NCBI RefSeq assembly: GCF_030053595.1
Contig: NZ_JASGBQ010000003.1
Coordinates: 124,001-188,000 of the forward strand
DNA: 64,000 nucleotides
Source of the DNA: Fusibacillus kribbianus
GTDB lineage: Bacteria > Bacillota > Clostridia > Lachnospirales > Lachnospiraceae
Direction of reading: 5' to 3'
In this document: positions 1-64,000 of the stretch, one piece after another
Layout of the letters: the number at the start of each line of letters is the position of its first letter
Numbering within the stretch: position 1 is the stretch's first letter
The notes under the pieces: generated by a model
What the model was told of the DNA's origin: nothing
Databases searched by the model: none
Seen by the model: only the letters and a program-made list of their open reading frames with translations
Position numbers and translations under genes: made by a program

Positions 1-191
1 GTATCCTTGTCAAAGTCAAAGATACAGAAAGTCTCCATGCAGCCATGAAAAATATGATAAACCGTTCAGAAACTGACAGACAGAAAATGGGCCTTCTCGG
101 AAGAAAAAAAATGGAAACAGAATTCCGGAAAGAGCTGGTCGTTGCCGAAACCATCCGGTCTCTCGGACTGAAAAAGGAGAAGCCGCTCTGA
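1..191 (+). CDS. glycosyltransferase, C-terminal end (partial)
   Basis: Only the last 62 residues lie in the window; the reading frame uses codons from base 3 and stops at TGA 189-191. The visible part has the composition of the C-terminal helices of a GT-B (family 4-type) glycosyltransferase: ILVKVKDTESLHAAM, then an amphipathic stretch ending in LGRKKMETEFRKELVV and AETIRSLGL. This resembles the usual tail in which loading and rank loops are followed by a helix that packs back on the N-lobe. It is convergent with the phosphoglycosyl transferase at 221-841, fitting an exopolysaccharide region. The catalytic part is outside the window, so donor and acceptor cannot be guessed. Confidence 0.55.
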   Translation, partial: ILVKVKDTESLHAAMKNMINRSETDRQKMGLLGRKKMETEFRKELVVAETIRSLGLKKEKPL

Positions 192-220
192 TAACGGAGT
201 GCTTCCCCTTTTTTACATTT

Positions 221-841
221 TTACGATTCCTTGTTTTCCCTGGCGTGGATCGTTCCGGTTCCCCCTTCTACCACACCATCACTTTTAAAAACAGAACGAA
301 ATGTTCCGAAGAAGCATTTGATATCCATGGGGAAGCTCAGATGCTCTACGTAATATCCGTCAAGCTTTGCCTTTTCTTCGATTTCCAGCTCATCCCGCCC
401 ATGGATCTGCGCCCATCCGGTCAATCCCGGACGAACGTCATTGGCACCATATTTATCTCGTTCCGCAATCAGATCGAATTGATTCCATAATGCCGGCCGG
501 GGGCCCACCACCGCCATATGTCCTGCAAAAATATTGAAAAGCTGAGGCAGTTCATCCAGGGAGGTTTTTCTTAAAAAACGCCCCACCTTTGTAATATACT
601 TCTCCGGATTTTCCAGAAGATGTGTCGGCATGTCGTGAGGAGTATCCGTCCGCATTGTCCGGAATTTATAGATTTCAAAATGTCTTTTATGTATTCCCAC
701 CCGCTTCTGTCTAAAAAAGATCGGGCCGGGTGATGTCAGTTTGATTGCGATGATGATAATGACAAACAGCCATGATAAACAGATCAGCCCCAAAAATGAA
801 AGGATGATCGAGAGAATCCGCTTTATAAAACTGCGGTACAT
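221..841 (-). CDS. phosphoglycosyl transferase (bacterial sugar transferase)
   Basis: 206 residues. Small monotopic phosphoglycosyl transferases of this type move a sugar 1-phosphate from a nucleotide sugar to undecaprenyl phosphate at the inner face of the membrane, starting a repeat unit. Visible hallmarks are an N-terminal hydrophobic segment (about residues 10-35), then SPGPIFF, QKRVG, YKFRTM, VGRFLRKTSLDELPQLFNI with the catalytic Asp-Glu pair, VGPRPAL and RPGLTGWAQIHGRD. The length matches PglC/WbaP-core enzymes without the extra membrane domain. GGGAGG-type SD bases precede the ATG. It is the last gene of the minus-strand run after two BY-kinases, so it is probably the priming enzyme of this EPS locus; a second, longer priming enzyme lies at 59218-60618. 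Sugar specificity is unknown. Confidence 0.93.
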   Translation of the reverse strand: MYRSFIKRILSIILSFLGLICLSWLFVIIIIAIKLTSPGPIFFRQKRVGIHKRHFEIYKFRTMRTDTPHDMPTHLLENPEKYITKVGRFLRKTSLDELPQLFNIFAGHMAVVGPRPALWNQFDLIAERDKYGANDVRPGLTGWAQIHGRDELEIEEKAKLDGYYVEHLSFPMDIKCFFGTFRSVFKSDGVVEGGTGTIHARENKES

Positions 842-877
842 TCAGTTTCCTCCCTTTTCCAAAACTCTTTCCATCGA

Positions 878-2377
878 TTATTCTTCTGTCTCATTTTCCT
901 TTCTCTCTGATTTTTTCTTTTCGCCATATCCGTAGCCGTAGCCATACCCATAGCCATAGCCGTACTTACGACGTCCATAACCATAACCGTAGCCATATCC
1001 ATAATTATAGCCGGTAATTCCTGCTTCTGCTCCGTTGATGGCATATCCCAGTATTTTTATTCCGGTATCAGCCATTGTTTCCACACCTGACACAATCCTG
1101 TCGACTCTGGCATGATCCTGCCGGACTACCATGACAGCCCCCTGTGCAAAACGTGCTTCTATCGATGCGTCAGCAACCACACTGCAGGGAGGCGTATCCA
1201 CAATAACATAATCCGCATTCGCCTCGAGAGTGAGAAGAAGCTTTTCCATCCGCTTGCTTCCCAAAAACTTCACAGGATTGGATACAGCCGATATTCCCGG
1301 AAGGATAAGGAGTCTGGAATCTTTCTCATAAGATATCAGTGCGCTTTCCAACGGGACCTTCCCCTTAAGCACATCAGCAATTCCGGCAGATACCTGATCA
1401 AGGCCCAGGGCAGATGCCACCGAAGGGTTTCTCAGATCTCCGTCAACCAGTATGACGCGGTTTCCTTTTTTGGAAAGAGAAATTGCCAGATTCGCCGCAA
1501 AGGTAGTCTTCCCTTCCCCTGAAACTGCACTGGTCACAAGAATCCGGTGGATGTTCTGTTCCTCCGCATCCTTTAACAGTCTGGTACGGATCATACGAAA
1601 ACTCTCTCCAAGGACCACAGAACATTCCCTTGTATCCATCAAAACCAGCTGATTTGTTTTTTTGCTCCGTTTTTTCAATTTAACCAGCGGGATGCTTCCC
1701 AGGTAGGTAATATTCAGCCGTTTCTTTATATCCTCTTCCCTGCGGACGGTTTTTCTTGTCATTGCATAAAAGAAAAGGAAAGCCAGACTGATCACAGCGC
1801 CCAGAAACGCACCCTTTTTGGCACTGCTTTTAAAGTCCGGAGGATTCACAGCCGTATCGGGAACGCCGCTTTCATCCATCAGGGTAAGCTGTGTATCTCC
1901 TATAATATATTCTGCCACCGCAGGATAATTCTCGATAACTGCCTGCAGCACATCATATGCCATCTGCGGATCTGTTGAATTGACTTTTATTGTAAAGAGT
2001 GCTGTCTCCTGCATGGCCTCTGCCATGATCGTAGCCGGGACACTGTCAAGCCCCAGACTTTCGGCCACCACCTGATTTAAGACTCCGCTGGTCATGATAT
2101 AAGGGAAGGTCTTACTCAGCTGCTCCGCCGTTGTCTTGTTATAATAGGACTCATTGTATCCATATGCAGTCCGTGTATTTACTACAAAAGAAGAATACGC
2201 CTGATAATAGGGAACATAAGCTCTCTTCGCGCGGAAATAAAAGAAAGAGGAGCAAAAACTGATAAGCAGAAGAAAAATCCAGAAGAACCGTTTGAGTCCT
2301 CTCCACATATCGTCTAACAGGATCGACAGATCAATTAATTCCATATCGTCTGATGTATTGTTATGCCCGTTTTCCAT
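878..2377 (-). CDS. Wzz/BY-kinase fusion with C-terminal Gly-Tyr repeats
   Basis: 499 residues from the ATG at 2377, chosen because GGAGG lies 5 bases upstream; an in-frame ATG at 2395 has a weaker site. An N-terminal Wzz-type chain-length domain sits between two membrane segments (about residues 30-50 and 195-215). The C-terminal half is a bacterial tyrosine kinase: Walker A VSGEGKTT, Walker A' VILVDGDLRNPS and Walker B YVIVDTPP. Such proteins set polymer length and export through cycles of autophosphorylation on a C-terminal Tyr cluster. Here that cluster is extreme: 13 tyrosines in two Gly-Tyr runs split by RRK, then a basic-acidic tail. The start overlaps the end of the neighbouring kinase gene by 17 bases, so translation is probably coupled. 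The partner phosphatase is likely the PHP protein at 4608-5372. Confidence 0.93.
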   Translation of the reverse strand: MENGHNNTSDDMELIDLSILLDDMWRGLKRFFWIFLLLISFCSSFFYFRAKRAYVPYYQAYSSFVVNTRTAYGYNESYYNKTTAEQLSKTFPYIMTSGVLNQVVAESLGLDSVPATIMAEAMQETALFTIKVNSTDPQMAYDVLQAVIENYPAVAEYIIGDTQLTLMDESGVPDTAVNPPDFKSSAKKGAFLGAVISLAFLFFYAMTRKTVRREEDIKKRLNITYLGSIPLVKLKKRSKKTNQLVLMDTRECSVVLGESFRMIRTRLLKDAEEQNIHRILVTSAVSGEGKTTFAANLAISLSKKGNRVILVDGDLRNPSVASALGLDQVSAGIADVLKGKVPLESALISYEKDSRLLILPGISAVSNPVKFLGSKRMEKLLLTLEANADYVIVDTPPCSVVADASIEARFAQGAVMVVRQDHARVDRIVSGVETMADTGIKILGYAINGAEAGITGYNYGYGYGYGYGRRKYGYGYGYGYGYGYGEKKKSERKENETEE

Positions 2378-3764
2378 AATGTCCTCCATAACCATAGTTT
2401 CCTGTATCCTTTATAATTCCTGTCATGACATCATTGAAAACACATCCGATCACTCTTCCCCTTGTCTGATTCAGTATATCCACCGCATCATTGATATCCT
2501 TTGCCAACACCATGTCCTGGCGGACAACGAGGACAGAAGCATCTGCAAACTCCGCCAGCTCCTCCGTATCAGCCACCAGAGACAGAGGAGAAGTGTCCAT
2601 AATGACGTAATCCATTTTCTGTCTGCAGAAATCCAGAATATTTTTCAGGGTTCCGTTTTCTATCAGACCTTCCATGGAATCTGACGCTTTACTGTTGAAG
2701 ATCGTATAAAGACTGCTGTCTTTTTGTTTCTTGATCAAATTTGTCAGACCCGAATGATTTTTAAGCACTTCCGGAAGATTTACCGCCTCATTTTTAGCCA
2801 AATCAAAAATTTTATATTGAGCCGGCTTTCTGAAATCGCAGTCGATCAGAAGAACTCTTTTATTCTCCTGTGCCAGAGACAGGGCCAGATTCGCCGCGAC
2901 TGTAGATTTTCCTTCATTCTCTGTGACACTTGTCACCAGAAGGACCTTCACCTTTTTCTTATCCATCTGGCTTCTGATCCTGGAAGCCGTCATCCGGTTG
3001 GATTCAACAAAACGAAAGCTCAGCACCGGGTTCTTAATCAGAAGAGAAACGGATCTGGCTTTTTTTACCTGCCGCAGAGATTTGATTTTGCGCTCATGAT
3101 ACACCGTCCCCAGCCTTCTTGCATCGATCTTTTCCGACACCTCGCGCTCATTTTTTACTGTATCTCTCATATAAGAAAAGAAAACAAAGTATAAGATGAA
3201 CAAGGCTGCCGTGATCAGGGCGCTTTTTTTCATGATTCCCTTTACATTTAACGGATTAGAAGGGCCGGTCGGAATAGAAGGGGACTGGATCACTTCAAGG
3301 ATCACATTTTCGATCACATAGTCTGAGACCGTATTGTAATTATTCATGATAGAATTCATGATCCTGTAGGCGTCCAGTGCCGAATCTGCCGTGACCTTAA
3401 GCTCCATCAGGTTCGTCTCCGGAAGCACCGACGCAGAAGTGGTGGCCGTAAAAGAATCAATCTCCAGCTCTTCTGCCACTTTTTTCTTCAGAACATTACT
3501 TTCCAGGACCTGAGAAAACCGCTCCGCCAGTTCCTTCGTATAGGAAAGATTCTGATAGATGCTGCTGTTGGTTCCCTTTGCTGTCACTACAAAGGTGGAC
3601 GATGTTGTATACTCCGGCCTGTATGTTTTATTTGCCCATACATTGACAAAAAGGCTCACAGAAACAGCCATCAGAAGAATAACCCACCATTCCCGGAGCA
3701 CATCCTTTATGATACTGATGGGATCAAGCCGTCCCAAAATCCCCTTGTCTGTCTTGTTATCCAT
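2361..3764 (-). CDS. Wzz/BY-kinase fusion (second copy)
   Basis: 467 residues with the same layout as the next gene downstream: Wzz domain with membrane segments near residues 28-45 and 185-205, then a P-loop tyrosine kinase with Walker A TENEGKST, Walker A' VLLIDCDFRKP and Walker B YVIMDTSP. The C-terminus carries only a short Tyr cluster (NYGYGGHYGKRA) compared with 13 Tyr in the neighbour. In low-GC Gram-positives the Wzz and kinase parts are usually separate CpsC and CpsD proteins; here both copies are fused, as in proteobacterial Wzc. Order in the operon is phosphatase, Ig-like protein, this kinase, second kinase, sugar transferase. Two nonidentical copies suggest either two polymers or a hetero-oligomer; the sequence does not decide which. 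Confidence 0.92.
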   Translation of the reverse strand: MDNKTDKGILGRLDPISIIKDVLREWWVILLMAVSVSLFVNVWANKTYRPEYTTSSTFVVTAKGTNSSIYQNLSYTKELAERFSQVLESNVLKKKVAEELEIDSFTATTSASVLPETNLMELKVTADSALDAYRIMNSIMNNYNTVSDYVIENVILEVIQSPSIPTGPSNPLNVKGIMKKSALITAALFILYFVFFSYMRDTVKNEREVSEKIDARRLGTVYHERKIKSLRQVKKARSVSLLIKNPVLSFRFVESNRMTASRIRSQMDKKKVKVLLVTSVTENEGKSTVAANLALSLAQENKRVLLIDCDFRKPAQYKIFDLAKNEAVNLPEVLKNHSGLTNLIKKQKDSSLYTIFNSKASDSMEGLIENGTLKNILDFCRQKMDYVIMDTSPLSLVADTEELAEFADASVLVVRQDMVLAKDINDAVDILNQTRGRVIGCVFNDVMTGIIKDTGNYGYGGHYGKRA

Positions 3765-3776
3765 TCCCGCATCCTC

Positions 3777-4592
3777 CTACTCACTTACCACAACGATCAA
3801 ACGGGTCATTCCTGTTCCGCCTTCCCCCGTCACCTGATAAGTGACCTCATACACTCCGGGAGTGTTATAGTCTATTTCCTGGCTGATCAGAAGATTTTCC
3901 CGGCTGGCGCCTTCTCCGGTAATCTCCCTGACATAAGCCGCAGGATTGATCGGCGAACCGGCTGCTGCATAAACCAGATATTCAGAAAGCTCGATCTGCG
4001 GTTTCATTCTTTCTTCTGCAGGATCGTAAATCTGAACAGTCACCGGAAGGTTCACTACATCTCCCGCACTGTTGACCACCGTAAAAAACATGGGATAATC
4101 TCCCGGCGTACCTGTATTGATAGAATAGTCAGTGGAAATCTTGATCTTATCTGTCAGGCTTCCATCCAGTACATCGGTCACATCCATTCCGCTTAAAATA
4201 TCCTGAGTGCCGATCGGGAACCTGAGAGGCGCGCTCAGAGAAAATCTGGGAGACTGATAATCACTGTAAATAATTTCTCTGGAAGCCTTTGTCACATGGC
4301 TGCCCGAATCAAAGGCTGCTACTGTGATTTTCCTTCTGCCCTTTTCGATAAAATTACTCATACTCTCTATCAGAAGGCTCTCTGACACATCACCGTCTCT
4401 CTTATCCACTGCCTGGATACCGGAAAGGAGCTCTTCTTCACCGGCATTCACTGAAACTGTGATGCTCTCCTGACCCATGGTAATCCTGGGGCCCACCTGA
4501 TCCGTTGTCTTAAACTCCTGATATTTATATATCCCAAAAACCGCAAGGGCGGCTGCAAATACCAGGATACTGAAAATTCTCGTCCTGCTCAT
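3777..4592 (-). CDS. membrane-anchored Ig-like (DUF5011-type) protein
   Basis: 271 residues. An N-terminal signal-anchor (SILVFAAALAVFGIYKY) with no lipobox or signal-peptidase site puts the rest outside the cell. The exterior part reads as about three beta-sandwich repeats of the bacterial Ig-like/DUF5011 kind; diagnostic phrases are VDKRDGDVSESL, VTDVLDGSLTDKI, GTPGDYPMFFTVVNSAGD and NTPGVYEVTYQVTGEGG. Such modules serve as spacers or adhesive domains; no catalytic motif is seen. It sits inside the EPS operon between the CpsB-type phosphatase and the first BY-kinase, 12 bases from the latter, so it may interact with the Wzz/kinase complex or the nascent polymer. A second protein of the same architecture is encoded at 5543-6430 on the opposite strand. 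Confidence 0.75.
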   Translation of the reverse strand: MSRTRIFSILVFAAALAVFGIYKYQEFKTTDQVGPRITMGQESITVSVNAGEEELLSGIQAVDKRDGDVSESLLIESMSNFIEKGRRKITVAAFDSGSHVTKASREIIYSDYQSPRFSLSAPLRFPIGTQDILSGMDVTDVLDGSLTDKIKISTDYSINTGTPGDYPMFFTVVNSAGDVVNLPVTVQIYDPAEERMKPQIELSEYLVYAAAGSPINPAAYVREITGEGASRENLLISQEIDYNTPGVYEVTYQVTGEGGTGMTRLIVVVSE

Positions 4593-4607
4593 GAATTTCT
4601 CCTGTTC

Positions 4608-5372
4608 TCACCAAAAAAATCTTTTCTTTTCCGGCAGCTTTCCGTGTACCGGTATGATGCCGTCTGTTATGATCTGTTCCGGATTCTTTACCAGAAGGCG
4701 GTACATCTGTTCATCTCCATACCTGTCTTTCAGATAATCAGCTGCATCGCCCATAAAAGTTGTCCTGGTATAGGGGCCATGGGCATCGCTGGCCACACAG
4801 GTGGCCAGATCATTGTCTAACATGATCTGGGAAAGCCGTTCTGAACGCCGTCCGAACTTTCCGAACATACTGCCCTTATTGATCTGGGTCAGACACCCCA
4901 TCTGCAGCCATTCATAGATAAGCTCCGGAGCTTCCTGTGTACAGTAATAACGTTCCGGATGGGCAATCAGCGGAATACCTCCCACGTCCATGATCTCCGA
5001 CAGTCTCCTGAATATCCAGTCCGGTTTTCCGTCAAAAGGAAATTCTACCAGAAAATACCTGGAATAATTGAGCCCTATAAGGAGCCCTTCCCTTATCTTT
5101 TTTCCCATATCCTCTGAGGCAAAGATCTCCATCCCCGGCAGGATCTGTATCTGTGCCCCTTTCTCCGAAAGAGCATCATAGAAATCTATAAAGACCTGTT
5201 TCAATTCTTCTGTATGATAATTTTCAAATCTGCCTTTCTGATTGCTGTGAGGCGTTGCCACCAGTGTATCCACCCCACCCTCGAGAGCCAGCTCCACCAG
5301 ACACAGGGAATCCTTGATATCCTGGACGCCGTCATCCACTCCCGGCAGAATATGCACATGCAAATCAATCAT
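4608..5372 (-). CDS. PHP-type tyrosine-protein phosphatase (CpsB/YwqE family)
   Basis: 254 residues, full length for the family. Metal-binding PHP motifs are all present: DLHVHILPGVDDG at the N-terminus, ATPH, LPGMEIF, IAHPERY and ASDAHG. Members are Mn-dependent phosphotyrosine phosphatases that dephosphorylate the C-terminal Tyr cluster of the cognate BY-kinase and so reset polymer export. The gene is first in the minus-strand operon that also carries two BY-kinases, which are the expected substrates. An extended -10 promoter (5433-5461) lies about 60 bases upstream. Cytoplasmic; no signal or membrane segment. Confidence 0.94.
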   Translation of the reverse strand: MIDLHVHILPGVDDGVQDIKDSLCLVELALEGGVDTLVATPHSNQKGRFENYHTEELKQVFIDFYDALSEKGAQIQILPGMEIFASEDMGKKIREGLLIGLNYSRYFLVEFPFDGKPDWIFRRLSEIMDVGGIPLIAHPERYYCTQEAPELIYEWLQMGCLTQINKGSMFGKFGRRSERLSQIMLDNDLATCVASDAHGPYTRTTFMGDAADYLKDRYGDEQMYRLLVKNPEQIITDGIIPVHGKLPEKKRFFW

Positions 5373-5432
5373 ACTTTCCCTTTCTGCCGGTCTGCATGAT
5401 TACTGTTTTATTGCAGACCTTCTCAGTTTTTA

Positions 5433-5461
5433 ACTATAACACAAAATGCTCAATAGATAAA
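5433..5461 (-). promoter_or_regulatory. promoter of the phosphatase/BY-kinase operon
   Basis: Minus strand: extended -10 TGTTATAGT (hexamer TATAGT at 5438-5433), 17-base spacer, weak -35 TTTATC (5461-5456). It would read into the PHP phosphatase gene at 5372. Confidence 0.5.
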
Positions 5462-5476
5462 GCAAAAACAATAGGA

Positions 5477-5505
5477 TTAACAAAATTTGGATTTAATGAT
5501 ATACT
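5477..5505 (+). promoter_or_regulatory. promoter of the plus-strand Ig-like protein gene
   Basis: TTAACA (5477-5482), 17-base spacer, TATACT (5500-5505). The start codon at 5543 follows about 30 bases after the expected transcription start. Divergent from the phosphatase operon promoter, with about 15 bases between the two -35 boxes, so one regulator could affect both. Confidence 0.6.
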
Positions 5506-5542
5506 TATCTCATCATTCTATTTCAAAAGAGGAAACCAACAT

Positions 5543-6430
5543 ATGAAATCAAACCGAAGCTTTGTATTCAAGATTATTGTATCTCTTTTGGCCGTAATCA
5601 ATCTGATCGCTCTGTTTTTATTAAATTATCAAATTCCGGGATTTCTTCCTTTTTCACAAAAGGATTCTGAAAAGACAGCCGTCGTGTCTGTTTCCGGTTC
5701 AAATTCATCAAAATCCGGCTATACGATCCGGTTTGATACAGATACCCTTTCTTATGACGGTACGACAAAGCTTGATCTTTTGAAGGGTGTTTCCCTTGTT
5801 TCGCCCGACGGCAAGACGTCTGACATAAAAATTTTTGCCCGTATTCTGGCCGGTGATTCGCTTTCCAGAAAAACAGTTGAATATTCTGCCGACACAGCTG
5901 ACGGACAGATCACCGCGACACGAAGCTTAAATCTTTCCGGTTACAGCGGGCCGTCTATTACCTTACCGGACACGCTTCCTTCCATCACGGAAGAGCAGCT
6001 GGATTCTGTTTTAAACACCATGACGGATATTTATGCAGATGACGGATACGGCAACGATATCACCGATTCTGTTCAGGCAAGCTATACACTGGCCTCCGAC
6101 GGCACCGGCGGCAATGTTCATTACAAATTCAGCGTCACCAATGCTTTCAATGATTCGGCTCTTGTGGAAGCAGATCTTTCTTTGGGCGCTGCCAAGCCGG
6201 TACTTACTCTTTTAAAAACATCTGTGACTATAGAAGCCGGAGATGATTTCAATCCGCTGCGGTATGTGGACTCTGCCGTAGATACAGACGGAAGCTCCCT
6301 TTCCCAGCGGATCCGGATCTCGGGAACCGTGGACACAGAAACTCCCGGAACCTACGACCTCACTTATACGGCATCTTCCCCCAGCGGTGAAGTCTCCGAT
6401 CCGAAAAAACTGACCGTGATTGTTGAATGA
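5543..6430 (+). CDS. membrane-anchored Ig-like (DUF5011-type) protein
   Basis: 295 residues from the ATG at 5543, which has an AGAGG ribosome site and follows a good promoter; in-frame codons further upstream lie before the promoter. Basic start, then a signal-anchor (FKIIVSLLAVINLIALFLL, about residues 9-28), then an extracellular part rich in Ser, Thr and Asp. The C-terminus is a clear DUF5011-type Ig-like domain: IEAGDDFNPLRYVD, then TVDTETPGTYDLTYTASSPSGE and a final VIVE strand. An earlier, looser repeat precedes it. It is a structural cousin of the minus-strand protein at 3777-4592 and is convergent with the small sortase substrate gene, sharing its terminator. Function unknown; surface or EPS-associated by context. 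Confidence 0.75.
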   Translation: MKSNRSFVFKIIVSLLAVINLIALFLLNYQIPGFLPFSQKDSEKTAVVSVSGSNSSKSGYTIRFDTDTLSYDGTTKLDLLKGVSLVSPDGKTSDIKIFARILAGDSLSRKTVEYSADTADGQITATRSLNLSGYSGPSITLPDTLPSITEEQLDSVLNTMTDIYADDGYGNDITDSVQASYTLASDGTGGNVHYKFSVTNAFNDSALVEADLSLGAAKPVLTLLKTSVTIEAGDDFNPLRYVDSAVDTDGSSLSQRIRISGTVDTETPGTYDLTYTASSPSGEVSDPKKLTVIVE

Positions 6431-6440
6431 TTATTTTGTC

Positions 6441-6482
6441 AAAAAAATCCTCAGGCCCTTTATCGGCTCTGAGGATTTTTTT
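6441..6482. terminator. bidirectional terminator
   Basis: Perfect 14-bp stem: AAAAAAATCCTCAG (6441-6454) with CTGAGGATTTTTTT (6469-6482), loop of 14. The A and T runs make it work in both directions, ending the plus gene at 6430 and the minus operon that ends at 6492. Confidence 0.93.
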
Positions 6483-6491
6483 CAGCAATTA

Positions 6492-6728
6492 TTATTTCAG
6501 TGCTTCCAGACGTTTTCTGGAGATCACAGCAGTTCCGGAAAGGAGCGCTGCTGCTGCAACACCATAGATCAGAAGATTTGCTTCCCCTGTCTCAGGTGCC
6601 TTGGACGTCGTATTTGTAGTATCGGTAGTGTCTTTTGTTCCAGACGGGCTGGCCTCTGCCATGGCAGTTAAAGACATGCCGAACATCAAAGTGAGCGCAC
6701 AGAAAACTGCGATTACCTTTTTCTTCAT
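6492..6728 (-). CDS. small cell-wall-anchored peptide with APETG sorting signal
   Basis: 78 residues from the ATG at 6728, which has a GGAGG site 7 bases upstream. Residues 1-24 are a signal peptide ending AMA; residues 25-43 are Thr/Ser/Asp-rich; APETG is at 44-48, followed by a hydrophobic segment (LLIYGVAAAALLSGTAVI) and a basic tail RKRLEALK. This is the standard sortase sorting signal, with APETG in place of LPXTG. After both cleavages only about 23 residues (25-47) would remain attached to the wall, too small for a folded enzyme. It is the last gene of an operon that also encodes a class B sortase two genes upstream, the probable anchoring enzyme; some clostridial class B sortases accept (S/P)PXTG-like motifs. 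Function unknown. Confidence 0.75.
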   Translation of the reverse strand: MKKKVIAVFCALTLMFGMSLTAMAEASPSGTKDTTDTTNTTSKAPETGEANLLIYGVAAAALLSGTAVISRKRLEALK

Positions 6729-6757
6729 TTTGCTTCCTCCTTTTATTTTAACCAAAA

Positions 6758-7975
6758 TTAATTTACCTTTTCATAAAACACATCCAGGATCAGTTCATAA
6801 AGTCCTTCTTCATCCGGAATGAATTCCGCATACTTTTCACCCTTAACGACTTCGCCGGGAACAGAATACATATTACCCTCTGAAAAGCCACCCTGCAAAA
6901 CAAGCGATGCCAGATATGTGACCTCAGATACTGAGATATCCGTAACCATATATTCCGATGCCGCCTGATACAGTGCAACCGGAACCGTAAGATCTGACTT
7001 TGTTTTGGAGATCGTCGTGCCAAGGAAGCTCATCAGATACTGCTTCTGTCTGGCCATACGCATATTATTGGAATCAAGGAGCTCCGTATCTCTGGATCTC
7101 ACATAAGTGTGGGCCTGCTCCCCCGAAAGAGTCACTGTCTTTCCCACCTGCAGTTCAGAATCCTGACCGGTGAGATCTTCCAGTACCTCCACAGTGACAC
7201 CGCCCACAGCATCATTCAGAACACTGATTCCGGAATAATCAATGGCTGCATAAGCATTCACCGGCATTCCGTACAGCAGACGAGATACAGAGGCAACCGT
7301 ATTCTCACAGCTTTTCTCCTTCCCATCACCATAGGCATAAGACAGACAGATCTGCATATTCTCAACGCCCAGATACTTTCCTTCCACATTGTACTTATTC
7401 ACATCAACCATGGAATCCCTGGAAATGTTGACAAAAGACAACTGCCCCGTCTTTGTATTGAGAACCGCCAGAAAAAGTGCATCTGCCTGGCCATTTTCAC
7501 CAATATTGTCAAGTCCCGTATCCCGGATCGACTTATCGATGCCCATACAGAGAATACTCACGATATCCTCATTATAACAATATTTTTCTCCTTTGTAAAT
7601 AATGACTTTTCCAGCTTCCTCAACCTCGGCCTCCTCAGGAGCGGTGATCGTTTCCTCTTCCCTTGTCTCTCTCAGAAGCTTTTCCCCTCTGCTGCGAAGC
7701 ACAAAAAACGCTGCGACCACAGCAGCAAGAAGAAAAAGGAGCACACACAGAAAAATAACAAACACCTGAAAGGGCTTTATCTTCTTCTTTTTTTTCTGCT
7801 GCCTTTTCAGTTTTCTGCGCCGTTTTTTGCTGTATTTGCCATGTCCTCCGGAGCCGCTTTTTTTCCTTCCCTGTATGTCACTGTCTTCCGGACTTCCGGC
7901 TCTGATCTGTTCCATCAGCTCCCGATTCAGCATATCAACGTCCGATTCTCTGTTTCTATTTTCCATTCCCATCAT
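6758..7975 (-). CDS. LytR-CpsA-Psr (LCP) family protein
   Basis: 405 residues. LCP proteins transfer undecaprenyl-linked glycopolymers onto peptidoglycan outside the cell. A highly basic cytoplasmic N-terminus (KKRRRKLKRQQKKKKK) precedes one membrane segment (about residues 72-92). The LCP domain follows: ILCMGIDKS, GQADALFLAVLN, FVNISRDSMVDV with the key Arg, VLNDAVGGVTVEV and RSRDTELLDSNNMRMARQKQYL. Start choice is uncertain: ATGs occur at 7975, 7972 and 7966, and AAGG is placed best for 7966. The sortase stop codon lies 2 bases before the first of them, so the genes are translationally linked. Its neighbours suggest it attaches the polysaccharide or a glycan made by this locus. Confidence 0.92.
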   Translation of the reverse strand: MMGMENRNRESDVDMLNRELMEQIRAGSPEDSDIQGRKKSGSGGHGKYSKKRRRKLKRQQKKKKKIKPFQVFVIFLCVLLFLLAAVVAAFFVLRSRGEKLLRETREEETITAPEEAEVEEAGKVIIYKGEKYCYNEDIVSILCMGIDKSIRDTGLDNIGENGQADALFLAVLNTKTGQLSFVNISRDSMVDVNKYNVEGKYLGVENMQICLSYAYGDGKEKSCENTVASVSRLLYGMPVNAYAAIDYSGISVLNDAVGGVTVEVLEDLTGQDSELQVGKTVTLSGEQAHTYVRSRDTELLDSNNMRMARQKQYLMSFLGTTISKTKSDLTVPVALYQAASEYMVTDISVSEVTYLASLVLQGGFSEGNMYSVPGEVVKGEKYAEFIPDEEGLYELILDVFYEKVN

Positions 7976-7977
7976 CC

Positions 7978-8832
7978 TTACTCAGAAATACCGCTCACAC
8001 CTCTGCTGTCCGAGACCAGAACAGCCTGAACTAAATACCTGTAGCTTGTCTGAACTCCGACACAGGTCTCCAGCGTGATAATACGATCATCCACTGTCAC
8101 ATCCACAGCTTCTCTTATATTCGCGTCCATGGCCCGCACATGGAGAATACTGTTCAAATATTCTTCAAATACAGTCGGATCATCAAAATCAAAGGAGTTC
8201 ATGATATGACGGTCATCATAAGTATAAGAGGCAAATATCTCATAAACCAGGATCCCATCCGGCATATAAATATACACGTAGGGATGCTCATCAAAAAAGG
8301 TCTTATCTTCAAACAGGTGAAGGTTCTGGAACATGGATTTGTTCTTCATATTGTGCCCGTATATGACAGTATTGGGATCTGTGAAATCCCTGCTGTTGCA
8401 GTCTTCTGTATAAATACAGCCCGCAAACCTGTATTGCTGGTACATATCATGATGCAGGTAGAATTCATCATCCCCTTCCCGCTGGGCAATGGGGTAATTG
8501 ATATTGGTATCCGGAATCTGTATCCAAGCGTAAAGCTCCGGATTAATATCCTGCAGTGACTTAAAATCTATGGGATTTTCCAGATCCTTGAAAATATTGT
8601 CGGGGAGCTCGGCTTCCTCGCCGTCTATTTCTCCTGTAAACACATAAGTCTCCGGTTCTGTCTCCTGCTCTGTCTGCGGCTCTGTGGCTGTTTCCTGAAT
8701 CTCTTCATATTGCTTCTGTGCCGCATAGTCCTGAACCAGATACCAGGCCACAAATCCCAGGCAGCAGATACATCCAACCAGGGAGAGGACCAGAATCATC
8801 CTCCAGAAACGTCTCTTTTTTTCCATGGTCAT
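7978..8832 (-). CDS. srtB: class B sortase
   Basis: 284 residues. N-terminal signal-anchor (about residues 10-32), an acidic Glu/Thr-rich linker (TEPQTEQETEPET), then the sortase barrel. Catalytic residues are visible: His in VIYGHNMKN, Cys in IITLETCVG (class B usually TLSTC) and Arg in SYRYLVQAVL. The long insert between the last strands with helices around MNSFDFDDPTVFEEYL is typical of class B. The enzyme cleaves a sorting signal between Thr and Gly and joins it to peptidoglycan or another amine. The small APETG protein at 6492-6728 in the same operon is the obvious candidate substrate. SD AAGG precedes the ATG at 8832. Confidence 0.92.
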   Translation of the reverse strand: MTMEKKRRFWRMILVLSLVGCICCLGFVAWYLVQDYAAQKQYEEIQETATEPQTEQETEPETYVFTGEIDGEEAELPDNIFKDLENPIDFKSLQDINPELYAWIQIPDTNINYPIAQREGDDEFYLHHDMYQQYRFAGCIYTEDCNSRDFTDPNTVIYGHNMKNKSMFQNLHLFEDKTFFDEHPYVYIYMPDGILVYEIFASYTYDDRHIMNSFDFDDPTVFEEYLNSILHVRAMDANIREAVDVTVDDRIITLETCVGVQTSYRYLVQAVLVSDSRGVSGISE

Positions 8833-8846
8833 TGCTTTCCTTTCTA

Positions 8847-10571
8847 CTACTTTACCTTTTCCAGAGTATTGCCCCGGATCTCATAAATATGATCACTCAT
8901 GGTGAGAACACTGGGACGGTGTGTTGTCACAATACAAGTCCTGTTCTTCCCGTATGTCATGATATTTTTGAGGACGCGCTCTTCTATCTCCATATCGAGA
9001 GCCGATGTTGCCTCGTCCAGAAGAAGGACCGGTGCATCCCGCAGGAGTGCCCTGGCAATGGCCAGCCGCTGCGCCTGCCCTTCGGAAAATCCTGTTCCCC
9101 GCTCACCGATACTGCTGTTGATTCCCTGAGGAAGCTGTTCGATAAATTCGTAGGCACATCCTGCCTTCAGTGCTTCTATGATTTCTTCATCCGTTGCGTC
9201 TCTTTTTACCATACGCATATTTTCTGCCACGGTTCCTGCAAACACCGTATTGCCCTGCGGTACATAGCCGAAAAACTTTCTGGTTGCCGAGGAGACCGGA
9301 CAGCGTACTCCATCTGCTCCAATGAGCTCTGCCCTGCCGGAAACGGGATAAATGAGTCCCAAAAGCAGTCGGATCAATGTCGTTTTTCCCTCGCCGGAAG
9401 GCCCGATGATCGCAACAAGTTCTCCCTTATCCGCACGGAAATCTCCTTTGCATACCACCTGGTTTCCTTCTCTGTAGGTTACATCTACCCGGCAAAGCTC
9501 CACAGACAATCCGTCTTTCTTCTGCTTTTCCAGTTCCTCTACAGCATCCTCCTCCAGTATCTGCTCCTTTTCAAGCTCGGCAACTGCCATCAGACGTCCC
9601 GCACACGTCGTCGCACTGATCGCAGACGGTACGACCTGTACCAGCGAAGAAAAAGACGAAGAAAGAGAATTGGCCATCTGAAGGAACATGATCATGGTTC
9701 CCGTTGTGATATAGCCGCTCCAGAGACGGTAAACGCTCCAGCCGAAGCAGATATAGGAAACGACCATTCCCACAATGGACATGAAGGAGGAGGTATATAC
9801 AGAAAATCTGTTATACTCAAGCATTTTATTTTTATAATGCTGCTGCAGCTTTCTCAATTTATCCCGGAACAGACTCATGAGACCAAAGGCCTTTACTGTC
9901 TGCAGATTCTGAAACGCGTCATTCTGGAAAGACATCAGATCACTGCTGATCTGCCGCATTTCCTTATTGTACCGCCTCATCCGTTTCATCAGATAACCGG
10001 ACACCAGAACCATGACCGGAGCGCTTAACAGCGCAATAAACGCCATCACCGGATCATAATAAAAGATGATTCCAAAGGCCCCCAGAAACTGTATCATCCT
10101 GGTGATCAGATTTGGAATCCATCCAATCACGCTCCCTGCCACTGTGCTTACATCACTGTTCAGCCGGTTCAGAAGATCTCCGCTCCGAAACTCATGGAGA
10201 GACTCCCAATCTGTATCGATGACCTTATCAAATATATCCGCCTGAAGCTCATTCTGTACTTCCACATTGATCCTGGCCGATATCCGGCTGATGACAGCCT
10301 TTGAAATAATATTTCCCAATGCCATGAATACGATCACTGCAGCCATAAGACCGATACGGCTCCTCTGTACACCCGTCACCGCATCGATCAGGTACTTGGA
10401 AACCACACTGCCGCCCAGGCTCATGCAGGTGCTGAAGATTCCTGCTGCAATATAAAAACAAATGGATGCCCAATATCTTTTCGTATACTGATACATCCAC
10501 TTTGCCTCTTTGTACATTTCCTTCAGATATCCTTCGCGTATCTTTCCGAAGGCCTTCCTTATCATTCCCAT
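8847..10571 (-). CDS. ABC exporter (fused membrane and ATPase domains)
   Basis: 574 residues, a half-transporter with an N-terminal six-helix membrane domain (about residues 35-320) and a C-terminal ATPase. Nucleotide-binding motifs: Walker A IGPSGEGKTT, signature FSEGQAQRLAIARAL (Glu for the usual second Gly of LSGGQ), Walker B VLLLDEATSALD and the H-loop TTHRPSV. Such proteins act as homodimers exporting peptides, lipids or drugs. No C39 peptidase domain is present, but an S26-type peptidase gene lies just upstream, an arrangement that suggests peptide export with separate processing. Lipid-linked glycan export is the other possibility, given the CapD, LCP and sortase neighbours. Confidence 0.88.
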   Translation of the reverse strand: MGMIRKAFGKIREGYLKEMYKEAKWMYQYTKRYWASICFYIAAGIFSTCMSLGGSVVSKYLIDAVTGVQRSRIGLMAAVIVFMALGNIISKAVISRISARINVEVQNELQADIFDKVIDTDWESLHEFRSGDLLNRLNSDVSTVAGSVIGWIPNLITRMIQFLGAFGIIFYYDPVMAFIALLSAPVMVLVSGYLMKRMRRYNKEMRQISSDLMSFQNDAFQNLQTVKAFGLMSLFRDKLRKLQQHYKNKMLEYNRFSVYTSSFMSIVGMVVSYICFGWSVYRLWSGYITTGTMIMFLQMANSLSSSFSSLVQVVPSAISATTCAGRLMAVAELEKEQILEEDAVEELEKQKKDGLSVELCRVDVTYREGNQVVCKGDFRADKGELVAIIGPSGEGKTTLIRLLLGLIYPVSGRAELIGADGVRCPVSSATRKFFGYVPQGNTVFAGTVAENMRMVKRDATDEEIIEALKAGCAYEFIEQLPQGINSSIGERGTGFSEGQAQRLAIARALLRDAPVLLLDEATSALDMEIEERVLKNIMTYGKNRTCIVTTHRPSVLTMSDHIYEIRGNTLEKVK

Positions 10572-10610
10572 AAAATCTGTCCCGAATTCGTATTTTTAAC
10601 GATTATACCA

Positions 10611-11090
10611 CTATTTGCCCGGGCAGACAAGGCTGTATATTTTTATGGCCGCCCTTCTGAAAGGGATCATATGAAGCCATACCAGACGGAAAAATTCCCA
10701 CCAGAAGTTCCCCGGTCTCAGCCATTTTCCTTTTCTGCATACAGCCTTGATCAGACCGAATATCTGATCCTCTTCTATGGGACCCTCCGTCACAGTCTGG
10801 GCATCTCCGATAAAATAATACTGTTTTTTTCCGTTTCTTCCGGGACGGACAAAGCGGATCCGGTGCATCACATACTGACCGGACACCCTCTGAAAAAAGG
10901 CCATATCTCCTTTTTTTAAAGGCCTGTCCACCCTGCTGATCAATATTTTATCTCTCTCATGGACGAGGAAGGGAGACATGCTGTTTCCTGTCAGGATCAG
11001 CGCAGCCTCTCTCCCCTCCTTCAGGATCTCTTTTACTGTATTCAGATACAAGTCTGTATCTACTTTTTTAATAGGAATATCATTCTGCAT
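10611..11090 (-). CDS. S24/S26-type signal peptidase-like protein (Ser/His)
   Basis: 159 residues. Shows the type I signal peptidase fold signature: LTGNSMSPFL with the nucleophilic Ser, then KKGDMAFF, YVMHRIRFV and YYFIGDAQ. In the bacterial leader peptidase the base is Lys; here the equivalent place reads MHRI, the Ser/His form seen in archaeal/ER-type enzymes and in stand-alone S24/S26 peptidases. No N-terminal membrane anchor; a hydrophobic C-terminal segment (RLVWLHMIPF) could dock on the membrane. The gene is 39 bases upstream of the ABC exporter. Proteins like this often travel with ABC exporters in peptide systems; the substrate here is not evident, although the small secreted protein at 6492-6728 is in the same operon. 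Confidence 0.75.
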   Translation of the reverse strand: MQNDIPIKKVDTDLYLNTVKEILKEGREAALILTGNSMSPFLVHERDKILISRVDRPLKKGDMAFFQRVSGQYVMHRIRFVRPGRNGKKQYYFIGDAQTVTEGPIEEDQIFGLIKAVCRKGKWLRPGNFWWEFFRLVWLHMIPFRRAAIKIYSLVCPGK

Positions 11091-11106
11091 TGCTTTATTC
11101 CTGTCG

Positions 11107-13014
11107 CTATTCTTCGTCCTTTGTCATAGCTGCTTCCTCACGTGGAGACTGACCGCATATCATATATTCGGGCACAAGCTCCTTCATCCGTATCCTGATA
11201 TCTTCCGCCTCATCAAAAGCCATCCTGACAAGTGCTTCCACCTTGCCCCTGATATCTGTGCAGTCCACTTCTGCCGGATGGGCCACAAAGATCCTCTCAT
11301 TGACGGTTTTCGTCAGGTTCTTCTCATTGATCAGCATCTCTTCATAAAGCTTTTCACCGGGACGCAGGCCGACGAATTCTATCTTGATATCTTTATCCGG
11401 TGTGTAGCCATATAGACGGATCATCTTTTTTGCCAGCTCCAGGATCTTCACCGGCTCTCCCATGTCCAGAATAAAGATTTCTCCTCTCTTTGCCAGAGCT
11501 CCGCACTGGAGTACCAGATTAACTGCCTCAGGGATCGTCATAAAATAACGGATGATATCCGGATGGGTCACCGTCACCGGTCCGCCTTCCTCGATCTGCT
11601 TTTTAAATAAAGGGATCACGCTTCCGTTGCTGCCAAGTACATTGCCGAAACGTACAGCCGCGAATTCTGTCTTTGACTCCTGGGCGAAGCCCTGGATGAT
11701 CAGCTCGCAGATCCGCTTGGATGCCCCCATTACATTGGTAGGCCGTACCGCTTTATCTGTGGAGATCAGCACCATTTTCTTTGCACCAAACTGACTGGCC
11801 GCACGGGCAACTGTCCAGGTTCCAAGCACATTGTTCTTGACAGCCTCACAGGGGCTGTCCTCCATAAGCGGCACATGCTTGTGGGCTGCCGCATGAAAAA
11901 CAAGATCAGGATGGTAGGTCTTAAAAATCGAATTCACACGCCGTTCATTCCGTACAGAACCGATGAGGACTTCAAGGTCCAGATCCGGATGTTTTTTCAG
12001 AAGTTCGTTCCGGATATCATAAGCATTATTCTCATAAATATCAAAGATGATCAGCTTGCCCGGATGGTGGAGTGCCAGCTGCCTGCAGATCTCACTTCCT
12101 ATAGAGCCTCCCCCTCCTGTGACGAGGATCACTTTACCGGAAACGTAGTCCATGATCTCTTCCATCTCAAGCTTCACAGGTTCCCTTCCCAGAAGATCCT
12201 CGATTTCCACCTGCCGCAGCATGGAAACGCTGACCTCTTCATTGACCAGCTGATAAATTCCCGGAAGTGTAAGGATCTTACAGCAGGTAGTCTGGCAGAT
12301 CTCCAGAAGCTCTTTCTGCGCTTTCCTGGGCAGGGTAGGAATTGCAATAACGATTTCTTCGATCTGATACTTCTCCGCAAACTCCGGAATGCTTTCCTTA
12401 TTTCCTACCACAGGAATCCCCTGCAGATATGTACCGATCTTGTTCGGATCATCGTCAATGATACAGGGTATCTTCCGATTCAGATGCTTACTGTTTTTCA
12501 TTTCCCGCACGATCATATACCCTGCGGAACCGGCGCCTACGATCATGGTACAGACCGGCCTCTGTTTTCTATGATTTGCCAGATTATGTCTGGCGATTCT
12601 CAGAAAACGATAAGAAAAACGGCTGACTACCGTCAGGCAGGTGAGGAGCAGCAGATAAAGAAAAGGATAGCTCCTGGGGACCGGCAGATCAAAAAGCCGC
12701 ATGCCTAAAAACTGCATGACAGTAGAGATCACCACTGCAAAAAGTACATTTTTCAGTTCAACGATACTGGCAAAACGCCAAAGACTGCTGTACAGTCGGA
12801 ATGCCCAGAAGATCAGAAGTGTACATCCTATGTTCGGAAGTATGTAATTGCGGACTGATCCCATAAACTGCGGCTCAATCACCGTAAAGCGAAAATCATA
12901 CCGTATCCACAAAGCACCGGCCATACTGACAATGATCAGGAGCACATCCAGAAGAAGAAGTGCCATACTGCGGAGCATCATATCTTTATTATTTTTAATC
13001 ATAAAGCCTTTCAT
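11107..13014 (-). CDS. membrane-bound UDP-sugar 4,6-dehydratase (CapD/PglF/WbpM type)
   Basis: 635 residues. Four N-terminal membrane segments (about residues 12-130), a first Rossmann-like domain (VGAGSAGYMIVREM), then an extended SDR domain with NAD motif VTGGGGSIGSEICRQL and LISTDKAVRPTNVMGASKR; the usual Tyr of YxxxK is Met in this family. Members convert UDP-GlcNAc to the 4-keto-6-deoxy sugar used for FucNAc, QuiNAc or bacillosamine-type residues of surface glycans. It is the first gene of the operon that runs through the S26 peptidase, ABC exporter, sortase B, LCP and small wall peptide (gaps of about 2-40 bases). The C-terminal 30 residues are Glu-rich and dispensable-looking. Confidence 0.92.
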   Translation of the reverse strand: MKGFMIKNNKDMMLRSMALLLLDVLLIIVSMAGALWIRYDFRFTVIEPQFMGSVRNYILPNIGCTLLIFWAFRLYSSLWRFASIVELKNVLFAVVISTVMQFLGMRLFDLPVPRSYPFLYLLLLTCLTVVSRFSYRFLRIARHNLANHRKQRPVCTMIVGAGSAGYMIVREMKNSKHLNRKIPCIIDDDPNKIGTYLQGIPVVGNKESIPEFAEKYQIEEIVIAIPTLPRKAQKELLEICQTTCCKILTLPGIYQLVNEEVSVSMLRQVEIEDLLGREPVKLEMEEIMDYVSGKVILVTGGGGSIGSEICRQLALHHPGKLIIFDIYENNAYDIRNELLKKHPDLDLEVLIGSVRNERRVNSIFKTYHPDLVFHAAAHKHVPLMEDSPCEAVKNNVLGTWTVARAASQFGAKKMVLISTDKAVRPTNVMGASKRICELIIQGFAQESKTEFAAVRFGNVLGSNGSVIPLFKKQIEEGGPVTVTHPDIIRYFMTIPEAVNLVLQCGALAKRGEIFILDMGEPVKILELAKKMIRLYGYTPDKDIKIEFVGLRPGEKLYEEMLINEKNLTKTVNERIFVAHPAEVDCTDIRGKVEALVRMAFDEAEDIRIRMKELVPEYMICGQSPREEAAMTKDEE

Positions 13015-13130
13015 ACTCTACTTTCATCCTATTAACATTAATCATTGTTAATTTCCCTTATCTTTAAGCATGCGCTTAAAAACCGAGTTTGTCAATATTA
13101 TATTTTTGTCAATTACTGTTAAAAAACCGT
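13015..13130 (-). promoter_or_regulatory. leader/promoter region of the capD-sortase operon
   Basis: On the minus strand TTGACA occurs twice (13112-13107 and 13095-13090), 17 bases apart start to start, but neither has a good -10 at the right distance. Downstream is an inverted repeat, TTTAAGC-n4-GCTTAAA (13063-13080), placed where an operator or -10 region would be. I infer an activator- or repressor-controlled promoter here; the exact start site cannot be set. Confidence 0.4.
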
Positions 13131-13172
13131 AAAAAAGGAGCTACAGCTCCCAATGAGGCTGGGAGCTGCAGC
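13131..13172 (-). terminator. terminator of the SPFH/DUF1648 operon
   Basis: Minus strand: stem of 13 bp with one wobble pair (13160-13172 with 13140-13152), loop of 7, then a run of six T (13136-13131). The stretch 13173-13246 holds nothing further that I can name. Confidence 0.88.
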
Positions 13173-13246
13173 ATATTGATCAATGCCCGGCTTTTCGATG
13201 TCCATGTGAATATTCACGGCACGAAGTGCTCCTCCATGTCCGTTTG

Positions 13247-13795
13247 TTACATATCATCCTGCCTTTCTCTGCCCTCCATTTCTTCCAGAGCCCGCAGCCG
13301 GATCCGTTTTTTCCGTTTTGACAACGCAGCCATATACCAGACAAACTCCAGGCCGATGACGCCAAATACCACCCAGATAAACCAGGCTCCCAGGTCACGG
13401 CAGGAAGCAGAGGAGACTATAATATACACGAACATCAGAAGAACGGCCGCATCGGTCCATGCCAGATAGGTTCTTGTGAGGCAGAGCCCCACCTGCATAT
13501 CCTCCTCCGTGACAAGGTCCTTCAGTTTTTTGGAATACAGGCCTTCCGGGGTCGTCCCGTATTTGATAAACAGCATAGCGATGAAATGGCAGCCGTAAAC
13601 AAAAAACAGGAGGATCACCAGAAGAAACAGCATTCCCTTTCCGCTCCAATTATCCACCACTCCTGCCGAATTGTAATGGGTGGGGATCTGGGCGGGGATA
13701 TACTTCCAGAAGACAAACAGAAAGATCGTTGTCAGCCAGACACTTCCATGGATAATACAGTTTGCGATCCGATAACTGACCCTGTACGTTTTCAT
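13247..13795 (-). CDS. DUF1648 membrane protein
   Basis: 182 residues with about four membrane segments. The DUF1648 signature is clear after the first segment: IPAQIPTHYNSAGVVDNWSGK (Pro, His, Asn, Gly, Asp and Trp in the usual spacing). The C-terminus is basic-acidic and cytoplasmic (SKRKKRIRLRALEEMEGRERQ). Related proteins such as SdpI confer immunity to, or signal from, a membrane-active peptide; that role is not shown here. The start codon overlaps the stop of the ribbon-helix-helix gene by 4 bases (ATGA), so the two are translationally coupled. Confidence 0.8.
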   Translation of the reverse strand: MKTYRVSYRIANCIIHGSVWLTTIFLFVFWKYIPAQIPTHYNSAGVVDNWSGKGMLFLLVILLFFVYGCHFIAMLFIKYGTTPEGLYSKKLKDLVTEEDMQVGLCLTRTYLAWTDAAVLLMFVYIIVSSASCRDLGAWFIWVVFGVIGLEFVWYMAALSKRKKRIRLRALEEMEGRERQDDM

Positions 13796-13980
13796 TCCTG
13801 CTCCCCCTTCCTTCCCTTTTTCCGTTTCCGGACAGCCTCCGTCAGAAGGTACTCGATCTGCCCGTTGATGGAACGAAAATCATCCTCCGCCCACTCTGCC
13901 AAATCATTCCAGAGGGTCGGAGACAGCCGCAAAAGCACCTGCTTTTTCGTTTTCTCTTTCTCGTTCTTTTTTTCGGGCAT
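13792..13980 (-). CDS. ribbon-helix-helix (Arc-like) DNA-binding protein
   Basis: 62 residues from the ATG at 13980, with GGTGG 7 bases upstream; the longer reading frame to 14043 lacks a ribosome site. A Lys/Glu-rich start is followed by KKQVLLRLSPTLWNDLAEWAEDD and INGQIEYLLTEAV, the strand-helix-helix pattern of Arc/MetJ proteins, in which the strand reads DNA bases as a dimer. Between the SPFH gene and the DUF1648 gene, it is probably the operon's own regulator; a palindrome lies next to the operon promoter (see 15119-15147). No toxin partner of the usual kind is present. Confidence 0.72.
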   Translation of the reverse strand: MPEKKNEKEKTKKQVLLRLSPTLWNDLAEWAEDDFRSINGQIEYLLTEAVRKRKKGRKGEQE

Positions 13981-14071
13981 TCCTTCACCACCATTCTTAT
14001 GCTGCGGCTCCAGTCCCTCGATCCGGCTTACGCCGCAGGTCATATAACTATATGATACAAATCAACTGCGA

Positions 14072-15052
14072 TTAATAGATACTTCCGCTGTTCACAATAG
14101 GCTGTGCGTCCTTATTGCCGCAGAGTACCACCAGAAGATTGCTGACCATGGCTGCCTTCCGTTCCTCGTCAAGCTCCACCACCTCATTTTCGCTGAGCTT
14201 ATCCAGAGCCATTTCCACCATGCCCACAGCGCCCTCCACGATCTTCTGTCTCGCGGCGATGACGGCCACCGCCTGCTGTCTCTGGAGCATGGCCGAGGCG
14301 ATCTCCGGTGCGTAGGACAGATGGGTGATCTGTACGTCACTGACCTCCAGACCGGCATCCTTTACCCGCTCCTGAAGCTCATGGCGCATCCTTTCCGCCA
14401 CCTCTCTGGTGCTGCCGCGCAGGGTCTTTTCATCGGCGTCGTTGTTGGGATTGCCGTCGTCCGCCACATCGTAAGGATAGAGGCGGGACACGTTCCGGAT
14501 CACAGAATCACATTGGATGGACAAAAACGTCTTGTAATTGTTTACATTGAATACGGCTTTGGTGGGATTTACCACCCTCCAGATGACCACAGCGCCCACA
14601 ATGACCGGATTACCCAGCTGGTCATTGACCTTCTGCTTCTCATTGTTCAGGGTCATGGTCTTCATGGAAACCTTTCTGCCTGTACTCATGGAGATGGAAA
14701 TATTTCCCGTGGTGATCGCTGCATCCGGCTTCGCCGCCGGGTTTACCGCCACACAGAAGGGATTGACCAGATAAAAGCCCTCCTCCTTGATCGTACCGTA
14801 ATAATTGCCGAAAAGGACCAGCACCAGCGCTTCCTTTGGCGCCACCACCTTCAGTCCCAGAAGAGGGAGCATCGTCAGGCAGACAGACAGAATTCCCACC
14901 GACAGTACAAGTCCCATGGCCACTCCCTCAAGCAGCAGCGCACTGCACAGGATCGCAGCCGCACCCGCCAGCAAAAAGAAAAGCGCCAGCATGATTCCAA
15001 GCATACCGCTCACCGGCTCAAGTTCCTTTTCCTCTGAAAAATCAACCTTCAT
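14072..15052 (-). CDS. SPFH/band 7 (stomatin-like) membrane protein
   Basis: 326 residues. Two close N-terminal membrane segments (about residues 17-65), then an SPFH domain: [57 protein letters not shown], and a coiled stretch [49 protein letters not shown]. These proteins oligomerise into membrane microdomain scaffolds, often binding proteases or envelope enzymes. It heads an operon with an Arc-like protein and a DUF1648 protein. The last residues ([14 protein letters not shown]) are typical of this clostridial subgroup. Confidence 0.9.
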
Positions 15053-15118
15053 GATACCCTCCCATCTGCGCCTTCCGGCGCTCCTTTTTATGAATGATAT
15101 TATTTTGATATCAATTAG

Positions 15119-15147
15119 ATAGTATCACCGGGTGTTGGAAATGTCAA
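15119..15147 (-). promoter_or_regulatory. promoter of the SPFH operon, with adjacent palindromes
   Basis: Minus strand TTGACA (15147-15142), 17-base spacer, TACTAT (15124-15119): a near-consensus sigma-A promoter. TTGATATCAA (15105-15114) is a perfect palindrome just downstream of the -10, and TGTCAAT-n4-ATTGACA (15142-15159) overlaps the -35. Either could be an operator, perhaps for the Arc-like protein of this operon. Confidence 0.85.
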
Positions 15148-15161
15148 TTGCCATTGACACA

Positions 15162-15207
15162 AAAAAGCCGCCGGAAAAAGCATTTTTGCCCTCTCCGACG
15201 GCTTTTT
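15162..15207. terminator. bidirectional terminator after the DUF1576 gene
   Basis: Stem AAAAAGCCGCCGGA (15162-15175) with TCCGACGGCTTTTT (15194-15207), one mismatch, loop of 18. On the minus strand it ends the DUF1576 transcript. Confidence 0.88.
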
Positions 15208-15218
15208 ATGTATTCCGT

Positions 15219-16568
15219 TTATTTTTCTTCTCTGGGCTTCATGAAGCATTCCAGTACAGGGATCAGGATAAAGGCCACAATGCCCGCCGTGAATCCGCCG
15301 TTATACAGCAAGAAGCCTCCATGAAGAGCCGGTACGCTGGTGACGAGGATCGCATGGATAGCGCCGGCTGCCACCCCTGCCGGGAAACCGAATCGGCCTG
15401 CCACCGGCGCCAGGCCGCTGGCGAAGGCCATGCCCACCAGGATCCCCTGGGTAGTCAGGGTCCAGCTCTGAGCCGGCACAACACCTGCCATCGCCATGAA
15501 GAAGGGAAGCAGGGAAGCCAGTGCATATCCAATCATGATGGGGAACACATTTCTGGGATGAGTTCCCTGGGCGCTGAATGCCATCATGCACATGATAGCG
15601 CCCATAGTAGCACCAGTGAATTTTGCCCCGGTAAACACCACGTCTCCGTCCGCCACAGCCATTCCGCGGACCAGATTGAAATACAGCAGCACGAAGATCC
15701 CGTAAATACCGATGTTGACCAGTGTGGCCGGGATTCCGAATTTTTCGGTAAAATCTGTTTTATAGCTGTCGCTCTTCCAGAGCGCCCTGTAGTTTTTGAA
15801 GCACTCCCTGTCCAGCATATATGCCGCAGCAAGACAGAGAACGAATACGATCAGGAAGAACACACTGACAAATACCTGATAACCGTCACCCAGCTTCGTG
15901 TTTGTGGGCACCTCAACCCCCGGTGACTTGAAAAAGATACAGAACATGAGGAACGCCAGGAAGCCTGCCGCCGGTCCTGCATTGTATAAATCATAGCCCT
16001 TGTGGAATGCCGGAGCATGTGCACAGAGGGCAGGCATCACGCAGCCCACCACAATGCCGAAGATCACTGTGCCGATGAGGCCCACCACGGAAAAGCCGCT
16101 GACCTCTGCATTGGGATAACGGAACATGAACTCGCTGGCGAAGGGTGCCAGTGCCGTGGAGAACATGGCCAGATTGGCCACACTTCCGAAGGATACCTTC
16201 TTGATCCTGGAATACACAAAAACACCCAGGAAGAACGGCCACATATTGACCGGATTCATACCGAAGGTGGCAAATCCCACATTCAGCCAAAAGGCTGCCA
16301 CCGTAAGACCGGTACATCTGGCCTTTGTCACATACAGCAGAGCGCAGCAAAACAGCGCCACAAGACCCGTATTCAGAAAGGCACTCCCAAGACCGCCCAG
16401 AACAAAATAATCCATGGTAAACTGAGCCGGATGGGTCCAGATTGCCCAAAGCCCCGGAAACAGATTTCCGTAATCGCCCGCGCACAGAGCGCCGATCACA
16501 AACGCGACGGAGAATCCGAACAGGATCCGAAGAATCATTTTGCTGTTATCCACCGTTTTCTCTTTCAT
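15219..16568 (-). CDS. DUF1576 multi-pass membrane protein
   Basis: 449 residues, very hydrophobic, with about 11-12 membrane segments arranged as two similar halves; Gly-rich loops NVGFATFGMNPVNMWP and FSAQGTHPRNVFPI and the repeated phrases YNAGPAAGFLAFLMF and YNGGFTAGIVAFIL support an internal duplication. I recognise it as a DUF1576 protein; the function of the family is not established, but the build is that of a transporter or channel. The gene is alone, between its own terminator and an upstream leader with a ZTP-type riboswitch, so its expression probably follows the purine/folate alarmone ZMP or ZTP. SD AGAAGG lies 8 bases before the ATG. Confidence 0.8.
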   Translation of the reverse strand: MKEKTVDNSKMILRILFGFSVAFVIGALCAGDYGNLFPGLWAIWTHPAQFTMDYFVLGGLGSAFLNTGLVALFCCALLYVTKARCTGLTVAAFWLNVGFATFGMNPVNMWPFFLGVFVYSRIKKVSFGSVANLAMFSTALAPFASEFMFRYPNAEVSGFSVVGLIGTVIFGIVVGCVMPALCAHAPAFHKGYDLYNAGPAAGFLAFLMFCIFFKSPGVEVPTNTKLGDGYQVFVSVFFLIVFVLCLAAAYMLDRECFKNYRALWKSDSYKTDFTEKFGIPATLVNIGIYGIFVLLYFNLVRGMAVADGDVVFTGAKFTGATMGAIMCMMAFSAQGTHPRNVFPIMIGYALASLLPFFMAMAGVVPAQSWTLTTQGILVGMAFASGLAPVAGRFGFPAGVAAGAIHAILVTSVPALHGGFLLYNGGFTAGIVAFILIPVLECFMKPREEK

Positions 16569-16638
16569 ACTGCATACCTTCTTTCCCTAAGTATCAAACC
16601 CACTGTGACAGCCGCCGGCCTTCTGCCGCAGATAACAG

Positions 16639-16734
16639 AAAAGGCAGCATTCGCAAACACAAATGCTGCCCAGACGGTCGGCTCATATGGATTCCGGCTA
16701 CACCGTGTTTTTCACGTTTGTCCGTCAGTAACCG
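16639..16734 (-). ncRNA. ZTP (pfl) riboswitch with intrinsic terminator
   Basis: Read on the minus strand. P1 is CGGUUAC (16734-16728) with GUAGCCG (16701-16695), 7 perfect pairs. Inside it lie UGACGGACAAA and a small hairpin ACGUGAAAAACACG followed by GUG. After a variable linker come GCCGACCGUCUGGGCAGC (ending 16665); CCGUC pairs back to GACGG, giving the pseudoknot/P3 of the pfl motif, and CUGGGCAGC is its conserved 3' strand. The same GGCAGCAUU (16670-16662) also pairs with AAUGCUGCC (16651-16643) before UUUU, forming a terminator that competes with the ligand-bound fold. This matches the known ON-switch layout for ZMP/ZTP sensing. I base this on remembered consensus and pairing, not on a covariance search. 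Confidence 0.8.
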
Positions 16735-16754
16735 AAACCTTATATTATGTTAAG

Positions 16755-16783
16755 AATATAACACAGTTTTCAGACTCCGTCAA
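16755..16783 (-). promoter_or_regulatory. promoter of the riboswitch-DUF1576 transcript
   Basis: Minus strand TTGACG (16783-16778), 17-base spacer, TATATT (16760-16755). The riboswitch P1 stem begins about 15 bases after the predicted start. Confidence 0.88.
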
Positions 16784-16796
16784 CCCATTTTGCAAA

Positions 16797-17099
16797 TTAT
16801 TCTGCGTTGGCCTTCTCGACTCTTGTAATGGCTGTCTTGACCATGGGGATACGGCAGTTCTTGTTTCCGCCGAATTCCACGATAACCATATCATCGGTAA
16901 TGTCGATGATCACACCGTAAAAACCGCTGGTGGTCTCCACGCTGTCACCAACCTCCATGCTGGCGATGAGAGCCTGCAGCTGCTTCTGCTGCTTTCTCTG
17001 AGGACGAATTGCGATAAAATACATGAAAGCGATGATGACTACAATGTAAATGACCCAGAATCCTACACCGCCCATGCCGCTGGCTGCTAATAAATTCAT
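16797..17099 (-). CDS. yajC: preprotein translocase subunit YajC
   Basis: 100 residues: one N-terminal membrane segment (VGFWVIYIVVIIAFMYFIAI), then the family motif RPQRKQQKQ and a small soluble domain (VGDSVETTSGFYGVIIDI). YajC associates with SecDF and assists Sec-dependent export. AAAGGAG precedes the ATG, which overlaps the tgt stop (ATGA). It is the last gene of scfA-scfB-secDF-tgt-yajC, an order common in Clostridia. Confidence 0.96.
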   Translation of the reverse strand: MNLLAASGMGGVGFWVIYIVVIIAFMYFIAIRPQRKQQKQLQALIASMEVGDSVETTSGFYGVIIDITDDMVIVEFGGNKNCRIPMVKTAITRVEKANAE

Positions 17100-18247
17100 A
17101 TCTGTTCTCCTTTTTCCTCACAGGAGCCTTCCATCCGCTCCAGTTTTTCTTTTTTATACTCGGCAAAGCGATGATTCTCGATCGCTTCCCGTATCTCACT
17201 CATCATTGTATTATAAAAATAAAGATTATGCAAGACGCAAAAACGCATTCCCAGCATTTCTTTGGCTTTCAAAAGATGCCGGATATATGCTCTGCTGTAA
17301 CGCCTGCACACCGGACAGCCGCAGCCCTCCTCAATGGGACGAGTATCCAGCTCATATTTGGCATTAAAAAGGTTCAGCTTTCCGTAATTGGTATACACAT
17401 GTCCGTGACGCCCGTTGCGTGAAGGATAGACACAGTCGAAGAAATCCACGCCCCGCTCCACTGCCTCCAGGATATTGGCCGGTGTGCCGACCCCCATCAG
17501 ATAGGTGGGCTTCTCCTCCGGCAGATGAGGTACTGTCACGTCCAGAATGTGATACATTTCCTCATGACTCTCCCCCACAGCCAGTCCGCCAATGGCATAG
17601 CCGTCCAGATCCATTTCCGCGATCTCCGCCGCATGGCGGATACGGACATCGTCAAGAACAGCGCCCTGATTGATCCCAAACAGAAGCTGATGAGGATTGA
17701 TGGTGTCGGGAAGGCCGTTCAGCCGCTCCATCTCCGCTTTGCAGCGGGCCAGCCATCTGGTGGTCCGTGCCACGGATGCTTCGATATAGTCCCGCTCTGC
17801 CTTGGCCGGCGCACATTCATCAAAGGCCATGGCAATGGTGGAGGCCAGATTGGACTGAATCTGCATGCTCTCCTCCGGTCCCATGAAGATCTTTCGTCCG
17901 TCCACATGGGAGTTAAAATACACGCCCTCTTCCTTTATCTTCCGCAGCCCCGCCAGGGAAAACACCTGAAAGCCGCCGGAATCGGTGAGAATGGGCTTGT
18001 CCCAGGACATAAACCGGTGAAGACCGCCAAGCTTTTTCACCACCTGGTCGCCGGGCCGCACATGAAGATGGTAGGTGTTGGAAAGCTCGATCTGTGTCCC
18101 GATCTGTTCCAGATCGGAGGTGGCGACGGCACCCTTGATGGCCGCCGCCGTTCCTACATTCATAAATACGGGAGTTTCCACAGTCCCGTGGACAGTCTCA
18201 AGCCTGGCACGCTTGGCCCGTCCGTCCTTTGTCAGTATTTTATACAT
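17096..18247 (-). CDS. tgt: tRNA-guanine transglycosylase
   Basis: 383 residues, full length. Exchanges the wobble guanine of GUN-anticodon tRNAs for the queuosine precursor preQ1. Motifs: TPVFMNVGTAAAIKG, ILTDSGGFQVFSL with a catalytic Asp, YLMGVGTPANILEAVERGVDFFDCVYPSRNGRHG with the nucleophilic Asp, and the zinc site CGCPVCRRY with a later His (VLHNLYFYN). Three bases separate it from the end of secDF, and it overlaps yajC by 4 bases. Confidence 0.97.
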   Translation of the reverse strand: MYKILTKDGRAKRARLETVHGTVETPVFMNVGTAAAIKGAVATSDLEQIGTQIELSNTYHLHVRPGDQVVKKLGGLHRFMSWDKPILTDSGGFQVFSLAGLRKIKEEGVYFNSHVDGRKIFMGPEESMQIQSNLASTIAMAFDECAPAKAERDYIEASVARTTRWLARCKAEMERLNGLPDTINPHQLLFGINQGAVLDDVRIRHAAEIAEMDLDGYAIGGLAVGESHEEMYHILDVTVPHLPEEKPTYLMGVGTPANILEAVERGVDFFDCVYPSRNGRHGHVYTNYGKLNLFNAKYELDTRPIEEGCGCPVCRRYSRAYIRHLLKAKEMLGMRFCVLHNLYFYNTMMSEIREAIENHRFAEYKKEKLERMEGSCEEKGEQI

Positions 18248-18250
18248 AGA

Positions 18251-20428
18251 TTATTTCTGCTCTTTTGCCTTTAACTTGGTCTTCATCAGATACCAGATCG
18301 GTCCGGTCAGGAATACGGAGGAATATGCTCCGCAGATGATGCCGACGATCAGCGGCATGGCAAATTCCCGGATGGAGGATACGCCCAGAATAAACAGGAC
18401 AAATACCATGATGAAGGTGGTCAGTGAGGTATAGATGCTTCTGCTCAGAGTCTGATTGATGCTTAAATTCACCACATCGGCCAGATCCGCCCTGGTGCCC
18501 ATGGCCTTCATGTTTTCGCGGATCCGGTCGAAGATCACGATGGTCGCATTGATGGAATAACCGACGATGGTCAGCATACATGCGATAAAGGTGTTTCCGA
18601 CACTCCATTTGGTGATGGCATAGAAGGCCAGAACCACCAGCACATCATGAACAAGGGCAAAGACCGCACTTGTTGCAAACCGGATATCCTTGAACCGGAA
18701 CCAGATATAGATCAGCATGAAAATGGTAGCCACGATCACGGCGATGACGGCATCCCGCTTCATCTCCGAGCTTACGGTGGCGCTGATGCTGTCCGCCTTG
18801 ATGTTTTCCTTGTCCACACCGTAGGCAGCCACCAGCTTGTCGTTGAGGCTTTCTCTCTCCTCCACGGAAAGAGTTCGTGTCTTGATGATGACCTCGTTGG
18901 TACCGGTCACCTTCTGCGTCTCCACATTGGCATCGCCGGTAACCTCTTCCACCAGAGGAATCACGTCGCTGTGGATGGTATCCATGGACATGTCCTCGTT
19001 GAAGGTCACATTGGTGGAGGTGCCGCCCTTAAATTCCAGACTGTAATTCAAAATGCTGCCCTGGCTGCCGTTTGCATACACGCCCATGGCCACGAAACCG
19101 GCTGCGATGACTGCCAGAGAGCAGATGATGCAGACCATCTTCTTTTTGACGAAATTGATCTTCTTCGGCGGCTTTGCTTTTCCATACAGCTTCTCTGACT
19201 GGAAGCCAATGCTGTAAAGAGCATTCAGCGCCAGTTTTGTGACCACAAGCGCTGTGAACATGGAAAGCACGATGCCGAGAGCCAGTGTCTGCGCGAAGCC
19301 CTTGACGGTGCCGGAGCCTCTCCAGAGAAGCACTGCCGCTGCGATCAGAGTGGTCACGTTGCCGTCCACAATGGCAGAAAGAGCTCTGCGGAAGCCTTCC
19401 TTAATGGCGGATTTTACAGTTCGTCCCGCTGCCAGTTCTTCACGGATTCTGGCAAAAATGATCACATTGGCGTCTACGGCCATACCGATGGACAGAATGA
19501 TACCGGCAATACCGGGCAAAGTCAGGGTAATATCAAAAGCACTTAAGAATACGATCACGAGAGCTACATAGAAGGCCAGAGCGATGGCTGCCGCCACACC
19601 GGGGATCCAGTAAATGGCAATCATCAGAACAGCCACCAGGATAAAGCCGATGAGGCCTGCCTTGAGGCTGGTGGAGATCGCATCCTGTCCCAGCTTTGCT
19701 CCTACCACATTGGAACGGATCTCCTTAAGCTCCAGAGGCAGGGAACCGATCCGGATGGTGGAAGCCAGCTGGCTTGCCTCCTCGTAGGAAGACTGGCCGT
19801 CGATGCTGCAGTTTCCTCCGGTGATCTTCTCCTTCACCGTAGGAGCAGACACCGTCTTTCCGTCATAAACAATGGAGATCGCCTGTCCCACAAATTTTTC
19901 GGTTGCCTCGGCAAATTTCTGACTGCCCTCATCGTTGAGCTGCAGGGAAACGGAGTATTCCGTTGCACCGGTCAGCTGATTTTTCTTACCCGCAGGCTGT
20001 GCATCCTTCACATCATCACCGGTGAGGACCACATTGCCGTCGGGATCCTTGAAGGCCAGAGTACCGGGCTGACCCAGCTCCTCCAGGATCTTGTTGGCAT
20101 CGGACACACCGGGAATATCCACATTGATCCGGTTGGAGCCCTCCTGGTAAACCTCAGCCTCATTGCTGTAGCCGTCCACACGAAGCTTCAGCTTGTAGAT
20201 GGTATCCTGCATGTCCGTTTCGGAAGGATTCTCATCTACGGTCTGATAGGTAATGCTGACACCGCCGGCCAGATCCAGGCCCAGCTTGATGTCGCTCATA
20301 CTTCCGGAGCCGTCGCTGCCCAGTCCCATCAGAGCCGTATAGTAAAGGCCTGCGACAAGGACCAGCAGAACCAGCAGACAGAGGATACCCTTTCCCCGTC
20401 CGGAATTCTTCTTTGCATAGGTTTTCAT
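18251..20428 (-). CDS. secDF: fused SecD-SecF protein translocase subunit
   Basis: 725 residues. SecD half: first membrane segment, LGLDLAGGVSITYQT, the large P1 periplasmic-type domain, then five segments with GMAVDANVIIFARIREEL. SecF half begins near residue 430 (NFVKKKMVCIIC) with LEFKGGTSTNVTF and ends with VGYSINATIVIFDRIREN. The complex uses the proton or sodium gradient to pull secreted chains outward. Fusion of the two is common in Bacillota. It lies between the SCIFF maturase and tgt, the conserved clostridial context of scfAB. The start has AAGGAG 6 bases upstream. Confidence 0.96.
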   Translation of the reverse strand: MKTYAKKNSGRGKGILCLLVLLVLVAGLYYTALMGLGSDGSGSMSDIKLGLDLAGGVSITYQTVDENPSETDMQDTIYKLKLRVDGYSNEAEVYQEGSNRINVDIPGVSDANKILEELGQPGTLAFKDPDGNVVLTGDDVKDAQPAGKKNQLTGATEYSVSLQLNDEGSQKFAEATEKFVGQAISIVYDGKTVSAPTVKEKITGGNCSIDGQSSYEEASQLASTIRIGSLPLELKEIRSNVVGAKLGQDAISTSLKAGLIGFILVAVLMIAIYWIPGVAAAIALAFYVALVIVFLSAFDITLTLPGIAGIILSIGMAVDANVIIFARIREELAAGRTVKSAIKEGFRRALSAIVDGNVTTLIAAAVLLWRGSGTVKGFAQTLALGIVLSMFTALVVTKLALNALYSIGFQSEKLYGKAKPPKKINFVKKKMVCIICSLAVIAAGFVAMGVYANGSQGSILNYSLEFKGGTSTNVTFNEDMSMDTIHSDVIPLVEEVTGDANVETQKVTGTNEVIIKTRTLSVEERESLNDKLVAAYGVDKENIKADSISATVSSEMKRDAVIAVIVATIFMLIYIWFRFKDIRFATSAVFALVHDVLVVLAFYAITKWSVGNTFIACMLTIVGYSINATIVIFDRIRENMKAMGTRADLADVVNLSINQTLSRSIYTSLTTFIMVFVLFILGVSSIREFAMPLIVGIICGAYSSVFLTGPIWYLMKTKLKAKEQK

Positions 20429-20443
20429 TGTATTCTCTCCTTT

Positions 20444-21805
20444 TTAAGACTCATCCGCCAAAGCGGCCTTTATCATGATCGCACACTCGATCCGCTTCTT
20501 CTGCATCTCACAGCCAATGTCATAGGCTCCGGTGATCGAGCCATTAAAATTCCAGGAATTGGCCGCACAGCCGCCGCTGCAGTAAAATCTGGCAAAGCAG
20601 TCCCTGCACTTTTCCTTGGCATAGACATTGCAGAGCTTGAACTCGTCGCGGACCTGCGTGTTTGTCACTCCGGTGTCCACATTGCCCAGCAGGAATTCCT
20701 CCTGCCCCACGAACTGATGGCAGGGATAAAGGTCTCCCCAGGGTGTCACAGCCAGATATTCCGTGCCGGATCCGCAGCCGGACAGCCGTTTTGCCACACA
20801 GGGGCCCTGACTTAAATCGATCATAAAATGGAAGAAGTTAAAGCCCCTTCCCTCTTTCTTTCTCTTAATAAACTCCTTTGCCAGACGGTCATACTCGGAA
20901 AGGATCTTCGGAAGATCTTCTTCCCGGATGGAATAATCCGCCTCCGGAGGCGCAACCACCGGCTCCACAGAGATCTGATCAAAGCCTTCGTCGGCAAAAT
21001 GCAGCACATCCTCGGCAAAATCCAAATTATATCTGGTGAAGGTTCCCCGGATATAATAGCTCTTATCCCCGCGCTTCTTTGCAAACTCCTTGAACTTCGG
21101 CATAATGATATCGTAGCTGGAGCCCTTTCCGTTCCTGGTGGGACGCATCCTGTCGTTGATCTCCTTGCGGCCGTCAATGCTTAAGACCACATTTGCCATT
21201 TCCTTATTGACGAAATCAATGACCTCATCGGTCATCAGCATGCCGTTGGTGGTGATGGTAAAACGGAAATTCTTGTTGTGCTCCTTCTCCTGGGACCGTC
21301 CGTAGGCCACCAGCTTTTTCACCACCTCCCAGTTCATGAGGGGCTCACCGCCAAAGAAATCCACCTCCAGGTTCCTGCGGTTTCCGGAGTTGGCAATCAG
21401 AAAATCCAAGGCCTTTTTTCCTACCTCATAGCTCATGATAGCACGGCGGCCGTGGTACTCTCCTTCCTCCGCAAAGCAGTATTTGCAGCCCAGGTTGCAG
21501 TCATGGGCCACATGGAGACACAGGGCCTTTACCACAGTCTTTCTGCTCTTGAAATCCTTCACATACTGCTCATAAATATCCTCGGTGAACAGAAGGCCTT
21601 CGCTTTTCAGCTCCTCGATCTCCTCCAGAGCCTCCTCCACCTCTTTCTCGGGATATTTTCCCGAAAGAGCGCCGCTCACGGCCTCTTTTCCTTCTTTATC
21701 ATAGACGGCCACCGCATCATAGACCACGTCATCCACCACGTGAACTGCTCCGCTGCACACATCCATGACAATATTGTATCCGTTGTTTTTATACTGATGG
21801 ATCAC
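20444..21805 (-). CDS. scfB: SCIFF peptide maturase, radical SAM/SPASM
   Basis: 453 residues starting at GTG 21805, preceded by AGAGGAG; this gives the family's usual opening V/M-IHQYKNNGYNI, while a longer in-frame ATG at 21856 lies inside the upstream terminator hairpin. The enzyme makes Cys-sulfur to alpha-carbon thioether bonds in the SCIFF peptide. Domains: N-terminal peptide-recognition region (about 1-90), radical SAM core with the [4Fe-4S] motif HDCNLGCKYCF, FFGGEPLMN and VLSIDGRKE, then SPASM clusters with CVAKRLSGCGSGTEYLAVTPWGDLYPCHQ and CNVYAKEKCRDCFARFYCSGGCAANSW. It lies 114 bases downstream of its substrate gene scfA, with an attenuating terminator between them. Confidence 0.96.
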   Translation of the reverse strand: MIHQYKNNGYNIVMDVCSGAVHVVDDVVYDAVAVYDKEGKEAVSGALSGKYPEKEVEEALEEIEELKSEGLLFTEDIYEQYVKDFKSRKTVVKALCLHVAHDCNLGCKYCFAEEGEYHGRRAIMSYEVGKKALDFLIANSGNRRNLEVDFFGGEPLMNWEVVKKLVAYGRSQEKEHNKNFRFTITTNGMLMTDEVIDFVNKEMANVVLSIDGRKEINDRMRPTRNGKGSSYDIIMPKFKEFAKKRGDKSYYIRGTFTRYNLDFAEDVLHFADEGFDQISVEPVVAPPEADYSIREEDLPKILSEYDRLAKEFIKRKKEGRGFNFFHFMIDLSQGPCVAKRLSGCGSGTEYLAVTPWGDLYPCHQFVGQEEFLLGNVDTGVTNTQVRDEFKLCNVYAKEKCRDCFARFYCSGGCAANSWNFNGSITGAYDIGCEMQKKRIECAIMIKAALADES

Positions 21806-21831
21806 AGTATCCAAGCTCCTCTCTATAACGG

Positions 21832-21862
21832 AAGAAAAGACACTTCGCGTATGCAAAGTGTC
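21832..21862 (-). terminator. terminator/attenuator between scfA and scfB
   Basis: Minus strand stem GACACTT (21862-21856) with AAGTGTC (21845-21839), loop of about 10 with some inner pairing, then TTTTCTT (21838-21832). It ends about 25 bases before the scfB start, so it would lower enzyme relative to peptide. A second, stronger stem without a T-run (GGGAGCGA/TCGCTCCC, 21890-21909) lies just after scfA and may protect the short mRNA 3' end. Confidence 0.7.
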
Positions 21863-21919
21863 CCCTTACATGTCGTATTGCAAGAATGTGGGAGCGAAGA
21901 CTCGCTCCCCCATCCCCAA

Positions 21920-22063
21920 TTATTTATGATTTTCGCAGGACTGATTTCCCACTGTGCAGGAAGTCTTGCAGGCAGACTGGCAGGAAGTCTGGCACTCGCC
22001 GCAGCCACCCTTCTTCATGGACTCCTTCAACGTGCTGGAAGTCAATGTCTTTACTCTCTTCAT
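21920..22063 (-). CDS. scfA: SCIFF ribosomal peptide precursor
   Basis: 47 residues: leader MKRVKTLTSSTLKESMKKGG then a Cys-rich core with six Cys at positions 21, 24, 28, 32, 36 and 43 (CGECQTSCQSACKTSC then a later C). This is the six-cysteines-in-forty-five-residues peptide conserved across Clostridia, modified by the radical SAM enzyme encoded next. AGGAGG lies 7 bases before the ATG. Role in the cell is not settled for the family. Too short for ordinary gene finders, but the sequence match is unmistakable. Confidence 0.95.
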   Translation of the reverse strand: MKRVKTLTSSTLKESMKKGGCGECQTSCQSACKTSCTVGNQSCENHK

Positions 22064-22097
22064 GATCCTATCCTCCTATCTTAACCCAGTTTAAATG

Positions 22098-22126
22098 ATT
22101 ATAGCACAGTTTTTTCCATAAGAAAA
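22098..22126 (-). promoter_or_regulatory. scfA promoter
   Basis: Minus strand extended -10 TGCTATAAT (hexamer 22103-22098), 17-base spacer, weak -35 TTTTCT. Transcription would start about 30 bases before the scfA ATG. Confidence 0.75.
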
Positions 22127-22226
22127 GGTCTTTTTCCAAATATTCTGACATACGATGTCTTAAGCAGCGGACAGACGTCCTCCATATTCTGCTTCCTATT
22201 TTATTCATCAGAAAGAAGGTTATCCC

Positions 22227-22595
22227 ATGGCATCCATCCCCAAAAGCAAACCTCTCTATTTGCTCCGTTCTCTCCTGCTCTCCTATGTCCTCAGCGGCCT
22301 TCTGCTGCTCCTTCTGTCCTTTCTTCTCTATAAGATGAAGCTGTCCAGAGACCAGATCCAGGCAGGCGTATACATCATCTATGTACTCTCCTGCTTTTTC
22401 GGGGGCTTCCTCTCCGGAAAGCAGCTTAAGACCCGCCGGTTTTTATGGGGAGGCCTATCGGGACTCCTCTACTTTGGCATCCTGCTCCTTCTGTCCCTTC
22501 TCCTGGGCAAGGGGATCCAAAGCGGCCTTTCCAGGCTTCTGTTAAGCCTTGGCCTCTGTGCCGGCAGCGGTGTCATCGGCGGAATGCTCAGCTGA
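22227..22595 (+). CDS. TIGR04086 family membrane protein
   Basis: 122 residues, four membrane segments: LLLSYVLSGLLLLLLSFLLY, VYIIYVLSCFFGGFLSGK, FLWGGLSGLLYFGILLLLSLLLG and LLLSLGLCAGSGVIGGMLS. The pattern with FGGFLSGK and the closing GxxGG is that of the TIGR04086 family, of unknown function, found in the same clostridial neighbourhood as the SCIFF genes. It is divergent from scfA; 163 bases separate the two starts. AAGAAGG lies 8 bases before the ATG. Confidence 0.78.
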   Translation: MASIPKSKPLYLLRSLLLSYVLSGLLLLLLSFLLYKMKLSRDQIQAGVYIIYVLSCFFGGFLSGKQLKTRRFLWGGLSGLLYFGILLLLSLLLGKGIQSGLSRLLLSLGLCAGSGVIGGMLS

Positions 22596-22632
22596 AAGGC
22601 TTAAAACAGCAGATCCTCCCGGGTCGCGATTC

Positions 22633-22661
22633 TTGACATCACTGCGTCGATATTGTACAAT
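22633..22661 (+). promoter_or_regulatory. promoter of the CorC/HlyC-type gene
   Basis: TTGACA (22633-22638), 17-base spacer, TACAAT (22656-22661); near consensus, about 38 bases before the TTG start. Confidence 0.9.
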
Positions 22662-22698
22662 CATTCCCATATAATACTATTTAGGAGAGTGATTTTTT

Positions 22699-23979
22699 TT
22701 GGACCCAAGTGACGTCATACAGATTGTCAGTATTGTAATCCTGTTATTTTTATCAGCATTCTTTTCCTCCGCGGAGACTGCGCTTCTGGGTATCAGCCCG
22801 CTGCGGATCCGTACCCTGGTGGAGGAGGGAAACAAACGTGCCGTGACTCTGGAGAAGGTGGTTCACAACAAGAGCAAAATGCTCAGCGCGATTCTGATCG
22901 GCAACAATGTGGTGAACTTAAGCTCCTCCTCCCTCATCACCACCTTTGTGATCCGGAAACTGGGCAATGCCTATGTGGGAGCCGCCACCGGCATTCTCAC
23001 CCTGCTGATCCTGATCTTCGGAGAGATCTCCCCGAAGACCATGGCTACCCTGAAGGCAGAAGCCATGGCACTGCGGTTCGCCGGTATCATTTCCGTGCTG
23101 ATGAAAATTCTGACGCCTGTGATCTTTATCGTCAACCTGCTGGCCAGAGGCTTCCTCCGTCTCATGCATGTGGATCCCGATGCCAAGACCGAGACCATTA
23201 CGGAAAATGAGCTCCGCACTATCGTCGATGTCAGCCATGAAGAGGGTGTCATCGAGAGTGAAGAGCGGAAAATGATTAACAACGTGGTAGATTTCGGAGA
23301 TGCCCAGGCCAGAGATATCATGGTTCCCCGCATCAACATGGTATTTGCCAGCGAGGATGCCACCTACGATGAGCTCCTAGAAATATACCGTGAATGCATG
23401 TTTACCCGCATTCCCGTTTACCGGGATACCACCGACAATGTGATCGGTATCATCAATATGAAAGATCTCCTGTTCTATCGGAAGGAAACGCCCTTCCAGG
23501 TACAGAATTACCTTCGGGAAGCTTATTTTACTTATGAATTTAAAAAGACCTCGGAGCTTTTCATGGAAATGCGCCAGAATTCCGTAAGCATCGCCATTGT
23601 TCTGGATGAATACGGTGCCACCGCAGGACTGGTGACTCTGGAAGATCTTCTGGAAGAGATCGTCGGCGAGATCCGCGACGAATATGACGAGGATGAGCTG
23701 CAGAGCCTTCAGAAGATCGGAGACCTGGAATATCGGGTGGAGGGCTCCATGAAGCTGGACGATATCAACGAAGCGCTCGAGTTAACCCTCTCTTCCGAGG
23801 ATTACGATTCGGTGGGCGGTCTGATCATCGGAGAGCTGGATCATCTCCCCGAGGCTGGCGAAAGCGTTGTCACCCAGGGCATCCGCTTTGTGGTGGAAGC
23901 CATGGATAAGAACCGGATCGAATGGGTCCGGATGTATCTGCCGGAGCCCGGCGAGGACAGCAGCGAAGAAGATCTATAA
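22699..23979 (+). CDS. CNNM/CorC-type hemolysin-family membrane protein
   Basis: 426 residues from a TTG start at 22699 with AGGAG 10 bases upstream. N-terminal CNNM (DUF21) domain with about four membrane segments (FLSAFFSSAETALLGIS, TGILTLLILIFGEISPKTMA), then two CBS domains (DIMVPRINMVFASEDATYDE and VLDEYGATAGLVTLEDLLEEIVGEI) and a C-terminal CorC/HlyC domain (DDINEALEL, EDYDSVGGLIIGEL). Family members are linked to Mg2+ or other divalent cation efflux, with adenine nucleotides sensed by CBS domains. Monocistronic, ended by a strong terminator. Confidence 0.93.
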   Translation: MDPSDVIQIVSIVILLFLSAFFSSAETALLGISPLRIRTLVEEGNKRAVTLEKVVHNKSKMLSAILIGNNVVNLSSSSLITTFVIRKLGNAYVGAATGILTLLILIFGEISPKTMATLKAEAMALRFAGIISVLMKILTPVIFIVNLLARGFLRLMHVDPDAKTETITENELRTIVDVSHEEGVIESEERKMINNVVDFGDAQARDIMVPRINMVFASEDATYDELLEIYRECMFTRIPVYRDTTDNVIGIINMKDLLFYRKETPFQVQNYLREAYFTYEFKKTSELFMEMRQNSVSIAIVLDEYGATAGLVTLEDLLEEIVGEIRDEYDEDELQSLQKIGDLEYRVEGSMKLDDINEALELTLSSEDYDSVGGLIIGELDHLPEAGESVVTQGIRFVVEAMDKNRIEWVRMYLPEPGEDSSEEDL

Positions 23980-23989
23980 ATAAAAATAC

Positions 23990-24063
23990 AAAAATGCCCG
24001 TTTCCGAACTTTTCCAGGCAGACATGCCTCATTGCGGAAAAGTTCAGAGACGGGCGTTTTTTT
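23990..24063. terminator. long bidirectional terminator
   Basis: Outer stem AAAAATGCCCGT with ACGGGCGTTTTT and inner stem GAACTTTTCC with GGAAAAGTTC, separated by small bulges. It serves the plus gene ending at 23979 and the minus operon ending at 24062, whose stop lies within it. Confidence 0.92.
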
Positions 24064-24631
24064 ATTCTGTCTTTACCAAAATTCCATCCTTGTCAAGGCC
24101 CTCATTCCGTTTCGCCCGCACGGCGCAGTAAATGAAATCGGAAATATAATAAACCGCTCCGACAATGACAAAAATCTTTCCCACCGTCACACTGTAGCTG
24201 TCCGACAGCCAGGAAATCCCCTTATGGACAAAGGCAAACAGGCAGATGGCATAAATGCCCCAGGCCAGGGTACTTTCCAGGCAAAGGATTCCCTTATAAT
24301 TGAAGGGCTTATCCTTGTAATCCCACCACACGGCCCCAAAGATCCTGATCATCACCTTCGCCACCAGAAATTCCAGTGCTGTTGCCGAAATACAACCCAC
24401 CACATAAAGAAGCGGCCAGTTGTGGGCAATGGGTTTAAACAGGAAATAGGCGCCCAGAAAGCCTACACCATAAATAGGGCAGATCGGTCCGCGGACAAAG
24501 CCGCGGTTGGTCAGCCTTTTATTGCAGAAGGACATATAAATCGATTCCAGCAGCCATCCAAGCATACTGTACAGCAAAAACCAGTTAACCGCATGATAAA
24601 AATCTGTTGAAAACACCTTAATATCCCACAT
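24062..24631 (-). CDS. CmpB-like (PF06541) membrane protein
   Basis: 189 residues, about five membrane segments. Conserved phrases of this Firmicute family are visible: LLYSMLGWLLESIYMSFCNKRLTNRGFVRGPICPIYGVG, CISATALEFLVAKVMIRIFGAVWWDYKDKPFNYKGILCLESTLAWG. The family is annotated as a putative ABC transporter permease, but no ATPase is nearby and the role is not known. The gene follows gatB by 20 bases and is probably co-transcribed with gatCAB. Confidence 0.82.
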   Translation of the reverse strand: MWDIKVFSTDFYHAVNWFLLYSMLGWLLESIYMSFCNKRLTNRGFVRGPICPIYGVGFLGAYFLFKPIAHNWPLLYVVGCISATALEFLVAKVMIRIFGAVWWDYKDKPFNYKGILCLESTLAWGIYAICLFAFVHKGISWLSDSYSVTVGKIFVIVGAVYYISDFIYCAVRAKRNEGLDKDGILVKTE

Positions 24632-24651
24632 CGTAATTCTCCGCTCTCAAA

Positions 24652-26085
24652 TCACCCAAGGATTTCTGCAAGTATCTTATTGACCAGGGCCGGATCCGCT
24701 TTTCCCTTCATGGCTTTCATCGTCTGTCCCACCAAAAAGCCCATAGCCTTCTTCTTTCCGCTCCGGTAATCCTCCACTGACTGAGGATTGTTTTTCACGA
24801 TCTCCTCAATGGTGCTGCGAAGAGCGTCCTCATCCTGAACCATGATGAGTCCCTTCTCCTCCACGTAGGAGACCGGATCCATATCTTCTCTAAACAGAAC
24901 CTCAAATACCTCTTTTGCAACCGTTCTGTTGATCTTTCCCTGCTCCACCAGACCGATGAGTGCCGCCAGATTTTTGGGACTGAAGGAAAGATCGGACGCA
25001 TCCATATCCGCCTCCTTCAGAAGCCGCATGGTCTCCACCATCAGCCAGTTGGATACTTCCTTCGGCTTGCAGCCCAGGGCAATGGTCTCCTCGAAGATAT
25101 CCGCCAGCTTCTTTTCCGAAGTCAGAATATCGATATCGTACTCGGGAATTCCATACTCCTCCTTATAGCGAAGCCGTTTCTCGTCACGAAGCTCCGGCTG
25201 TCTCGATTTGATCTCAGCCAGCCACTCATCGCTGATGACCACCGGCACCAGATCCGGCTCCGGGAAATAACGGTAGTCCTGCGCATCCTCCTTGGAACGC
25301 ATGGCGTAGGAGCATTCTTTATTGTCATCCCAGCGTCTGGTCTCCTGGATCACCTGACCTCCGTCCTCGAGAATTGCAATCTGCCGCTCCCGTTCTCCTT
25401 CAATTGCTCTGGCAATGGCCTTGAAGGAATTCAGGTTTTTCATTTCTGTTCTGGTTCCGAACTTTTCAGTCCCCGCCTCGCGGACAGACAGATTCACATC
25501 TGCCCTCATGGAACCCTCCTGAAGCTTGCAGTCAGAAGCTCCCAGGTACTGAATGATCAGGCGCAGCTTGTCGAGGTATGCGATAACCTCCTCCGCCGAG
25601 CGCATATCCGGTTCGGAAACGATCTCAATGAGGGGCACGCCGCTCCTGTTAAAATCCACCAGAGTACAGTCATCCCACTCATCGTGGATCAGCTTGCCGG
25701 CGTCCTCCTCCATATGGATCTCATGGATTCCGATGGACTTCGGCCCCTCCGCCGTCTCAATATCCACATGGCCGTTTCTGCAGATTGGCAGATACAGCTG
25801 GGAAATCTGATAGTTCTGAGGGTTATCGGGATAGAAATAATTCTTTCTGTCAAATTTGCAGTTCTGCGTGATGGTGCAGTTGGTCGCCAGCCCCACCGCC
25901 ACCGCATATTCCACCACCTGCTTGTTGAGAACCGGCAGGGAACCGGGCATACCGGTACATACCGGGCAGGTATGAGTATTGGGTTCGCCTCCAAACCTGG
26001 TGCTGCAGGAGCAGAATATCTTTGTCTTTGTCGCCAGCTCCACATGGACTTCCAGACCAATGACGGTTTCATACTGTTTACTCAT
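24652..26085 (-). CDS. gatB: Asp/Glu-tRNA amidotransferase subunit B
   Basis: 477 residues from the ATG at 26085 (AAGGAG upstream), giving the standard N-terminus MSKQYETVIGLEVHVEL. Selects mischarged Glu-tRNAGln or Asp-tRNAAsn and activates the acyl group with ATP. Motifs: HVELATKTKIFCSC, HTCPVCTGMPGSLP with the Cys zinc site, RKNYFYPDNPQNYQISQ and IHMEEDAGKLIHD. The C-terminal YqeY-like tail ends VGQTMKAMKGKADPALVNKILAEILG. It overlaps gatA by 8 bases. Confidence 0.97.
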   Translation of the reverse strand: MSKQYETVIGLEVHVELATKTKIFCSCSTRFGGEPNTHTCPVCTGMPGSLPVLNKQVVEYAVAVGLATNCTITQNCKFDRKNYFYPDNPQNYQISQLYLPICRNGHVDIETAEGPKSIGIHEIHMEEDAGKLIHDEWDDCTLVDFNRSGVPLIEIVSEPDMRSAEEVIAYLDKLRLIIQYLGASDCKLQEGSMRADVNLSVREAGTEKFGTRTEMKNLNSFKAIARAIEGERERQIAILEDGGQVIQETRRWDDNKECSYAMRSKEDAQDYRYFPEPDLVPVVISDEWLAEIKSRQPELRDEKRLRYKEEYGIPEYDIDILTSEKKLADIFEETIALGCKPKEVSNWLMVETMRLLKEADMDASDLSFSPKNLAALIGLVEQGKINRTVAKEVFEVLFREDMDPVSYVEEKGLIMVQDEDALRSTIEEIVKNNPQSVEDYRSGKKKAMGFLVGQTMKAMKGKADPALVNKILAEILG

Positions 26086-27562
26086 CTTCGGAAACTCCTT
26101 TCTTTGCCAGCGGACAATGTTCATAGGCTCTCGTCTGTTCATAGGCATAGGCCGCACGGAACAGCTTCTTCTCCTGGAAGCAGTCGCCAATGAGCTGCAT
26201 TCCGATGGGAAGCCCCTTGCTGTCGGTGCCGCAGGGCACGCTGATGCCCGGCAGTCCTGCCAGATTCACAGAAATCGTATAAATATCTCCCAGATACATC
26301 TTGATGGGATCACTCAGGCTTTCTCCCAGCCGGGGCGCCGTGGTCGGTGCCGCAGGTCCGAGAATCAGATCGTATCTGGCAAAGGCCTTGTCAAAGGCCT
26401 GCTTAATAAGCGCCTTTGTGCGGAGCGCTTTCAGATAATAGGCATCGTAATAGCCGCTGCTGAGAACGAAGGAGCCCAGCATGATCCTTCTCTTGACTTC
26501 CTCTCCGAAGCCCTCGGAACGGGTCTTTTTGTACATCTGATGAAGTCCTTCAAACTCTTCACTCCGGTAGGCATATTTTACGCCGTCAAACCGGGCCAGG
26601 TTGGAGCTGGCTTCCGCAGAAGCAATGACATAATAGGCCGGAATCGCATATTCCACCAGACTCAGATCGAATTCCTCCAGCACAGCGCCCTTTTCTTCCA
26701 GCACTGCGGCCGCCCGGAGAATGGCATCCTTTACCTCTCCGTCCAGTCCCTTTCCGAAATAATCACGGGGAATCCCGATCTTCATCCCCTTTACATCATC
26801 AACCAAAGCCGCCGTAAAATCATAATCCTCCCGCTTTACACTGGTGCTGTCCTTCGCATCGTGGGAGGCAATGGCCTCCAGAATGGCGGCACAGTCCGTC
26901 ACATCCTTCGCGATCGGTCCGATCTGGTCCAGTGAAGAACCATAGGCGATCAGTCCGTACCGGGATACGGTTCCATAGGTGGGCTTAATGCCGGTCACAC
27001 CACAGAAGGAGCTGGGCTGCCGGATCGACCCGCCGGTGTCTGAGCCCAATGCATAGGAGCATTCCTCCGCCGCTACGGCTGCACAGGAGCCCCCGGAAGA
27101 ACCTCCGGGCACATGTTCCGTATTCCAGGGATTTCGTGTCACGCCGAACCAGGAGGTCTCTGTGGTACTTCCCATGGCAAACTCATCCATATTTGCCTTT
27201 CCCACAATCACTGCACCTGCCTTTTCCAGATTCAGGACCGCCTCTGCCGTATAGGGAGGAACAAAATTCCCCAGGATCCTGGAGCTGCAGGTGGTCAACA
27301 GTCCCCTTGTGCACATGTTGTCTTTGATGGCCACCGGAACTCCGGCCAGGGGACCGGTCAATGCACCCTCGTCAATCAGCCTCTGCACCTCAACTGCACG
27401 GGCCAGAACTGCCTCCTCAGGCACCACAGTCACAAAGCTGTGAACTGCCTCTTCCCTTGCCGCAATTGCCGCCAGAGAAGCCTTTGCCGCTTCCCGGACG
27501 GAAACCTCTCCTGTCTTTATTTTTTTACCTAATTCAACTGCTGTCAGACTCATCAAGCTCAC
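26078..27562 (-). CDS. gatA: Asp/Glu-tRNA amidotransferase subunit A
   Basis: 494 residues starting at GTG 27562 with AAGGAGG 8 bases upstream. Amidase that releases ammonia from glutamine for GatB. The Lys-Ser-Ser triad is visible in VAIKDNMC and GGSSGGSCAA with SDTGGSIRQPSSFCG. Middle gene of gatC-gatA-gatB. Confidence 0.97.
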   Translation of the reverse strand: MSLMSLTAVELGKKIKTGEVSVREAAKASLAAIAAREEAVHSFVTVVPEEAVLARAVEVQRLIDEGALTGPLAGVPVAIKDNMCTRGLLTTCSSRILGNFVPPYTAEAVLNLEKAGAVIVGKANMDEFAMGSTTETSWFGVTRNPWNTEHVPGGSSGGSCAAVAAEECSYALGSDTGGSIRQPSSFCGVTGIKPTYGTVSRYGLIAYGSSLDQIGPIAKDVTDCAAILEAIASHDAKDSTSVKREDYDFTAALVDDVKGMKIGIPRDYFGKGLDGEVKDAILRAAAVLEEKGAVLEEFDLSLVEYAIPAYYVIASAEASSNLARFDGVKYAYRSEEFEGLHQMYKKTRSEGFGEEVKRRIMLGSFVLSSGYYDAYYLKALRTKALIKQAFDKAFARYDLILGPAAPTTAPRLGESLSDPIKMYLGDIYTISVNLAGLPGISVPCGTDSKGLPIGMQLIGDCFQEKKLFRAAYAYEQTRAYEHCPLAKKGVSEDE

Positions 27563-27578
27563 GGTATTTCCTCCTTAT

Positions 27579-27875
27579 CTACTCCACGGTCTTCGGCACC
27601 TTGTAGCAGCCGTCCTTCCGGTCCGGTGCGTTTGCCAGCATATTCTCCCTGTCATTACCGTTCACTACCACATCCTCGCGGAACACATTATGAAGCGGGA
27701 ACGCATGAGACATAGGTTCCACTCCCGTCGTATCCAGTTCATTCAGCATATCGATATAATCCAGCATATTTGCCATATCCTTTTTAGCCTGCTCCTTCTC
27801 CTCCGGAGAAAGCTCCAGCTTGGCCAGGATCCCTACATAATCAATGGTTTCGTCTGAAATCACATTTTTAGCCAT
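27579..27875 (-). CDS. gatC: Asp/Glu-tRNA amidotransferase subunit C
   Basis: 98 residues from the ATG at 27875, preceded by AAGGAG; a longer frame to 27905 has no ribosome site. Small chaperone subunit that wraps GatA and Gat[56 protein letters not shown]. First gene of the operon, behind an attenuator-like hairpin. Confidence 0.96.
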
Positions 27876-27907
27876 AACTGCTCCTTCCTGCAAAAGATCT
27901 GACATCT

Positions 27908-27942
27908 GAAAAGTCCGGAATACTTCAAACGTATCCCGGACT
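27908..27942 (-). terminator. attenuator-like hairpin in the gatC leader
   Basis: Minus strand: stem of 12 bp with one G-U (27942-27931 with 27923-27912), loop of 7, then a short UUUC. It lies between the gat promoter and gatC, 33 bases before the ATG. The U-run is short, so it may slow or partly end transcription. No T-box sequence (GGUGGNACC) is present. Confidence 0.5.
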
Positions 27943-28001
27943 CCAAGATTCCTTTTCTACAACGTAACCACAGCATTTCCTCAGCCCGGAAATCGTAGTT
28001 T

Positions 28002-28030
28002 ATCGTATCACAGTTTTTTCAGGTTGACAA
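28002..28030 (-). promoter_or_regulatory. promoter of gatCAB
   Basis: Minus strand TTGTCA (28030-28025), 17-base spacer, TACGAT (28007-28002). The leader to gatC is about 120 bases. Confidence 0.8.
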
Positions 28031-28061
28031 GGGGAAATCATCATCTCTCCTCTTCGTTTTC

Positions 28062-28658
28062 TTACTCCCTGCCGGAGGCTGTTTCTTCGGTGGCATCTTC
28101 TGTCCCTTCCGATTCCTCCTCTTCCCCCTCGGCTTCCTCTTCCTCGGCAGGATTATAATAGACAGATGCTCTGGATGCCACAGAAGGCTGTTCGATCTGC
28201 GGCTTTGCAAACATGGCTCCCAGCACACCGCCTTTTACAGGGGGAGCCGGAGGTTCTTCTCCATTTTCCCTCGCCTCCTCCGCAAGGCGCTCCTGTTCTT
28301 CCCGTTCCTTTTCCTTCATGGTCTTTTTTATCTTCCATGCGGTGAACAATATCCACGCTGCCGCCGCTGCAAAAATGACTGCAAAAATGACGCTGATGAC
28401 CGTATCCCGTCCGGCTTCCACCTTTCCATTTACCAGATCGCTGATTGTAGAAAAAGAAGAATAAAACAGATAAACCGCTGCCACCGTATAAAGCATCAGG
28501 ACTGTTCCCTCATTGCGTTCCCGCTTCTTGGCTCCAAACAGACCACGACGCTCTTTGGGAGCTTCTTCGGAAGCCTCCTCCCCGGACCCGGCATCGGAAA
28601 CTGCCTCAGTCGTTTCCTCCGTTTCTTCTATCTCCACATTTTTCTTTTCCTCTTCCAA
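28062..28658 (-). CDS. acidic two-segment membrane protein, unknown function
   Basis: 198 residues from a TTG start at 28658 (AAAGG 9 bases upstream). The first 45 residues are acidic with a basic patch (KERRGLFGAKKRERN); two membrane segments follow (VLMLYTVAAVYLFYSSFS and TVISVIFAVIFAAAAAWILF); then a charged coiled stretch (KIKKTMKEKEREEQERLAEEAREN) and a Glu-rich tail with PAPPVKGGVLGAMFAKPQ in between. Not recognised. Upstream, TTGCGC-18-TAAAAT is a possible weak promoter near 28702-28735. Composition suggests a disordered, membrane-tethered cytoplasmic protein. Confidence 0.65.
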   Translation of the reverse strand: MEEEKKNVEIEETEETTEAVSDAGSGEEASEEAPKERRGLFGAKKRERNEGTVLMLYTVAAVYLFYSSFSTISDLVNGKVEAGRDTVISVIFAVIFAAAAAWILFTAWKIKKTMKEKEREEQERLAEEARENGEEPPAPPVKGGVLGAMFAKPQIEQPSVASRASVYYNPAEEEEAEGEEEESEGTEDATEETASGRE

Positions 28659-28888
28659 TACGAACCGCCTTTCCGGCCTTCTTTTCTTTCAGAAGGCGCT
28701 TTTCTTTTTGTTTGCACATGAGATTATTTTATCATTAAATATAGAAAAAGCGCAATCTTTTTATATTTTTTTCATAGATAACCCGGTTTCAACATTATAC
28801 ACAGTGTTTTTTCAGACAACCCCTCAAGTCCATTAGTAATTATTAACAATTTTTTCACCCTTTTCATGTGAAAAATGACCGTTTTCTC

Positions 28889-28922
28889 TTGACATTTCCA
28901 TATTTTCCGTGTAATCTATAAT
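28889..28922 (+). promoter_or_regulatory. promoter of the tetrulose-type sugar operon
   Basis: TTGACA (28889-28894) with TAATCT 17 bases on (28912-28917) and an overlapping TATAAT (28917-28922) 22 bases on. An inverted repeat TTTTCA-TG-TGAAAA (28861-28874) lies 15 bases upstream of the -35 and may bind a regulator. The rest of 28740-28860 is A/T-rich with no other clear signal. Confidence 0.65.
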
Positions 28923-28929
28923 CAGGTAA

Positions 28930-29018
28930 CTGAGAATTGTTGGCATATTGCACATTTCCCCTTTTCAGGCGGTGATGCTTCACGTTTTACGGACAGCAAT
29001 CTCAGGCTGCCTGCAGCC
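28930..29018 (+). ncRNA. structured leader RNA of the sugar operon
   Basis: The roughly 130-base leader folds by eye into a closing stem of 12 pairs: CUGAG (28930-28934) with CUCAG (29001-29005), one bulged A, then AUUGUUG (28936-28942) with CAGCAAU (28994-29000). It encloses a small hairpin GUGAUGCUUCAC, and a second hairpin GGCUG/CAGCC follows (29005-29018). No U-run terminator is seen; GGGAGG of the first gene lies about 25 bases further on. I do not recognise a known riboswitch. Confidence 0.4.
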
Positions 29019-29054
29019 ATTTCAACCATTATTAAAGATTGGGAGGACAACCAC

Positions 29055-29912
29055 ATGTATTTCAAATTTGGTGTAGACAGCTTCATCTGGGCTGAAAGCT
29101 TCAGTGAAAAGGATTTATGGGTCATCCCCAAGGCAAAGGAAATGGGTTTCGAGTGTATCGATTTCGCAATTTCCAATCCCTTCACATTCCCCACAGAGGC
29201 TGTTAAGAAAGAACTGGAAAGAGTCGGCATCGACTGTGTATGCACCACTACTCTGACACCGGAGACCAACCCCATCTCCCCCGACCCGGAGATCCGCAAG
29301 GCTTCTGTAAAGGCCATGAAGAAGTGCATCGATATCTGCAACTATCTGGGCGCTCCGATTCTGGGCGGCGTAAATTATGCCGGCTGGGGATACCTGACCA
29401 AGAAGCCCCGTACCGAGCAGGAATGGGCATGGGCTGTTGAGTGCATGAAGGAAAACGTTGCTTACGCAAAGGAAACCGGCAATGTGACCATCTGCGTAGA
29501 GTGTGTCAACCGTTTTGAGACCCACTTCTTAAATATCGCAGAGGATGCTGTGAAATTCTGTAAGGATGTAGGCGGCGACAATATCAAGGTTCATCTGGAC
29601 TGCTTCCATATGATCCGCGAGGAGAAGAGCTTTGCCGGCGCTGTTAAGACCTGCGGTAAGGAATATCTCGGTTACATCCATGTAAATGAGAACGACAGAG
29701 GAATCCCCGGAACCGGTCTTGTTCCTTTCAAGGAATTCTTCCAGGCTGTTCACGAAGTCGGCTATGACGGACCCCTGGTTATCGAGTCCTTCGACCCCAG
29801 CTTTGAAGAGCTGGCAGGCAACTGCGCGATCTGGCGTACCTTCGCTCCTACCGGCGAGGATCTTGCCCGCGACGGTCTTGCAAATCTGAAGGCGATTGCC
29901 GCTGAACTGTAA
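29055..29912 (+). CDS. sugar epimerase/isomerase, xylose-isomerase-like TIM barrel
   Basis: 285 residues. Ketose 3-epimerase-type TIM barrel: metal and catalytic residues fit the D-tagatose/D-allulose 3-epimerase pattern, with Glu in CVECVNRFETHFLN (about 153), Asp and His in KVHLDCFHM (about 186-189), His in YIHVNENDRG and Glu in LVIESF (about 245). Such enzymes epimerise free ketoses or, in some pathways, sugar phosphates such as erythrulose 1-phosphate. Its partners here are an EryI-like RpiB and a DhaK-type kinase, so I favour a tetrulose-phosphate step (a LerI-like role) over free hexulose epimerisation. GGGAGG precedes the ATG. A terminator-like hairpin follows the stop. Confidence 0.82.
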   Translation: MYFKFGVDSFIWAESFSEKDLWVIPKAKEMGFECIDFAISNPFTFPTEAVKKELERVGIDCVCTTTLTPETNPISPDPEIRKASVKAMKKCIDICNYLGAPILGGVNYAGWGYLTKKPRTEQEWAWAVECMKENVAYAKETGNVTICVECVNRFETHFLNIAEDAVKFCKDVGGDNIKVHLDCFHMIREEKSFAGAVKTCGKEYLGYIHVNENDRGIPGTGLVPFKEFFQAVHEVGYDGPLVIESFDPSFEELAGNCAIWRTFAPTGEDLARDGLANLKAIAAEL

Positions 29913-29921
29913 AAAAAATAT

Positions 29922-29956
29922 AGCCCGCAGGGATTATCCGCTCTGCGGGCTGTTTT
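29922..29956 (+). terminator. intercistronic terminator/attenuator
   Basis: Stem AGCCCGCAG (29922-29930) with CTGCGGGCT (29943-29951), loop of 12, then GTTTTAA. It lies between the epimerase and the RpiB-like gene and should lower expression of the two downstream genes. Confidence 0.75.
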
Positions 29957-29975
29957 AAAGAAAGAGGTAAAAAAC

Positions 29976-30431
29976 ATGAAAATTGCAATTGGTTGTGATG
30001 AGGCCGCTTACGCATTAAAAGTAGCCATCATGAAGCACCTGGACACCAAGGAGGATATCGAGTACACCGATTTCGGCGCTGCTGCCGGAGAAGTCATTCT
30101 CTATCCCGACGTTGCCCAGAAGGTTGCCGAGGCTGTTGCCCGCGGCGAATTTGAGAGAGGCATTCTTGTATGTGGTACCGGAATCGGCATGAGCATCGTT
30201 GCCAATAAGGTTCCCGGAATCCGCGCTGCCGTATGCCACGATCCTTTCTCCACCGAGCGTTCCAGAAAGAGCAACAATGCCCAGATCATGTGTATGGGCG
30301 AGCGTGTCATCGGCGTAGAGCTGGCAAAGTATCTTGTTGATATCTGGCTGAAATGCGATTTTGCAGGCGGCGGCTCCGCCCCCAAGGTTGCCAGAATTGA
30401 TGAAATTGATGAATCTTACCGTAAACGTTAA
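29976..30431 (+). CDS. RpiB/LacAB-family isomerase, EryI/DerI-like
   Basis: 151 residues. RpiB fold with the catalytic Cys loop ILVCGTGIGMSIVANKVPGIRAAVC. Two His residues used by ribose-5-phosphate isomerase B for ring opening are absent: the N-terminal GCDH is GCDEAAY, and the RQHND-type motif is RKSNNAQI. SNNAQI and the tail GGGSAPKVARIDEID are what I remember of EryI, the enzyme that converts D-erythrulose 4-phosphate to D-erythrose 4-phosphate in erythritol pathways; an open-chain tetrose phosphate needs no ring opening. I therefore call it a tetrulose-phosphate isomerase rather than RpiB. GAGG lies 9 bases upstream of the ATG; dhaKL follows by 14 bases. Confidence 0.82.
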   Translation: MKIAIGCDEAAYALKVAIMKHLDTKEDIEYTDFGAAAGEVILYPDVAQKVAEAVARGEFERGILVCGTGIGMSIVANKVPGIRAAVCHDPFSTERSRKSNNAQIMCMGERVIGVELAKYLVDIWLKCDFAGGGSAPKVARIDEIDESYRKR

Positions 30432-30445
30432 AGGAGTTTTTTCCC

Positions 30446-32200
30446 ATGAATATGATCATTAACAATCCGGATTATGTAGTTGAAGATATGCTGAAGGGCT
30501 TTGCAGCAGCAAACTGCGACATCATTGCCCCCACCTCCAATTCCAGAGTATATAAGTATGTCGGCGCTCCTGTTGAGGGCAAGGTCGGCATCGTAACCGG
30601 CGGCGGCTCCGGCCACAAGCCTGCATTCATCGGTTATGTCGGCAAGAATATGTGCGATGCTGTTGCCTGCGGCGAAATTTTCGCATCTCCCTCTGCAAAA
30701 GCATTTGAGGATGCCATCGAGGCTGCCGATGCCGGTAAGGGCGTTGCTGTTCTTTACGGTAACTATGCCGGTGACAATATGAACGTTAAAATGGCTATGC
30801 GCTCTGCAGCCAAGAAGGGAATCACCGTAAAGACCGTTGTTGCCAACGATGATGTTCCCTCCGCTTCCCCTGAGGAACGTGAAAAACGCCGCGGCGTTGC
30901 CGGCGAGATCCTGATGTGGAAGGTCGGCGGCGCAAAAGCTGCTATGGGCGGTTCTCTGGATGAAGTAATCGCAGCTGCTCAGAAGGCCATTGACAATACC
31001 CGTTCCGTAGGAATCGGTACTGCTCCCTGCACCATCCCTTCCAACGGTGTTCCCACCTTCCAGATCGCAGAGGGAACCATGGAAGTTGGCGTAGGCCATC
31101 ACGGCGAATCCGGTATGGCAGTAAAGCCTCTGGGAACTGCCAATGAGATGGCCGAGGAAATGCTGGACATCATCCTTCCCGATCTTCCCTTCCAGGAAGG
31201 CGATGAGGTTGTTACCCTTCTTTCCGGTCTCGGCGCTACTCCTGTTATGGAGCAGTACATCGTATACGGCAGAGTAAACGAGATCCTGAAGGAAAAAGGC
31301 ATCAAGGTTCACAGAGCTTATGTAGGCAACTACTTCACCTCCCTTGAAATGAAGGGCGTTACCCTGACTCTGATGAAGCTGGATGATGAGTTGAAGGAAT
31401 GCATCGATCTTCCCTGCGATTCCGTTGGTTTAAAGCAGCTTCCTCTGGCCGGTGCTGCTCAGGAGACACTTCAGAAGCAGGCTGCTGCTGTGAAACATGA
31501 AACCGTTTCTGAGTCCGCCGCTGTAAAGGCTGCCCCCGAAACCAAGAAAGCCGTTTCCGGCGCTTTCTTCAAGAACAGTGCTGCAGGCAGTGTTGTTCTC
31601 GACCTGATCAAAACCATCCAGACAAATAAAGATTATCTTTGCGAAGTAGACAGCAAGATCGGTGATGGCGATCACGGCCTCAATATGAACAAAGGCTTTA
31701 CCATGACCGAAGAGAAGCTGGCAGGAACCACCTACAATCTGTCCCAGGGCTTAAACGTTCTGAGCCAGACTCTGATGGAAGACATCGGCGGTTCCATGGG
31801 GCCTCTTTACGGTGTGTTCTTCGATGAGATGGGCATGGCCTGCGAAAGCGATGAAGATATCGACGCAGCCGTATTCAAGGATATGATTAATAACGCTGTT
31901 GACGGTGTCATGAATATCGGCGGCGCGAAGCCCGGCGACAAGTGTCTGCTGGATGCCATGGATCCCGCAAGAAATGCTTACAATGCAGCCCTTGAAGCAG
32001 GCAAGGATTTCGCAGCTGCTCTTGAGGACATGAAGGCAGCCGCAAAGGCTGGATGGCAGGCAACGGAAGGCATGGTTGCAAAGATCGGACGTGCAAGCCG
32101 CCACGGTGAGAAGAGCCGCGGTATCCTGGATGCAGGTGCAACCAGCGCATATCTGATGCTGACCTCCATCGGCAATTCTATTCAGGGTCTCATTAAATAA
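30446..32200 (+). CDS. DhaK-DhaL fused ketose kinase (dihydroxyacetone/erythrulose kinase type)
   Basis: 584 residues, ATP-dependent layout with both domains on one chain. DhaK part (about 1-330): GKVGIVTGGGSGHKPAFIGYVG and the substrate-binding His in VGHHGESGM. Linker about 345-380, Ala/Lys/Glu-rich. DhaL part: DSKIGDGDHGLNMNKGF with the Mg-binding Asp residues, IGGSMGPLYG and GDKCLLDAMDPA. This family phosphorylates dihydroxyacetone or D- or L-erythrulose. No glycerol or formaldehyde genes are near, whereas the preceding EryI-like isomerase points to erythrulose. AAAGGAG lies 10 bases before the ATG. Last gene of the operon, ended by a strong terminator. Confidence 0.88.
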   Translation: MNMIINNPDYVVEDMLKGFAAANCDIIAPTSNSRVYKYVGAPVEGKVGIVTGGGSGHKPAFIGYVGKNMCDAVACGEIFASPSAKAFEDAIEAADAGKGVAVLYGNYAGDNMNVKMAMRSAAKKGITVKTVVANDDVPSASPEEREKRRGVAGEILMWKVGGAKAAMGGSLDEVIAAAQKAIDNTRSVGIGTAPCTIPSNGVPTFQIAEGTMEVGVGHHGESGMAVKPLGTANEMAEEMLDIILPDLPFQEGDEVVTLLSGLGATPVMEQYIVYGRVNEILKEKGIKVHRAYVGNYFTSLEMKGVTLTLMKLDDELKECIDLPCDSVGLKQLPLAGAAQETLQKQAAAVKHETVSESAAVKAAPETKKAVSGAFFKNSAAGSVVLDLIKTIQTNKDYLCEVDSKIGDGDHGLNMNKGFTMTEEKLAGTTYNLSQGLNVLSQTLMEDIGGSMGPLYGVFFDEMGMACESDEDIDAAVFKDMINNAVDGVMNIGGAKPGDKCLLDAMDPARNAYNAALEAGKDFAAALEDMKAAAKAGWQATEGMVAKIGRASRHGEKSRGILDAGATSAYLMLTSIGNSIQGLIK

Positions 32201-32233
32201 GACTCCGAATTCTTTCTTCACAGACTATATAAC

Positions 32234-32280
32234 GGAACCCGCCCATATAAGTTCTTTCGGAACTATGGGCGGGTTTCCTT
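32234..32280 (+). terminator. terminator of the plus-strand sugar operon
   Basis: Stem GGAACCCGCCCATA (32234-32247) with TATGGGCGGGTTTCC (32264-32278), with an inner GTTC/GGAAC pairing; ends TTTCCTT. Sequence from here to 32415 holds nothing I can assign. Confidence 0.85.
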
Positions 32281-32415
32281 CATTTGTTTATGCCATCTTC
32301 TGTATTTTTTCCGAATGTTCTCTGACCACTTGCTTCACTAAGCTCATATCTGTCTCGAGAGCGGTGATCTTCGTTGCCTCTGTCTCATACCGCTTCTCTT
32401 CCGGAGCATGTCCGC

Positions 32416-32444
32416 AAAAAGGCCATGTGCTTTCGCACATGGCC
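32416..32444 (-). terminator. terminator after the substrate-binding protein gene
   Basis: Minus strand: perfect 10-bp stem GGCCATGTGC/GCACATGGCC (32444-32421) with a GAAA loop, then five T (32420-32416). Confidence 0.9.
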
Positions 32445-32481
32445 TGATTTCGCAGATTTCTCTGTATGTAATTCTTACGAA

Positions 32482-33543
32482 TTATTTCAGATACTCATCA
32501 ACATTGTCCTTGGTGATCAGAACGAAAGGAACCATGATGTTCTTCTCAGCGGGAGCGGTGCCGTTGATATCATCAACCATAGCATCGATACCAGCCTGAA
32601 GCTGACCAACACCATCCTGAAGAACGGTAGCGCCAAGCTCACCAGCCTTAACCATCTTCAGAGGAGTTTCGTTTCCGTCAACGCCTACGCAGATGATGTC
32701 AGGACGGCCGTTTGCGATACAAGCAGACTGTGCTGCGGAAGACATATCGTCGTTATCGCAGATAATAGCTACCAGCTCATCGCCGTACTGAGCGATTGCG
32801 TTCTCAGCTGCAGTTGCAGCCTTCTCGCCGCTCCACTGGGTATCTTCATCAGCTACCATCTCGAATTCGGGATGAGGATCGAGGATGTTGTGCATACCTT
32901 CGGTTCTCTGAATCTGAGCGGAGTTACCAAGGATACCGTTGCAGTGTACATACTTACCACCATCGGGGCAGTTATCCAGTACCCACTGTCCAAGAAGTTC
33001 GCCTGCGTAAACATCATCGGAACCGGAGAATACCCAAGCAACATCATCAGTGCTCTTGGTCTTGGAGTTGAATACGATAACTTTGATACCAGCCTTAGCC
33101 ATCTCGGTTACAGCGGGATCGGAAGCCTCTGCCTCACAAGGAGCGATGAATACATAGTCACAGCCCTTGGTGATGCAGTCGTTAGCTGCATTGATCTGAA
33201 CATCGGGAAGAGTCTGACCATCCAGAACTCCGGTCCAGTCATCGATAACGCCATCAGCTTTCAGCTTATCGAAGGTCTCGGTAGCATGAGTATTGATGGG
33301 GCCATGGAAGGGGTCAGTCAGGTTCTTGGAGATGTAACCAACAACGATCTTGCCGTCGCCGTTTACGTCGCCGCCCTTAGCTTCTTCCTTAGCTGCTTCT
33401 GTTTCCTTAGCTGCTTCTGTTTCCTTAGCTGCTTCTGTTTCTTTCTTGGTCTCGGGAGCCTTGGTCTCTTCCTTCTTGGAACCACAAGCTGCCAGGCTGA
33501 GTACCATCATAGCTGCTAAGAGTACTGCCAACACTTTTTTCAT
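32482..33543 (-). CDS. sugar ABC transporter substrate-binding lipoprotein
   Basis: 353 residues from the ATG at 33543 (GGAGG upstream). Lipoprotein signal MKKVLAVLLAAMMVLSLAACGSKK with Cys at 20, then a flexible linker with three KETEAA-type repeats, then a ribose/galactose-type periplasmic-binding fold (KIVVGYISKNLTDPFHGPI, DVQINAANDCITKGCDYVFIAPCEAEASDPAV, AIICDNDDMSSAAQSACIANG, DIICVGVDGNETPLKMVKAGELGATVLQDG). It delivers a sugar to the permease encoded upstream. It has its own promoter and is separated from the permease gene by a terminator, which fits the higher demand for binding protein. Confidence 0.93.
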   Translation of the reverse strand: MKKVLAVLLAAMMVLSLAACGSKKEETKAPETKKETEAAKETEAAKETEAAKEEAKGGDVNGDGKIVVGYISKNLTDPFHGPINTHATETFDKLKADGVIDDWTGVLDGQTLPDVQINAANDCITKGCDYVFIAPCEAEASDPAVTEMAKAGIKVIVFNSKTKSTDDVAWVFSGSDDVYAGELLGQWVLDNCPDGGKYVHCNGILGNSAQIQRTEGMHNILDPHPEFEMVADEDTQWSGEKAATAAENAIAQYGDELVAIICDNDDMSSAAQSACIANGRPDIICVGVDGNETPLKMVKAGELGATVLQDGVGQLQAGIDAMVDDINGTAPAEKNIMVPFVLITKDNVDEYLK

Positions 33544-33589
33544 TTCTTTTTCCTCCTTTTTGATTTGCTTGATATCCAAGCTCCCGTTC

Positions 33590-33618
33590 ATATTACCACA
33601 TTAGCCCCTTTAAGTCAA
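33590..33618 (-). promoter_or_regulatory. promoter of the substrate-binding protein gene
   Basis: Minus strand TTGACT (33618-33613), 17-base spacer, TAATAT (33595-33590). The -10 overlaps an in-frame ATG at 33591, which therefore cannot be the translation start. Confidence 0.82.
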
Positions 33619-33635
33619 TAGAATTTTATAACTTT

Positions 33636-33708
33636 TTACCAATGGTTTCCACTCAATTTTTCACAAGATTAGTTGTTAATTTTACCAAATCCAGCATATT
33701 TACCAAAT
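33636..33708. repeat. three TTTACCAA-type repeats upstream of the binding-protein gene
   Basis: TTACCAATGG (from 33636), TTTACCAAAT (33681-33690) and TTTACCAAAT (33699-33708); the last two are an exact direct repeat 18 bases apart. They lie upstream of the -35 of the SBP promoter. A similar TTATTACCAATAA lies upstream of rpiR (40335-40347). Possible binding sites for the RpiR protein of this locus. Confidence 0.45.
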
Positions 33709-33781
33709 TATTCAAAGAAAACCCTTGGCATTATGCCAATTCCGTATTCTTTCATTTCTTTCCATGAAATTTTATTTTTCG

Positions 33782-33820
33782 AAAAGCAGACAGGCTCCGG
33801 CACTGTGCCGGAGCCTGTCT
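33782..33820 (-). terminator. terminator after the permease gene
   Basis: Minus strand: perfect 15-bp stem (33820-33806 with 33802-33788), loop of 3, then GC and TTTT. Separates permease and SBP transcripts. Confidence 0.85.
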
Positions 33821-33848
33821 ATTCTCACTTTATTGAAAACTTCAACGA

Positions 33849-34832
33849 TTATTTACGGCTCTTTCCGTTGATAGCCATATCAAGCATAACGGTTCCGATG
33901 ATAACGAGACCACGGATGATGGACTGCCAGTTTGCATTGATACCGATCATGTTGATACCATTGTAGATGAAGCCTACGATGAAGATACCGATCAGTACAC
34001 CGGGCATGGTAGCAATACCGCCTGCGAAGGAGGTACCACCGATTACGGAAGCAGCTACGGCGTCGGTCTCATAACCAACACCCAGGTTGGACTGACCGGA
34101 ACCGGTCTTTGCTGCCATGATAACTGCTGCAATACCAGCCAGGAAACCGGAAATGGTGTGGCAGATAATACGGATCTTAAGCTCGCTGACACCGGATGCA
34201 ACGGCCGCATTTGCATTGCCGCCGACTGCCAGAATGTAACGCCCAAGCTTGGTCCAGTGGAACATAATGTACATCAGGATGAATACAACAACCAGAGCCA
34301 CGATGGGATACGGAATCGCACCGAACAGCTTGCCGTAGTACATATTCTTTACTTCCTCACCAAAGGTGATTGCCTTACCGCCGGAGATAACCTGAGCAAC
34401 ACCACGGATAACCAGCTGCATGGACAGAGTAACAACGAAGGGGAACATACGGAACTTTGCAATAAAGAAACCGTTGATAAAACCAAACAGAGTAGCAACG
34501 GAAACACCAACCAGAATACCTACGATTACGGGTAATCCCATATTGGTGATCAGCTGACCCATGATAACGCCTACCAGAGCGAGCTGTGCGCCTACAGTCA
34601 GGTCGATACCGCCGATGGTGATACACAGACACATACCAAAGGCCATCATACCGTTAATAGAAATCTGGGTTACGACGTTCATGATGTTTCTGCCGCTGAT
34701 GAAACTGGGATTGTAGATAGCGATGCCGATGATCATGATTACCATAACTACGGATACGCCGTACTTACCCATGAAATTGCGCCATGTCTCCCTCTCGAGA
34801 CCTAAAATCTTACCTTCTTTTTTCTGAGCCAT
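33849..34832 (-). CDS. ribose-type sugar ABC transporter permease
   Basis: 327 residues, about ten membrane segments, RbsC/branched-permease family. Family landmarks: IAIYNPSFISGRNIMNVVTQISINGMMAFGMCLCITIGGIDLTVGAQLAL, GFINGFFIAKFRMFPFVVTLSMQLVIRGVAQVISGGKAI, NANAAVASGVSELKIR, GYETDAVAASVIGGTSFAGGIATMPGVLIG. It starts 13 bases after the end of the ATPase gene. It should work with the ATPase and binding protein of this locus. A single permease gene implies a homodimer. Confidence 0.94.
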   Translation of the reverse strand: MAQKKEGKILGLERETWRNFMGKYGVSVVMVIMIIGIAIYNPSFISGRNIMNVVTQISINGMMAFGMCLCITIGGIDLTVGAQLALVGVIMGQLITNMGLPVIVGILVGVSVATLFGFINGFFIAKFRMFPFVVTLSMQLVIRGVAQVISGGKAITFGEEVKNMYYGKLFGAIPYPIVALVVVFILMYIMFHWTKLGRYILAVGGNANAAVASGVSELKIRIICHTISGFLAGIAAVIMAAKTGSGQSNLGVGYETDAVAASVIGGTSFAGGIATMPGVLIGIFIVGFIYNGINMIGINANWQSIIRGLVIIGTVMLDMAINGKSRK

Positions 34833-34845
34833 TTTTTATCTCCTC

Positions 34846-36354
34846 CTACTTTCCACCAAATTCTTTTGCCAGGATTACTTCCTGGGTTGCAGCACCGCTG
34901 AGAACCTCTTCGCGGCTCACTTCGCCATTCAGCTTGCCTTCATGGTAAACAAGAATCCTGTCGCTCATTCCCATAACCTCGGGAAGCTCGGAGGAAATCA
35001 TGATAACTGCCATGCCCTTTGCGGCAAACTGGCACATCAGGGTATGAATCTCAGACTTTGCACCTACGTCCACGCCTCGGGTAGGCTCGTCGAGAATCAG
35101 AACCTTGGGATTTGCCATGATCCATTTTGCAATAACAACCTTCTGCTGGTTGCCGCCTGAAAGAGAGTAGGCATTATGCTCGATGCTGCCTGCCTTAACT
35201 GTCAGAAGCTTGGAATACTCTTCACATTCCTTTTTCTCACGGCTCTGATTGATCAGCAGCCCCTTCTGTCTTGCAGGAAGGTTCGGAAGAGAAATATTTT
35301 CTCTGATGGAACGGAACAGACAGAGACCGTAGTTCTTTCTATCCTCGTTGACCATGCAGACGCCCTGTCTGATCGCATCCTTGGGATTCTTAATGGTTAT
35401 TTCCTTACCCTCGAGCCACATTTTGCCCGAATCCAGCTTGTCAAGGCCGAAGATGGCTCTCATGGTCTCGCTTCGTCCGGAGCCTACCAGACCGGTAAGG
35501 CCCAGGATCTCGCCTGCGCGAACCTCAAAGCTGATATCGCTGAAGCCCTTGCCGGTGAGGCCTTCTACTTTGAATACCACATCGCCGATCTCGCAGTCGG
35601 TCTTGGGGAATACGTTCTTCACCTGACGGCCTACCATCATGGAAATCAGCTCGTCTCTGGTAACGCCATCCATGGAACGGGCCCCTACGTAGGTACCATC
35701 TCGGAATACGGCTACGCTGTCACAGATCTCGAAGATCTCATCCATACGGTGTGAGATGTAAATGATTGCAACGCCCTTGGACTTAAGATCACGGATGGTG
35801 GCAAACAGATGCTCTGTTTCCTCGCTGTCCAGAGAGGAGGTAGGCTCATCCATGATGATCATACGGGCATCACAGGAAACAGCCTTGATGATCTCCACCA
35901 TCTGCATCTGTGCCAGGGAAAGCTTGCCCATTACTGTAGTGGCAGGATAAGGGAAATCAAACTGGTCCAGGATCTTCTGCGCTCTTTCATTCTGTTTTTT
36001 CTTGTTCAGGATAATACCCCTGGTATCCTCTCTGTTAAGGAAGATACTTTCTGCAATCGTCAGGTAGGGCTCCGGATTCAATTCCTGATGAATCATGGAG
36101 ATGCCGGCCTTCATTGCATCGACAGGGCCCTTGGCGGAGTAAGGCTTTCCTTCAAAAGTCATGGTTCCTGCATCGGGCTGATGGAGACCGATTACAGCTT
36201 TCATCAAAGTCGATTTACCTGCACCGTTCTCGCCCAGCAGTGCAATGACTTCGCCTTTTTTGACATGGAGCTGGACATCTGCCAACGCCTGAGTACCACC
36301 GAATGCCTTATAAATTCCTTCGCATTCAAAGATGTACTCGTCTTTGTTTTTCAT
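34846..36354 (-). CDS. sugar ABC transporter ATPase (two nucleotide-binding domains)
   Basis: 502 residues from the ATG at 36354, with GGGAG 5-6 bases upstream; a TTG four codons earlier lacks this. Two tandem ABC domains as in RbsA/MglA. First: Walker A GENGAGKST, signature LSLAQMQMVEI, Walker B MIIMDEPTSSLD. Second: degenerate Walker A region GLVGSGRSE, signature LSGGNQQKV, Walker B VLILDEPTRGVDVG. Couples ATP hydrolysis to import of a monosaccharide, probably a pentose- or ketose-type sugar given the kinases in the operon. Confidence 0.95.
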   Translation of the reverse strand: MKNKDEYIFECEGIYKAFGGTQALADVQLHVKKGEVIALLGENGAGKSTLMKAVIGLHQPDAGTMTFEGKPYSAKGPVDAMKAGISMIHQELNPEPYLTIAESIFLNREDTRGIILNKKKQNERAQKILDQFDFPYPATTVMGKLSLAQMQMVEIIKAVSCDARMIIMDEPTSSLDSEETEHLFATIRDLKSKGVAIIYISHRMDEIFEICDSVAVFRDGTYVGARSMDGVTRDELISMMVGRQVKNVFPKTDCEIGDVVFKVEGLTGKGFSDISFEVRAGEILGLTGLVGSGRSETMRAIFGLDKLDSGKMWLEGKEITIKNPKDAIRQGVCMVNEDRKNYGLCLFRSIRENISLPNLPARQKGLLINQSREKKECEEYSKLLTVKAGSIEHNAYSLSGGNQQKVVIAKWIMANPKVLILDEPTRGVDVGAKSEIHTLMCQFAAKGMAVIMISSELPEVMGMSDRILVYHEGKLNGEVSREEVLSGAATQEVILAKEFGGK

Positions 36355-36404
36355 TTCTTCTCCCAACTTTTCTCACCTCTATGCTTTCTTTTTCAGGCCG
36401 GGCA

Positions 36405-37910
36405 TCACTGCCGCCGCCCCATTAATGTTACTCGCTGCAAAACATCCCTGCTGGCCCCGTAGGTATCCTTGTAAAGCTGATAATACTCCTCGTAGGCTTT
36501 GTGGCTTTCAGCATTGGGCGTTACAATGAAATCCTTGTACCGCACCACTGCCTGACACCCTTCCTCGATGTCCCGGTAAATACCCGCACCGACACCGGCT
36601 GCAATGGCTGAGCCAAGCCCTGCCTGCTCCTCGGTGTCCGCCACTTTCAGAGGGATGCCGAATACATCCGCCTGAATCTGAAGCCAGGGTCCGCTTCTTG
36701 CGCCTCCGCCGGAGGCCACCATCGTCTCGGCTCTAAGTCCGAGCTCCCCGCAGACTTCAATACACTGATTCAGGGCAAATGCAACGCCCTCCATCACCGC
36801 TCTTGTCATCTCTGGACGGCCCGTATTCAGATTCACGCCCATGAACATCCCGCTCAGGTTGGGGTTCACATGAGGGGTCCGTTCTCCATTGAGGTACGGA
36901 AGGAAAACAACTCCCCCACTTCCCGGTTTTACTTTTGCAACTTGTTCATTTATCAGGTTATAATCAGCCGTCTCGAAGAGGCTGTTAAACCACTTAAGAG
37001 AAAGTCCTGCGTTCATAATGGCGCCCATGGTAAACCAGCGTCCCTTTTTGTATCCGCAGAAGGTATTGGTAGAAAGTGCCGGATTTAAGATCGGCACATC
37101 ACTCTGGAACGAAACCTGACCGCTCGTTCCGATATTGGAGGATGCCTGACCTGCCTTTGTGATGCCGTTGCCGATTCCCTGCATCACCTGATCACCACCG
37201 CCGGCAACCACGATCGTAGAGACAGAAAGCCCTGTTTCCCTGGCCGCCTCCGGCGAAACCGTCCCGGTCGCCTCATCGGTCCCATAGCATCTGGGGAATA
37301 TTTCCAAAGGCACATCGACCGTCTTCAGGATCTCCTCCGACCAGCAGTTTCTTCTGATATCAAAGGCCAGCGTTGCCGAAGCATCGGAATAATCCGAGGA
37401 GACCTCTCCGGTCAGCTTAAACTTCAGATAATCCTTCGGCAAAAACGCATATCTGACTCTTTCATAATTTTCCGGCTCATTATCCCGGACCCACATAAGA
37501 GAGGGAAGCAGGAATCCCGTATAAACCGGATTCATGACAAGCTCCCGAACCTTATCCTCCCCCAATGCCGCCTTTAGCTTCTCCACCTGTACCCCTGAAC
37601 GGGCATCGCAGTGAAGGATCGCAGGACGGATCACACGGTAATCCTTGTCCAGAAGCACCGCTCCATGCATCTGACCGGAAAAGCTCACGCCCTTCACCTC
37701 AGACGCCGGCGCACCGCAGGCTGCAAGGCAGTCCCTCACAGTAGCACAGCAGGCCTGCCACCATTCCTCCGGATCATGCTCCGCATAACCGCCGCAGGGG
37801 GATGAAAACTGATACGGTCTGGCGCTCTGCGCCTTCACATTTCCCACCTCGTCGATGATGATCGTCTTCAGGCTGGAGGTTCCCAGGTCAATTCCCATTA
37901 AATATGCCAT
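36405..37910 (-). CDS. FGGY carbohydrate kinase, xylulokinase-like
   Basis: 501 residues, full length. N-terminal phosphate-binding motif MGIDLGTSSLKTIIID, substrate region GVSFSGQMHGAVLLD and LHCDARS, second domain VVAGGGDQVMQGIGNGI, NIGTSGQVSF, FLPYLNGERTPHVNPNLSGMFMGV and the ADP-binding VASGGGARSGPWLQIQADVFG. FSGQMHG is typical of XylB-like members. The enzyme phosphorylates a ketose or polyol; xylulose is possible but no xylose isomerase is in the window. It lies between the ABC ATPase gene and the ADP-dependent-type kinase gene, so the imported sugar is probably its substrate. Confidence 0.9.
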   Translation of the reverse strand: MAYLMGIDLGTSSLKTIIIDEVGNVKAQSARPYQFSSPCGGYAEHDPEEWWQACCATVRDCLAACGAPASEVKGVSFSGQMHGAVLLDKDYRVIRPAILHCDARSGVQVEKLKAALGEDKVRELVMNPVYTGFLLPSLMWVRDNEPENYERVRYAFLPKDYLKFKLTGEVSSDYSDASATLAFDIRRNCWSEEILKTVDVPLEIFPRCYGTDEATGTVSPEAARETGLSVSTIVVAGGGDQVMQGIGNGITKAGQASSNIGTSGQVSFQSDVPILNPALSTNTFCGYKKGRWFTMGAIMNAGLSLKWFNSLFETADYNLINEQVAKVKPGSGGVVFLPYLNGERTPHVNPNLSGMFMGVNLNTGRPEMTRAVMEGVAFALNQCIEVCGELGLRAETMVASGGGARSGPWLQIQADVFGIPLKVADTEEQAGLGSAIAAGVGAGIYRDIEEGCQAVVRYKDFIVTPNAESHKAYEEYYQLYKDTYGASRDVLQRVTLMGRRQ

Positions 37911-37967
37911 GGCTGTCTCCTTGTCTCAATATTTTATATCCCGGACACACATGATTCTGATTCACCC

Positions 37968-39284
37968 TTATTTAAAACAGGTGTGAACCCCCGATACAAA
38001 GGTATCGCCAAGTCCGATGGTATACTTCGGATGTTCCAGATATCTGGATGGCACAAGCACTGCCTGCTTATCGGTCTTCCTATTTGCCAGCGTATCGTGG
38101 AAGGCAAGGCCTGTAGGGCTCAATCCCAGTGACAGGCTCTCCCTGCACTCTTCCTGTGTGCCGTATTTGCCGATACGCGCTCTGGTCCCTGACATCAGGT
38201 TTCCAATGGTCAGACCCTTCTCAATATCGATCCCCTTCAGTTCCTCTCCGTAATACATGGAGTAGTCCTTGGTGTGGAGCACCACGCCGCGGATGCCATA
38301 CCGCTCCATCATGGCTTCGATTCCTTTTACAACAGATTCGATATCGGTAATATCGGTCACAACGCCGTATTTTTCATTCTGAGCCACCAGCTCCTCCTCA
38401 TTGGTACCCACAATATTCGCATAAGGAGCCAGACGCTTGAACAGCATCTCCTTCACCTCAGGGTTCATGTAGTATGCCCCCTCCAGGTAGAAAATGAAGT
38501 CCGGATTTTTTTTCCTCATAGCCTCAAAATGGCTGCAAAGCTGATCCAGCCGTTCCTCCATCACCTGCTCATCGATGACAGCGTCAAAGCCTGCAGCCAA
38601 ATAAGAGGAAATATCTGCCGCATGCTCATTCCAGTAATCAAAGAAGCACTGATCAATGGGCACTGTTTTATGTATCGTATCATAAAAGAGAATCAGACGG
38701 TTGGAAAGAGGAACTGCATATTCCTTTCCATGGACAAAAATCCTGTCATCCTTGGAAAACTGAAGGATCATATGATACACAGGTGCCTCATCGGAAGCAC
38801 CCTCCATAATGGGCACCAGACGGTCACCCTTTACCACTCTCATATCGGAGGCATTCATCATCTCACAGACTTCTTTGCACTTGTCGGTAAGCTGCGCCAC
38901 CATCGGAAATCCCAGAGCTGCCAGAGCTGCCGCTCCCTGAGCGCAGGTGCCGCCAAGGGCCGGCTCTGACTCAAAATGGCTCTGGAGATACTCACAGACC
39001 TCCACACTTGTAATATCAAAGTTCGCACCAATCCCCTTTATCAGGCAATAGCTGCTGATCCTGGCAAAATCCTCCATCGTATCAATAGTATCACCCGCCT
39101 TGGCACTGGGTTCTTCCTTCAGAAACTCCTTCAGGATCTGATTGTATACATCGACATCCCATTTGAGGACCACATCGTAATTGCTGGTATAACCAAACAC
39201 GTGCCGTCTGCCGGTCTCTTTACACACTTCAATATCCGCGGGAATCTGATTCAGATATTCCTCATACTTGTCCTGATATGCCAT
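37968..39284 (-). CDS. ADP-dependent phosphofructokinase/glucokinase-family sugar kinase
   Basis: 438 residues from the ATG at 39284, which has AAGGTGG 5 bases upstream; a codon six residues earlier has no site. Ribokinase-like fold of the ADP-PFK/GK type: substrate loop EPALGGTCAQGAAALAALG (the GGNA region of archaeal enzymes is GGTC here), NIVGTNEEEL, GVVLHTKDYSMYYG and the catalytic GxGD in YTIGLGDTFVSG. These kinases are best known from archaeal glycolysis and are uncommon in bacteria; the donor here could be ADP or ATP. Context: between the RpiR regulator and an FGGY kinase, in an ABC sugar-import operon. A second phosphorylation of the same sugar is one possibility. Confidence 0.78.
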   Translation of the reverse strand: MAYQDKYEEYLNQIPADIEVCKETGRRHVFGYTSNYDVVLKWDVDVYNQILKEFLKEEPSAKAGDTIDTMEDFARISSYCLIKGIGANFDITSVEVCEYLQSHFESEPALGGTCAQGAAALAALGFPMVAQLTDKCKEVCEMMNASDMRVVKGDRLVPIMEGASDEAPVYHMILQFSKDDRIFVHGKEYAVPLSNRLILFYDTIHKTVPIDQCFFDYWNEHAADISSYLAAGFDAVIDEQVMEERLDQLCSHFEAMRKKNPDFIFYLEGAYYMNPEVKEMLFKRLAPYANIVGTNEEELVAQNEKYGVVTDITDIESVVKGIEAMMERYGIRGVVLHTKDYSMYYGEELKGIDIEKGLTIGNLMSGTRARIGKYGTQEECRESLSLGLSPTGLAFHDTLANRKTDKQAVLVPSRYLEHPKYTIGLGDTFVSGVHTCFK

Positions 39285-39320
39285 CTTTTCCACCTTTTTC
39301 ATTATTTTCTAAAGCCTGTA

Positions 39321-40157
39321 TTACAGCTTGGATTCCGCCAGCAAAAGCTCCAGTCTGTCCACATCCCGGGACCCTCGCTCCGCATTTGCCACAAAATAAA
39401 GAAGGGCATCGAGCACTGCCATCGCATAGACATGGGATATGGCCCCGAATTCACTGAACAGCGGATCCTCCGCAGAAATATTCAGTGTGTAATCTGCGAT
39501 CTGAGAAACAGGGCTTCTGGCAGTTCCCGTAACGGCGATGCTTTTCATTCCCTTGTCCCGCCCCAGCTCCAGAGCCTGTATCACCTGCCGGGAGCTTCCC
39601 GAATGGGAAATTGCAATAATAACATCCCTCTTGCCTCCCAGGCTGATATTGTTGAGAAAATATTCCGGCACCATGGCGCTGCTGGTGCGGACCCCCAGGC
39701 GTCCCAGACGGAATCCCAGATCAATGGCCACAGGACTCGTATTTCCCACAGCCACCGTATGTACCATATCACTCTCCCGGATAAGCTTCGCGCAGTTTAA
39801 AACCACGTTCATGTCAAGTCTTGAAGCCACACTCAGAAGGTTTCTCGCAATCCCCTGTAAAATTTCCTTCACCGTATCGGGATTGTTCTGATCGCCCCGA
39901 TATCCTACCAGTTGATGCTGTCCAAGATCCCTAGCCAGATTCAGCTTCATCTGATAAAACCCCTGATATCCCAGGTGCTTGCACATGCGGATCACAGTTG
40001 CGTCACTGACACCGGACAGCTCCGCCAGTTCTGAAACGTTGGCTGAGACCGTCTGCTCCGGATGCTGAAGAATATAATCTGCCACCTTCTTCTCTGCGGA
40101 GAACATCTGCTGGTAATTTTCTTTTATTGTATCAATTACTAATTCATTCTGCCCCAT
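39321..40157 (-). CDS. RpiR-family transcriptional regulator
   Basis: 278 residues. N-terminal HTH_6 domain (YQQMFSAEKKVADYILQHPE, VSANVSELAELSGVSDATVIRMCKHLGYQGFYQMKL) and C-terminal SIS sugar-phosphate-binding domain (VHTVAVGNTSPVAIDLGFRLGRLG, VIIAISHSGSSRQVIQALELGRDKGMKSIAVTG). RpiR proteins repress or activate sugar-catabolic operons in response to a phosphosugar. It is the first gene of the minus-strand transport/kinase operon and probably controls it; TTACCAA-type motifs occur upstream of it and of the SBP gene. GGGGAG precedes the ATG. Confidence 0.94.
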   Translation of the reverse strand: MGQNELVIDTIKENYQQMFSAEKKVADYILQHPEQTVSANVSELAELSGVSDATVIRMCKHLGYQGFYQMKLNLARDLGQHQLVGYRGDQNNPDTVKEILQGIARNLLSVASRLDMNVVLNCAKLIRESDMVHTVAVGNTSPVAIDLGFRLGRLGVRTSSAMVPEYFLNNISLGGKRDVIIAISHSGSSRQVIQALELGRDKGMKSIAVTGTARSPVSQIADYTLNISAEDPLFSEFGAISHVYAMAVLDALLYFVANAERGSRDVDRLELLLAESKL

Positions 40158-40229
40158 TTATGTCTCCCCGCCGGTCTGTATACTCCGCCCTTCGTCCTAT
40201 TGAACAATTTCATTAATTTTCTATTACTG

Positions 40230-40258
40230 ATTATAGGATAATTGCACAGCTTTGTCAA
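40230..40258 (-). promoter_or_regulatory. promoter of the rpiR-kinase-transport operon
   Basis: Minus strand TTGACA (40258-40253), 17-base spacer, TATAAT (40235-40230): a perfect sigma-A promoter, about 70 bases before the ATG. Such strength implies regulation by repression. Confidence 0.95.
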
Positions 40259-40622
40259 TGAGATATACTGGCAAAATGAAGGTTCGATGAAAAAATCTTT
40301 AATTTTTTCGTCTGTTTTTTTTGCTTTTCATTATTTATTACCAATAATCTTTTAATATTTTATTGATTTTTACCATCTCCCTGAAAGAATATTTCACGGA
40401 ACTATGTCTCATATTTTACTGACAGTCTACTTCTTTTTTTGTACACTTTAGACATTTTATTTTGAAATAATTTCCAATAATATCGGCATTTTTTACATAG
40501 TGCAAAACAAATGACGGTACTCGACTCCTCCAAACCGGACAAGTCGGGTACCGCCTGTTTCCAATCACCTTAAAATAGTCATTTATTTTCCGCCTGCTGC
40601 CGCCGCTTCCATCGTTCAGCGC
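40259..40622. other. intergenic stretch between rpiR promoter and dapL
   Basis: A/T-rich, with no open frame of note. TTATTACCAATAA (40335-40347) is an inverted repeat and a candidate RpiR site. A hairpin CGGTACTCGAC/GTCGGGTACCG (40515-40553, one wobble) without a clean U-run is the likely end of the glnA-dapL transcript on the minus strand. I see nothing else in it. Confidence 0.5.
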
Positions 40623-41837
40623 TTACAGTGCCTTGATCCGCTCAATGGCCTTCACCGTATTTTCATAGGTACCGAAGGCCGTCAGACGGAAATAGCCCTC
40701 TCCGCTGGGGCCAAAGCCGGAGCCGGGTGTTCCCACCACATTGGCATTTTCAAGAAGATAGTCAAAGAATTCCCAGGATGTCATGGAACCCGGTGTCTTA
40801 AGCCAGATATAAGGAGCATTGACGCCGCCGGACACGGTGTAACCCGCACCCTTAAGGCCTTCATAGATCACCTTCGCATTATTCATGTAATAGGCTACCT
40901 GCGCCTTTAACTGCTTCTTTCCCTCTTCGGAATATACGGCCTCTCCTGCCCTCTGGACAATATAAGGAGCTCCGTTGTATTTGGTACCGTGGCGTCTTGC
41001 CCATAAAGAATGGAGGGTCACCTCACCGCACTTCAGTTCCTTGGGGATCACGGTGTAGCCAAGACGCACACCGGTAAAGCCGGCATTCTTGGAAAAGCTC
41101 TTAAGCTCAATGGCACAGGTTCTGGCGCCCTCACACTCATAAATGCTGTGGGGCACATTATCCTCGGAAATATAGGCCTCATAGGCTGCATCATAAATGA
41201 TCACAGCTCCCACCCTGTTGGCATAATCCACCCAGACCTGGAGCTGATCCTTTGTGATCGTGGCACCGGTAGGGTTGTTGGGGAAGCAGAGGTAAATGAT
41301 ATCCGGCGTTTCCTTCGGAAGCTCCGGAGAAAATCCGTTGTCCGCAGTACAGGGCATATAGATCACATCGCTCCACATGCCGGTAGAAACGTCATAGGTA
41401 CCGGTACGTCCCGCCATTACATTTGTATCCACATAGACAGGATAAACCGGATCGCAGACGGCAATCCTGCTGTCCTGGCTGAAGATCTCCTGGATGTTTC
41501 CGGAATCGCATTTTGCACCGTCGCTGACAAAGATCTCATCTGCTTCGATGGCGCAGCCACGCGCCTTATAATCTCCCTCAGCAATGGCATCTCTCAAAAA
41601 CTCATAGCCCAGATCTGGAGCATAGCCGCGGAACGTCTCCTGGACTCCCATCTCATCCACCGCCTTATGCATGGCCTCAATGATCGCTGGAGCGATGGGC
41701 TGTGTCACATCACCGATTCCCAGACGGATGATCTCCTTCTCCGGATGCGCCTCAGAATATTCCCTCACCTTTTTTCCGATGGTAGAAAAAAGATAGCTTC
41801 CCGGCAGCTTTAAATAATTATCGTTAATCCTGAACAT
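40623..41837 (-). CDS. dapL: LL-diaminopimelate aminotransferase
   Basis: 404 residues, class I PLP fold. Converts tetrahydrodipicolinate directly to LL-diaminopimelate with glutamate, bypassing the succinyl and acetyl routes. DapL-specific N-terminus [21 protein letters not shown] and [37 protein letters not shown]; Schiff-base Lys in [19 protein letters not shown]. Product goes to DapF, encoded 87 bases upstream in the same direction. Supplies lysine and peptidoglycan cross-links. Confidence 0.96.
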
Positions 41838-41924
41838 GTTTTTTGTCCTCCGTTTTTTCTTTCCTGTCTATCTTAGCCGCAGGACTAATGGAAAGTCAAG
41901 TCCCACAGCGCATTTTCTTATTTT

Positions 41925-42719
41925 CTATGGACAGAGGCTGCCGCAGAACACCTTTTTCGCGGGTCCCGTCAGGATCATCGGCCCATCTGCCTTCGACCAG
42001 GTGATATCCAGCTTTCCGCCCGGAAGCCTCACTGTCACCTTCCGTTTTACAAGTCCCATGGCCATGGCCGCCGCACAGGCTGCACAGGCCCCTGTTCCGC
42101 AGGCCATCGTCTCTCCGCTTCCCCGCTCCCAGACCCGGAGCTTGATATTCTGCGCATCCGTGATCTGAGCAAATTCCACGTTGGTTCTCCCGGGAAACCG
42201 CTTATGGTTCTCAATGGCCGGTCCGATCTGTTCCACGTCAACCGAATCCACATCCGAATAAAACAGCACCGCATGGGGATTCCCCATATCCACAGGCGTG
42301 AAGGAAAAACTGCTTCCCCCTGCCGAAAGGGATTCCCGCGGAAAAAGAGCCGGAACTCCCATATCCACATCCACCAGATATACCCGTCCCTCCCGGACGC
42401 GGCAGACCAGCCGTCGGATTCCGCTGTCCGTCTCCACCTTCATCCGTTCTCTCTCTACCAGACCTGCTTCATATACATATTTCGCCACGCAGCGGATCCC
42501 GTTGCCGCACATGGCGCCCCTGGAGCCGTCCGCATTGTACATTTCCATCCGGCAGTCAGCATGCTCTGACGGGCAGATCAGGATCAGCCCATCGGCGCCA
42601 ATGCCGAAATGTCTGTCGCAGAGCTGTTTTGCCATTCTTTCAGGTTCTTCTACCTTTTCCTCATAACAGTTTACATATACATAGTCGTTTCCCAGACCGT
42701 GCATCTTTGTAAACCGCAA
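41925..42719 (-). CDS. dapF: diaminopimelate epimerase
   Basis: 264 residues from a TTG at 42719, which gives the usual N-terminus (M)RFTKMHGLGNDYVYVN; the longer frame upstream overlaps the ANTAR gene and lacks family similarity. Two catalytic Cys are present: MCGNGIRCVAKY and ETMACGTGACAAC. Interconverts LL- and meso-diaminopimelate. Third gene of glnA-ANTAR-dapF-dapL; this gene set ties nitrogen assimilation to wall precursor supply. Confidence 0.95.
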   Translation of the reverse strand: MRFTKMHGLGNDYVYVNCYEEKVEEPERMAKQLCDRHFGIGADGLILICPSEHADCRMEMYNADGSRGAMCGNGIRCVAKYVYEAGLVERERMKVETDSGIRRLVCRVREGRVYLVDVDMGVPALFPRESLSAGGSSFSFTPVDMGNPHAVLFYSDVDSVDVEQIGPAIENHKRFPGRTNVEFAQITDAQNIKLRVWERGSGETMACGTGACAACAAAMAMGLVKRKVTVRLPGGKLDITWSKADGPMILTGPAKKVFCGSLCP

Positions 42720-42748
42720 TCCACACCGCCTTTCCGGCCCATCCGCTG

Positions 42749-43297
42749 CTACTGCTTCATAATCTCCAGGATCATGTACGCTGTCTCCACCATATTGGTC
42801 CCGCTGTCCATGCTGCATTTCTGGATATAGCGATGAGCCTCCTGCTCCGTCATATTATTTCGTTCCATCAAAGTTTCTTTCGCCCTGACGATGATCTCTT
42901 TATCCTCCTCACTCCTCTGCTTCGGCTGAGCCTTCCGCTTCCGCCGCCGTCTTGCCAGAGCCTCCTCCATCATGGTGAGCGTATCAATGAGATCGTGAAG
43001 CTTTAACGGCATACTGACGCACACCAGATCATCGGCGGTGCATTCTCCCCAGTACTGCCGGGATGCCACCAGAAGCATCTGAAATCCCTCCGGGAGATAG
43101 TCATGTAGCACGCTGTAATGCATATCCGCAAACTTATAGCCGCACACCACGATCCCATCCCCCAGCTCTTCTGTGTAATTCAGAGCCTGAGCTCCCGTAG
43201 TACAGACAGCCGTGACATTAAAACCATTTCGGGTCAGAATATTCCGGATGCTTTTCGCATCCTCCAGCTTCGGAAAGACCACTATAATGTTGGCCAC
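42749..43297 (-). CDS. ANTAR-domain antiterminator with degenerate receiver
   Basis: 182 residues. The N-terminal half has the alpha/beta pattern of a response-regulator receiver (ANIIVVFPKLEDAKSIRNIL), but the strand that should end in the phospho-accepting Asp reads GIVVCGYKFADM, so it is probably a pseudo-receiver. A basic linker (RRRRKRKAQPKQR) leads to a C-terminal ANTAR three-helix domain (EIIVRAKETLMERNNMTEQEAHRYIQKCSMDSGTNMVETAYMILE), which binds paired RNA hairpins to prevent termination. The adjacent glnA gene has a leader hairpin with a U-run, the likely target. Clostridia often pair ANTAR proteins with glutamine synthetase. Confidence 0.88.
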   Translation of the reverse strand: MANIIVVFPKLEDAKSIRNILTRNGFNVTAVCTTGAQALNYTEELGDGIVVCGYKFADMHYSVLHDYLPEGFQMLLVASRQYWGECTADDLVCVSMPLKLHDLIDTLTMMEEALARRRRKRKAQPKQRSEEDKEIIVRAKETLMERNNMTEQEAHRYIQKCSMDSGTNMVETAYMILEIMKQ

Positions 43298-43332
43298 GCC
43301 GTCACCTCCAAGTCACGTAATGAATTTTCAGT

Positions 43333-44673
43333 CTAGTAACGGTTCAGATATTCCTTGATCTCCCATTCGGTCACCTGTCTGCGGTAGACATCCCATTCCT
43401 TCCGCTTGGCGCTGATATACTGTCTCGCCACAGATTCCCCCATCATCTCTGTGATAAAAGAATCCGCCTCCAGGGCATCGATGGCTTCACACATATTTTT
43501 CGGAAGTCGTTCAATATCCAGCGTTCTCCGCTGTTCCTCGGTCCAGGCAGACACATTGACATCCACACTGGGACAAAGCTCCAGCTCCTTCTCGATTCCA
43601 TCCAGACCGGCTGCCAGACACGCAGCAAAAGCCAGATAGGGGTTCGCCGTGGGATCCGGGGAACGAAGCTCCAGCTTTGTATGGGTTCCCATGACCGCCG
43701 GCACACGGAGCAGCGCAAAGATGGTCTTGGCTGACCAGGTGGCATATACCGGCGCTTCAAAGCCCGGAACCAGCCGCTTGTAGGAATTCACAAGAGGATT
43801 TGTAAGGGCCGTGATCGCTCCGATATGAGAAAGGATCCCGGCCATAAACTGACGGGCCTTTTTACTTATTTTATATTCATCGTTTGCATTATAAAAAACA
43901 TCGTTTCCCTCTTCATCCCAGAGAGACATATTGATATGCATACCGGATCCGTCCACATCGGACTTGGGCTTCGGCATGAAGGTGGCGTGGAGGCCGTGGC
44001 GCTTGGCAATGGATTTTACCGTCATCTTGAAGGTCAGCAGATTATCCGCCGTCTTTAAGGCATCGCTGTATTTAAAATCGATCTCGTGCTGGCCCGGTGC
44101 CTTTTCATGATGGGAGGAACGGACCTCAAACCCCATTTCCTCCAGATTGAGCACAATATCCCTCCGGACATTTTCTGCAAAATCCACCGGTCCCACATCA
44201 AAATAGCCGGCCTGCTCGTAGGTCAGCGTCGTAGGCATACCCCCGTCGTCAATATGGAACAGGAAAAACTCGCATTCCGGCTCCACCTTGAACACATAGC
44301 CCATCCTCTTTGCCTTTTCCACTACCTTTTTCAGCACCATGCGGGTATCCGCCGCATAAGGTGTTCCGTCAACATTGAACACATCGCAGATCAGGCGGGC
44401 AACCTTTCCCTGCTGCGGCCTCCACGGAAAGATCTCAAAGGTATCAAGATCAGGCTGCAAAAACAAGTCTGTTCTGGCAAGCTCCCCATACCGGTTGATG
44501 GAAACGCCGTCAAAGCTGCACTCATTGTTCAGGGCTTTCTCAAGCTGGCTGACCGTAATGGCCACATTTTTCAATACGCCGAAAATATCCGGAAACTGCA
44601 GACGTACAAATTCCACGTCCTCCTCCTCGGCCAGACGAATGATATCCTCTTTTGTATATCTGTTTTCACTCAT
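43333..44673 (-). CDS. glnA: glutamine synthetase, type I
   Basis: 446 residues, matching the short GSI-alpha form. Beta-grasp N-terminus (VEFVRLQFPDIFGVLKNVAI), latch and active-site motifs KVEPECEFFLF, HHEKAPGQHEIDFKYSDALKTADNLLTFK, KPKSDVDGSGMHINMSLW, RLVPGFEAPVYATWSAK and RSPDPTANPYLAFA. Makes glutamine from glutamate, ammonia and ATP. No adenylylation Tyr loop is evident, as expected for this form. First gene of its operon, behind a strong promoter and a U-tailed leader hairpin. Confidence 0.97.
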   Translation of the reverse strand: MSENRYTKEDIIRLAEEEDVEFVRLQFPDIFGVLKNVAITVSQLEKALNNECSFDGVSINRYGELARTDLFLQPDLDTFEIFPWRPQQGKVARLICDVFNVDGTPYAADTRMVLKKVVEKAKRMGYVFKVEPECEFFLFHIDDGGMPTTLTYEQAGYFDVGPVDFAENVRRDIVLNLEEMGFEVRSSHHEKAPGQHEIDFKYSDALKTADNLLTFKMTVKSIAKRHGLHATFMPKPKSDVDGSGMHINMSLWDEEGNDVFYNANDEYKISKKARQFMAGILSHIGAITALTNPLVNSYKRLVPGFEAPVYATWSAKTIFALLRVPAVMGTHTKLELRSPDPTANPYLAFAACLAAGLDGIEKELELCPSVDVNVSAWTEEQRRTLDIERLPKNMCEAIDALEADSFITEMMGESVARQYISAKRKEWDVYRRQVTEWEIKEYLNRY

Positions 44674-44701
44674 ATGACATAACTCCTTTTTTTATTCTTC
44701 C

Positions 44702-44760
44702 CTTTGTGCGAAAAAGGAAAAGAGCGTACTCCTCTAAACAGAAGAAACGCCCTTGTTCTC
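44702..44760 (-). promoter_or_regulatory. attenuator-like leader hairpin of glnA
   Basis: The RNA from about 44760 folds as GAG/CUC, GGCGU/ACGC and UCUUC/GAGGA pairings with a UGUUUA loop, followed by UUUUCCUUUUU (about 44715-44703). This looks like an intrinsic terminator in front of glnA and is a plausible ANTAR target, although the loop does not fit the A1/G4 hexaloop rule I remember. Confidence 0.5.
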
Positions 44761-44786
44761 TTTTCGATGATAACAGGGCATTTCTT
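44742..44786 (-). terminator. hairpin after hisC overlapping the glnA promoter
   Basis: AAGAAATGCCCT (44786-44775) can pair with AGGGCGTTTCTT (44753-44742), 12 bp with one wobble, starting 6 bases after the hisC stop. On read-through RNA it would use the strand that otherwise forms the glnA leader hairpin. Confidence 0.5.
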
Positions 44787-44795
44787 TTTTGTCAA
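44767..44795 (-). promoter_or_regulatory. glnA promoter
   Basis: Minus strand TTGACA (44795-44790, overlapping the hisC stop codon), 17-base spacer, TATCAT (44772-44767). Confidence 0.85.
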
Positions 44796-45850
44796 TGGTT
44801 TAAATAGTTTTTCAGGAATTCAAACAGCTTATCCATCTGCTCATCCGTTCCGATGGTGATCCGCAGATACTGATCGATCCGGGGCACATTAAAATAACGG
44901 ACATAAATATCCTTCTCCTTCAGTGCCTCAAAAAGCGCCTTCGCATCAGTTCCCGGCCTGCTTGCAAAAATAAAGTTGGCCGAAGGCTCCGGATACACAA
45001 AACCGAGGGCAGAAAGCCGCTCCTTTGTCCGCTCCCTGGTGGCTTTGATCTTTCCCACCGTTTCCCGGAAATACACCTCATCCTTCACAGCCTCCACACC
45101 CAGGCAGAGGGCAGTCTGGTTCATAGTGTAGGAATTAAAGGAATATTTCACATCGTTAAGGGCCTTGATAAGCGCCGGATTTCCCATGGCATAGCCGATC
45201 CGCATTCCGGCCATGGAACGGGACTTGGAAAAGGTCTGAACCACCAGAAGGTTCTCGTATTTCTCCAGAAGAGGAAGGGCAGACTGTCCGCCGAAATCAA
45301 TATAAGCCTCGTCCACGATCACCACCACATCCTGATTGTGGGCAATGATGTCCTCCACATCGGAAAGTCCCATGGCAAGGGAGGTGGGCGCATTGGGATT
45401 GGGGAAGATCACGCCGCCGTTTTCCTTATAGTAATCCTCTTTCCGGATACAAAACGCCTCATCTAACGCCGGCCGCTCGTAGGGGATCCGATAAAGATCC
45501 GCCCATACACTGTAAAAAGAATAGGAAATATCCGGAAACAGTACCGGCTTGTCAGAATTAAAAAAAGTCAGGAAGGCCATGGCCAGCACATCGTCGGATC
45601 CGACTCCCACAAACACCTGATTTTTTTCCAGACCATAACGCTCTGCCAGAGCTGCCACCAGCACATCGGCAGCAGGATCCGGATACAGACGGAACCGGTC
45701 TGTATCAAGACTCTTCATGGCCTCCTCCACTCCCGGTGCCGGAGGGTACGGATTCTCATTGGTATTCAGTTTGATCATATTTTTCTTTTTCGGCTGCTCA
45801 CCGGGTACATAGGGAACAACCTTTCTGATATTATCTTCCCAGGGTCTCAT
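44792..45850 (-). CDS. hisC: histidinol-phosphate aminotransferase
   Basis: 352 residues, class II-type PLP aminotransferase. Signature stretches: KLNTNENPYPPAPGV, VFVGVGSDDVLAMAFLTF, VDEAYIDFGG, and Schiff-base Lys in LVVQTFSKSRSMAGMRIGYA. Acts in histidine synthesis, converting imidazoleacetol phosphate to histidinol phosphate; some members also act on aromatic amino acids. No other his gene is near, so the assignment rests on sequence. It overlaps the vanZ gene by 20 bases and is the last gene of the rfb-glmM operon. Confidence 0.92.
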   Translation of the reverse strand: MRPWEDNIRKVVPYVPGEQPKKKNMIKLNTNENPYPPAPGVEEAMKSLDTDRFRLYPDPAADVLVAALAERYGLEKNQVFVGVGSDDVLAMAFLTFFNSDKPVLFPDISYSFYSVWADLYRIPYERPALDEAFCIRKEDYYKENGGVIFPNPNAPTSLAMGLSDVEDIIAHNQDVVVIVDEAYIDFGGQSALPLLEKYENLLVVQTFSKSRSMAGMRIGYAMGNPALIKALNDVKYSFNSYTMNQTALCLGVEAVKDEVYFRETVGKIKATRERTKERLSALGFVYPEPSANFIFASRPGTDAKALFEALKEKDIYVRYFNVPRIDQYLRITIGTDEQMDKLFEFLKNYLNH

Positions 45851-46325
45851 GTTTTTCTCCTTCCAGACGAACCGCCGGAGCCGTTCGGCCCTTTTTTCTA
45901 TTCACCGCTTCCTTATACAGATACCCAACTCCGCATACTGCCAAAATCCCAAAAAGTGCGCCGGCTCCATCGATGCATACATCCTTTAATGCCGCCTCCC
46001 TCCCAGCCACAAACAACTGATGGAGCTCATCGAAGGCCGCATAGACAAGTGCACATCCCCAGGCTGCCAGACAGCCCTTCCGGATACCGGCAAAAATCGT
46101 ACCAAAAAATCCCAGAAAAAAAGCTCCCAGAACTGCATATTCCATCATGTGGGCGCCTTTTCTCCAAATCCATTCCGGCAATCCGAAAAGACCGTCAAGG
46201 GGACCGCTTAAAGCCCCTGATTCTCCTCCCGTTTGCGCGGAAAAATAAAAGATCAATCCCATCCACAAAAGGGACAGCGCCAGAAATATCCGGCGCCTTC
46301 CCCTCATATCTCTATTCTGCTTCAT
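45831..46325 (-). CDS. VanZ-family membrane protein
   Basis: 164 residues with four membrane segments. VanZ landmarks: LLWMGLIFYFSAQTG, KGAHMMEYAVLGAFFLG with the conserved His and Glu, and ALVYAAFDELHQLFVAGREAALKDVCIDGAGALFG. VanZ proteins are linked to teicoplanin tolerance and envelope stress, mechanism unknown. Overlaps glmM at its 5' end by 14 bases and hisC at its 3' end by 20 bases, so it is translationally coupled. Confidence 0.93.
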   Translation of the reverse strand: MKQNRDMRGRRRIFLALSLLWMGLIFYFSAQTGGESGALSGPLDGLFGLPEWIWRKGAHMMEYAVLGAFFLGFFGTIFAGIRKGCLAAWGCALVYAAFDELHQLFVAGREAALKDVCIDGAGALFGILAVCGVGYLYKEAVNRKKGRTAPAVRLEGEKHETLGR

Positions 46326-47664
46326 GTCCCTTTGCCCGGATCACCTCAATGACCTGAGAAACATATTCTTCACAGAGTGCATCAGTCCGTGCCTCCACCA
46401 TGACGCGGATGACCGGCTCCGTACCGCTCTCCCGCACAAGGATCCTTCCGTCATTTCCAAGGGCCTTTTCCACTCTCTCCACGGCCTTTTTCACATCCTC
46501 ATCGCCTCTGGCCGCAGGCTTATCCTTTACCCGGATATTTTTTAACAGCTGCGGATAGATGTCCACAGGAGCCGTCAGCTTTCCAAGGGATTCCTTCTTT
46601 TCCAGCATGACCTCCATCAGTTTCAGGGAAGTAAGGATACCATCCCCTGTGGAGGCATATTTGCTGAAAATAATATGGCCGGACTGCTCGCCGCCGAGCC
46701 GGTGTCCGTTGTTCACCATGTTCTCATATACAAACCGGTCACCCACATTGGTCTTTTCGTAACGGATTCCCGCAATATCGAAGGCCTTGTAAAGACCGAT
46801 ATTGGACATCACCGTTGTCACCACCGTATTGGTGTCCAGCATTCCGTGTTCCTTCATATAAAGTCCGCAGACGTAAAGGATCAGGTCACCGTCCACCACC
46901 CGGCCGTTTTCATCCACAGCTATGCATCTGTCCGCATCTCCGTCGTAGGCAAAGCCCACATCCAGCTGATTTTCCACCACAAATTTCTGAAGCACCTCGA
47001 TATGGGTGGAACCGCAGTTCCGGTTGATGTTTGTGCCGTCAGGTTCATTGTTGATCACGTATGTCTTCGCTCCCAGGGCATCGAAAACATTTTTCGCAAT
47101 GGAGAAGGCGCTGCCGTTGGAGCAGTCAAGGCCCACCCTCTTGTTTTTGAAGGAGCGGGTTGCCAGAGAAATCAGATACCCGATATACCGGTTCCTTCCC
47201 TGGGAATAATCAGAGGCTTTTCCGATCTCCTCGCGGACAGCAAAAGGAATTTCTTCCGTCTCTCCGTCGATATAAGCCTCGATCTTTGCAGTCACTTCAT
47301 CCTCAAGCTTCTCCCCTCTGCCGTTGAGTACCTTGATTCCGTTATCATAAAAGGGATTATGGCTGGCAGAGATCATGATGCCGCAGTCGAAATCCTCCGT
47401 CCGCACCACGTAGGATACGCTGGGAGTCGTCGTCACGTGAAGCAGGTAGGCGTCCGCTCCGGAAGCCGTCAGCCCTGCCACCAGGGAATACTCAAACATA
47501 TAGCTGCTGCGCCTGGTGTCCTTCCCGATGACCACCCGGCATTTTCTTCCTTCTCTGACACCGTAATACCAGCCCAGGAAACGGCCCACCTTATAGGCAT
47601 GTTCTACTGTTAATACCTTATTGGCTTCCCCGCGGAAGCCGTCGGTTCCAAAATACTTACCCAC
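46312..47664 (-). CDS. glmM: phosphoglucosamine mutase
   Basis: 450 residues. Converts glucosamine 6-phosphate to glucosamine 1-phosphate for UDP-GlcNAc. N-terminus GKYFGTDGFRGEAN, phosphoserine loop GIMISASHNPFYDNGIK, metal loop AYDGDADRCIAVDE, sugar-binding GGEQSGHIIF and phosphate-binding RESGTEPVIRVM. Placed between rfbD and vanZ; the operon therefore supplies both dTDP-sugar and amino-sugar precursors. Confidence 0.96.
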   Translation of the reverse strand: MGKYFGTDGFRGEANKVLTVEHAYKVGRFLGWYYGVREGRKCRVVIGKDTRRSSYMFEYSLVAGLTASGADAYLLHVTTTPSVSYVVRTEDFDCGIMISASHNPFYDNGIKVLNGRGEKLEDEVTAKIEAYIDGETEEIPFAVREEIGKASDYSQGRNRYIGYLISLATRSFKNKRVGLDCSNGSAFSIAKNVFDALGAKTYVINNEPDGTNINRNCGSTHIEVLQKFVVENQLDVGFAYDGDADRCIAVDENGRVVDGDLILYVCGLYMKEHGMLDTNTVVTTVMSNIGLYKAFDIAGIRYEKTNVGDRFVYENMVNNGHRLGGEQSGHIIFSKYASTGDGILTSLKLMEVMLEKKESLGKLTAPVDIYPQLLKNIRVKDKPAARGDEDVKKAVERVEKALGNDGRILVRESGTEPVIRVMVEARTDALCEEYVSQVIEVIRAKGHEAE

Positions 47665-47676
47665 TGCTGTCTCTCC

Positions 47677-48540
47677 TCACGCTTTTTTCCCAAGAGCCCC
47701 CAGATATCTGGAGAGAGCATCCTGCCATGCGGGCAGCCGCTCAAAGCCGTTTGCTTCCAGCTTATCCTTGGACATCCGGCTGTTCTTAGGGCGTTTTGCC
47801 GCAGTCGGATACATGCCGTTATACGTGTCGCTGTCCACAGGGGTCACCTTCACATCCATACCGGCCTGCTTAAAGATCTCGCAGGCAAACTCATACCAGC
47901 TGCAAAGGCCCTCATTGGTCGCATGATATCTGCCGTATTTGTCGGTCTGGATCATATCCACCAGAAGTCTTGCCAGGTCATAGGTATAGGTGGGAGAACC
48001 GATCTGGTCATCCACAACGCTGACCGCTCCCCGCTCCTCCCCGATCCGAAGCATGGTCTTGATGAAGTTCTTGCCGTTGACACCGAATACCCATGCAATA
48101 CGTACAGTGAAGAATTTCTCCACATATTTTTCAATGGCCAGCTCCCCCTCGTATTTTGTCAGCCCGTAGGCATTGAGGGGATCGCGCTCATCGTCAGGCT
48201 CCCAGGGTCTCTCCCCCTGACCGTCAAACACGTAATCGGTGCTGATATACATCATCTTGATATCCAGAGCTTTGCACACTTTAGCGATATTCTCCGTGCC
48301 TCCGGCGTTGATCCTCCGGCAGAGCTCCAGCTTTTCCTCTGCTGCATCCACTGCCGTGAAGGCCGCACAGTGGATCACCGCATCCACCTTTGCTTCGGTG
48401 ATCACACGCTCCACCGCAGCCGCATCGGTGATATCCATCTCCTCGATGTCAACGCCGACGCCTTCTATCTCTCTCTTTGCCAGCTCGTTCATCACATCGT
48501 AGCCCAGCTGGCCCTTGACGCCTGTCACTAATACTCTCAT
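47677..48540 (-). CDS. rfbD: dTDP-4-dehydrorhamnose reductase
   Basis: 287 residues, SDR fold: VTGVKGQLGYDVMNEL for NADPH, MMYISTDYVFDG with the catalytic Thr/Ser, and YGLTKYEGE for the Tyr-x3-Lys pair. RmlD family, final reduction to dTDP-L-rhamnose. The C-terminal KRPKNSRMSKDKLEANGF is conserved. Rhamnose epimerase rfbC is not in the window. Confidence 0.95.
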   Translation of the reverse strand: MRVLVTGVKGQLGYDVMNELAKREIEGVGVDIEEMDITDAAAVERVITEAKVDAVIHCAAFTAVDAAEEKLELCRRINAGGTENIAKVCKALDIKMMYISTDYVFDGQGERPWEPDDERDPLNAYGLTKYEGELAIEKYVEKFFTVRIAWVFGVNGKNFIKTMLRIGEERGAVSVVDDQIGSPTYTYDLARLLVDMIQTDKYGRYHATNEGLCSWYEFACEIFKQAGMDVKVTPVDSDTYNGMYPTAAKRPKNSRMSKDKLEANGFERLPAWQDALSRYLGALGKKA

Positions 48541-48575
48541 GTCCTGTCTCCTGTAGCGTTCCCGGCGCTGCCGTC

Positions 48576-49601
48576 TTACTGCAGACGGTCTCCGTACATC
48601 TTCTCAAAATAATTGCTGTACTCGCCGCTTAAAATATGCTTCCACCAGTCCTGATTGTCCAGATACCACTGGATCGTCATGGCGATACCGGTATCAAAGT
48701 TGTACTGGGGCTTCCAGCCAAGTTCCGTCTCGATCTTGGTAGGATCAATGGCATACCGGCGGTCATGGCCGGGCCGGTCGGTCACATACTGGATTAGGCT
48801 CTCCGGCTTGTCAAGAGCCTTCAGGATCGTCTTCACCACCTCAAGATTGGTCCTCTCGTTGTGTCCGCCGATGTTATAGATCTCTCCCACCTTTCCCTTG
48901 CGGATGATCAGATCGATGGCTGCACAGTGGTCTGACACGTGAAGCCAGTCGCGGACGTTCTCGCCCTTTCCGTATACAGGAAGACTTTCATCTGCCAGGG
49001 CACGGCTGATCATCAGCGGGATCAGCTTCTCAGGGAAATGATAGGGACCGTAATTGTTGGAGCAGCGGGATACGGTCACAGGCAGCCCGAAGGTCCTGTG
49101 GTAAGCAAGCACAAACAGATCCGCACTGGCCTTGCTGGCCGAATAAGGGCTGGAGGTATGGATCGGTGTCTCCTCCGTAAAGAACAGATCCGGTCTGTCG
49201 AGGGGCAGATCACCGTAAACCTCATCGGTGGAAACCTGATGATACCGTTTCACTCCGTAAGCTCTGGAGGCATCCAGAAGGGTCTGGGTACCCAGCACAT
49301 TGGTCTTCACAAAAATGCCGGGATCGGTGATGGAGCGGTCCACATGGCTCTCCGCTGCGAAGTTCACCACCACGTCAAACTGTTCCTTCTCAAACAGCTC
49401 CATGATAAAGGGACGGTCCGCAATATCTCCCCGGACAAATTTGTAGTTGGGCTTATCCTCCACCGGCTTTAAGGTTTCCAGATTGCCCGCATACGTCAGG
49501 AGGTCCAGATTCACGATCTGATCCTCCGGATACTTGTTGACCATATAATGTACAAAATTGCCGCCGATGAAACCGGCGCCGCCAGTCACTAAAATCTTCA
49601 T
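48576..49601 (-). CDS. rfbB: dTDP-glucose 4,6-dehydratase
   Basis: 341 residues, extended SDR: VTGGAGFIGGNFVHYM, NFAAESHVDRSI, HQVSTDEVYGDLP with Thr-Asp-Glu, and YSASKASADL with Tyr and Lys. Makes dTDP-4-keto-6-deoxyglucose, the branch point for rhamnose and other deoxysugars. Fifteen bases from rfbA. Confidence 0.97.
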   Translation of the reverse strand: MKILVTGGAGFIGGNFVHYMVNKYPEDQIVNLDLLTYAGNLETLKPVEDKPNYKFVRGDIADRPFIMELFEKEQFDVVVNFAAESHVDRSITDPGIFVKTNVLGTQTLLDASRAYGVKRYHQVSTDEVYGDLPLDRPDLFFTEETPIHTSSPYSASKASADLFVLAYHRTFGLPVTVSRCSNNYGPYHFPEKLIPLMISRALADESLPVYGKGENVRDWLHVSDHCAAIDLIIRKGKVGEIYNIGGHNERTNLEVVKTILKALDKPESLIQYVTDRPGHDRRYAIDPTKIETELGWKPQYNFDTGIAMTIQWYLDNQDWWKHILSGEYSNYFEKMYGDRLQ

Positions 49602-49616
49602 CTTCTCTTCCTCACT

Positions 49617-50507
49617 TTAGTCAAACTTCTTATCAATATATTTTCCATCCATGACGTCCTTTAAATACGCGCCATACTGATTTTTCTTCAGGACCTCATA
49701 AGTCTCCATCAGCTCGTCCCTGCTGATCCATCCCCGCAGATAGGCGATCTCCTCCAGACAGGCGATCTTTCTGTGCTGGTGAGTCTCCACCGTCTTTACA
49801 AAATTGGTGGCATCCACCAGGGATTCATGGGTTCCCGTATCCAGCCAGGTGAAGCCCTGTCCCAGAAGGGTGACCTCCAGTTCTCCGTTTTCCAGATAAA
49901 TCTTGTTGAGATCGGTGATCTCCAGCTCTCCTCTGGCGGAAGGCTTCAGATTTTTCGCATATTCGACCACCCGGTTGTCGTAGAAGTAAAGGCCGGTCAC
50001 GCAGTAATTGGACTTGGGATGCACAGGCTTTTCTTCCAGTGAAATCGCCTTTCCTTCCTCATCAAATTCCACGATTCCGAATCGCTCCGGATCATCCACA
50101 TAATAGCCAAACACGGTCGCTCCCGATTCCTTGGCTGCCGCCGCCTGCAGACGCTTTGTCAGCCCATGGCCGTGGAAAATATTGTCGCCGAGCACCATGG
50201 CAACGGAATCCGTTCCGATGAATTCCTCACCGATGATAAAGGCCTGGGCCAGTCCATCCGGGCTGGGCTGCACCGCATAGGAAAGCTCAATGCCGAACTG
50301 ATGGCCATCCCCCAGAAGAGACTCAAAACGGGGAGTATCATCCGGTGTGGAGATGATCAGGATCTCCCGAATACCTGCATTCATCAGCACCGACAGCGGA
50401 TAATAGATCATAGGCTTATCGTAAATGGGCAGCAGCTGCTTGGATGTCACCTTTGTCAAAGGATAAAGACGTGTGCCGCTTCCTCCGGCAAGAATAATAC
50501 CTTTCAT
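49617..50507 (-). CDS. rfbA: glucose-1-phosphate thymidylyltransferase
   Basis: 296 residues from the ATG at 50507 with GGAGG 5 bases upstream (an upstream in-frame GTG overlaps the SD). Nucleotidyltransferase motif [55 protein letters not shown] and [13 protein letters not shown]. First step toward dTDP-rhamnose and first gene of rfbA-rfbB-rfbD-glmM-vanZ-hisC. Its promoter in 50514-50625 is not obvious. Confidence 0.97.
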
Positions 50508-50625
50508 GCGCACCTCCTGAGATAATTTTATTTTATCACTGAAATTTCACATACGTATAGTAAATATATCACAAGTCCGGGGCTTTTGCAATGGAGAATC
50601 CGCCTCTTTTCCCGGCTCTGTATAC

Positions 50626-50654
50626 TTTACATTTCCCCCTGTGGCTGTTATGAT
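50626..50654 (+). promoter_or_regulatory. galU promoter
   Basis: TTTACA (50626-50631), 17-base spacer, TATGAT (50649-50654), about 27 bases from start site to ATG. Confidence 0.85.
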
Positions 50655-50688
50655 AAACGTATCAATATGAAAACAAGGAGAATCCGCT

Positions 50689-51585
50689 ATGCAGAAAAAG
50701 CCCGTGAAAAAAGCTGTCATTCCGGCTGCCGGTCTGGGCACCCGTTTTCTCCCGGCCACGAAAGCCATTCCCAAGGAAATGCTGCCCATTGTAGACATCC
50801 CCACTGTTCAATATATCGTGGAAGAAGCCGTCCAGAGCGGCATTGAGGAAATCCTCATCATCACCAACTCCAACAAACACTGCATGGAGAACCATTTTGA
50901 CAAAAATTATGAGCTGGAAGCCCGCCTTCTGGAATCCGGCAAACAGGAAGAGGCAGATCTGATCAACAGCATCGCCGGCCTTGCCAACATTTATTATGTG
51001 CGCCAGAAGGAGCCCAAGGGACTCGGACACGCCGTCCTGTGCGCGAAGTCCTTCATCGGAAACGATCCCTTCGCCGTCCTCCTCGGCGACGATGTGGTCA
51101 TCAACGAGGGAGGCAAGCCCGCCCTGAAGCAGCTCATCGATGCTTACGATAAAATTGGCGCATCCGTAGTCGGCGTTCAGCAGGTGGCCGACAGCCAGGT
51201 CCATAAATACGGCATTGTGGCCCCCTCCATCCATCAGCCCTCCTGCGAGCCCCGCCTGAAAAAGCTGTATGACATGGTGGAAAAGCCCAAACTGGAGGAT
51301 GCGCCCAGCAACCTGGCCGTCCTCGGCCGTTATGTGCTGAAGCCGGAAATTTTCGACTATCTGGAGACACAGGGGGCTGGCGCCGGCGGAGAGATCCAGC
51401 TGACCGACGCCATCAAGCGTCTGATGTATACCCAGGCTGTCTATGCCTATGACTTTGAAGGCCACCGCTACGATGTGGGCGATAAATTCGGCTTCATCCA
51501 GGCGACCCTGGATTTCGCACTGGCCAGAGAGGATCTCAGGGAGCCAGTGGCTGCCTATGTGAAGGAGCTGGCCGAAAAACTGTAG
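50689..51585 (+). CDS. galU: UTP-glucose-1-phosphate uridylyltransferase
   Basis: 298 residues, GalU/GtaB type: KAVIPAAGLGTRFLPATKAIPKEMLPIVDIPTVQYIVEEAV, VLLGDDVVINE, GRYVLKPEIFDYLE and YDVGDKFGFIQATLDFAL. Makes UDP-glucose for glycolipids and polysaccharides. AAGGAG lies 9 bases before the ATG. Divergent from rfbA. Confidence 0.97.
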   Translation: MQKKPVKKAVIPAAGLGTRFLPATKAIPKEMLPIVDIPTVQYIVEEAVQSGIEEILIITNSNKHCMENHFDKNYELEARLLESGKQEEADLINSIAGLANIYYVRQKEPKGLGHAVLCAKSFIGNDPFAVLLGDDVVINEGGKPALKQLIDAYDKIGASVVGVQQVADSQVHKYGIVAPSIHQPSCEPRLKKLYDMVEKPKLEDAPSNLAVLGRYVLKPEIFDYLETQGAGAGGEIQLTDAIKRLMYTQAVYAYDFEGHRYDVGDKFGFIQATLDFALAREDLREPVAAYVKELAEKL

Positions 51586-51620
51586 GAGCCTGAGATCAGG
51601 CCGCAAAAAGGAGCATTCCC

Positions 51621-52067
51621 ATGATCTACTGTATTCTCGCCGCCTGTATTGTCGGAGCAGATCTCTATTTCAAAAGACAGATCGAAGTCCGTCCGGATAC
51701 CACCTTTCCCATTCATCTGAAAGGCGGTGTCCGTCTGGAAAAGCATCACAACAGAGGCTTCCTTCTCAACCGTCTGGAGGACCGTCCCGGACTTGTCCGA
51801 ATCGTGTCCGTGATGACGCTCCTCCCGCTGGTTTTCTGGTTTTTCCATCTGATCATCAAGAAAGCCGGAGCATTGGAAAAACTCGGAGCAGCCTGTCTTT
51901 TGGGCGGAGCCGTCTCCAATGTACAGGACCGCCTGATCCGCGGCTATGTGGTGGATTATCTGCGTCTTCCCATCAAAAAAATCCGCAATATCATATTCAA
52001 CATTGCGGATTTCTTTCTGTTTCTTGGCGCCTGGCTGACCGCCGTCAGCGCATTCTTTTCCAAATAA
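51621..52067 (+). CDS. signal peptidase II-like (LspA-family) protein
   Basis: 148 residues, four hydrophobic segments. LspA-like motifs: HNRGFLLNRL, then GGAVSNVQDRLIRGYVVDYLRLP and FNIADFFLFLGAW; the two catalytic Asp positions (DR and AD) are kept. The region between the first two motifs is more divergent than in housekeeping LspA, and the gene is not with rluD/ileS as usual, so it may be a paralogue. Predicted to cleave lipoprotein signal peptides. Follows galU by 35 bases, with AAGGAG 7 bases before the ATG. Confidence 0.72.
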   Translation: MIYCILAACIVGADLYFKRQIEVRPDTTFPIHLKGGVRLEKHHNRGFLLNRLEDRPGLVRIVSVMTLLPLVFWFFHLIIKKAGALEKLGAACLLGGAVSNVQDRLIRGYVVDYLRLPIKKIRNIIFNIADFFLFLGAWLTAVSAFFSK

Positions 52068-52074
52068 GTACTGT

Positions 52075-52755
52075 CTAAATAATGTATTTTTCCTGCCGGT
52101 ATTTATTCATCATGGCCTTGAAGATCTCACCGTTTCCCGGAGGCGTATAGGTGATGGCATTGGCTCCCGCATCAATGGTCCGTTTGATGCTCTCATCCGT
52201 ATTTCCTCCGGTGGCAATGATCGGCACACGGGGATAGCTTTTTCTGATCTTCGCCACGATCTCCGGAGTTTTATCAGCGCCCGACACATTTAATATGGAA
52301 GCGCCGCTCTCCAGCCGCTTCCCGATATCGGTCTTTTCTGACACGACCGTAATCACAATGGGGATCTCTACCTTTTTGCGGAGATATTCCAGGGTCTCAT
52401 TGGGCGTCGGCGCATTGACCACCACTCCGTGTGCCCCCTGAAACTCTGCATCCTCCGCCAGATTTGTCACCCGGCGACCGGTAGTGGTGCCCCCGCCCAC
52501 GCCGCAGAATACCGGAAGATCCGAAGAAGTGATCAGCGCATGGGTAATGATGGGCTGCGGTGTGAAGGGGTATACTGCCATGACTGCATTGGCATTACAG
52601 TTTCTGATAATCGCAATATCAGTAGTAAAAACCAGAGATTTGATCAGTTTTCCAAAAATCCGTATTCCGCTGGCCTCCTCAATCACCTCCGGCAAAAGCA
52701 CCATATGCTTTCTCAGATTTCCTTCGATCACCGGCACATACTTCTTTTCTCCCAT
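52075..52755 (-). CDS. TIM-barrel-like protein, function unknown
   Basis: 226 residues. Repeated strand-helix pattern with ends that look like a phosphate-binding TIM barrel: VFCGVGGGTTTG, AHGVVVNAPTPNETLEYLRKKVEIPIVITVVSE, ILNVSGADKTPEIVAKIR, VPIIATGGNTDESIKRTIDAGANAITYTPPGNGEIF. The last two match the GG(N) and closing phosphate loops of ThiE- or NanE-like barrels. No family name comes to mind with confidence. GAGGG precedes the ATG. It follows the S8 peptidase gene by 30 bases and is convergent with the LspA-like gene. Confidence 0.6.
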   Translation of the reverse strand: MGEKKYVPVIEGNLRKHMVLLPEVIEEASGIRIFGKLIKSLVFTTDIAIIRNCNANAVMAVYPFTPQPIITHALITSSDLPVFCGVGGGTTTGRRVTNLAEDAEFQGAHGVVVNAPTPNETLEYLRKKVEIPIVITVVSEKTDIGKRLESGASILNVSGADKTPEIVAKIRKSYPRVPIIATGGNTDESIKRTIDAGANAITYTPPGNGEIFKAMMNKYRQEKYII

Positions 52756-52785
52756 AGGCAGTTCCCTCTTTCCATATACTGTATA

Positions 52786-54504
52786 TTAAAGTGAAATAGT
52801 TTCAAAAATGTGAAAAACATCCAGCGCTCCATATCCGGAAGAACGGTTGGGATACGTCACCAGAGGCAGACGGTCTGCCCCCCGGATCATGAGACTTTTA
52901 ACATCCTGGCTTCTCATCCACCTGTAATTCCCCTGCAGGATCCCCCATTGCAGCAGAAGAGCTGCTGCTCCGGCTCCGTGGGCTGCCGCCACACTCGTTC
53001 CGCTCTTTGTTCCGAACCGACCTCCCGGCAACGCTCCGTAGATGTCGACGCCGGGTGCCACCAGATCCGGTTTGATCCGTCCGTTCCTGGTAAATCCCCG
53101 CCCCGAATGGATATACAGGCTGTTCTGCCTGTGATTGTAGGCTCCAAAGGTAATGGGCTCTGCAGCCGCCGACGGCACCGTCAGCGTCGTATCCGGATTC
53201 GGCCGCAGAAACACCGTGTCCGCCTCGGAAAAGCCCTCCATGGGCAGCCAGATATGAAACTGTCCATTGACAAACTGTTCATTGTAAACCACCAGTGTCC
53301 AGATTCCCGGCGTCGGATCCGCCATCCGTATTCGGATCACAAAGCTTCCGGACTGACGCTCTACCAGCTGGTAATCCACATAGACCACCGTTTTTTCCAT
53401 GGTAAACTGAAACACCTGATTGTGATTGAGCCTGGGGAGCACCCGGCTGGTGCTCTCCCCTGTCGGTGACAGGAGCTGCACACTGTACACCTCCGGCGTC
53501 TCTGCCCAAAGCTCCATAGTAATTCCGTTTTCATTCTGCGGGATCCGCAGTTCCACGTAGTCGCTTCCGCCCTGTGCCGGGATCGTTCCGAAATAGTGAT
53601 GCCCCCGGTTGGACTCATTTCCGGAAGGAAGGACCACCGCATTGCCCGTCCGCTTCGCCGCATCGTTCAGGACACAGGAAAGCGGCCCATTTCCATCGTG
53701 ATCTCCCCAGTTGGTTCCTACGCCTGCCAGAATCACCAGAGGCATCTTCAGTTTCTCACCCAGTTCCGTCAGATACCGGACCCCCATCATCAGATCCGTC
53801 TCCTGATACGCCGCTGCATTTTCCCTGATCAGAAAAAATCGTCTCAGATATTCCTTGGCCGGCTTCAGCTTGACCATGGCGATGGACGCCGCGGGAGCTG
53901 CCCCGGTAAAATCCCGATCCGGCAGATTACTGCCCGCCGCCACGGAAGCCAGAAAGGTTCCATGGCCGTTTTCATCGACGGATGGTACAAATAGCCTCCC
54001 GTTTTCCGCTGTCAATGCTTCATCGATTTCCGCCTTTGTATATTCTGTTCCGTACAGAAAGCCCTCTGGAGGCTCTCCCTCCTGAATGGTCTGATCCCAG
54101 ATCCGAAGGATTCTGCTCTTTCCTCCGCCGTCCAGAAAAACCGGATTTTCATAGTCGATCCCCGTATCGAGAAGTCCGATCAGTACCCCCTGTCCATCCA
54201 GTCCCAGTACCGGCTGGTTCCTGGCCCGCAAAATTCCCGAAGCCTCCATGTTGGTGGTATCAGTCAGACCATAGAGCCGGGGGATCGCCGTATAATCATA
54301 AAACTGGACCGAAGCCGGCGGCAGAAGCCTTCTGTTTACATGAATGATCCCCCAGTTTTCCGACACCATCTCTCCGCAGAAGAAATCGGAAAGGGACTGT
54401 TCTTTGAGAAACCGATCCCCCGGAAGGATAAAATCTTCATACGCGTTGGATAGAATACGGTTCCTGCACTCTTCTGTTTCTTCAAAAAAACCGGTGTTGT
54501 CCAT
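52786..54504 (-). CDS. S8 (subtilisin-family) serine peptidase without signal peptide
   Basis: 572 residues from the ATG at 54504 (GGGAGG upstream); the longer frame to 54531 lacks a site. Catalytic triad is complete: Asp in VLIGLLDTGIDYEN, His in ENGHGTFLASVAAGS, Ser in KSGTSVAAAHGAGAAALL, where the usual AAP is AAAH. A large insert (about residues 330-440) lies between His and Ser, as in the clostridial Csp-like subtilases. No signal peptide or membrane segment, so it is cytoplasmic or exported by another route. A short N-terminal region (1-85) may act as a prodomain. It lies downstream of a ClpX-like gene, suggesting linked proteolysis. Confidence 0.88.
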   Translation of the reverse strand: MDNTGFFEETEECRNRILSNAYEDFILPGDRFLKEQSLSDFFCGEMVSENWGIIHVNRRLLPPASVQFYDYTAIPRLYGLTDTTNMEASGILRARNQPVLGLDGQGVLIGLLDTGIDYENPVFLDGGGKSRILRIWDQTIQEGEPPEGFLYGTEYTKAEIDEALTAENGRLFVPSVDENGHGTFLASVAAGSNLPDRDFTGAAPAASIAMVKLKPAKEYLRRFFLIRENAAAYQETDLMMGVRYLTELGEKLKMPLVILAGVGTNWGDHDGNGPLSCVLNDAAKRTGNAVVLPSGNESNRGHHYFGTIPAQGGSDYVELRIPQNENGITMELWAETPEVYSVQLLSPTGESTSRVLPRLNHNQVFQFTMEKTVVYVDYQLVERQSGSFVIRIRMADPTPGIWTLVVYNEQFVNGQFHIWLPMEGFSEADTVFLRPNPDTTLTVPSAAAEPITFGAYNHRQNSLYIHSGRGFTRNGRIKPDLVAPGVDIYGALPGGRFGTKSGTSVAAAHGAGAAALLLQWGILQGNYRWMRSQDVKSLMIRGADRLPLVTYPNRSSGYGALDVFHIFETISL

Positions 54505-54537
54505 ATGATCAAGCCTCCCGGGCCTTATCATATGATT

Positions 54538-56004
54538 TTATGCATGGACTCCCAGCCGCATTACGCCCCGCATATCGATAATGGGGCCTCCCGTTTTTTC
54601 GATATAAGCCTTTGTGATCGTCACGCGGCCGATATTGTCATCCTTGGGAATTTCATACATGATATCCAGCATATATTCCTCCAGGATCGCCCGCAGAGCT
54701 CTGGCTCCTGTATGGCGCTCCATAGCCTTTTCGGCAATGGCCTCCAGCGCATCATCCTCAAAAACAAGCTGCACCTCATCCATTTGAAGAAGCTTCTCAT
54801 ATTGCTTTAAGATCGCATTTTTCGGCTCCTTCAGAATCCGTATCATAAATTCTTTGGTGAGTGCCTCCAGGGACACAAGGACCGGAAGCCGCCCCAGGAA
54901 CTCGGGGATCATGCCGAATTTCTTCAAATCATCCATTTCCGCTTTGCACAGAAGATTTTCATCCTGATCATACCGGTCCCTAAGCTCTGCCCGGAAGCCG
55001 ATGGAAGACTCCTTCGTGAGTCTCTCCTTGATGATCTCCTCCAGATCAGGGAACGCGCCCCCGCAGATGAAAAGGATATTGTTGGTATTCACGGTCGTCA
55101 TGGGCACCATGGCATTCTTACTGTTGGATCCCACCGGGACCTCGACCTCGCTGCCCTCCAGCATCTTTAAAAGTTCCTGCTGCACGGATTCCCCGCTGAC
55201 ATCTCTCGTATTCGTATTGCGTTTTTTTGCAATCTTATCTATTTCGTCAATATAGATAATGCCCTGCTCCGCCTTCTCCACGTCATTGCCGGCGGCCTGA
55301 AGAAGCTTGGAAACCACGCTTTCGATATCATCGCCGATGTATCCGGCTTCTGTAAGTGATGTGGCATCTGCGATGGCAAGAGGCACATCCAGAAGTCTGG
55401 CCAGTGTCTTCACCAGATAGGTTTTTCCGCTTCCGGTGGGGCCCAGCAGCAGCATATTGGACTTTTCGATCTCAATACCATCGGTATTATCTGCACACAC
55501 CCGTTTATAATGGTTGTAGACTGCCACAGAAATGGCCTTCTTTGCCTTTTCCTGTCCCACCACATACTCGTCCAGCATCTGTTTGATCTGATGAGGCGCC
55601 GGAATTGTCTTTCTGTCAAAAACAGGCTTTTTTTCCTTTTCCTTTTTCTTTTTGATCCTCTGATTCTTGGGTATCTCCCGTTCTCCGATGCCAAGATCGG
55701 CCAGATTGATCACACCGACGCCGGGAATATTGGAAAGCGCAGAAAGATCAAAGCCATCCTGGCCATTGCCCGGCACTCCCAGATTGATCCCATAAGGCGC
55801 ACCATTCTTCTCAAAGCTGTCAAACGCCTTCTGCATACAATCCCGGCAGATGGTAATGTTCCCCGGCATGGTGATCATTTTCCCCGCTCTGCTCTCCGGT
55901 CTCCGGCAGACGAAGCATATTTTCTCGTATTCGTCCTCTTTCTGCTCCTGCTTTTCCTGCTCCATAATCTCTTCTGATTTATCTTCATCAAACTGTTTTT
56001 CCAT
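54538..56004 (-). CDS. ClpX-like AAA+ unfoldase
   Basis: 488 residues from the ATG at 56004, about 60-70 longer than ordinary ClpX. A treble-clef zinc site CFVCRRPES...ICRDC is at the N-terminus, but an extra acidic segment precedes it and a linker of about 70 residues with a basic run (KNQRIKKKKEKEKK) follows. AAA+ core: DEYVVGQEKAKKAISVAVYNHYKRV, Walker A GPTGSGKTYLVKTLA, ADATSLTEAGYIGDD, Walker B GIIYIDEIDKI and sensor-2 HTGARALRAILEE. The IGF loop for ClpP docking is not obvious: the place reads ESSIGFRAEL, which does contain IGF. Probably a second ClpX paralogue. Own promoter at 56038-56066. Confidence 0.85.
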   Translation of the reverse strand: MEKQFDEDKSEEIMEQEKQEQKEDEYEKICFVCRRPESRAGKMITMPGNITICRDCMQKAFDSFEKNGAPYGINLGVPGNGQDGFDLSALSNIPGVGVINLADLGIGEREIPKNQRIKKKKEKEKKPVFDRKTIPAPHQIKQMLDEYVVGQEKAKKAISVAVYNHYKRVCADNTDGIEIEKSNMLLLGPTGSGKTYLVKTLARLLDVPLAIADATSLTEAGYIGDDIESVVSKLLQAAGNDVEKAEQGIIYIDEIDKIAKKRNTNTRDVSGESVQQELLKMLEGSEVEVPVGSNSKNAMVPMTTVNTNNILFICGGAFPDLEEIIKERLTKESSIGFRAELRDRYDQDENLLCKAEMDDLKKFGMIPEFLGRLPVLVSLEALTKEFMIRILKEPKNAILKQYEKLLQMDEVQLVFEDDALEAIAEKAMERHTGARALRAILEEYMLDIMYEIPKDDNIGRVTITKAYIEKTGGPIIDMRGVMRLGVHA

Positions 56005-56037
56005 AGATCCTATCTCCCTTTTCTGCACTCTTTTCTC

Positions 56038-56066
56038 ATTATATATGAGATGCCTCCGTGGAACAA
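56038..56066 (-). promoter_or_regulatory. promoter of the clpX-like/S8 operon
   Basis: Minus strand TTGTTC (56066-56061), 17-base spacer, TATAAT (56043-56038). Confidence 0.78.
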
Positions 56067-56092
56067 GTAAACTTTTTATGAACCGGGACCGG

Positions 56093-56130
56093 AAAGGCCC
56101 TGCAGAATCCGATACCGGAACCGCAGGGCC
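56093..56130 (-). terminator. terminator after htrA
   Basis: Minus strand stem GGCCCTGC (56130-56123) with GCAGGGCC (56103-56096) and inner TCCGGTATCGGA pairing; followed by TTT only, so of moderate strength. Confidence 0.65.
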
Positions 56131-56160
56131 TCCACCCGATTGTTTTCCTGTTTTTACTTT

Positions 56161-57522
56161 TTACTGGCTCTGATAATCTCTTTTATAGCCCAGTGTAACT
56201 GTAATCTCCATTGTCTTATACTGACCATCCTCCAGCCTCTCAATGGTCAATTCGATCTCCGTGCCGCCGGCATAATAGCTCAGCTGTGTTTTCAGTTCAT
56301 CCATGGAAGAGATCCCCTCTCCCTCAACCGCTGTGATAATGTCTCTTTCCCTCAGCTCGGAAGAAGCCGCCGGTCCGTTCTCCACAATGCTGTATACATA
56401 CACACCTTCCGGCATATTGTACTGCTGAGCATTGGTCCCATTCATGTCCACACCATTGATACCCAGCCAGGATGCATCCTTCTCGTCCACTGCTGTTCTT
56501 GTCTGCTTGGTCATCAGATTGCTGATGATATCCTGTGCCTCCGATACAGGGATGGCAAACCCCATGCCCTCCACATCCTCGCTGGAATATTTGGCAGAAT
56601 TAATACCGATGACCTCACCCTTCAGATTCAGCAGCGCACCTCCGCTGTTGCCGGGATTGATTGCCGCATCTGTCTGAAGAAGCGTCAGTGTGTTGCCGTT
56701 GATGGTCACCTCACGGCTCAGGGCACTTACATAGCCATGGGTCAGGGACTGTCCGTAGCCGAGAGCGTTGCCGATGGCGATCACTTCGTCTCCCACCTGC
56801 AGGCTGTTGGAATCTCCCAGGGTAGCGATCTTTATGGAACCCATGGTTTCCTCACTCAGCGACTCAAGAGAAACAGCGATCACCGCCAGATCATTCTTCT
56901 CAGCCGTTCCCTTCACCTGGGCATCTGCCGTGCTGTCGTCAATAAAGGTCACCTTCAGGGAATTTGCCCCGTCGATCACATGATAGTTAGTCAGCACAAG
57001 AAGTTCCGTATCGTTCTGCCCAATGATGATGCCGGAACCGCTGCCGGTCACTTCCTGGCTTCCTCCTCCGTAGAAGAAATAGCTCCAGTCATTGCTCTGA
57101 TAGATCTGCGTATTGGTAATAGCTACAATGGACGGCATGGCGTTCTTTGCTACCTCTGCAACGCTGCTCCCCGTGCTTCCCGTGGAAGCAGTATTGGTCG
57201 GCGTCGTCTCTGCAGTCCCGATCTTCGTTGTTTTTGTCTGATCGGCCGCATCCACCGCCTTCTGAAGCTTCGCCTCATAACCGCTGATCTTCATCACGCC
57301 CATGAAAGCTCCTGCTCCTGCTCCTCCGAACAGGATCCCGCACAGAAGAAACACTCCCAGCTTCCGGAAGAGGCCTCCGCTTCTTCTCTTTTTCTTTTCC
57401 GGCTTCTTTGGACTGCCAGGTTCCATGGGATCCGTCGGTATATATGTGTATGCGTACGACGAATGATCTTCTTCCTGGCCATATCCGCCCTGAAGGCTTC
57501 CATTTTCATAATATTCATTCAT
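56161..57522 (-). CDS. HtrA/DegP-family serine protease, membrane-anchored
   Basis: 453 residues. Cytoplasmic N-terminus rich in Tyr, Gly and Pro (about 1-50), one membrane segment (KLGVFLLCGILFGGAGAGAFMGV), a Thr/Ser linker, then a trypsin-like domain with His in VLTNYHVIDGA, Asp in EKNDLAVIAV and Ser in INPGNSGGALLN. A C-terminal PDZ domain (GVYVYSIVENGPAASSELRERDIITAVEG) follows. Degrades or refolds misfolded proteins at the outer face of the membrane. Between terminators, so monocistronic. Confidence 0.95.
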   Translation of the reverse strand: MNEYYENGSLQGGYGQEEDHSSYAYTYIPTDPMEPGSPKKPEKKKRRSGGLFRKLGVFLLCGILFGGAGAGAFMGVMKISGYEAKLQKAVDAADQTKTTKIGTAETTPTNTASTGSTGSSVAEVAKNAMPSIVAITNTQIYQSNDWSYFFYGGGSQEVTGSGSGIIIGQNDTELLVLTNYHVIDGANSLKVTFIDDSTADAQVKGTAEKNDLAVIAVSLESLSEETMGSIKIATLGDSNSLQVGDEVIAIGNALGYGQSLTHGYVSALSREVTINGNTLTLLQTDAAINPGNSGGALLNLKGEVIGINSAKYSSEDVEGMGFAIPVSEAQDIISNLMTKQTRTAVDEKDASWLGINGVDMNGTNAQQYNMPEGVYVYSIVENGPAASSELRERDIITAVEGEGISSMDELKTQLSYYAGGTEIELTIERLEDGQYKTMEITVTLGYKRDYQSQ

Positions 57523-57635
57523 ACGATCATATCCTTTCTCAGTCCGTTTTCTTTATCTGATGAACATAGAATACCAGTTAAATGTGATGAAACTGTGTTA
57601 TAAGCTTGAAAAAAATATGTTATTTTCACAAATTA

Positions 57636-57664
57636 ACAGGCGGCTGCACCCGGCAGCCGCCTGT
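57636..57664 (-). terminator. terminator after the second LCP gene
   Basis: Minus strand: perfect 12-bp stem ACAGGCGGCTGC/GCAGCCGCCTGT (57664-57636), loop of 5, then TAATTTG. The downstream 57523-57635 holds the htrA leader, with no promoter that I can fix. Confidence 0.8.
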
Positions 57665-57679
57665 CACTGTGTCATTTCA

Positions 57680-59188
57680 TCAATTTGTTCTGTCTTCCGC
57701 GGAATATCCGGTCAGTGCCTCGATCTTATTACTGATCTGTTTTACCGTAGAGGATGGCTCGTAAGTGGTATCACCGAAAAGCTCCTGATGGAACTGGGTC
57801 ACATCCTCGGCAAGACCGAGGGGAACCTTTACGGACGCCCCGCCAACCATGGCATCCACCTGGTGATACGGGAAGGCTGCCGTCTTTGTGATCTTATAAG
57901 AACCGATATCGGGAACAAGGGCCAGCACATCTGCCAGGGTCAGATTGGTCCGGATCTCGGGAAATACTGCATTGCATATGTCTAAAAGCTGCGACGCGCT
58001 GGCGCTCTTTGCCTTGTCCAGGATCATACCGATCACTTCCCTCTGCCGCTGGGCACGGCCGTCATCTCCACCATTGTTGTGACGGATCCGGCAGTAGGCC
58101 ACCGTCTGGATCCCATCCAGAGTCTGAAGGCCGGGGCCTTTCAGCTGAACCGATCCCTTTCCCAATCCGGTCGCCCAGCTCTTGGTCTCCTCCACCGTAT
58201 TGGTGATATAGCCGTTGATCTCACCCATCATGGTCTCCGGGACGTCAATTTCCAGACCGCCCAGTAGATCCACCACCTGAGCCACTGCATACCAGTTGAC
58301 ACTCACATACTCAGTGATCTGCAGATCCAGGTTTTTGTTGATGGCATTCAAGGCTCCCAGCTCCTCCCCGGTATGATAGGCGTTGTTGGCCTTGGCATAT
58401 TTATCCATATCACCGGTGCTCAGATCCGGAACATTCCAGTAGGTATCCCGAAGCACCGAGGTGAGAGAGATCTCGCCGGTTTTATTGTCAACGTTGGCGA
58501 CCATGATCACATCGCTGTGGCTTCCGTTCTCATCAATGCCGAAAATGGCAATGGTCCGGTATCCCTCCATGCTCTTGAGTGTGTTTTCTGACAGTTCATT
58601 GACATGGACATCCTTTTTCCCGAAGGATGCCTTCTGAATCAGATCCCATTTGGAGATCACAAAAAGACAAAGAAGGACGAGCACGAGCAGAACACCCTCC
58701 ACTGCAAATAAAATCTTTCTGTTGCGGCGTTTCTTTTTTGCCTTTGCGGAGAGCCGCTTCTTTCCGTTTCTCCCTGACGGTGCCGTTTCTGTTCTGGTCC
58801 GTTTTCTGGTGGACATATCCTCATAGGAATCGTCGTAAGCGGCCGTTCTTCTGTCACTTGTCCGCCTGTCGTAAGGATCCGTACCCATGGTTCTCCTGGA
58901 GGTTCCGGTTCTGGCAGATGCGCCGTAAGGCGCTCCCGCACTGTAGGAGGTCCTTGAAGCAGATCTGCTTCCTGTCCCGGAAGCGGTTCTCGCTCCCGCT
59001 GCGGTCCTTGCTCCGCTTCCCGTCGACGTGCTTCTTGTCCCGGAGGCCGTTCTCCTGCTGCCGGCTGTCTGTCCCGTGGTATTCTTCCTCCTCTGGGAAG
59101 TCATTTCTGCATCAGGCCGCACACGCCTGCGCTGCTCCAGCTCCCGTCTGCGGCTTTCATATTCATATTCATCGTCTCTGTATCTCAT
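57680..59188 (-). CDS. LytR-CpsA-Psr (LCP) family protein with long basic N-terminus
   Basis: 502 residues. The first 160 are cytoplasmic low complexity (Arg, Ser, Thr, Gly and Ala in short repeats such as GARTA and GTRST) and probably disordered. One membrane segment (ILFAVEGVLLVLVLLCLFVISKW) is followed by the LCP domain: IAIFGIDENGSHSDVIMVANVD, TSVLRDTYWNVP with the key Arg, AVAQVVDLLGGLEIDV and YCRIRHNNGGDDGRAQRQREVI. Ligates lipid-linked glycans to the wall. It follows the WcaJ-type transferase by 29 bases, so one transcript makes the first and last enzymes of a glycan pathway. A different LCP protein is at 6758-7975. Confidence 0.94.
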   Translation of the reverse strand: MRYRDDEYEYESRRRELEQRRRVRPDAEMTSQRRKNTTGQTAGSRRTASGTRSTSTGSGARTAAGARTASGTGSRSASRTSYSAGAPYGASARTGTSRRTMGTDPYDRRTSDRRTAAYDDSYEDMSTRKRTRTETAPSGRNGKKRLSAKAKKKRRNRKILFAVEGVLLVLVLLCLFVISKWDLIQKASFGKKDVHVNELSENTLKSMEGYRTIAIFGIDENGSHSDVIMVANVDNKTGEISLTSVLRDTYWNVPDLSTGDMDKYAKANNAYHTGEELGALNAINKNLDLQITEYVSVNWYAVAQVVDLLGGLEIDVPETMMGEINGYITNTVEETKSWATGLGKGSVQLKGPGLQTLDGIQTVAYCRIRHNNGGDDGRAQRQREVIGMILDKAKSASASQLLDICNAVFPEIRTNLTLADVLALVPDIGSYKITKTAAFPYHQVDAMVGGASVKVPLGLAEDVTQFHQELFGDTTYEPSSTVKQISNKIEALTGYSAEDRTN

Positions 59189-59217
59189 GGCCTGTTCCTT
59201 TCCACATTCTGCATTTT

Positions 59218-60618
59218 CTAGTAAGCATTTTTATTGACAAAGCCCTTAAAAAACGTCAGAAAAATGATCTTAAAATCCAAACCCAGACTCCAGTTCTCTA
59301 TATAGTACAGATCGTACTCCACACGTTTTGTAATGGAGGTATCCCCCCGGTATCCGTTGACCTGAGCCCAGCCGGTCAGCCCCGGCCGCACCTGATGCTT
59401 CACCATATACCTGGGAATTTCCTCCCGGAATTTTTCCACAAAATGAGGGCGCTCCGGCCGCGGTCCCACAAGGCTCATATCTCCCCTGATAATATTAAAA
59501 AACTGAGGAAGCTCATCTATGCTTGTCTTTCGGATAAACCGCCCTACCGCCGTAACCCTAGGATCATTTTTTGTGGTCCAGGCATTCTTCTCCTCCGACG
59601 GCTTCTGCACCTCCATGGAACGGAACTTGTACATTTTAAAGGGCCGATTGTGAAGTCCTACCCGCTCCTGACTGAAGATCACCGGGCCTGGGGAGGACAG
59701 CTTGACGGCAATGGCCACGATCAGCATGACCGGCGAGAACAGGATCAATGCCACCGTGCCTCCGAAAATATCCATCAGCCGCTTGATGGCTGCATTGAAA
59801 GAGTCCGTAAGAGGCACATGGCGGATATTGATGACCGGAAGTCCCAGAAGATCCTCCGTATATGGCTTCGTCGGTATCATCTTGTTATAATCCGGAATAA
59901 ATTTTGTATGTACGCCGGATTTTTCACAGGCGTTCACGATCCGTTCCAGCTTGTCATATTCATTGATGCTCAGAGTGATGGCGATCTCATCGAGACGGTT
60001 CATGGGCAGGATCTCTTCCAGATTGGCAATGGGGCCGAGCACCCGGATCCCCTTATACTCTGTTCCGCGCTCCGCATTGTCGTCGAGGATTCCCCGAATC
60101 AGATAGCCCCAGTCCGGATTCGCCGTCACCCGGTCAATGTAGGACTGAGCCGCCCGGCTGTAACCGATCAGAAGCACATGCTTCTGGTTGTAGCCTTTTC
60201 TGCGGAAAGAACGGAGAACGCTTCGCAGCGTCAGCCGAAAAGCCGACTCAAAAACAAAATTGAAGCAGATAAACAGAAAAACCAACAGACGGGAAAAGTG
60301 CTGCAGCCGATCCTTGGCCAGATAGAGCACCATGGTAATCAGCAATGCTCCGACCACATTGGCCTTCAGTACATTAAAAAGCTCCAGCCGCCGCCCCATC
60401 ACCCGCATAGGCTCGTACAAATGGAAAACCCAGTATAAAATCAGTCCTCCCGGCACGATATAAAGAAGCGCGCTGAAGTAAATCCCCTTGGGCAAAGCCA
60501 GACTCCGCCCCAGATATCCGAAAATAAGCCAATAGGCAATCAGATATGATATCATTAAAATAACTGCATCAATGACCACGTGAAGCCGGTTCAGATGCTT
60601 TTGATTATCTTTAATCAA
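59218..60618 (-). CDS. undecaprenyl-phosphate glucose phosphotransferase, WcaJ type
   Basis: 466 residues from a TTG start at 60618 (GGTG 7 bases upstream; no nearer ATG in the right place). Four to five N-terminal membrane segments, a Rossmann-like middle domain (HVLLIGYSRAAQSYIDRV), another membrane segment, then the phosphoglycosyl transferase core: SPGPVIFSQERVG, YKFRSME, VGRFIRKTSIDELPQFFNI with the Asp-Glu pair, VGPRPERPHFV and RPGLTGWAQVNGYRGDT. Loads a hexose 1-phosphate onto undecaprenyl phosphate. Second priming enzyme of the window, of the long polytopic form. Confidence 0.94.
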   Translation of the reverse strand: MIKDNQKHLNRLHVVIDAVILMISYLIAYWLIFGYLGRSLALPKGIYFSALLYIVPGGLILYWVFHLYEPMRVMGRRLELFNVLKANVVGALLITMVLYLAKDRLQHFSRLLVFLFICFNFVFESAFRLTLRSVLRSFRRKGYNQKHVLLIGYSRAAQSYIDRVTANPDWGYLIRGILDDNAERGTEYKGIRVLGPIANLEEILPMNRLDEIAITLSINEYDKLERIVNACEKSGVHTKFIPDYNKMIPTKPYTEDLLGLPVINIRHVPLTDSFNAAIKRLMDIFGGTVALILFSPVMLIVAIAVKLSSPGPVIFSQERVGLHNRPFKMYKFRSMEVQKPSEEKNAWTTKNDPRVTAVGRFIRKTSIDELPQFFNIIRGDMSLVGPRPERPHFVEKFREEIPRYMVKHQVRPGLTGWAQVNGYRGDTSITKRVEYDLYYIENWSLGLDFKIIFLTFFKGFVNKNAY

Positions 60619-60668
60619 GGTCTTTCACCCAATAACCTTCCCTGCGATTACAGTCGTTATCGCTTTAT

Positions 60669-60697
60669 ATCATACATTATCTTCCTGCAAAGGGCAA
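60669..60697 (-). promoter_or_regulatory. promoter of the WcaJ-type/LCP operon
   Basis: Minus strand TTGCCC (60697-60692), 17-base spacer, TATGAT (60674-60669). Confidence 0.7.
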
Positions 60698-60729
60698 CCG
60701 AAAAAACAATGACTATTCTTAAAGTTTTC

Positions 60730-61725
60730 TTAATCGGTAGCCGGCGGCCCGGAAAGCTTCCTGTGAACAAATTCATAGATATAGGTAAAGGTTCCGCCGA
60801 TCAGCCTTCCCTCGATACAGATATAATTCCACAGGTGCTTCGAAGAAAACCTTACTTTTTTGCAGGTTTTCCTGGTGCGCCAGCCCTCCCTCAGGCCCTC
60901 TTTATACACTTTACCGAAGCCGATCTTCTCAAAAAACCGGCTTTTTACAAAATACCCTGCCAGGATCGCCGGAAAATTCACCGCCAGCTGAAACAGAGGC
61001 ATGTTTTTATAATTCAGATAAATGCTGTTTCTGGCTGCCAGACGCACCTTGAATTCATTGTATTTGGATCCGCTTGTCCCGCTGCCCACATGCTCCACCC
61101 TGGCCTCCGGACAGTAGAGATTCTGCCAGCCATGGATCCTGGCCCGATATCCCACATCCAGATCCTCCAGATAAGCAAAGTGCTTCTCATCAAAGTATCC
61201 GATTTCCTCAAACACCTGGCGACGATACGCTGCAGCACCGGCACAGGCTGAAAAAACCCTCGCCGGCCTTTCATAGCGGTTCACCGAATGTCCCACTCCC
61301 CGCTGAAATGCCCAGCCCAGTACCGTATACTGATCCCCAGCATCGTCGATCAGCTCCGGATGGTACATCTGGATCATTTTCGCACTGACAGAAAAGGCCC
61401 GTGGATTTTCATCGAGGGTGCGGACCATCGCTTCCACATAGCCCGGACACACCTTCGTATCATTGTTAAGGAGAATCACGTAGGGGGTCTTTGCCGCCCG
61501 GATTCCTTCATTGACTGCGCGGCTGAAACCGTAGTTCTCCTGCAGTGCAAGGATCTCCAGCTCCGGATACCGTTCCCGGATAAACGAAAGGCTGCCGTCT
61601 GTGGAGCCATTGTCCACCAAAAGCACCCGAAAGGCCTGCTCCGTCTGAGCGCGCAGTCCCTCCATACATTTCTCCATAAACTGTTTTCCATTGTAATTGG
61701 GAATAATGACTGTAACCTTTTCCAT
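60730..61725 (-). CDS. glycosyltransferase family 2 (rhamnosyltransferase-like)
   Basis: 331 residues from the ATG at 61725 (AGGA 4-5 bases upstream); a GTG at 61797 is at the predicted transcription start. GT-A fold: VTVIIPNYNGKQFMEKCMEGL, LLVDNGSTDGSLSF, YVILLNNDTKVCPGYVEAM with the metal-binding NDT, YFAYLEDLDVGYRARIHGW with the ED catalytic region. The pattern is that of WbbL/RfbF-like rhamnosyltransferases, which would use the dTDP-rhamnose made by the rfb genes at 47.7-50.5 kb. No membrane segment; peripheral. Confidence 0.88.
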   Translation of the reverse strand: MEKVTVIIPNYNGKQFMEKCMEGLRAQTEQAFRVLLVDNGSTDGSLSFIRERYPELEILALQENYGFSRAVNEGIRAAKTPYVILLNNDTKVCPGYVEAMVRTLDENPRAFSVSAKMIQMYHPELIDDAGDQYTVLGWAFQRGVGHSVNRYERPARVFSACAGAAAYRRQVFEEIGYFDEKHFAYLEDLDVGYRARIHGWQNLYCPEARVEHVGSGTSGSKYNEFKVRLAARNSIYLNYKNMPLFQLAVNFPAILAGYFVKSRFFEKIGFGKVYKEGLREGWRTRKTCKKVRFSSKHLWNYICIEGRLIGGTFTYIYEFVHRKLSGPPATD

Positions 61726-61806
61726 GTTATCCTGATACTCCGCCTGCGATGGGAATAAATTCCTCTGTATTTCTTTGCTTCTTTTTTTAACCTGCACAGT
61801 TTATCT

Positions 61807-61835
61807 ATTATAGCGGATAATCGCAGAAAATGCAA
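61807..61835 (-). promoter_or_regulatory. promoter of the family 2 glycosyltransferase gene
   Basis: Minus strand TTGCAT (61835-61830), 17-base spacer, TATAAT (61812-61807). The rest of 61836-61973 holds TATAAT at 61917-61922 on the plus strand, a possible weak -10 for the small gene at 61974. Confidence 0.85.
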
Positions 61836-61973
61836 GTTTCCCTGTTTCAGTCGGAGCATTGTCGATTTTTGTCAGAATAAGACGATGAAAATTGCTATAC
61901 AATCAGAGCTTTTTCTATTATAATGTTTTTAGCACTTGACAAGCAGAAAAAAGGAAACGGGGGTTAAAGGACT

Positions 61974-62120
61974 ATGGATAAAGATTCCAGACGTGAGGAA
62001 ACTCTGCAGGAACGCATTCAGAATCTGGAAGCCGAAAATGAACGACTCTATCAGATTGTCAGACAGCTGAATTCCACTCTGCAGAGATTGATCGATGCCT
62101 ATATTCAGCCTGAAACGTAA
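61974..62120 (+). CDS. 48-residue coiled-coil protein
   Basis: 48 residues, MDKDSRREETLQERIQNLEA then a heptad run with ENERLYQIVRQLNSTLQRL and a short end IQPET. The Leu/Ile spacing (4-3) is that of a parallel coiled coil of about four heptads, like the zipper of small regulatory or scaffolding proteins. AAAGG lies 3-4 bases before the ATG and a perfect terminator follows, so it is very probably a real monocistronic gene. Function unknown. Divergent from the glycosyltransferase gene and just upstream of the Spo0A-like pair. Confidence 0.7.
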   Translation: MDKDSRREETLQERIQNLEAENERLYQIVRQLNSTLQRLIDAYIQPET

Positions 62121-62144
62121 TCTCAGCTGAACACGGCCAGTTTT

Positions 62145-62186
62145 AAAAGAGGATGCTTCGATATACTGTCTGAAGCATCCTCTTTT
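62145..62186 (+). terminator. terminator of the coiled-coil gene
   Basis: Perfect 15-bp stem AAAAGAGGATGCTTC (62145-62159) with GAAGCATCCTCTTTT (62172-62186), loop of 12. From here to 62263 the only other feature is a short stem CCAGGTG-n4-CACCTGG (62232-62249). Confidence 0.93.
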
Positions 62187-62263
62187 ATCGCCATTTTCAG
62201 ATTGCAACGCAGAAAGATCCGGATCAGAATTCCAGGTGTCAGCACCTGGTATTATTAATTGTA

Positions 62264-62333
62264 TTTGTCGATTAAATTGTCTCATTGTTTGTCTATGTTT
62301 GTACAATTTAGTCTTTTTATGTCTTTCTTTGTT
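62264..62333 (+). repeat. helically phased TTGTC-type repeat array upstream of the Spo0A-domain genes
   Basis: GTC or GTC-like cores, mostly inside TTGTC or ATGTC, begin at 62267, 62279, 62291, 62301 (GTA), 62311, 62321 and 62331 (GTT): steps of 12, 12, 10, 10, 10 and 10. The first, TTTGTCGAT, is one base off the 0A box TTTGTCGAA bound by Spo0A. The array ends about 25 bases before a lone -10-like TATATT (62357-62362) that has no -35, the layout of an activator-dependent promoter for the gene at 62402. Confidence 0.55.
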
Positions 62334-62401
62334 TTCCCTCTGGAATTTCCTCCTTCTATATTCTATTTTTTAAGAAGATTATTACAAAGGAGAAAACAAA
62401 T

Positions 62402-62788
62402 ATGGAAATCGACCTGCAAACCTTTCTTCAATCTATGGGTATTTTCCAGCATTACTGCGGATACCCTCAATTTATTCTGGCCGTTGCCCTGGCCGCAGAA
62501 AATCCCGACAGACTTCACAATATTCGAAGAGAGATCTATATTCCTGTCGCCAGACTATGTCACACAGAGGTTGCAAATGCAGAGAAAAACATCCGGACCG
62601 TCCGCGATGTAATGATGAGAAACGGAGGTGCGGAATTCCTGGCAGCTCTGACCGGAAGCAGTTTCTGGAAAAACAAAACTCCTTACCCCAAAGAGCTCAT
62701 CGAAACCTTTGCAAAATATTTTGGAACAGAAGCACAGAATCTGAGCACAGAATTCAGAAATAGAGATTCTTTTGAAATCAAGTTCTAA
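62402..62788 (+). CDS. stand-alone Spo0A C-terminal-like DNA-binding protein, copy 1
   Basis: 128 residues. The whole protein resembles the effector domain of Spo0A, with no receiver: QSMGIFQHYCGYPQFILAVALA aligns with the GVPAHIKGYQYLREAI region, IYIPVARLCHTEVANAEKNIRTVRDVMMRNGG with the LYPDIAKKY...RVERAIRHAIEVAWSRGN helix-turn-helix, and TPYPKELIETFAKYF with the last helix. The Spo0A recognition-helix residues SRVER are replaced by EVANAEK. AAAGGAG lies 8 bases before the ATG. It is followed 69 bases on by a paralogue. Without a phosphorylation domain it cannot be switched as Spo0A is; it may compete for, or extend, 0A-box-like sites. Confidence 0.78.
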   Translation: MEIDLQTFLQSMGIFQHYCGYPQFILAVALAAENPDRLHNIRREIYIPVARLCHTEVANAEKNIRTVRDVMMRNGGAEFLAALTGSSFWKNKTPYPKELIETFAKYFGTEAQNLSTEFRNRDSFEIKF

Positions 62789-62857
62789 AAATATAGAATT
62801 TAAAAGAGTTTCCCTCTATGTTTATCTTGAAAAGATAAATTAACAGGAGGAAAAACC

Positions 62858-63205
62858 ATGAAAACAAATCTCGAATCCATTCTTCGCTCCACAGGTGTCT
62901 TTCGCTCCTATGCCGGGTATGGCTTCTTTCTGGAAGCCATATCCATGGCAGCAGAAAACCCGGACCGCCTGAAAGAGATCCACAAAAACCTCTACCTTCC
63001 AATTGCCGAGCGCCACCAGGCAGATGTCCGAAACGTCATCAACAATATCAAAACCATTCGCAATGTGATCATGCGCAATGGCGGCTATCCGTTTCTTGAA
63101 GAGCTCGCCGACTGTAAGTTCCGACAGAAAAACCAGCCTTATCCAAAAGAAATCATAGAGATCTTCGCTGACTATGTCAGAAAGAATCAGATCTCTGTCA
63201 GGTAA
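62858..63205 (+). CDS. stand-alone Spo0A C-terminal-like DNA-binding protein, copy 2
   Basis: 115 residues, paralogue of the preceding gene (shared: AAENPDRL, LYLPIA/IYIPVA, MRNGG, YPKE). RSTGVFRSYAGYGFFLEAISMA and LYLPIAERHQADVRNVINNIKTIRNVIMRNG again follow the Spo0A effector domain; this copy is closer to it (IAERH beside IAEKY). The putative recognition helix differs between copies (VRNVINN against VANAEKN), so they may read different sites. AGGAGG is 7 bases before the ATG. No promoter of its own is seen; probably co-transcribed with copy 1. Confidence 0.8.
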   Translation: MKTNLESILRSTGVFRSYAGYGFFLEAISMAAENPDRLKEIHKNLYLPIAERHQADVRNVINNIKTIRNVIMRNGGYPFLEELADCKFRQKNQPYPKEIIEIFADYVRKNQISVR

Positions 63206-63217
63206 ACAGAGCCAGGA

Positions 63218-63252
63218 CTGCTGCAAAACGCGGACTGACCGTTTTGCAGCAG
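63218..63252 (+). terminator. hairpin after the Spo0A-like pair
   Basis: Perfect 13-bp stem CTGCTGCAAAACG (63218-63230) with CGTTTTGCAGCAG (63240-63252), loop of 9, followed by ATTATT rather than a T-run. Probably the transcript end. Confidence 0.65.
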
Positions 63253-63271
63253 ATTATTCCCCGCGGGGCTC

Positions 63272-63301
63272 TTGACAAAGCTTCCCTTATAAAGGTATAT
63301 A
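63272..63301 (+). promoter_or_regulatory. promoter of the acyltransferase gene
   Basis: TTGACA (63272-63277), 18-base spacer, TATATA (63296-63301); about 28 bases to the ATG after the likely start. Confidence 0.72.
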
Positions 63302-63335
63302 TTAGATAATACTATTATGAAAACCGAGGTCAGCC

Positions 63336-64000
63336 ATGCAGCCCAACCAATCTTCTGCGCCACGCAATTATCTGTTTGACAATATCAAAGCTCTCATGCT
63401 TTTCTTCGTCGCGTTCGGACACACCCTGGATGTGTACCTGGCTTCCGGCACTTTCGAAATGACTCTGATGAAATACATTTATCTGTTTCATATGCCCATG
63501 TTCGCATTTATTACCGGTTATTTCAGCAAAGATCTGGATAAAGCCCGAAACGGCGCCGTACAGAAATGCCTGGTCCCCTATCTGCTCTTTCAGGGATTAT
63601 ACATCGCCATGGCCAATGCCATGATCGCCATGGGCCTGGCCAGCTTTAACAGTGATGTATTCCAGAGCTCCATCCTGCTTCCTTCTTCCGCATTTTACTA
63701 CCTATTGGCTGTATTTTTCTGGAAACTGTCTGCAAAGGATATTTTCCGGTTCCGATATCCGGTTGTCCTTTCACTCCTTTTGGGGCTTTTCATCAGCATA
63801 ACCTCTCATCAGGACTTTCATCAGGGCCTGGGAGCTGTGTTCAGCCTGCTCTTTTTCTTTGTTCTTGGCGTATTATGCACAGATGCCGCAATCAGAAAAA
63901 TACGGAGTATCCCCCGCTGGATCTCCGTTGTCATTCTGATTGCCGGCATCCTCCCGGCCTATTATCTTCCCTATGCCATCCACAGTGTCCGAATGACCTA
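63336..64000 (+). CDS. acyltransferase 3-family membrane protein (partial, runs off the window)
   Basis: First 221 residues are present. Many hydrophobic segments; the opening NYLFDNIKALMLFFVAFGHTLDVYL contains the D-x-K and xFxVxxGH features of OafA/fucose-4-O-acetylase-like acyltransferases, with the catalytic-type His in FGH, and YLFHMPMFAFITGYFSK follows as is usual. These enzymes acylate sugars of surface polysaccharides or antibiotics in the membrane. GAGGT is 6 bases before the ATG. Substrate unknown; the EPS genes nearby are the likely context. Confidence 0.88.
   Translation, partial: MQPNQSSAPRNYLFDNIKALMLFFVAFGHTLDVYLASGTFEMTLMKYIYLFHMPMFAFITGYFSKDLDKARNGAVQKCLVPYLLFQGLYIAMANAMIAMGLASFNSDVFQSSILLPSSAFYYLLAVFFWKLSAKDIFRFRYPVVLSLLLGLFISITSHQDFHQGLGAVFSLLFFFVLGVLCTDAAIRKIRSIPRWISVVILIAGILPAYYLPYAIHSVRMT

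Follow-up and report, generated by a model that had tools for sequence, protein, structure and literature searches.

Receiver-less Spo0A-type effector domains in Fusibacillus kribbianus, with a phased 0A-like box array ahead of one of their genes

Introduction

Spo0A is a textbook phosphorylation switch. What, then, do two adjacent genes do that encode only its DNA-binding half? The question is raised by genes A and B of Fusibacillus kribbianus, which lie in a 64,000-nucleotide stretch of contig NZ_JASGBQ010000003.1 (positions 124,001 to 188,000; hereafter the window). A large natural family of such bare effectors would show how a master regulator's output part was freed, multiplied and rewired.

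Two bare effector domains

62386..62392, + strand: ribosome-binding site of gene A (AAAGGAG), from sequence reading
62402..62788, + strand: gene A, stand-alone Spo0A effector domain, 128 residues, clade I (PF08769 match; tree)
62858..63205, + strand: gene B, stand-alone Spo0A effector domain, 115 residues, clade III, eroded recognition helix
63218..63252, + strand: hairpin 3' of gene B, 13-bp arms, without a long T run, a possible terminator (sequence and folding; -23.4 kcal/mol for 63205-63262)

The preliminary description of this DNA, made from the sequence alone, had read both genes as a Spo0A effector domain from end to end and had suggested a search against PF08769. In that search, A and B scored 58.5 and 60.3 bits against a gathering cut-off of 25, each matching the whole domain (profile positions 3 to 103 of 104; E-value 7e-16 for A), and the reading was borne out. 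The Spo0A effector domain fold was found for gene B, and identity to the solved domain (PDB 1lq1, 1fc3) is 26-27%. As also described, the paralogues have no N-terminal receiver with its phosphorylation site, the effector domain being all that either encodes, and the model for Spo0A as a sporulation response regulator, TIGR02875, gave them 26.7 and 33.5 bits, below its equivalog cut-off of 200 bits. The recognition helices, VERAIRH in Spo0A, AEKNIRT in A and VINNIKT in B, differ from Spo0A and from each other as had been stated; that of B is altered at the positions of E213 and R214 of Spo0A. What each of the two genes encodes is a Spo0A effector domain that has no receiver and whose recognition helix is changed.

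Because the receiver is absent, A and B should need no phosphorylation, and their control would lie in the amount of protein made. The isolated effector domain of Spo0A (Spo0A-DBD) from C. difficile and B. subtilis binds its sites unphosphorylated (PMC3485338); unlike A and B, which are natural genes of other clades, it is a laboratory construct with the native Spo0A helix.

A phased array of boxes before gene A

62266..62337, + strand: seven 0A-like boxes in an array before gene A (coordinates and window-wide scan)
62341..62369, + strand: predicted promoter of gene A, -35 TGGAAT at 62341-62346, 17-bp spacer, -10 TATTTT at 62364-62369 (layout common to relatives)

The 0A boxes of B. subtilis abrB are 10 bp apart. 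Before gene A, the box cores are GTC at 62267, 62279 and 62291, GTA at 62301, GTC at 62311 and 62321, and GTT at 62331, the last five following one another in exact 10-bp steps and the two outer GTC cores lying 12 and 24 bp further upstream. No other array of at least three phased GTC cores was found on either strand of the 64-kb window, in which weaker or different sites may exist. The canonical 0A box is TGTCGAA, contacted at G2, C4 and G5 (PMC3485338). The array adds a further likeness to Spo0A, that of GTC-core boxes before the gene.

We propose that a Spo0A-type domain, bound head to tail on the phased direct repeats, would control gene A, and that B would be controlled with it by read-through across the 69 bp between the genes. 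The likeliest reader of the array is A itself, with phosphorylated Spo0A (Spo0A~P) able to share the sites. A protein that reads its own array would form an autoregulatory loop, probably a positive one, since the boxes lie upstream of a -35 element that fits TTGACA poorly, which is an activator-type position and suggests activation by the array rather than repression. Gene B has no box array of its own and its base-reading residues are changed, from which we infer that its product probably acts as a partner of A or modulates it.

The preliminary description had suggested that the proteins could act at 0A-like sites as competitors or co-regulators. The sites are present before gene A and many relatives; the competitor role survives only as a rival reading, in which the proteins occupy 0A-like boxes, whether at their own genes (as negative feedback) or at sporulation genes, and restrain Spo0A~P. 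The intact domain without a receiver would suit such a role, and PMC12090719 describes the boxes of B. subtilis spo0A as mainly repressive; the same source describes those of spoIIG, upstream of the promoter, as stimulatory. The activator-type position of the array and helices unlike that of Spo0A at base-reading positions, however, make competition improbable.

A widespread family

The genome survey that had been suggested revealed a family far larger than one pair. Eleven genus genomes hold 55 Spo0A_C matches, comprising 10 full-length Spo0A proteins, one mobile-element fragment and 44 stand-alone genes, with 0 to 8 stand-alone copies per genome. In one genome (G007) Spo0A is the sole match, and in another, 80% complete (G010), no Spo0A was found. 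Among the best matches listed from 396 family genomes, many are short open frames from other genera, and one genome (G330) has 12 Spo0A_C matches, Spo0A included. Among the matches listed outside the family, from 243 class genomes, nearly all are full-length, frames of 125 and 117 residues (G426, G547) being among the others. Of the 41 named loci, most are MAGs that carry a Lachnospiraceae or Clostridia label. Searches of the open-access literature for stand-alone Spo0A_C proteins yielded no paper recognised as dealing with this family, and a match to PF08769 alone is an unsafe marker of Spo0A in Lachnospiraceae.

In a tree of 108 effector domains, which rests on few columns, the four Spo0A rows form a branch of their own (100/99). 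Gene A belongs to clade I (11 rows, 95/91) and gene B to clade III (9 rows, 97/80), and in the pair two old paralogues have come together. Clade II consists of tandem genes that lie close to flagellin and to flagellin-type glycosyltransferases. Clade IV genes adjoin recA and a PEPCK-like gene, syntenically in six genus genomes (L044, L051, L054, L057, L062, L065), in a neighbour cluster named from one member.

Some proteins share part of PF08769 with A and B as mobile-element fragments, and PMC6907783 reports enrichment of PF08769 in mobile elements of gut Firmicutes. The fragment in G000:C22 differs from A and B in being half a domain (profile 34-104, 26.8 bits) and lies apart from the stand-alone family. 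This protein of 75 residues (L004, G000:C22:8450-8656) has topoisomerase-like, sortase-like and XRE-type neighbours in the style of a conjugative element. A viral origin was rejected when a scan of viral contigs with gene B gave no relative.

A further reading, in which the copies of a mobile or duplicated domain are decaying or neutral and the arrays are remnants of a Spo0A-controlled ancestor, would account for the variable copy number, for neighbours that vary among loci, for the eroded helix of B and for the internal stop in one genus copy (G005:C20). All other genus stand-alone matches nevertheless have an uninterrupted frame, the domain is retained end to end, and the spacing of promoter and boxes is exact across divergent copies, so that we regard decay as highly improbable.

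Boxes and promoters among relatives

Genes of clades I and III are preceded by a common layout of GTC triplets, TGGA, 17 bp and a TATATT-like element. A scripted search found a promoter match with a good score in 17 of the 44 genus stand-alone genes; 24 have no pattern match, and three candidates with a score of 2 (L043 6616, gene B and L062) were set aside. GTC stands exactly 20 bp before TGGA in 17/17, and also at 10 bp in eight and at 30 bp in four. The composite pattern GTC-N17-TGGA-N19-TATNTT, with zero mismatches, occurs 19 times in the 11 genus genomes, 15 times before stand-alone genes and four times elsewhere, compared with three occurrences of its reversed control, and is thus nearly exclusive to these genes.

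Across many genera, GTC pairs 10 bp apart precede 34 of 104 stand-alone genes and 11 of 644 control genes from these loci; other GTC spacings average 2.4 genes. A stricter box pattern is present in 25/104 versus 1/644. A further 23 genes, collected once the idea had formed, show the same peak more weakly: three have the 10-bp pair, and the mean for other spacings is 0.5. The pair is missing from two thirds of the 104 genes and from 20 of these 23. The sole control match of the strict pattern (L170:4570-4584) precedes a 124-residue open frame that has no Pfam match and is oriented convergently to a stand-alone gene.

In several other genera, perfect tandem canonical 0A boxes precede stand-alone genes; phased boxes read GTCGAA in 16 of 50 cases outside the genus and in 1 of 25 within it. 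Most promoters of clade II are preceded by a conserved element, CTTGATTTT, and its proteins have Ser at the position aligned to E213. In three clade II tandem loci (L043, L050, L061) a leader carries GGGGCAGCC or GGGGCAGTC with its complement 3' of the same gene, the two covarying by eye. Freed Spo0A effector domains are thus a widespread family in which many members have 0A-like arrays before the genes that encode them, and such pairs of paralogue and array would provide ready material on the joint change of a transcription factor and its operators.

Who reads the boxes

The 10-bp GTC pair is found in none of the 17 genes whose protein lacks Glu at the position aligned to Spo0A E213 and in 34 of the other 87 (Fisher p 0.001), a comparison that ignores kinship, 13 of the 17 belonging to one clade and about five lineages being represented overall. 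The arrays are therefore missing where the protein's Glu was lost, as would be expected if the stand-alone proteins read their own boxes, and clade II, with Ser at that position and a different conserved element before most of its promoters, points the same way; clade IV retains Glu and has no array. The recognition helix of Spo0A is identical in 10 genus genomes, in which the boxes of the stand-alone genes have drifted from GTCGAA. At spoIIGA, an established Spo0A target, the box is GTCGAT in eight of the nine genus loci read and GGCGAT in the ninth (G007), a tenth locus (L195) being left out of the count. Since GTCGAT is conserved there, drifted boxes may still suit Spo0A, and the argument that drift proves self-reading is weakened. 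Clade I-like helices in L077, L078 and L080 accompany canonical boxes.

These observations bear on a different explanation, that the genes are members of the Spo0A regulon: Spo0A~P would read the boxes and turn the genes on or off, and the proteins would relay or sharpen the starvation signal elsewhere, as in a feed-forward arrangement. Since the boxes of other genera are canonical, Spo0A itself may read them, and the conserved GTCGAT at spoIIGA fits as well. Moreover, spoIIGA is present in 31/31 tested stand-alone-bearing genomes outside the genus and a complete full-length Spo0A match in 29/31, the match being partial in G121 and missing in G062. The latter genome, with five stand-alone matches, was considered as a Spo0A-free test case and dropped; as it has spoIIGA, an assembly gap is likelier than true absence of Spo0A. 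Against membership of the regulon stand the composite promoter, nearly private to the genus stand-alone genes, the drift of genus boxes under an unchanged Spo0A helix, and the missing arrays where Glu was lost. This explanation is possible but doubtful, and we hold self-reading by the stand-alone proteins to be moderately ahead of reading by Spo0A. The co-occurrence with spoIIGA and Spo0A, together with the often canonical boxes elsewhere, also lends no support to the suggestion in the preliminary description that the family may have left sporulation control altogether.

A regulon search with GTCKWTTTTNGTCKW gave 18 matches in the 11 genomes and 38 for the reversed pattern, and a looser pattern for the own genome, one mismatch being allowed, gave 8 and 13, neither showing an excess. 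Tandem boxes, GTCGATTTTTGTCGA in the window's genome, precede a histidine-kinase-like gene at L185 (G000:C4:47647-47661) and L193 (G010:C55:13931-13945); the product is a soluble protein of 264 residues with HATPase_c and no evident sensor domain. These boxes may be a genuine site of Spo0A action, at the gene for a kinase that feeds into Spo0A.

Neighbouring genes and surface glycans

57680..61797, - strand: divergent glycosyltransferase 2, sugar transferase and LCP protein, candidate outputs (PF00535; PF02397 with PF13727; PF03816)
61974..62120, + strand: small coiled-coil-like gene of 48 residues upstream of the array, then a hairpin (68% identical copies elsewhere)
63336..64000, + strand: acyltransferase gene, continuing past the window end; 337 residues in L005 (PF01757)

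The likely outputs of the system would be cell-surface glycan genes. Beyond gene B lie the acyltransferase, with a TTGACA/TATATT-like promoter of its own read from the sequence, and two more glycosyltransferase genes. Genes for surface polysaccharides abound in the window: its first 13 kb encode Polysacc_synt_2 and CpsB/CapC proteins and a sugar-transferase-like protein, and 47.7-50.5 kb hold RmlD with epimerase/dehydratase and nucleotidyltransferase genes. The 48-residue gene recurs before the clade I genes in two further genomes (L047, L058). For loci of other genera, a 24-protein surface panel, taken from stand-alone loci and scored with own-locus matches excluded, matched within 4.5 kb of 12 of 49 stand-alone loci and of none of 40 control regions, hand-picked positions on the same contigs (p 0.0004); the 12 are partly dependent, three coming from one genome (L077, L078, L080) and L080, L082 and L096 being one syntenic locus. 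Pfam counts for the neighbours draw on 141 of 176 proteins, with 25 families listed.

The preliminary description had suggested that the pair perhaps governs the polysaccharide genes next door. Its neighbours in the window and the enrichment elsewhere favour this, while a search of both strands of the 64 kb found no box array at the window's polysaccharide promoters, so that a glycan output of A and B themselves is put forward as a hypothesis. Taken as a whole, our explanation, of receiver-less, self-reading autoregulators that act through a phased 0A-like array and probably have surface glycans as outputs, seems to us evenly poised between right and wrong. The glycan link, if true, would add a layer of control to the surface identity of gut anaerobes. 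A bolder version is rather unlikely: that Lachnospiraceae turned the DNA-binding half of Spo0A into multi-copy, self-activating, phosphorylation-free switches, each clade reading its own array type at its own promoter, with heritable on/off states choosing surface glycans and B-type partners tuning the switch.

Two stand-alone genes, at L080 and L096, are each transcribed divergently from a Polysacc_synt_2 operon with a NusG paralogue (identified by BLAST in L096), and a box pair lies between the two divergent start regions; at L077 and L078, NusG-paralogue operons are divergent on the same side. Some stand-alone genes of other genera adjoin capsule-type operons with a NusG paralogue. NusG paralogues such as LoaP, locus-specific regulators of capsule operons, differ from A and B in protein family and mechanism; no NusG-panel match occurs in the window. 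Bacteroides UpxY/UpxZ are comparable regulators of such operons.

All 7/7 loci of clade II tandem genes have flagellin at a distance of 2.9-5.3 kb, and the genes occur in exactly those seven of the 11 genus genomes in which flagellin is matched above the cut-off. The idea that clade II controls flagellin was rejected: the window's genome has no flagellin match over the cut-off, and the flagellin promoters are sigma-28-like by eye, without boxes. Elsewhere in the window, 54538-56028 encodes a ClpX-like ATPase of 496 residues with a C4 zinc finger, longer than the usual ClpX and perhaps a second ClpX.
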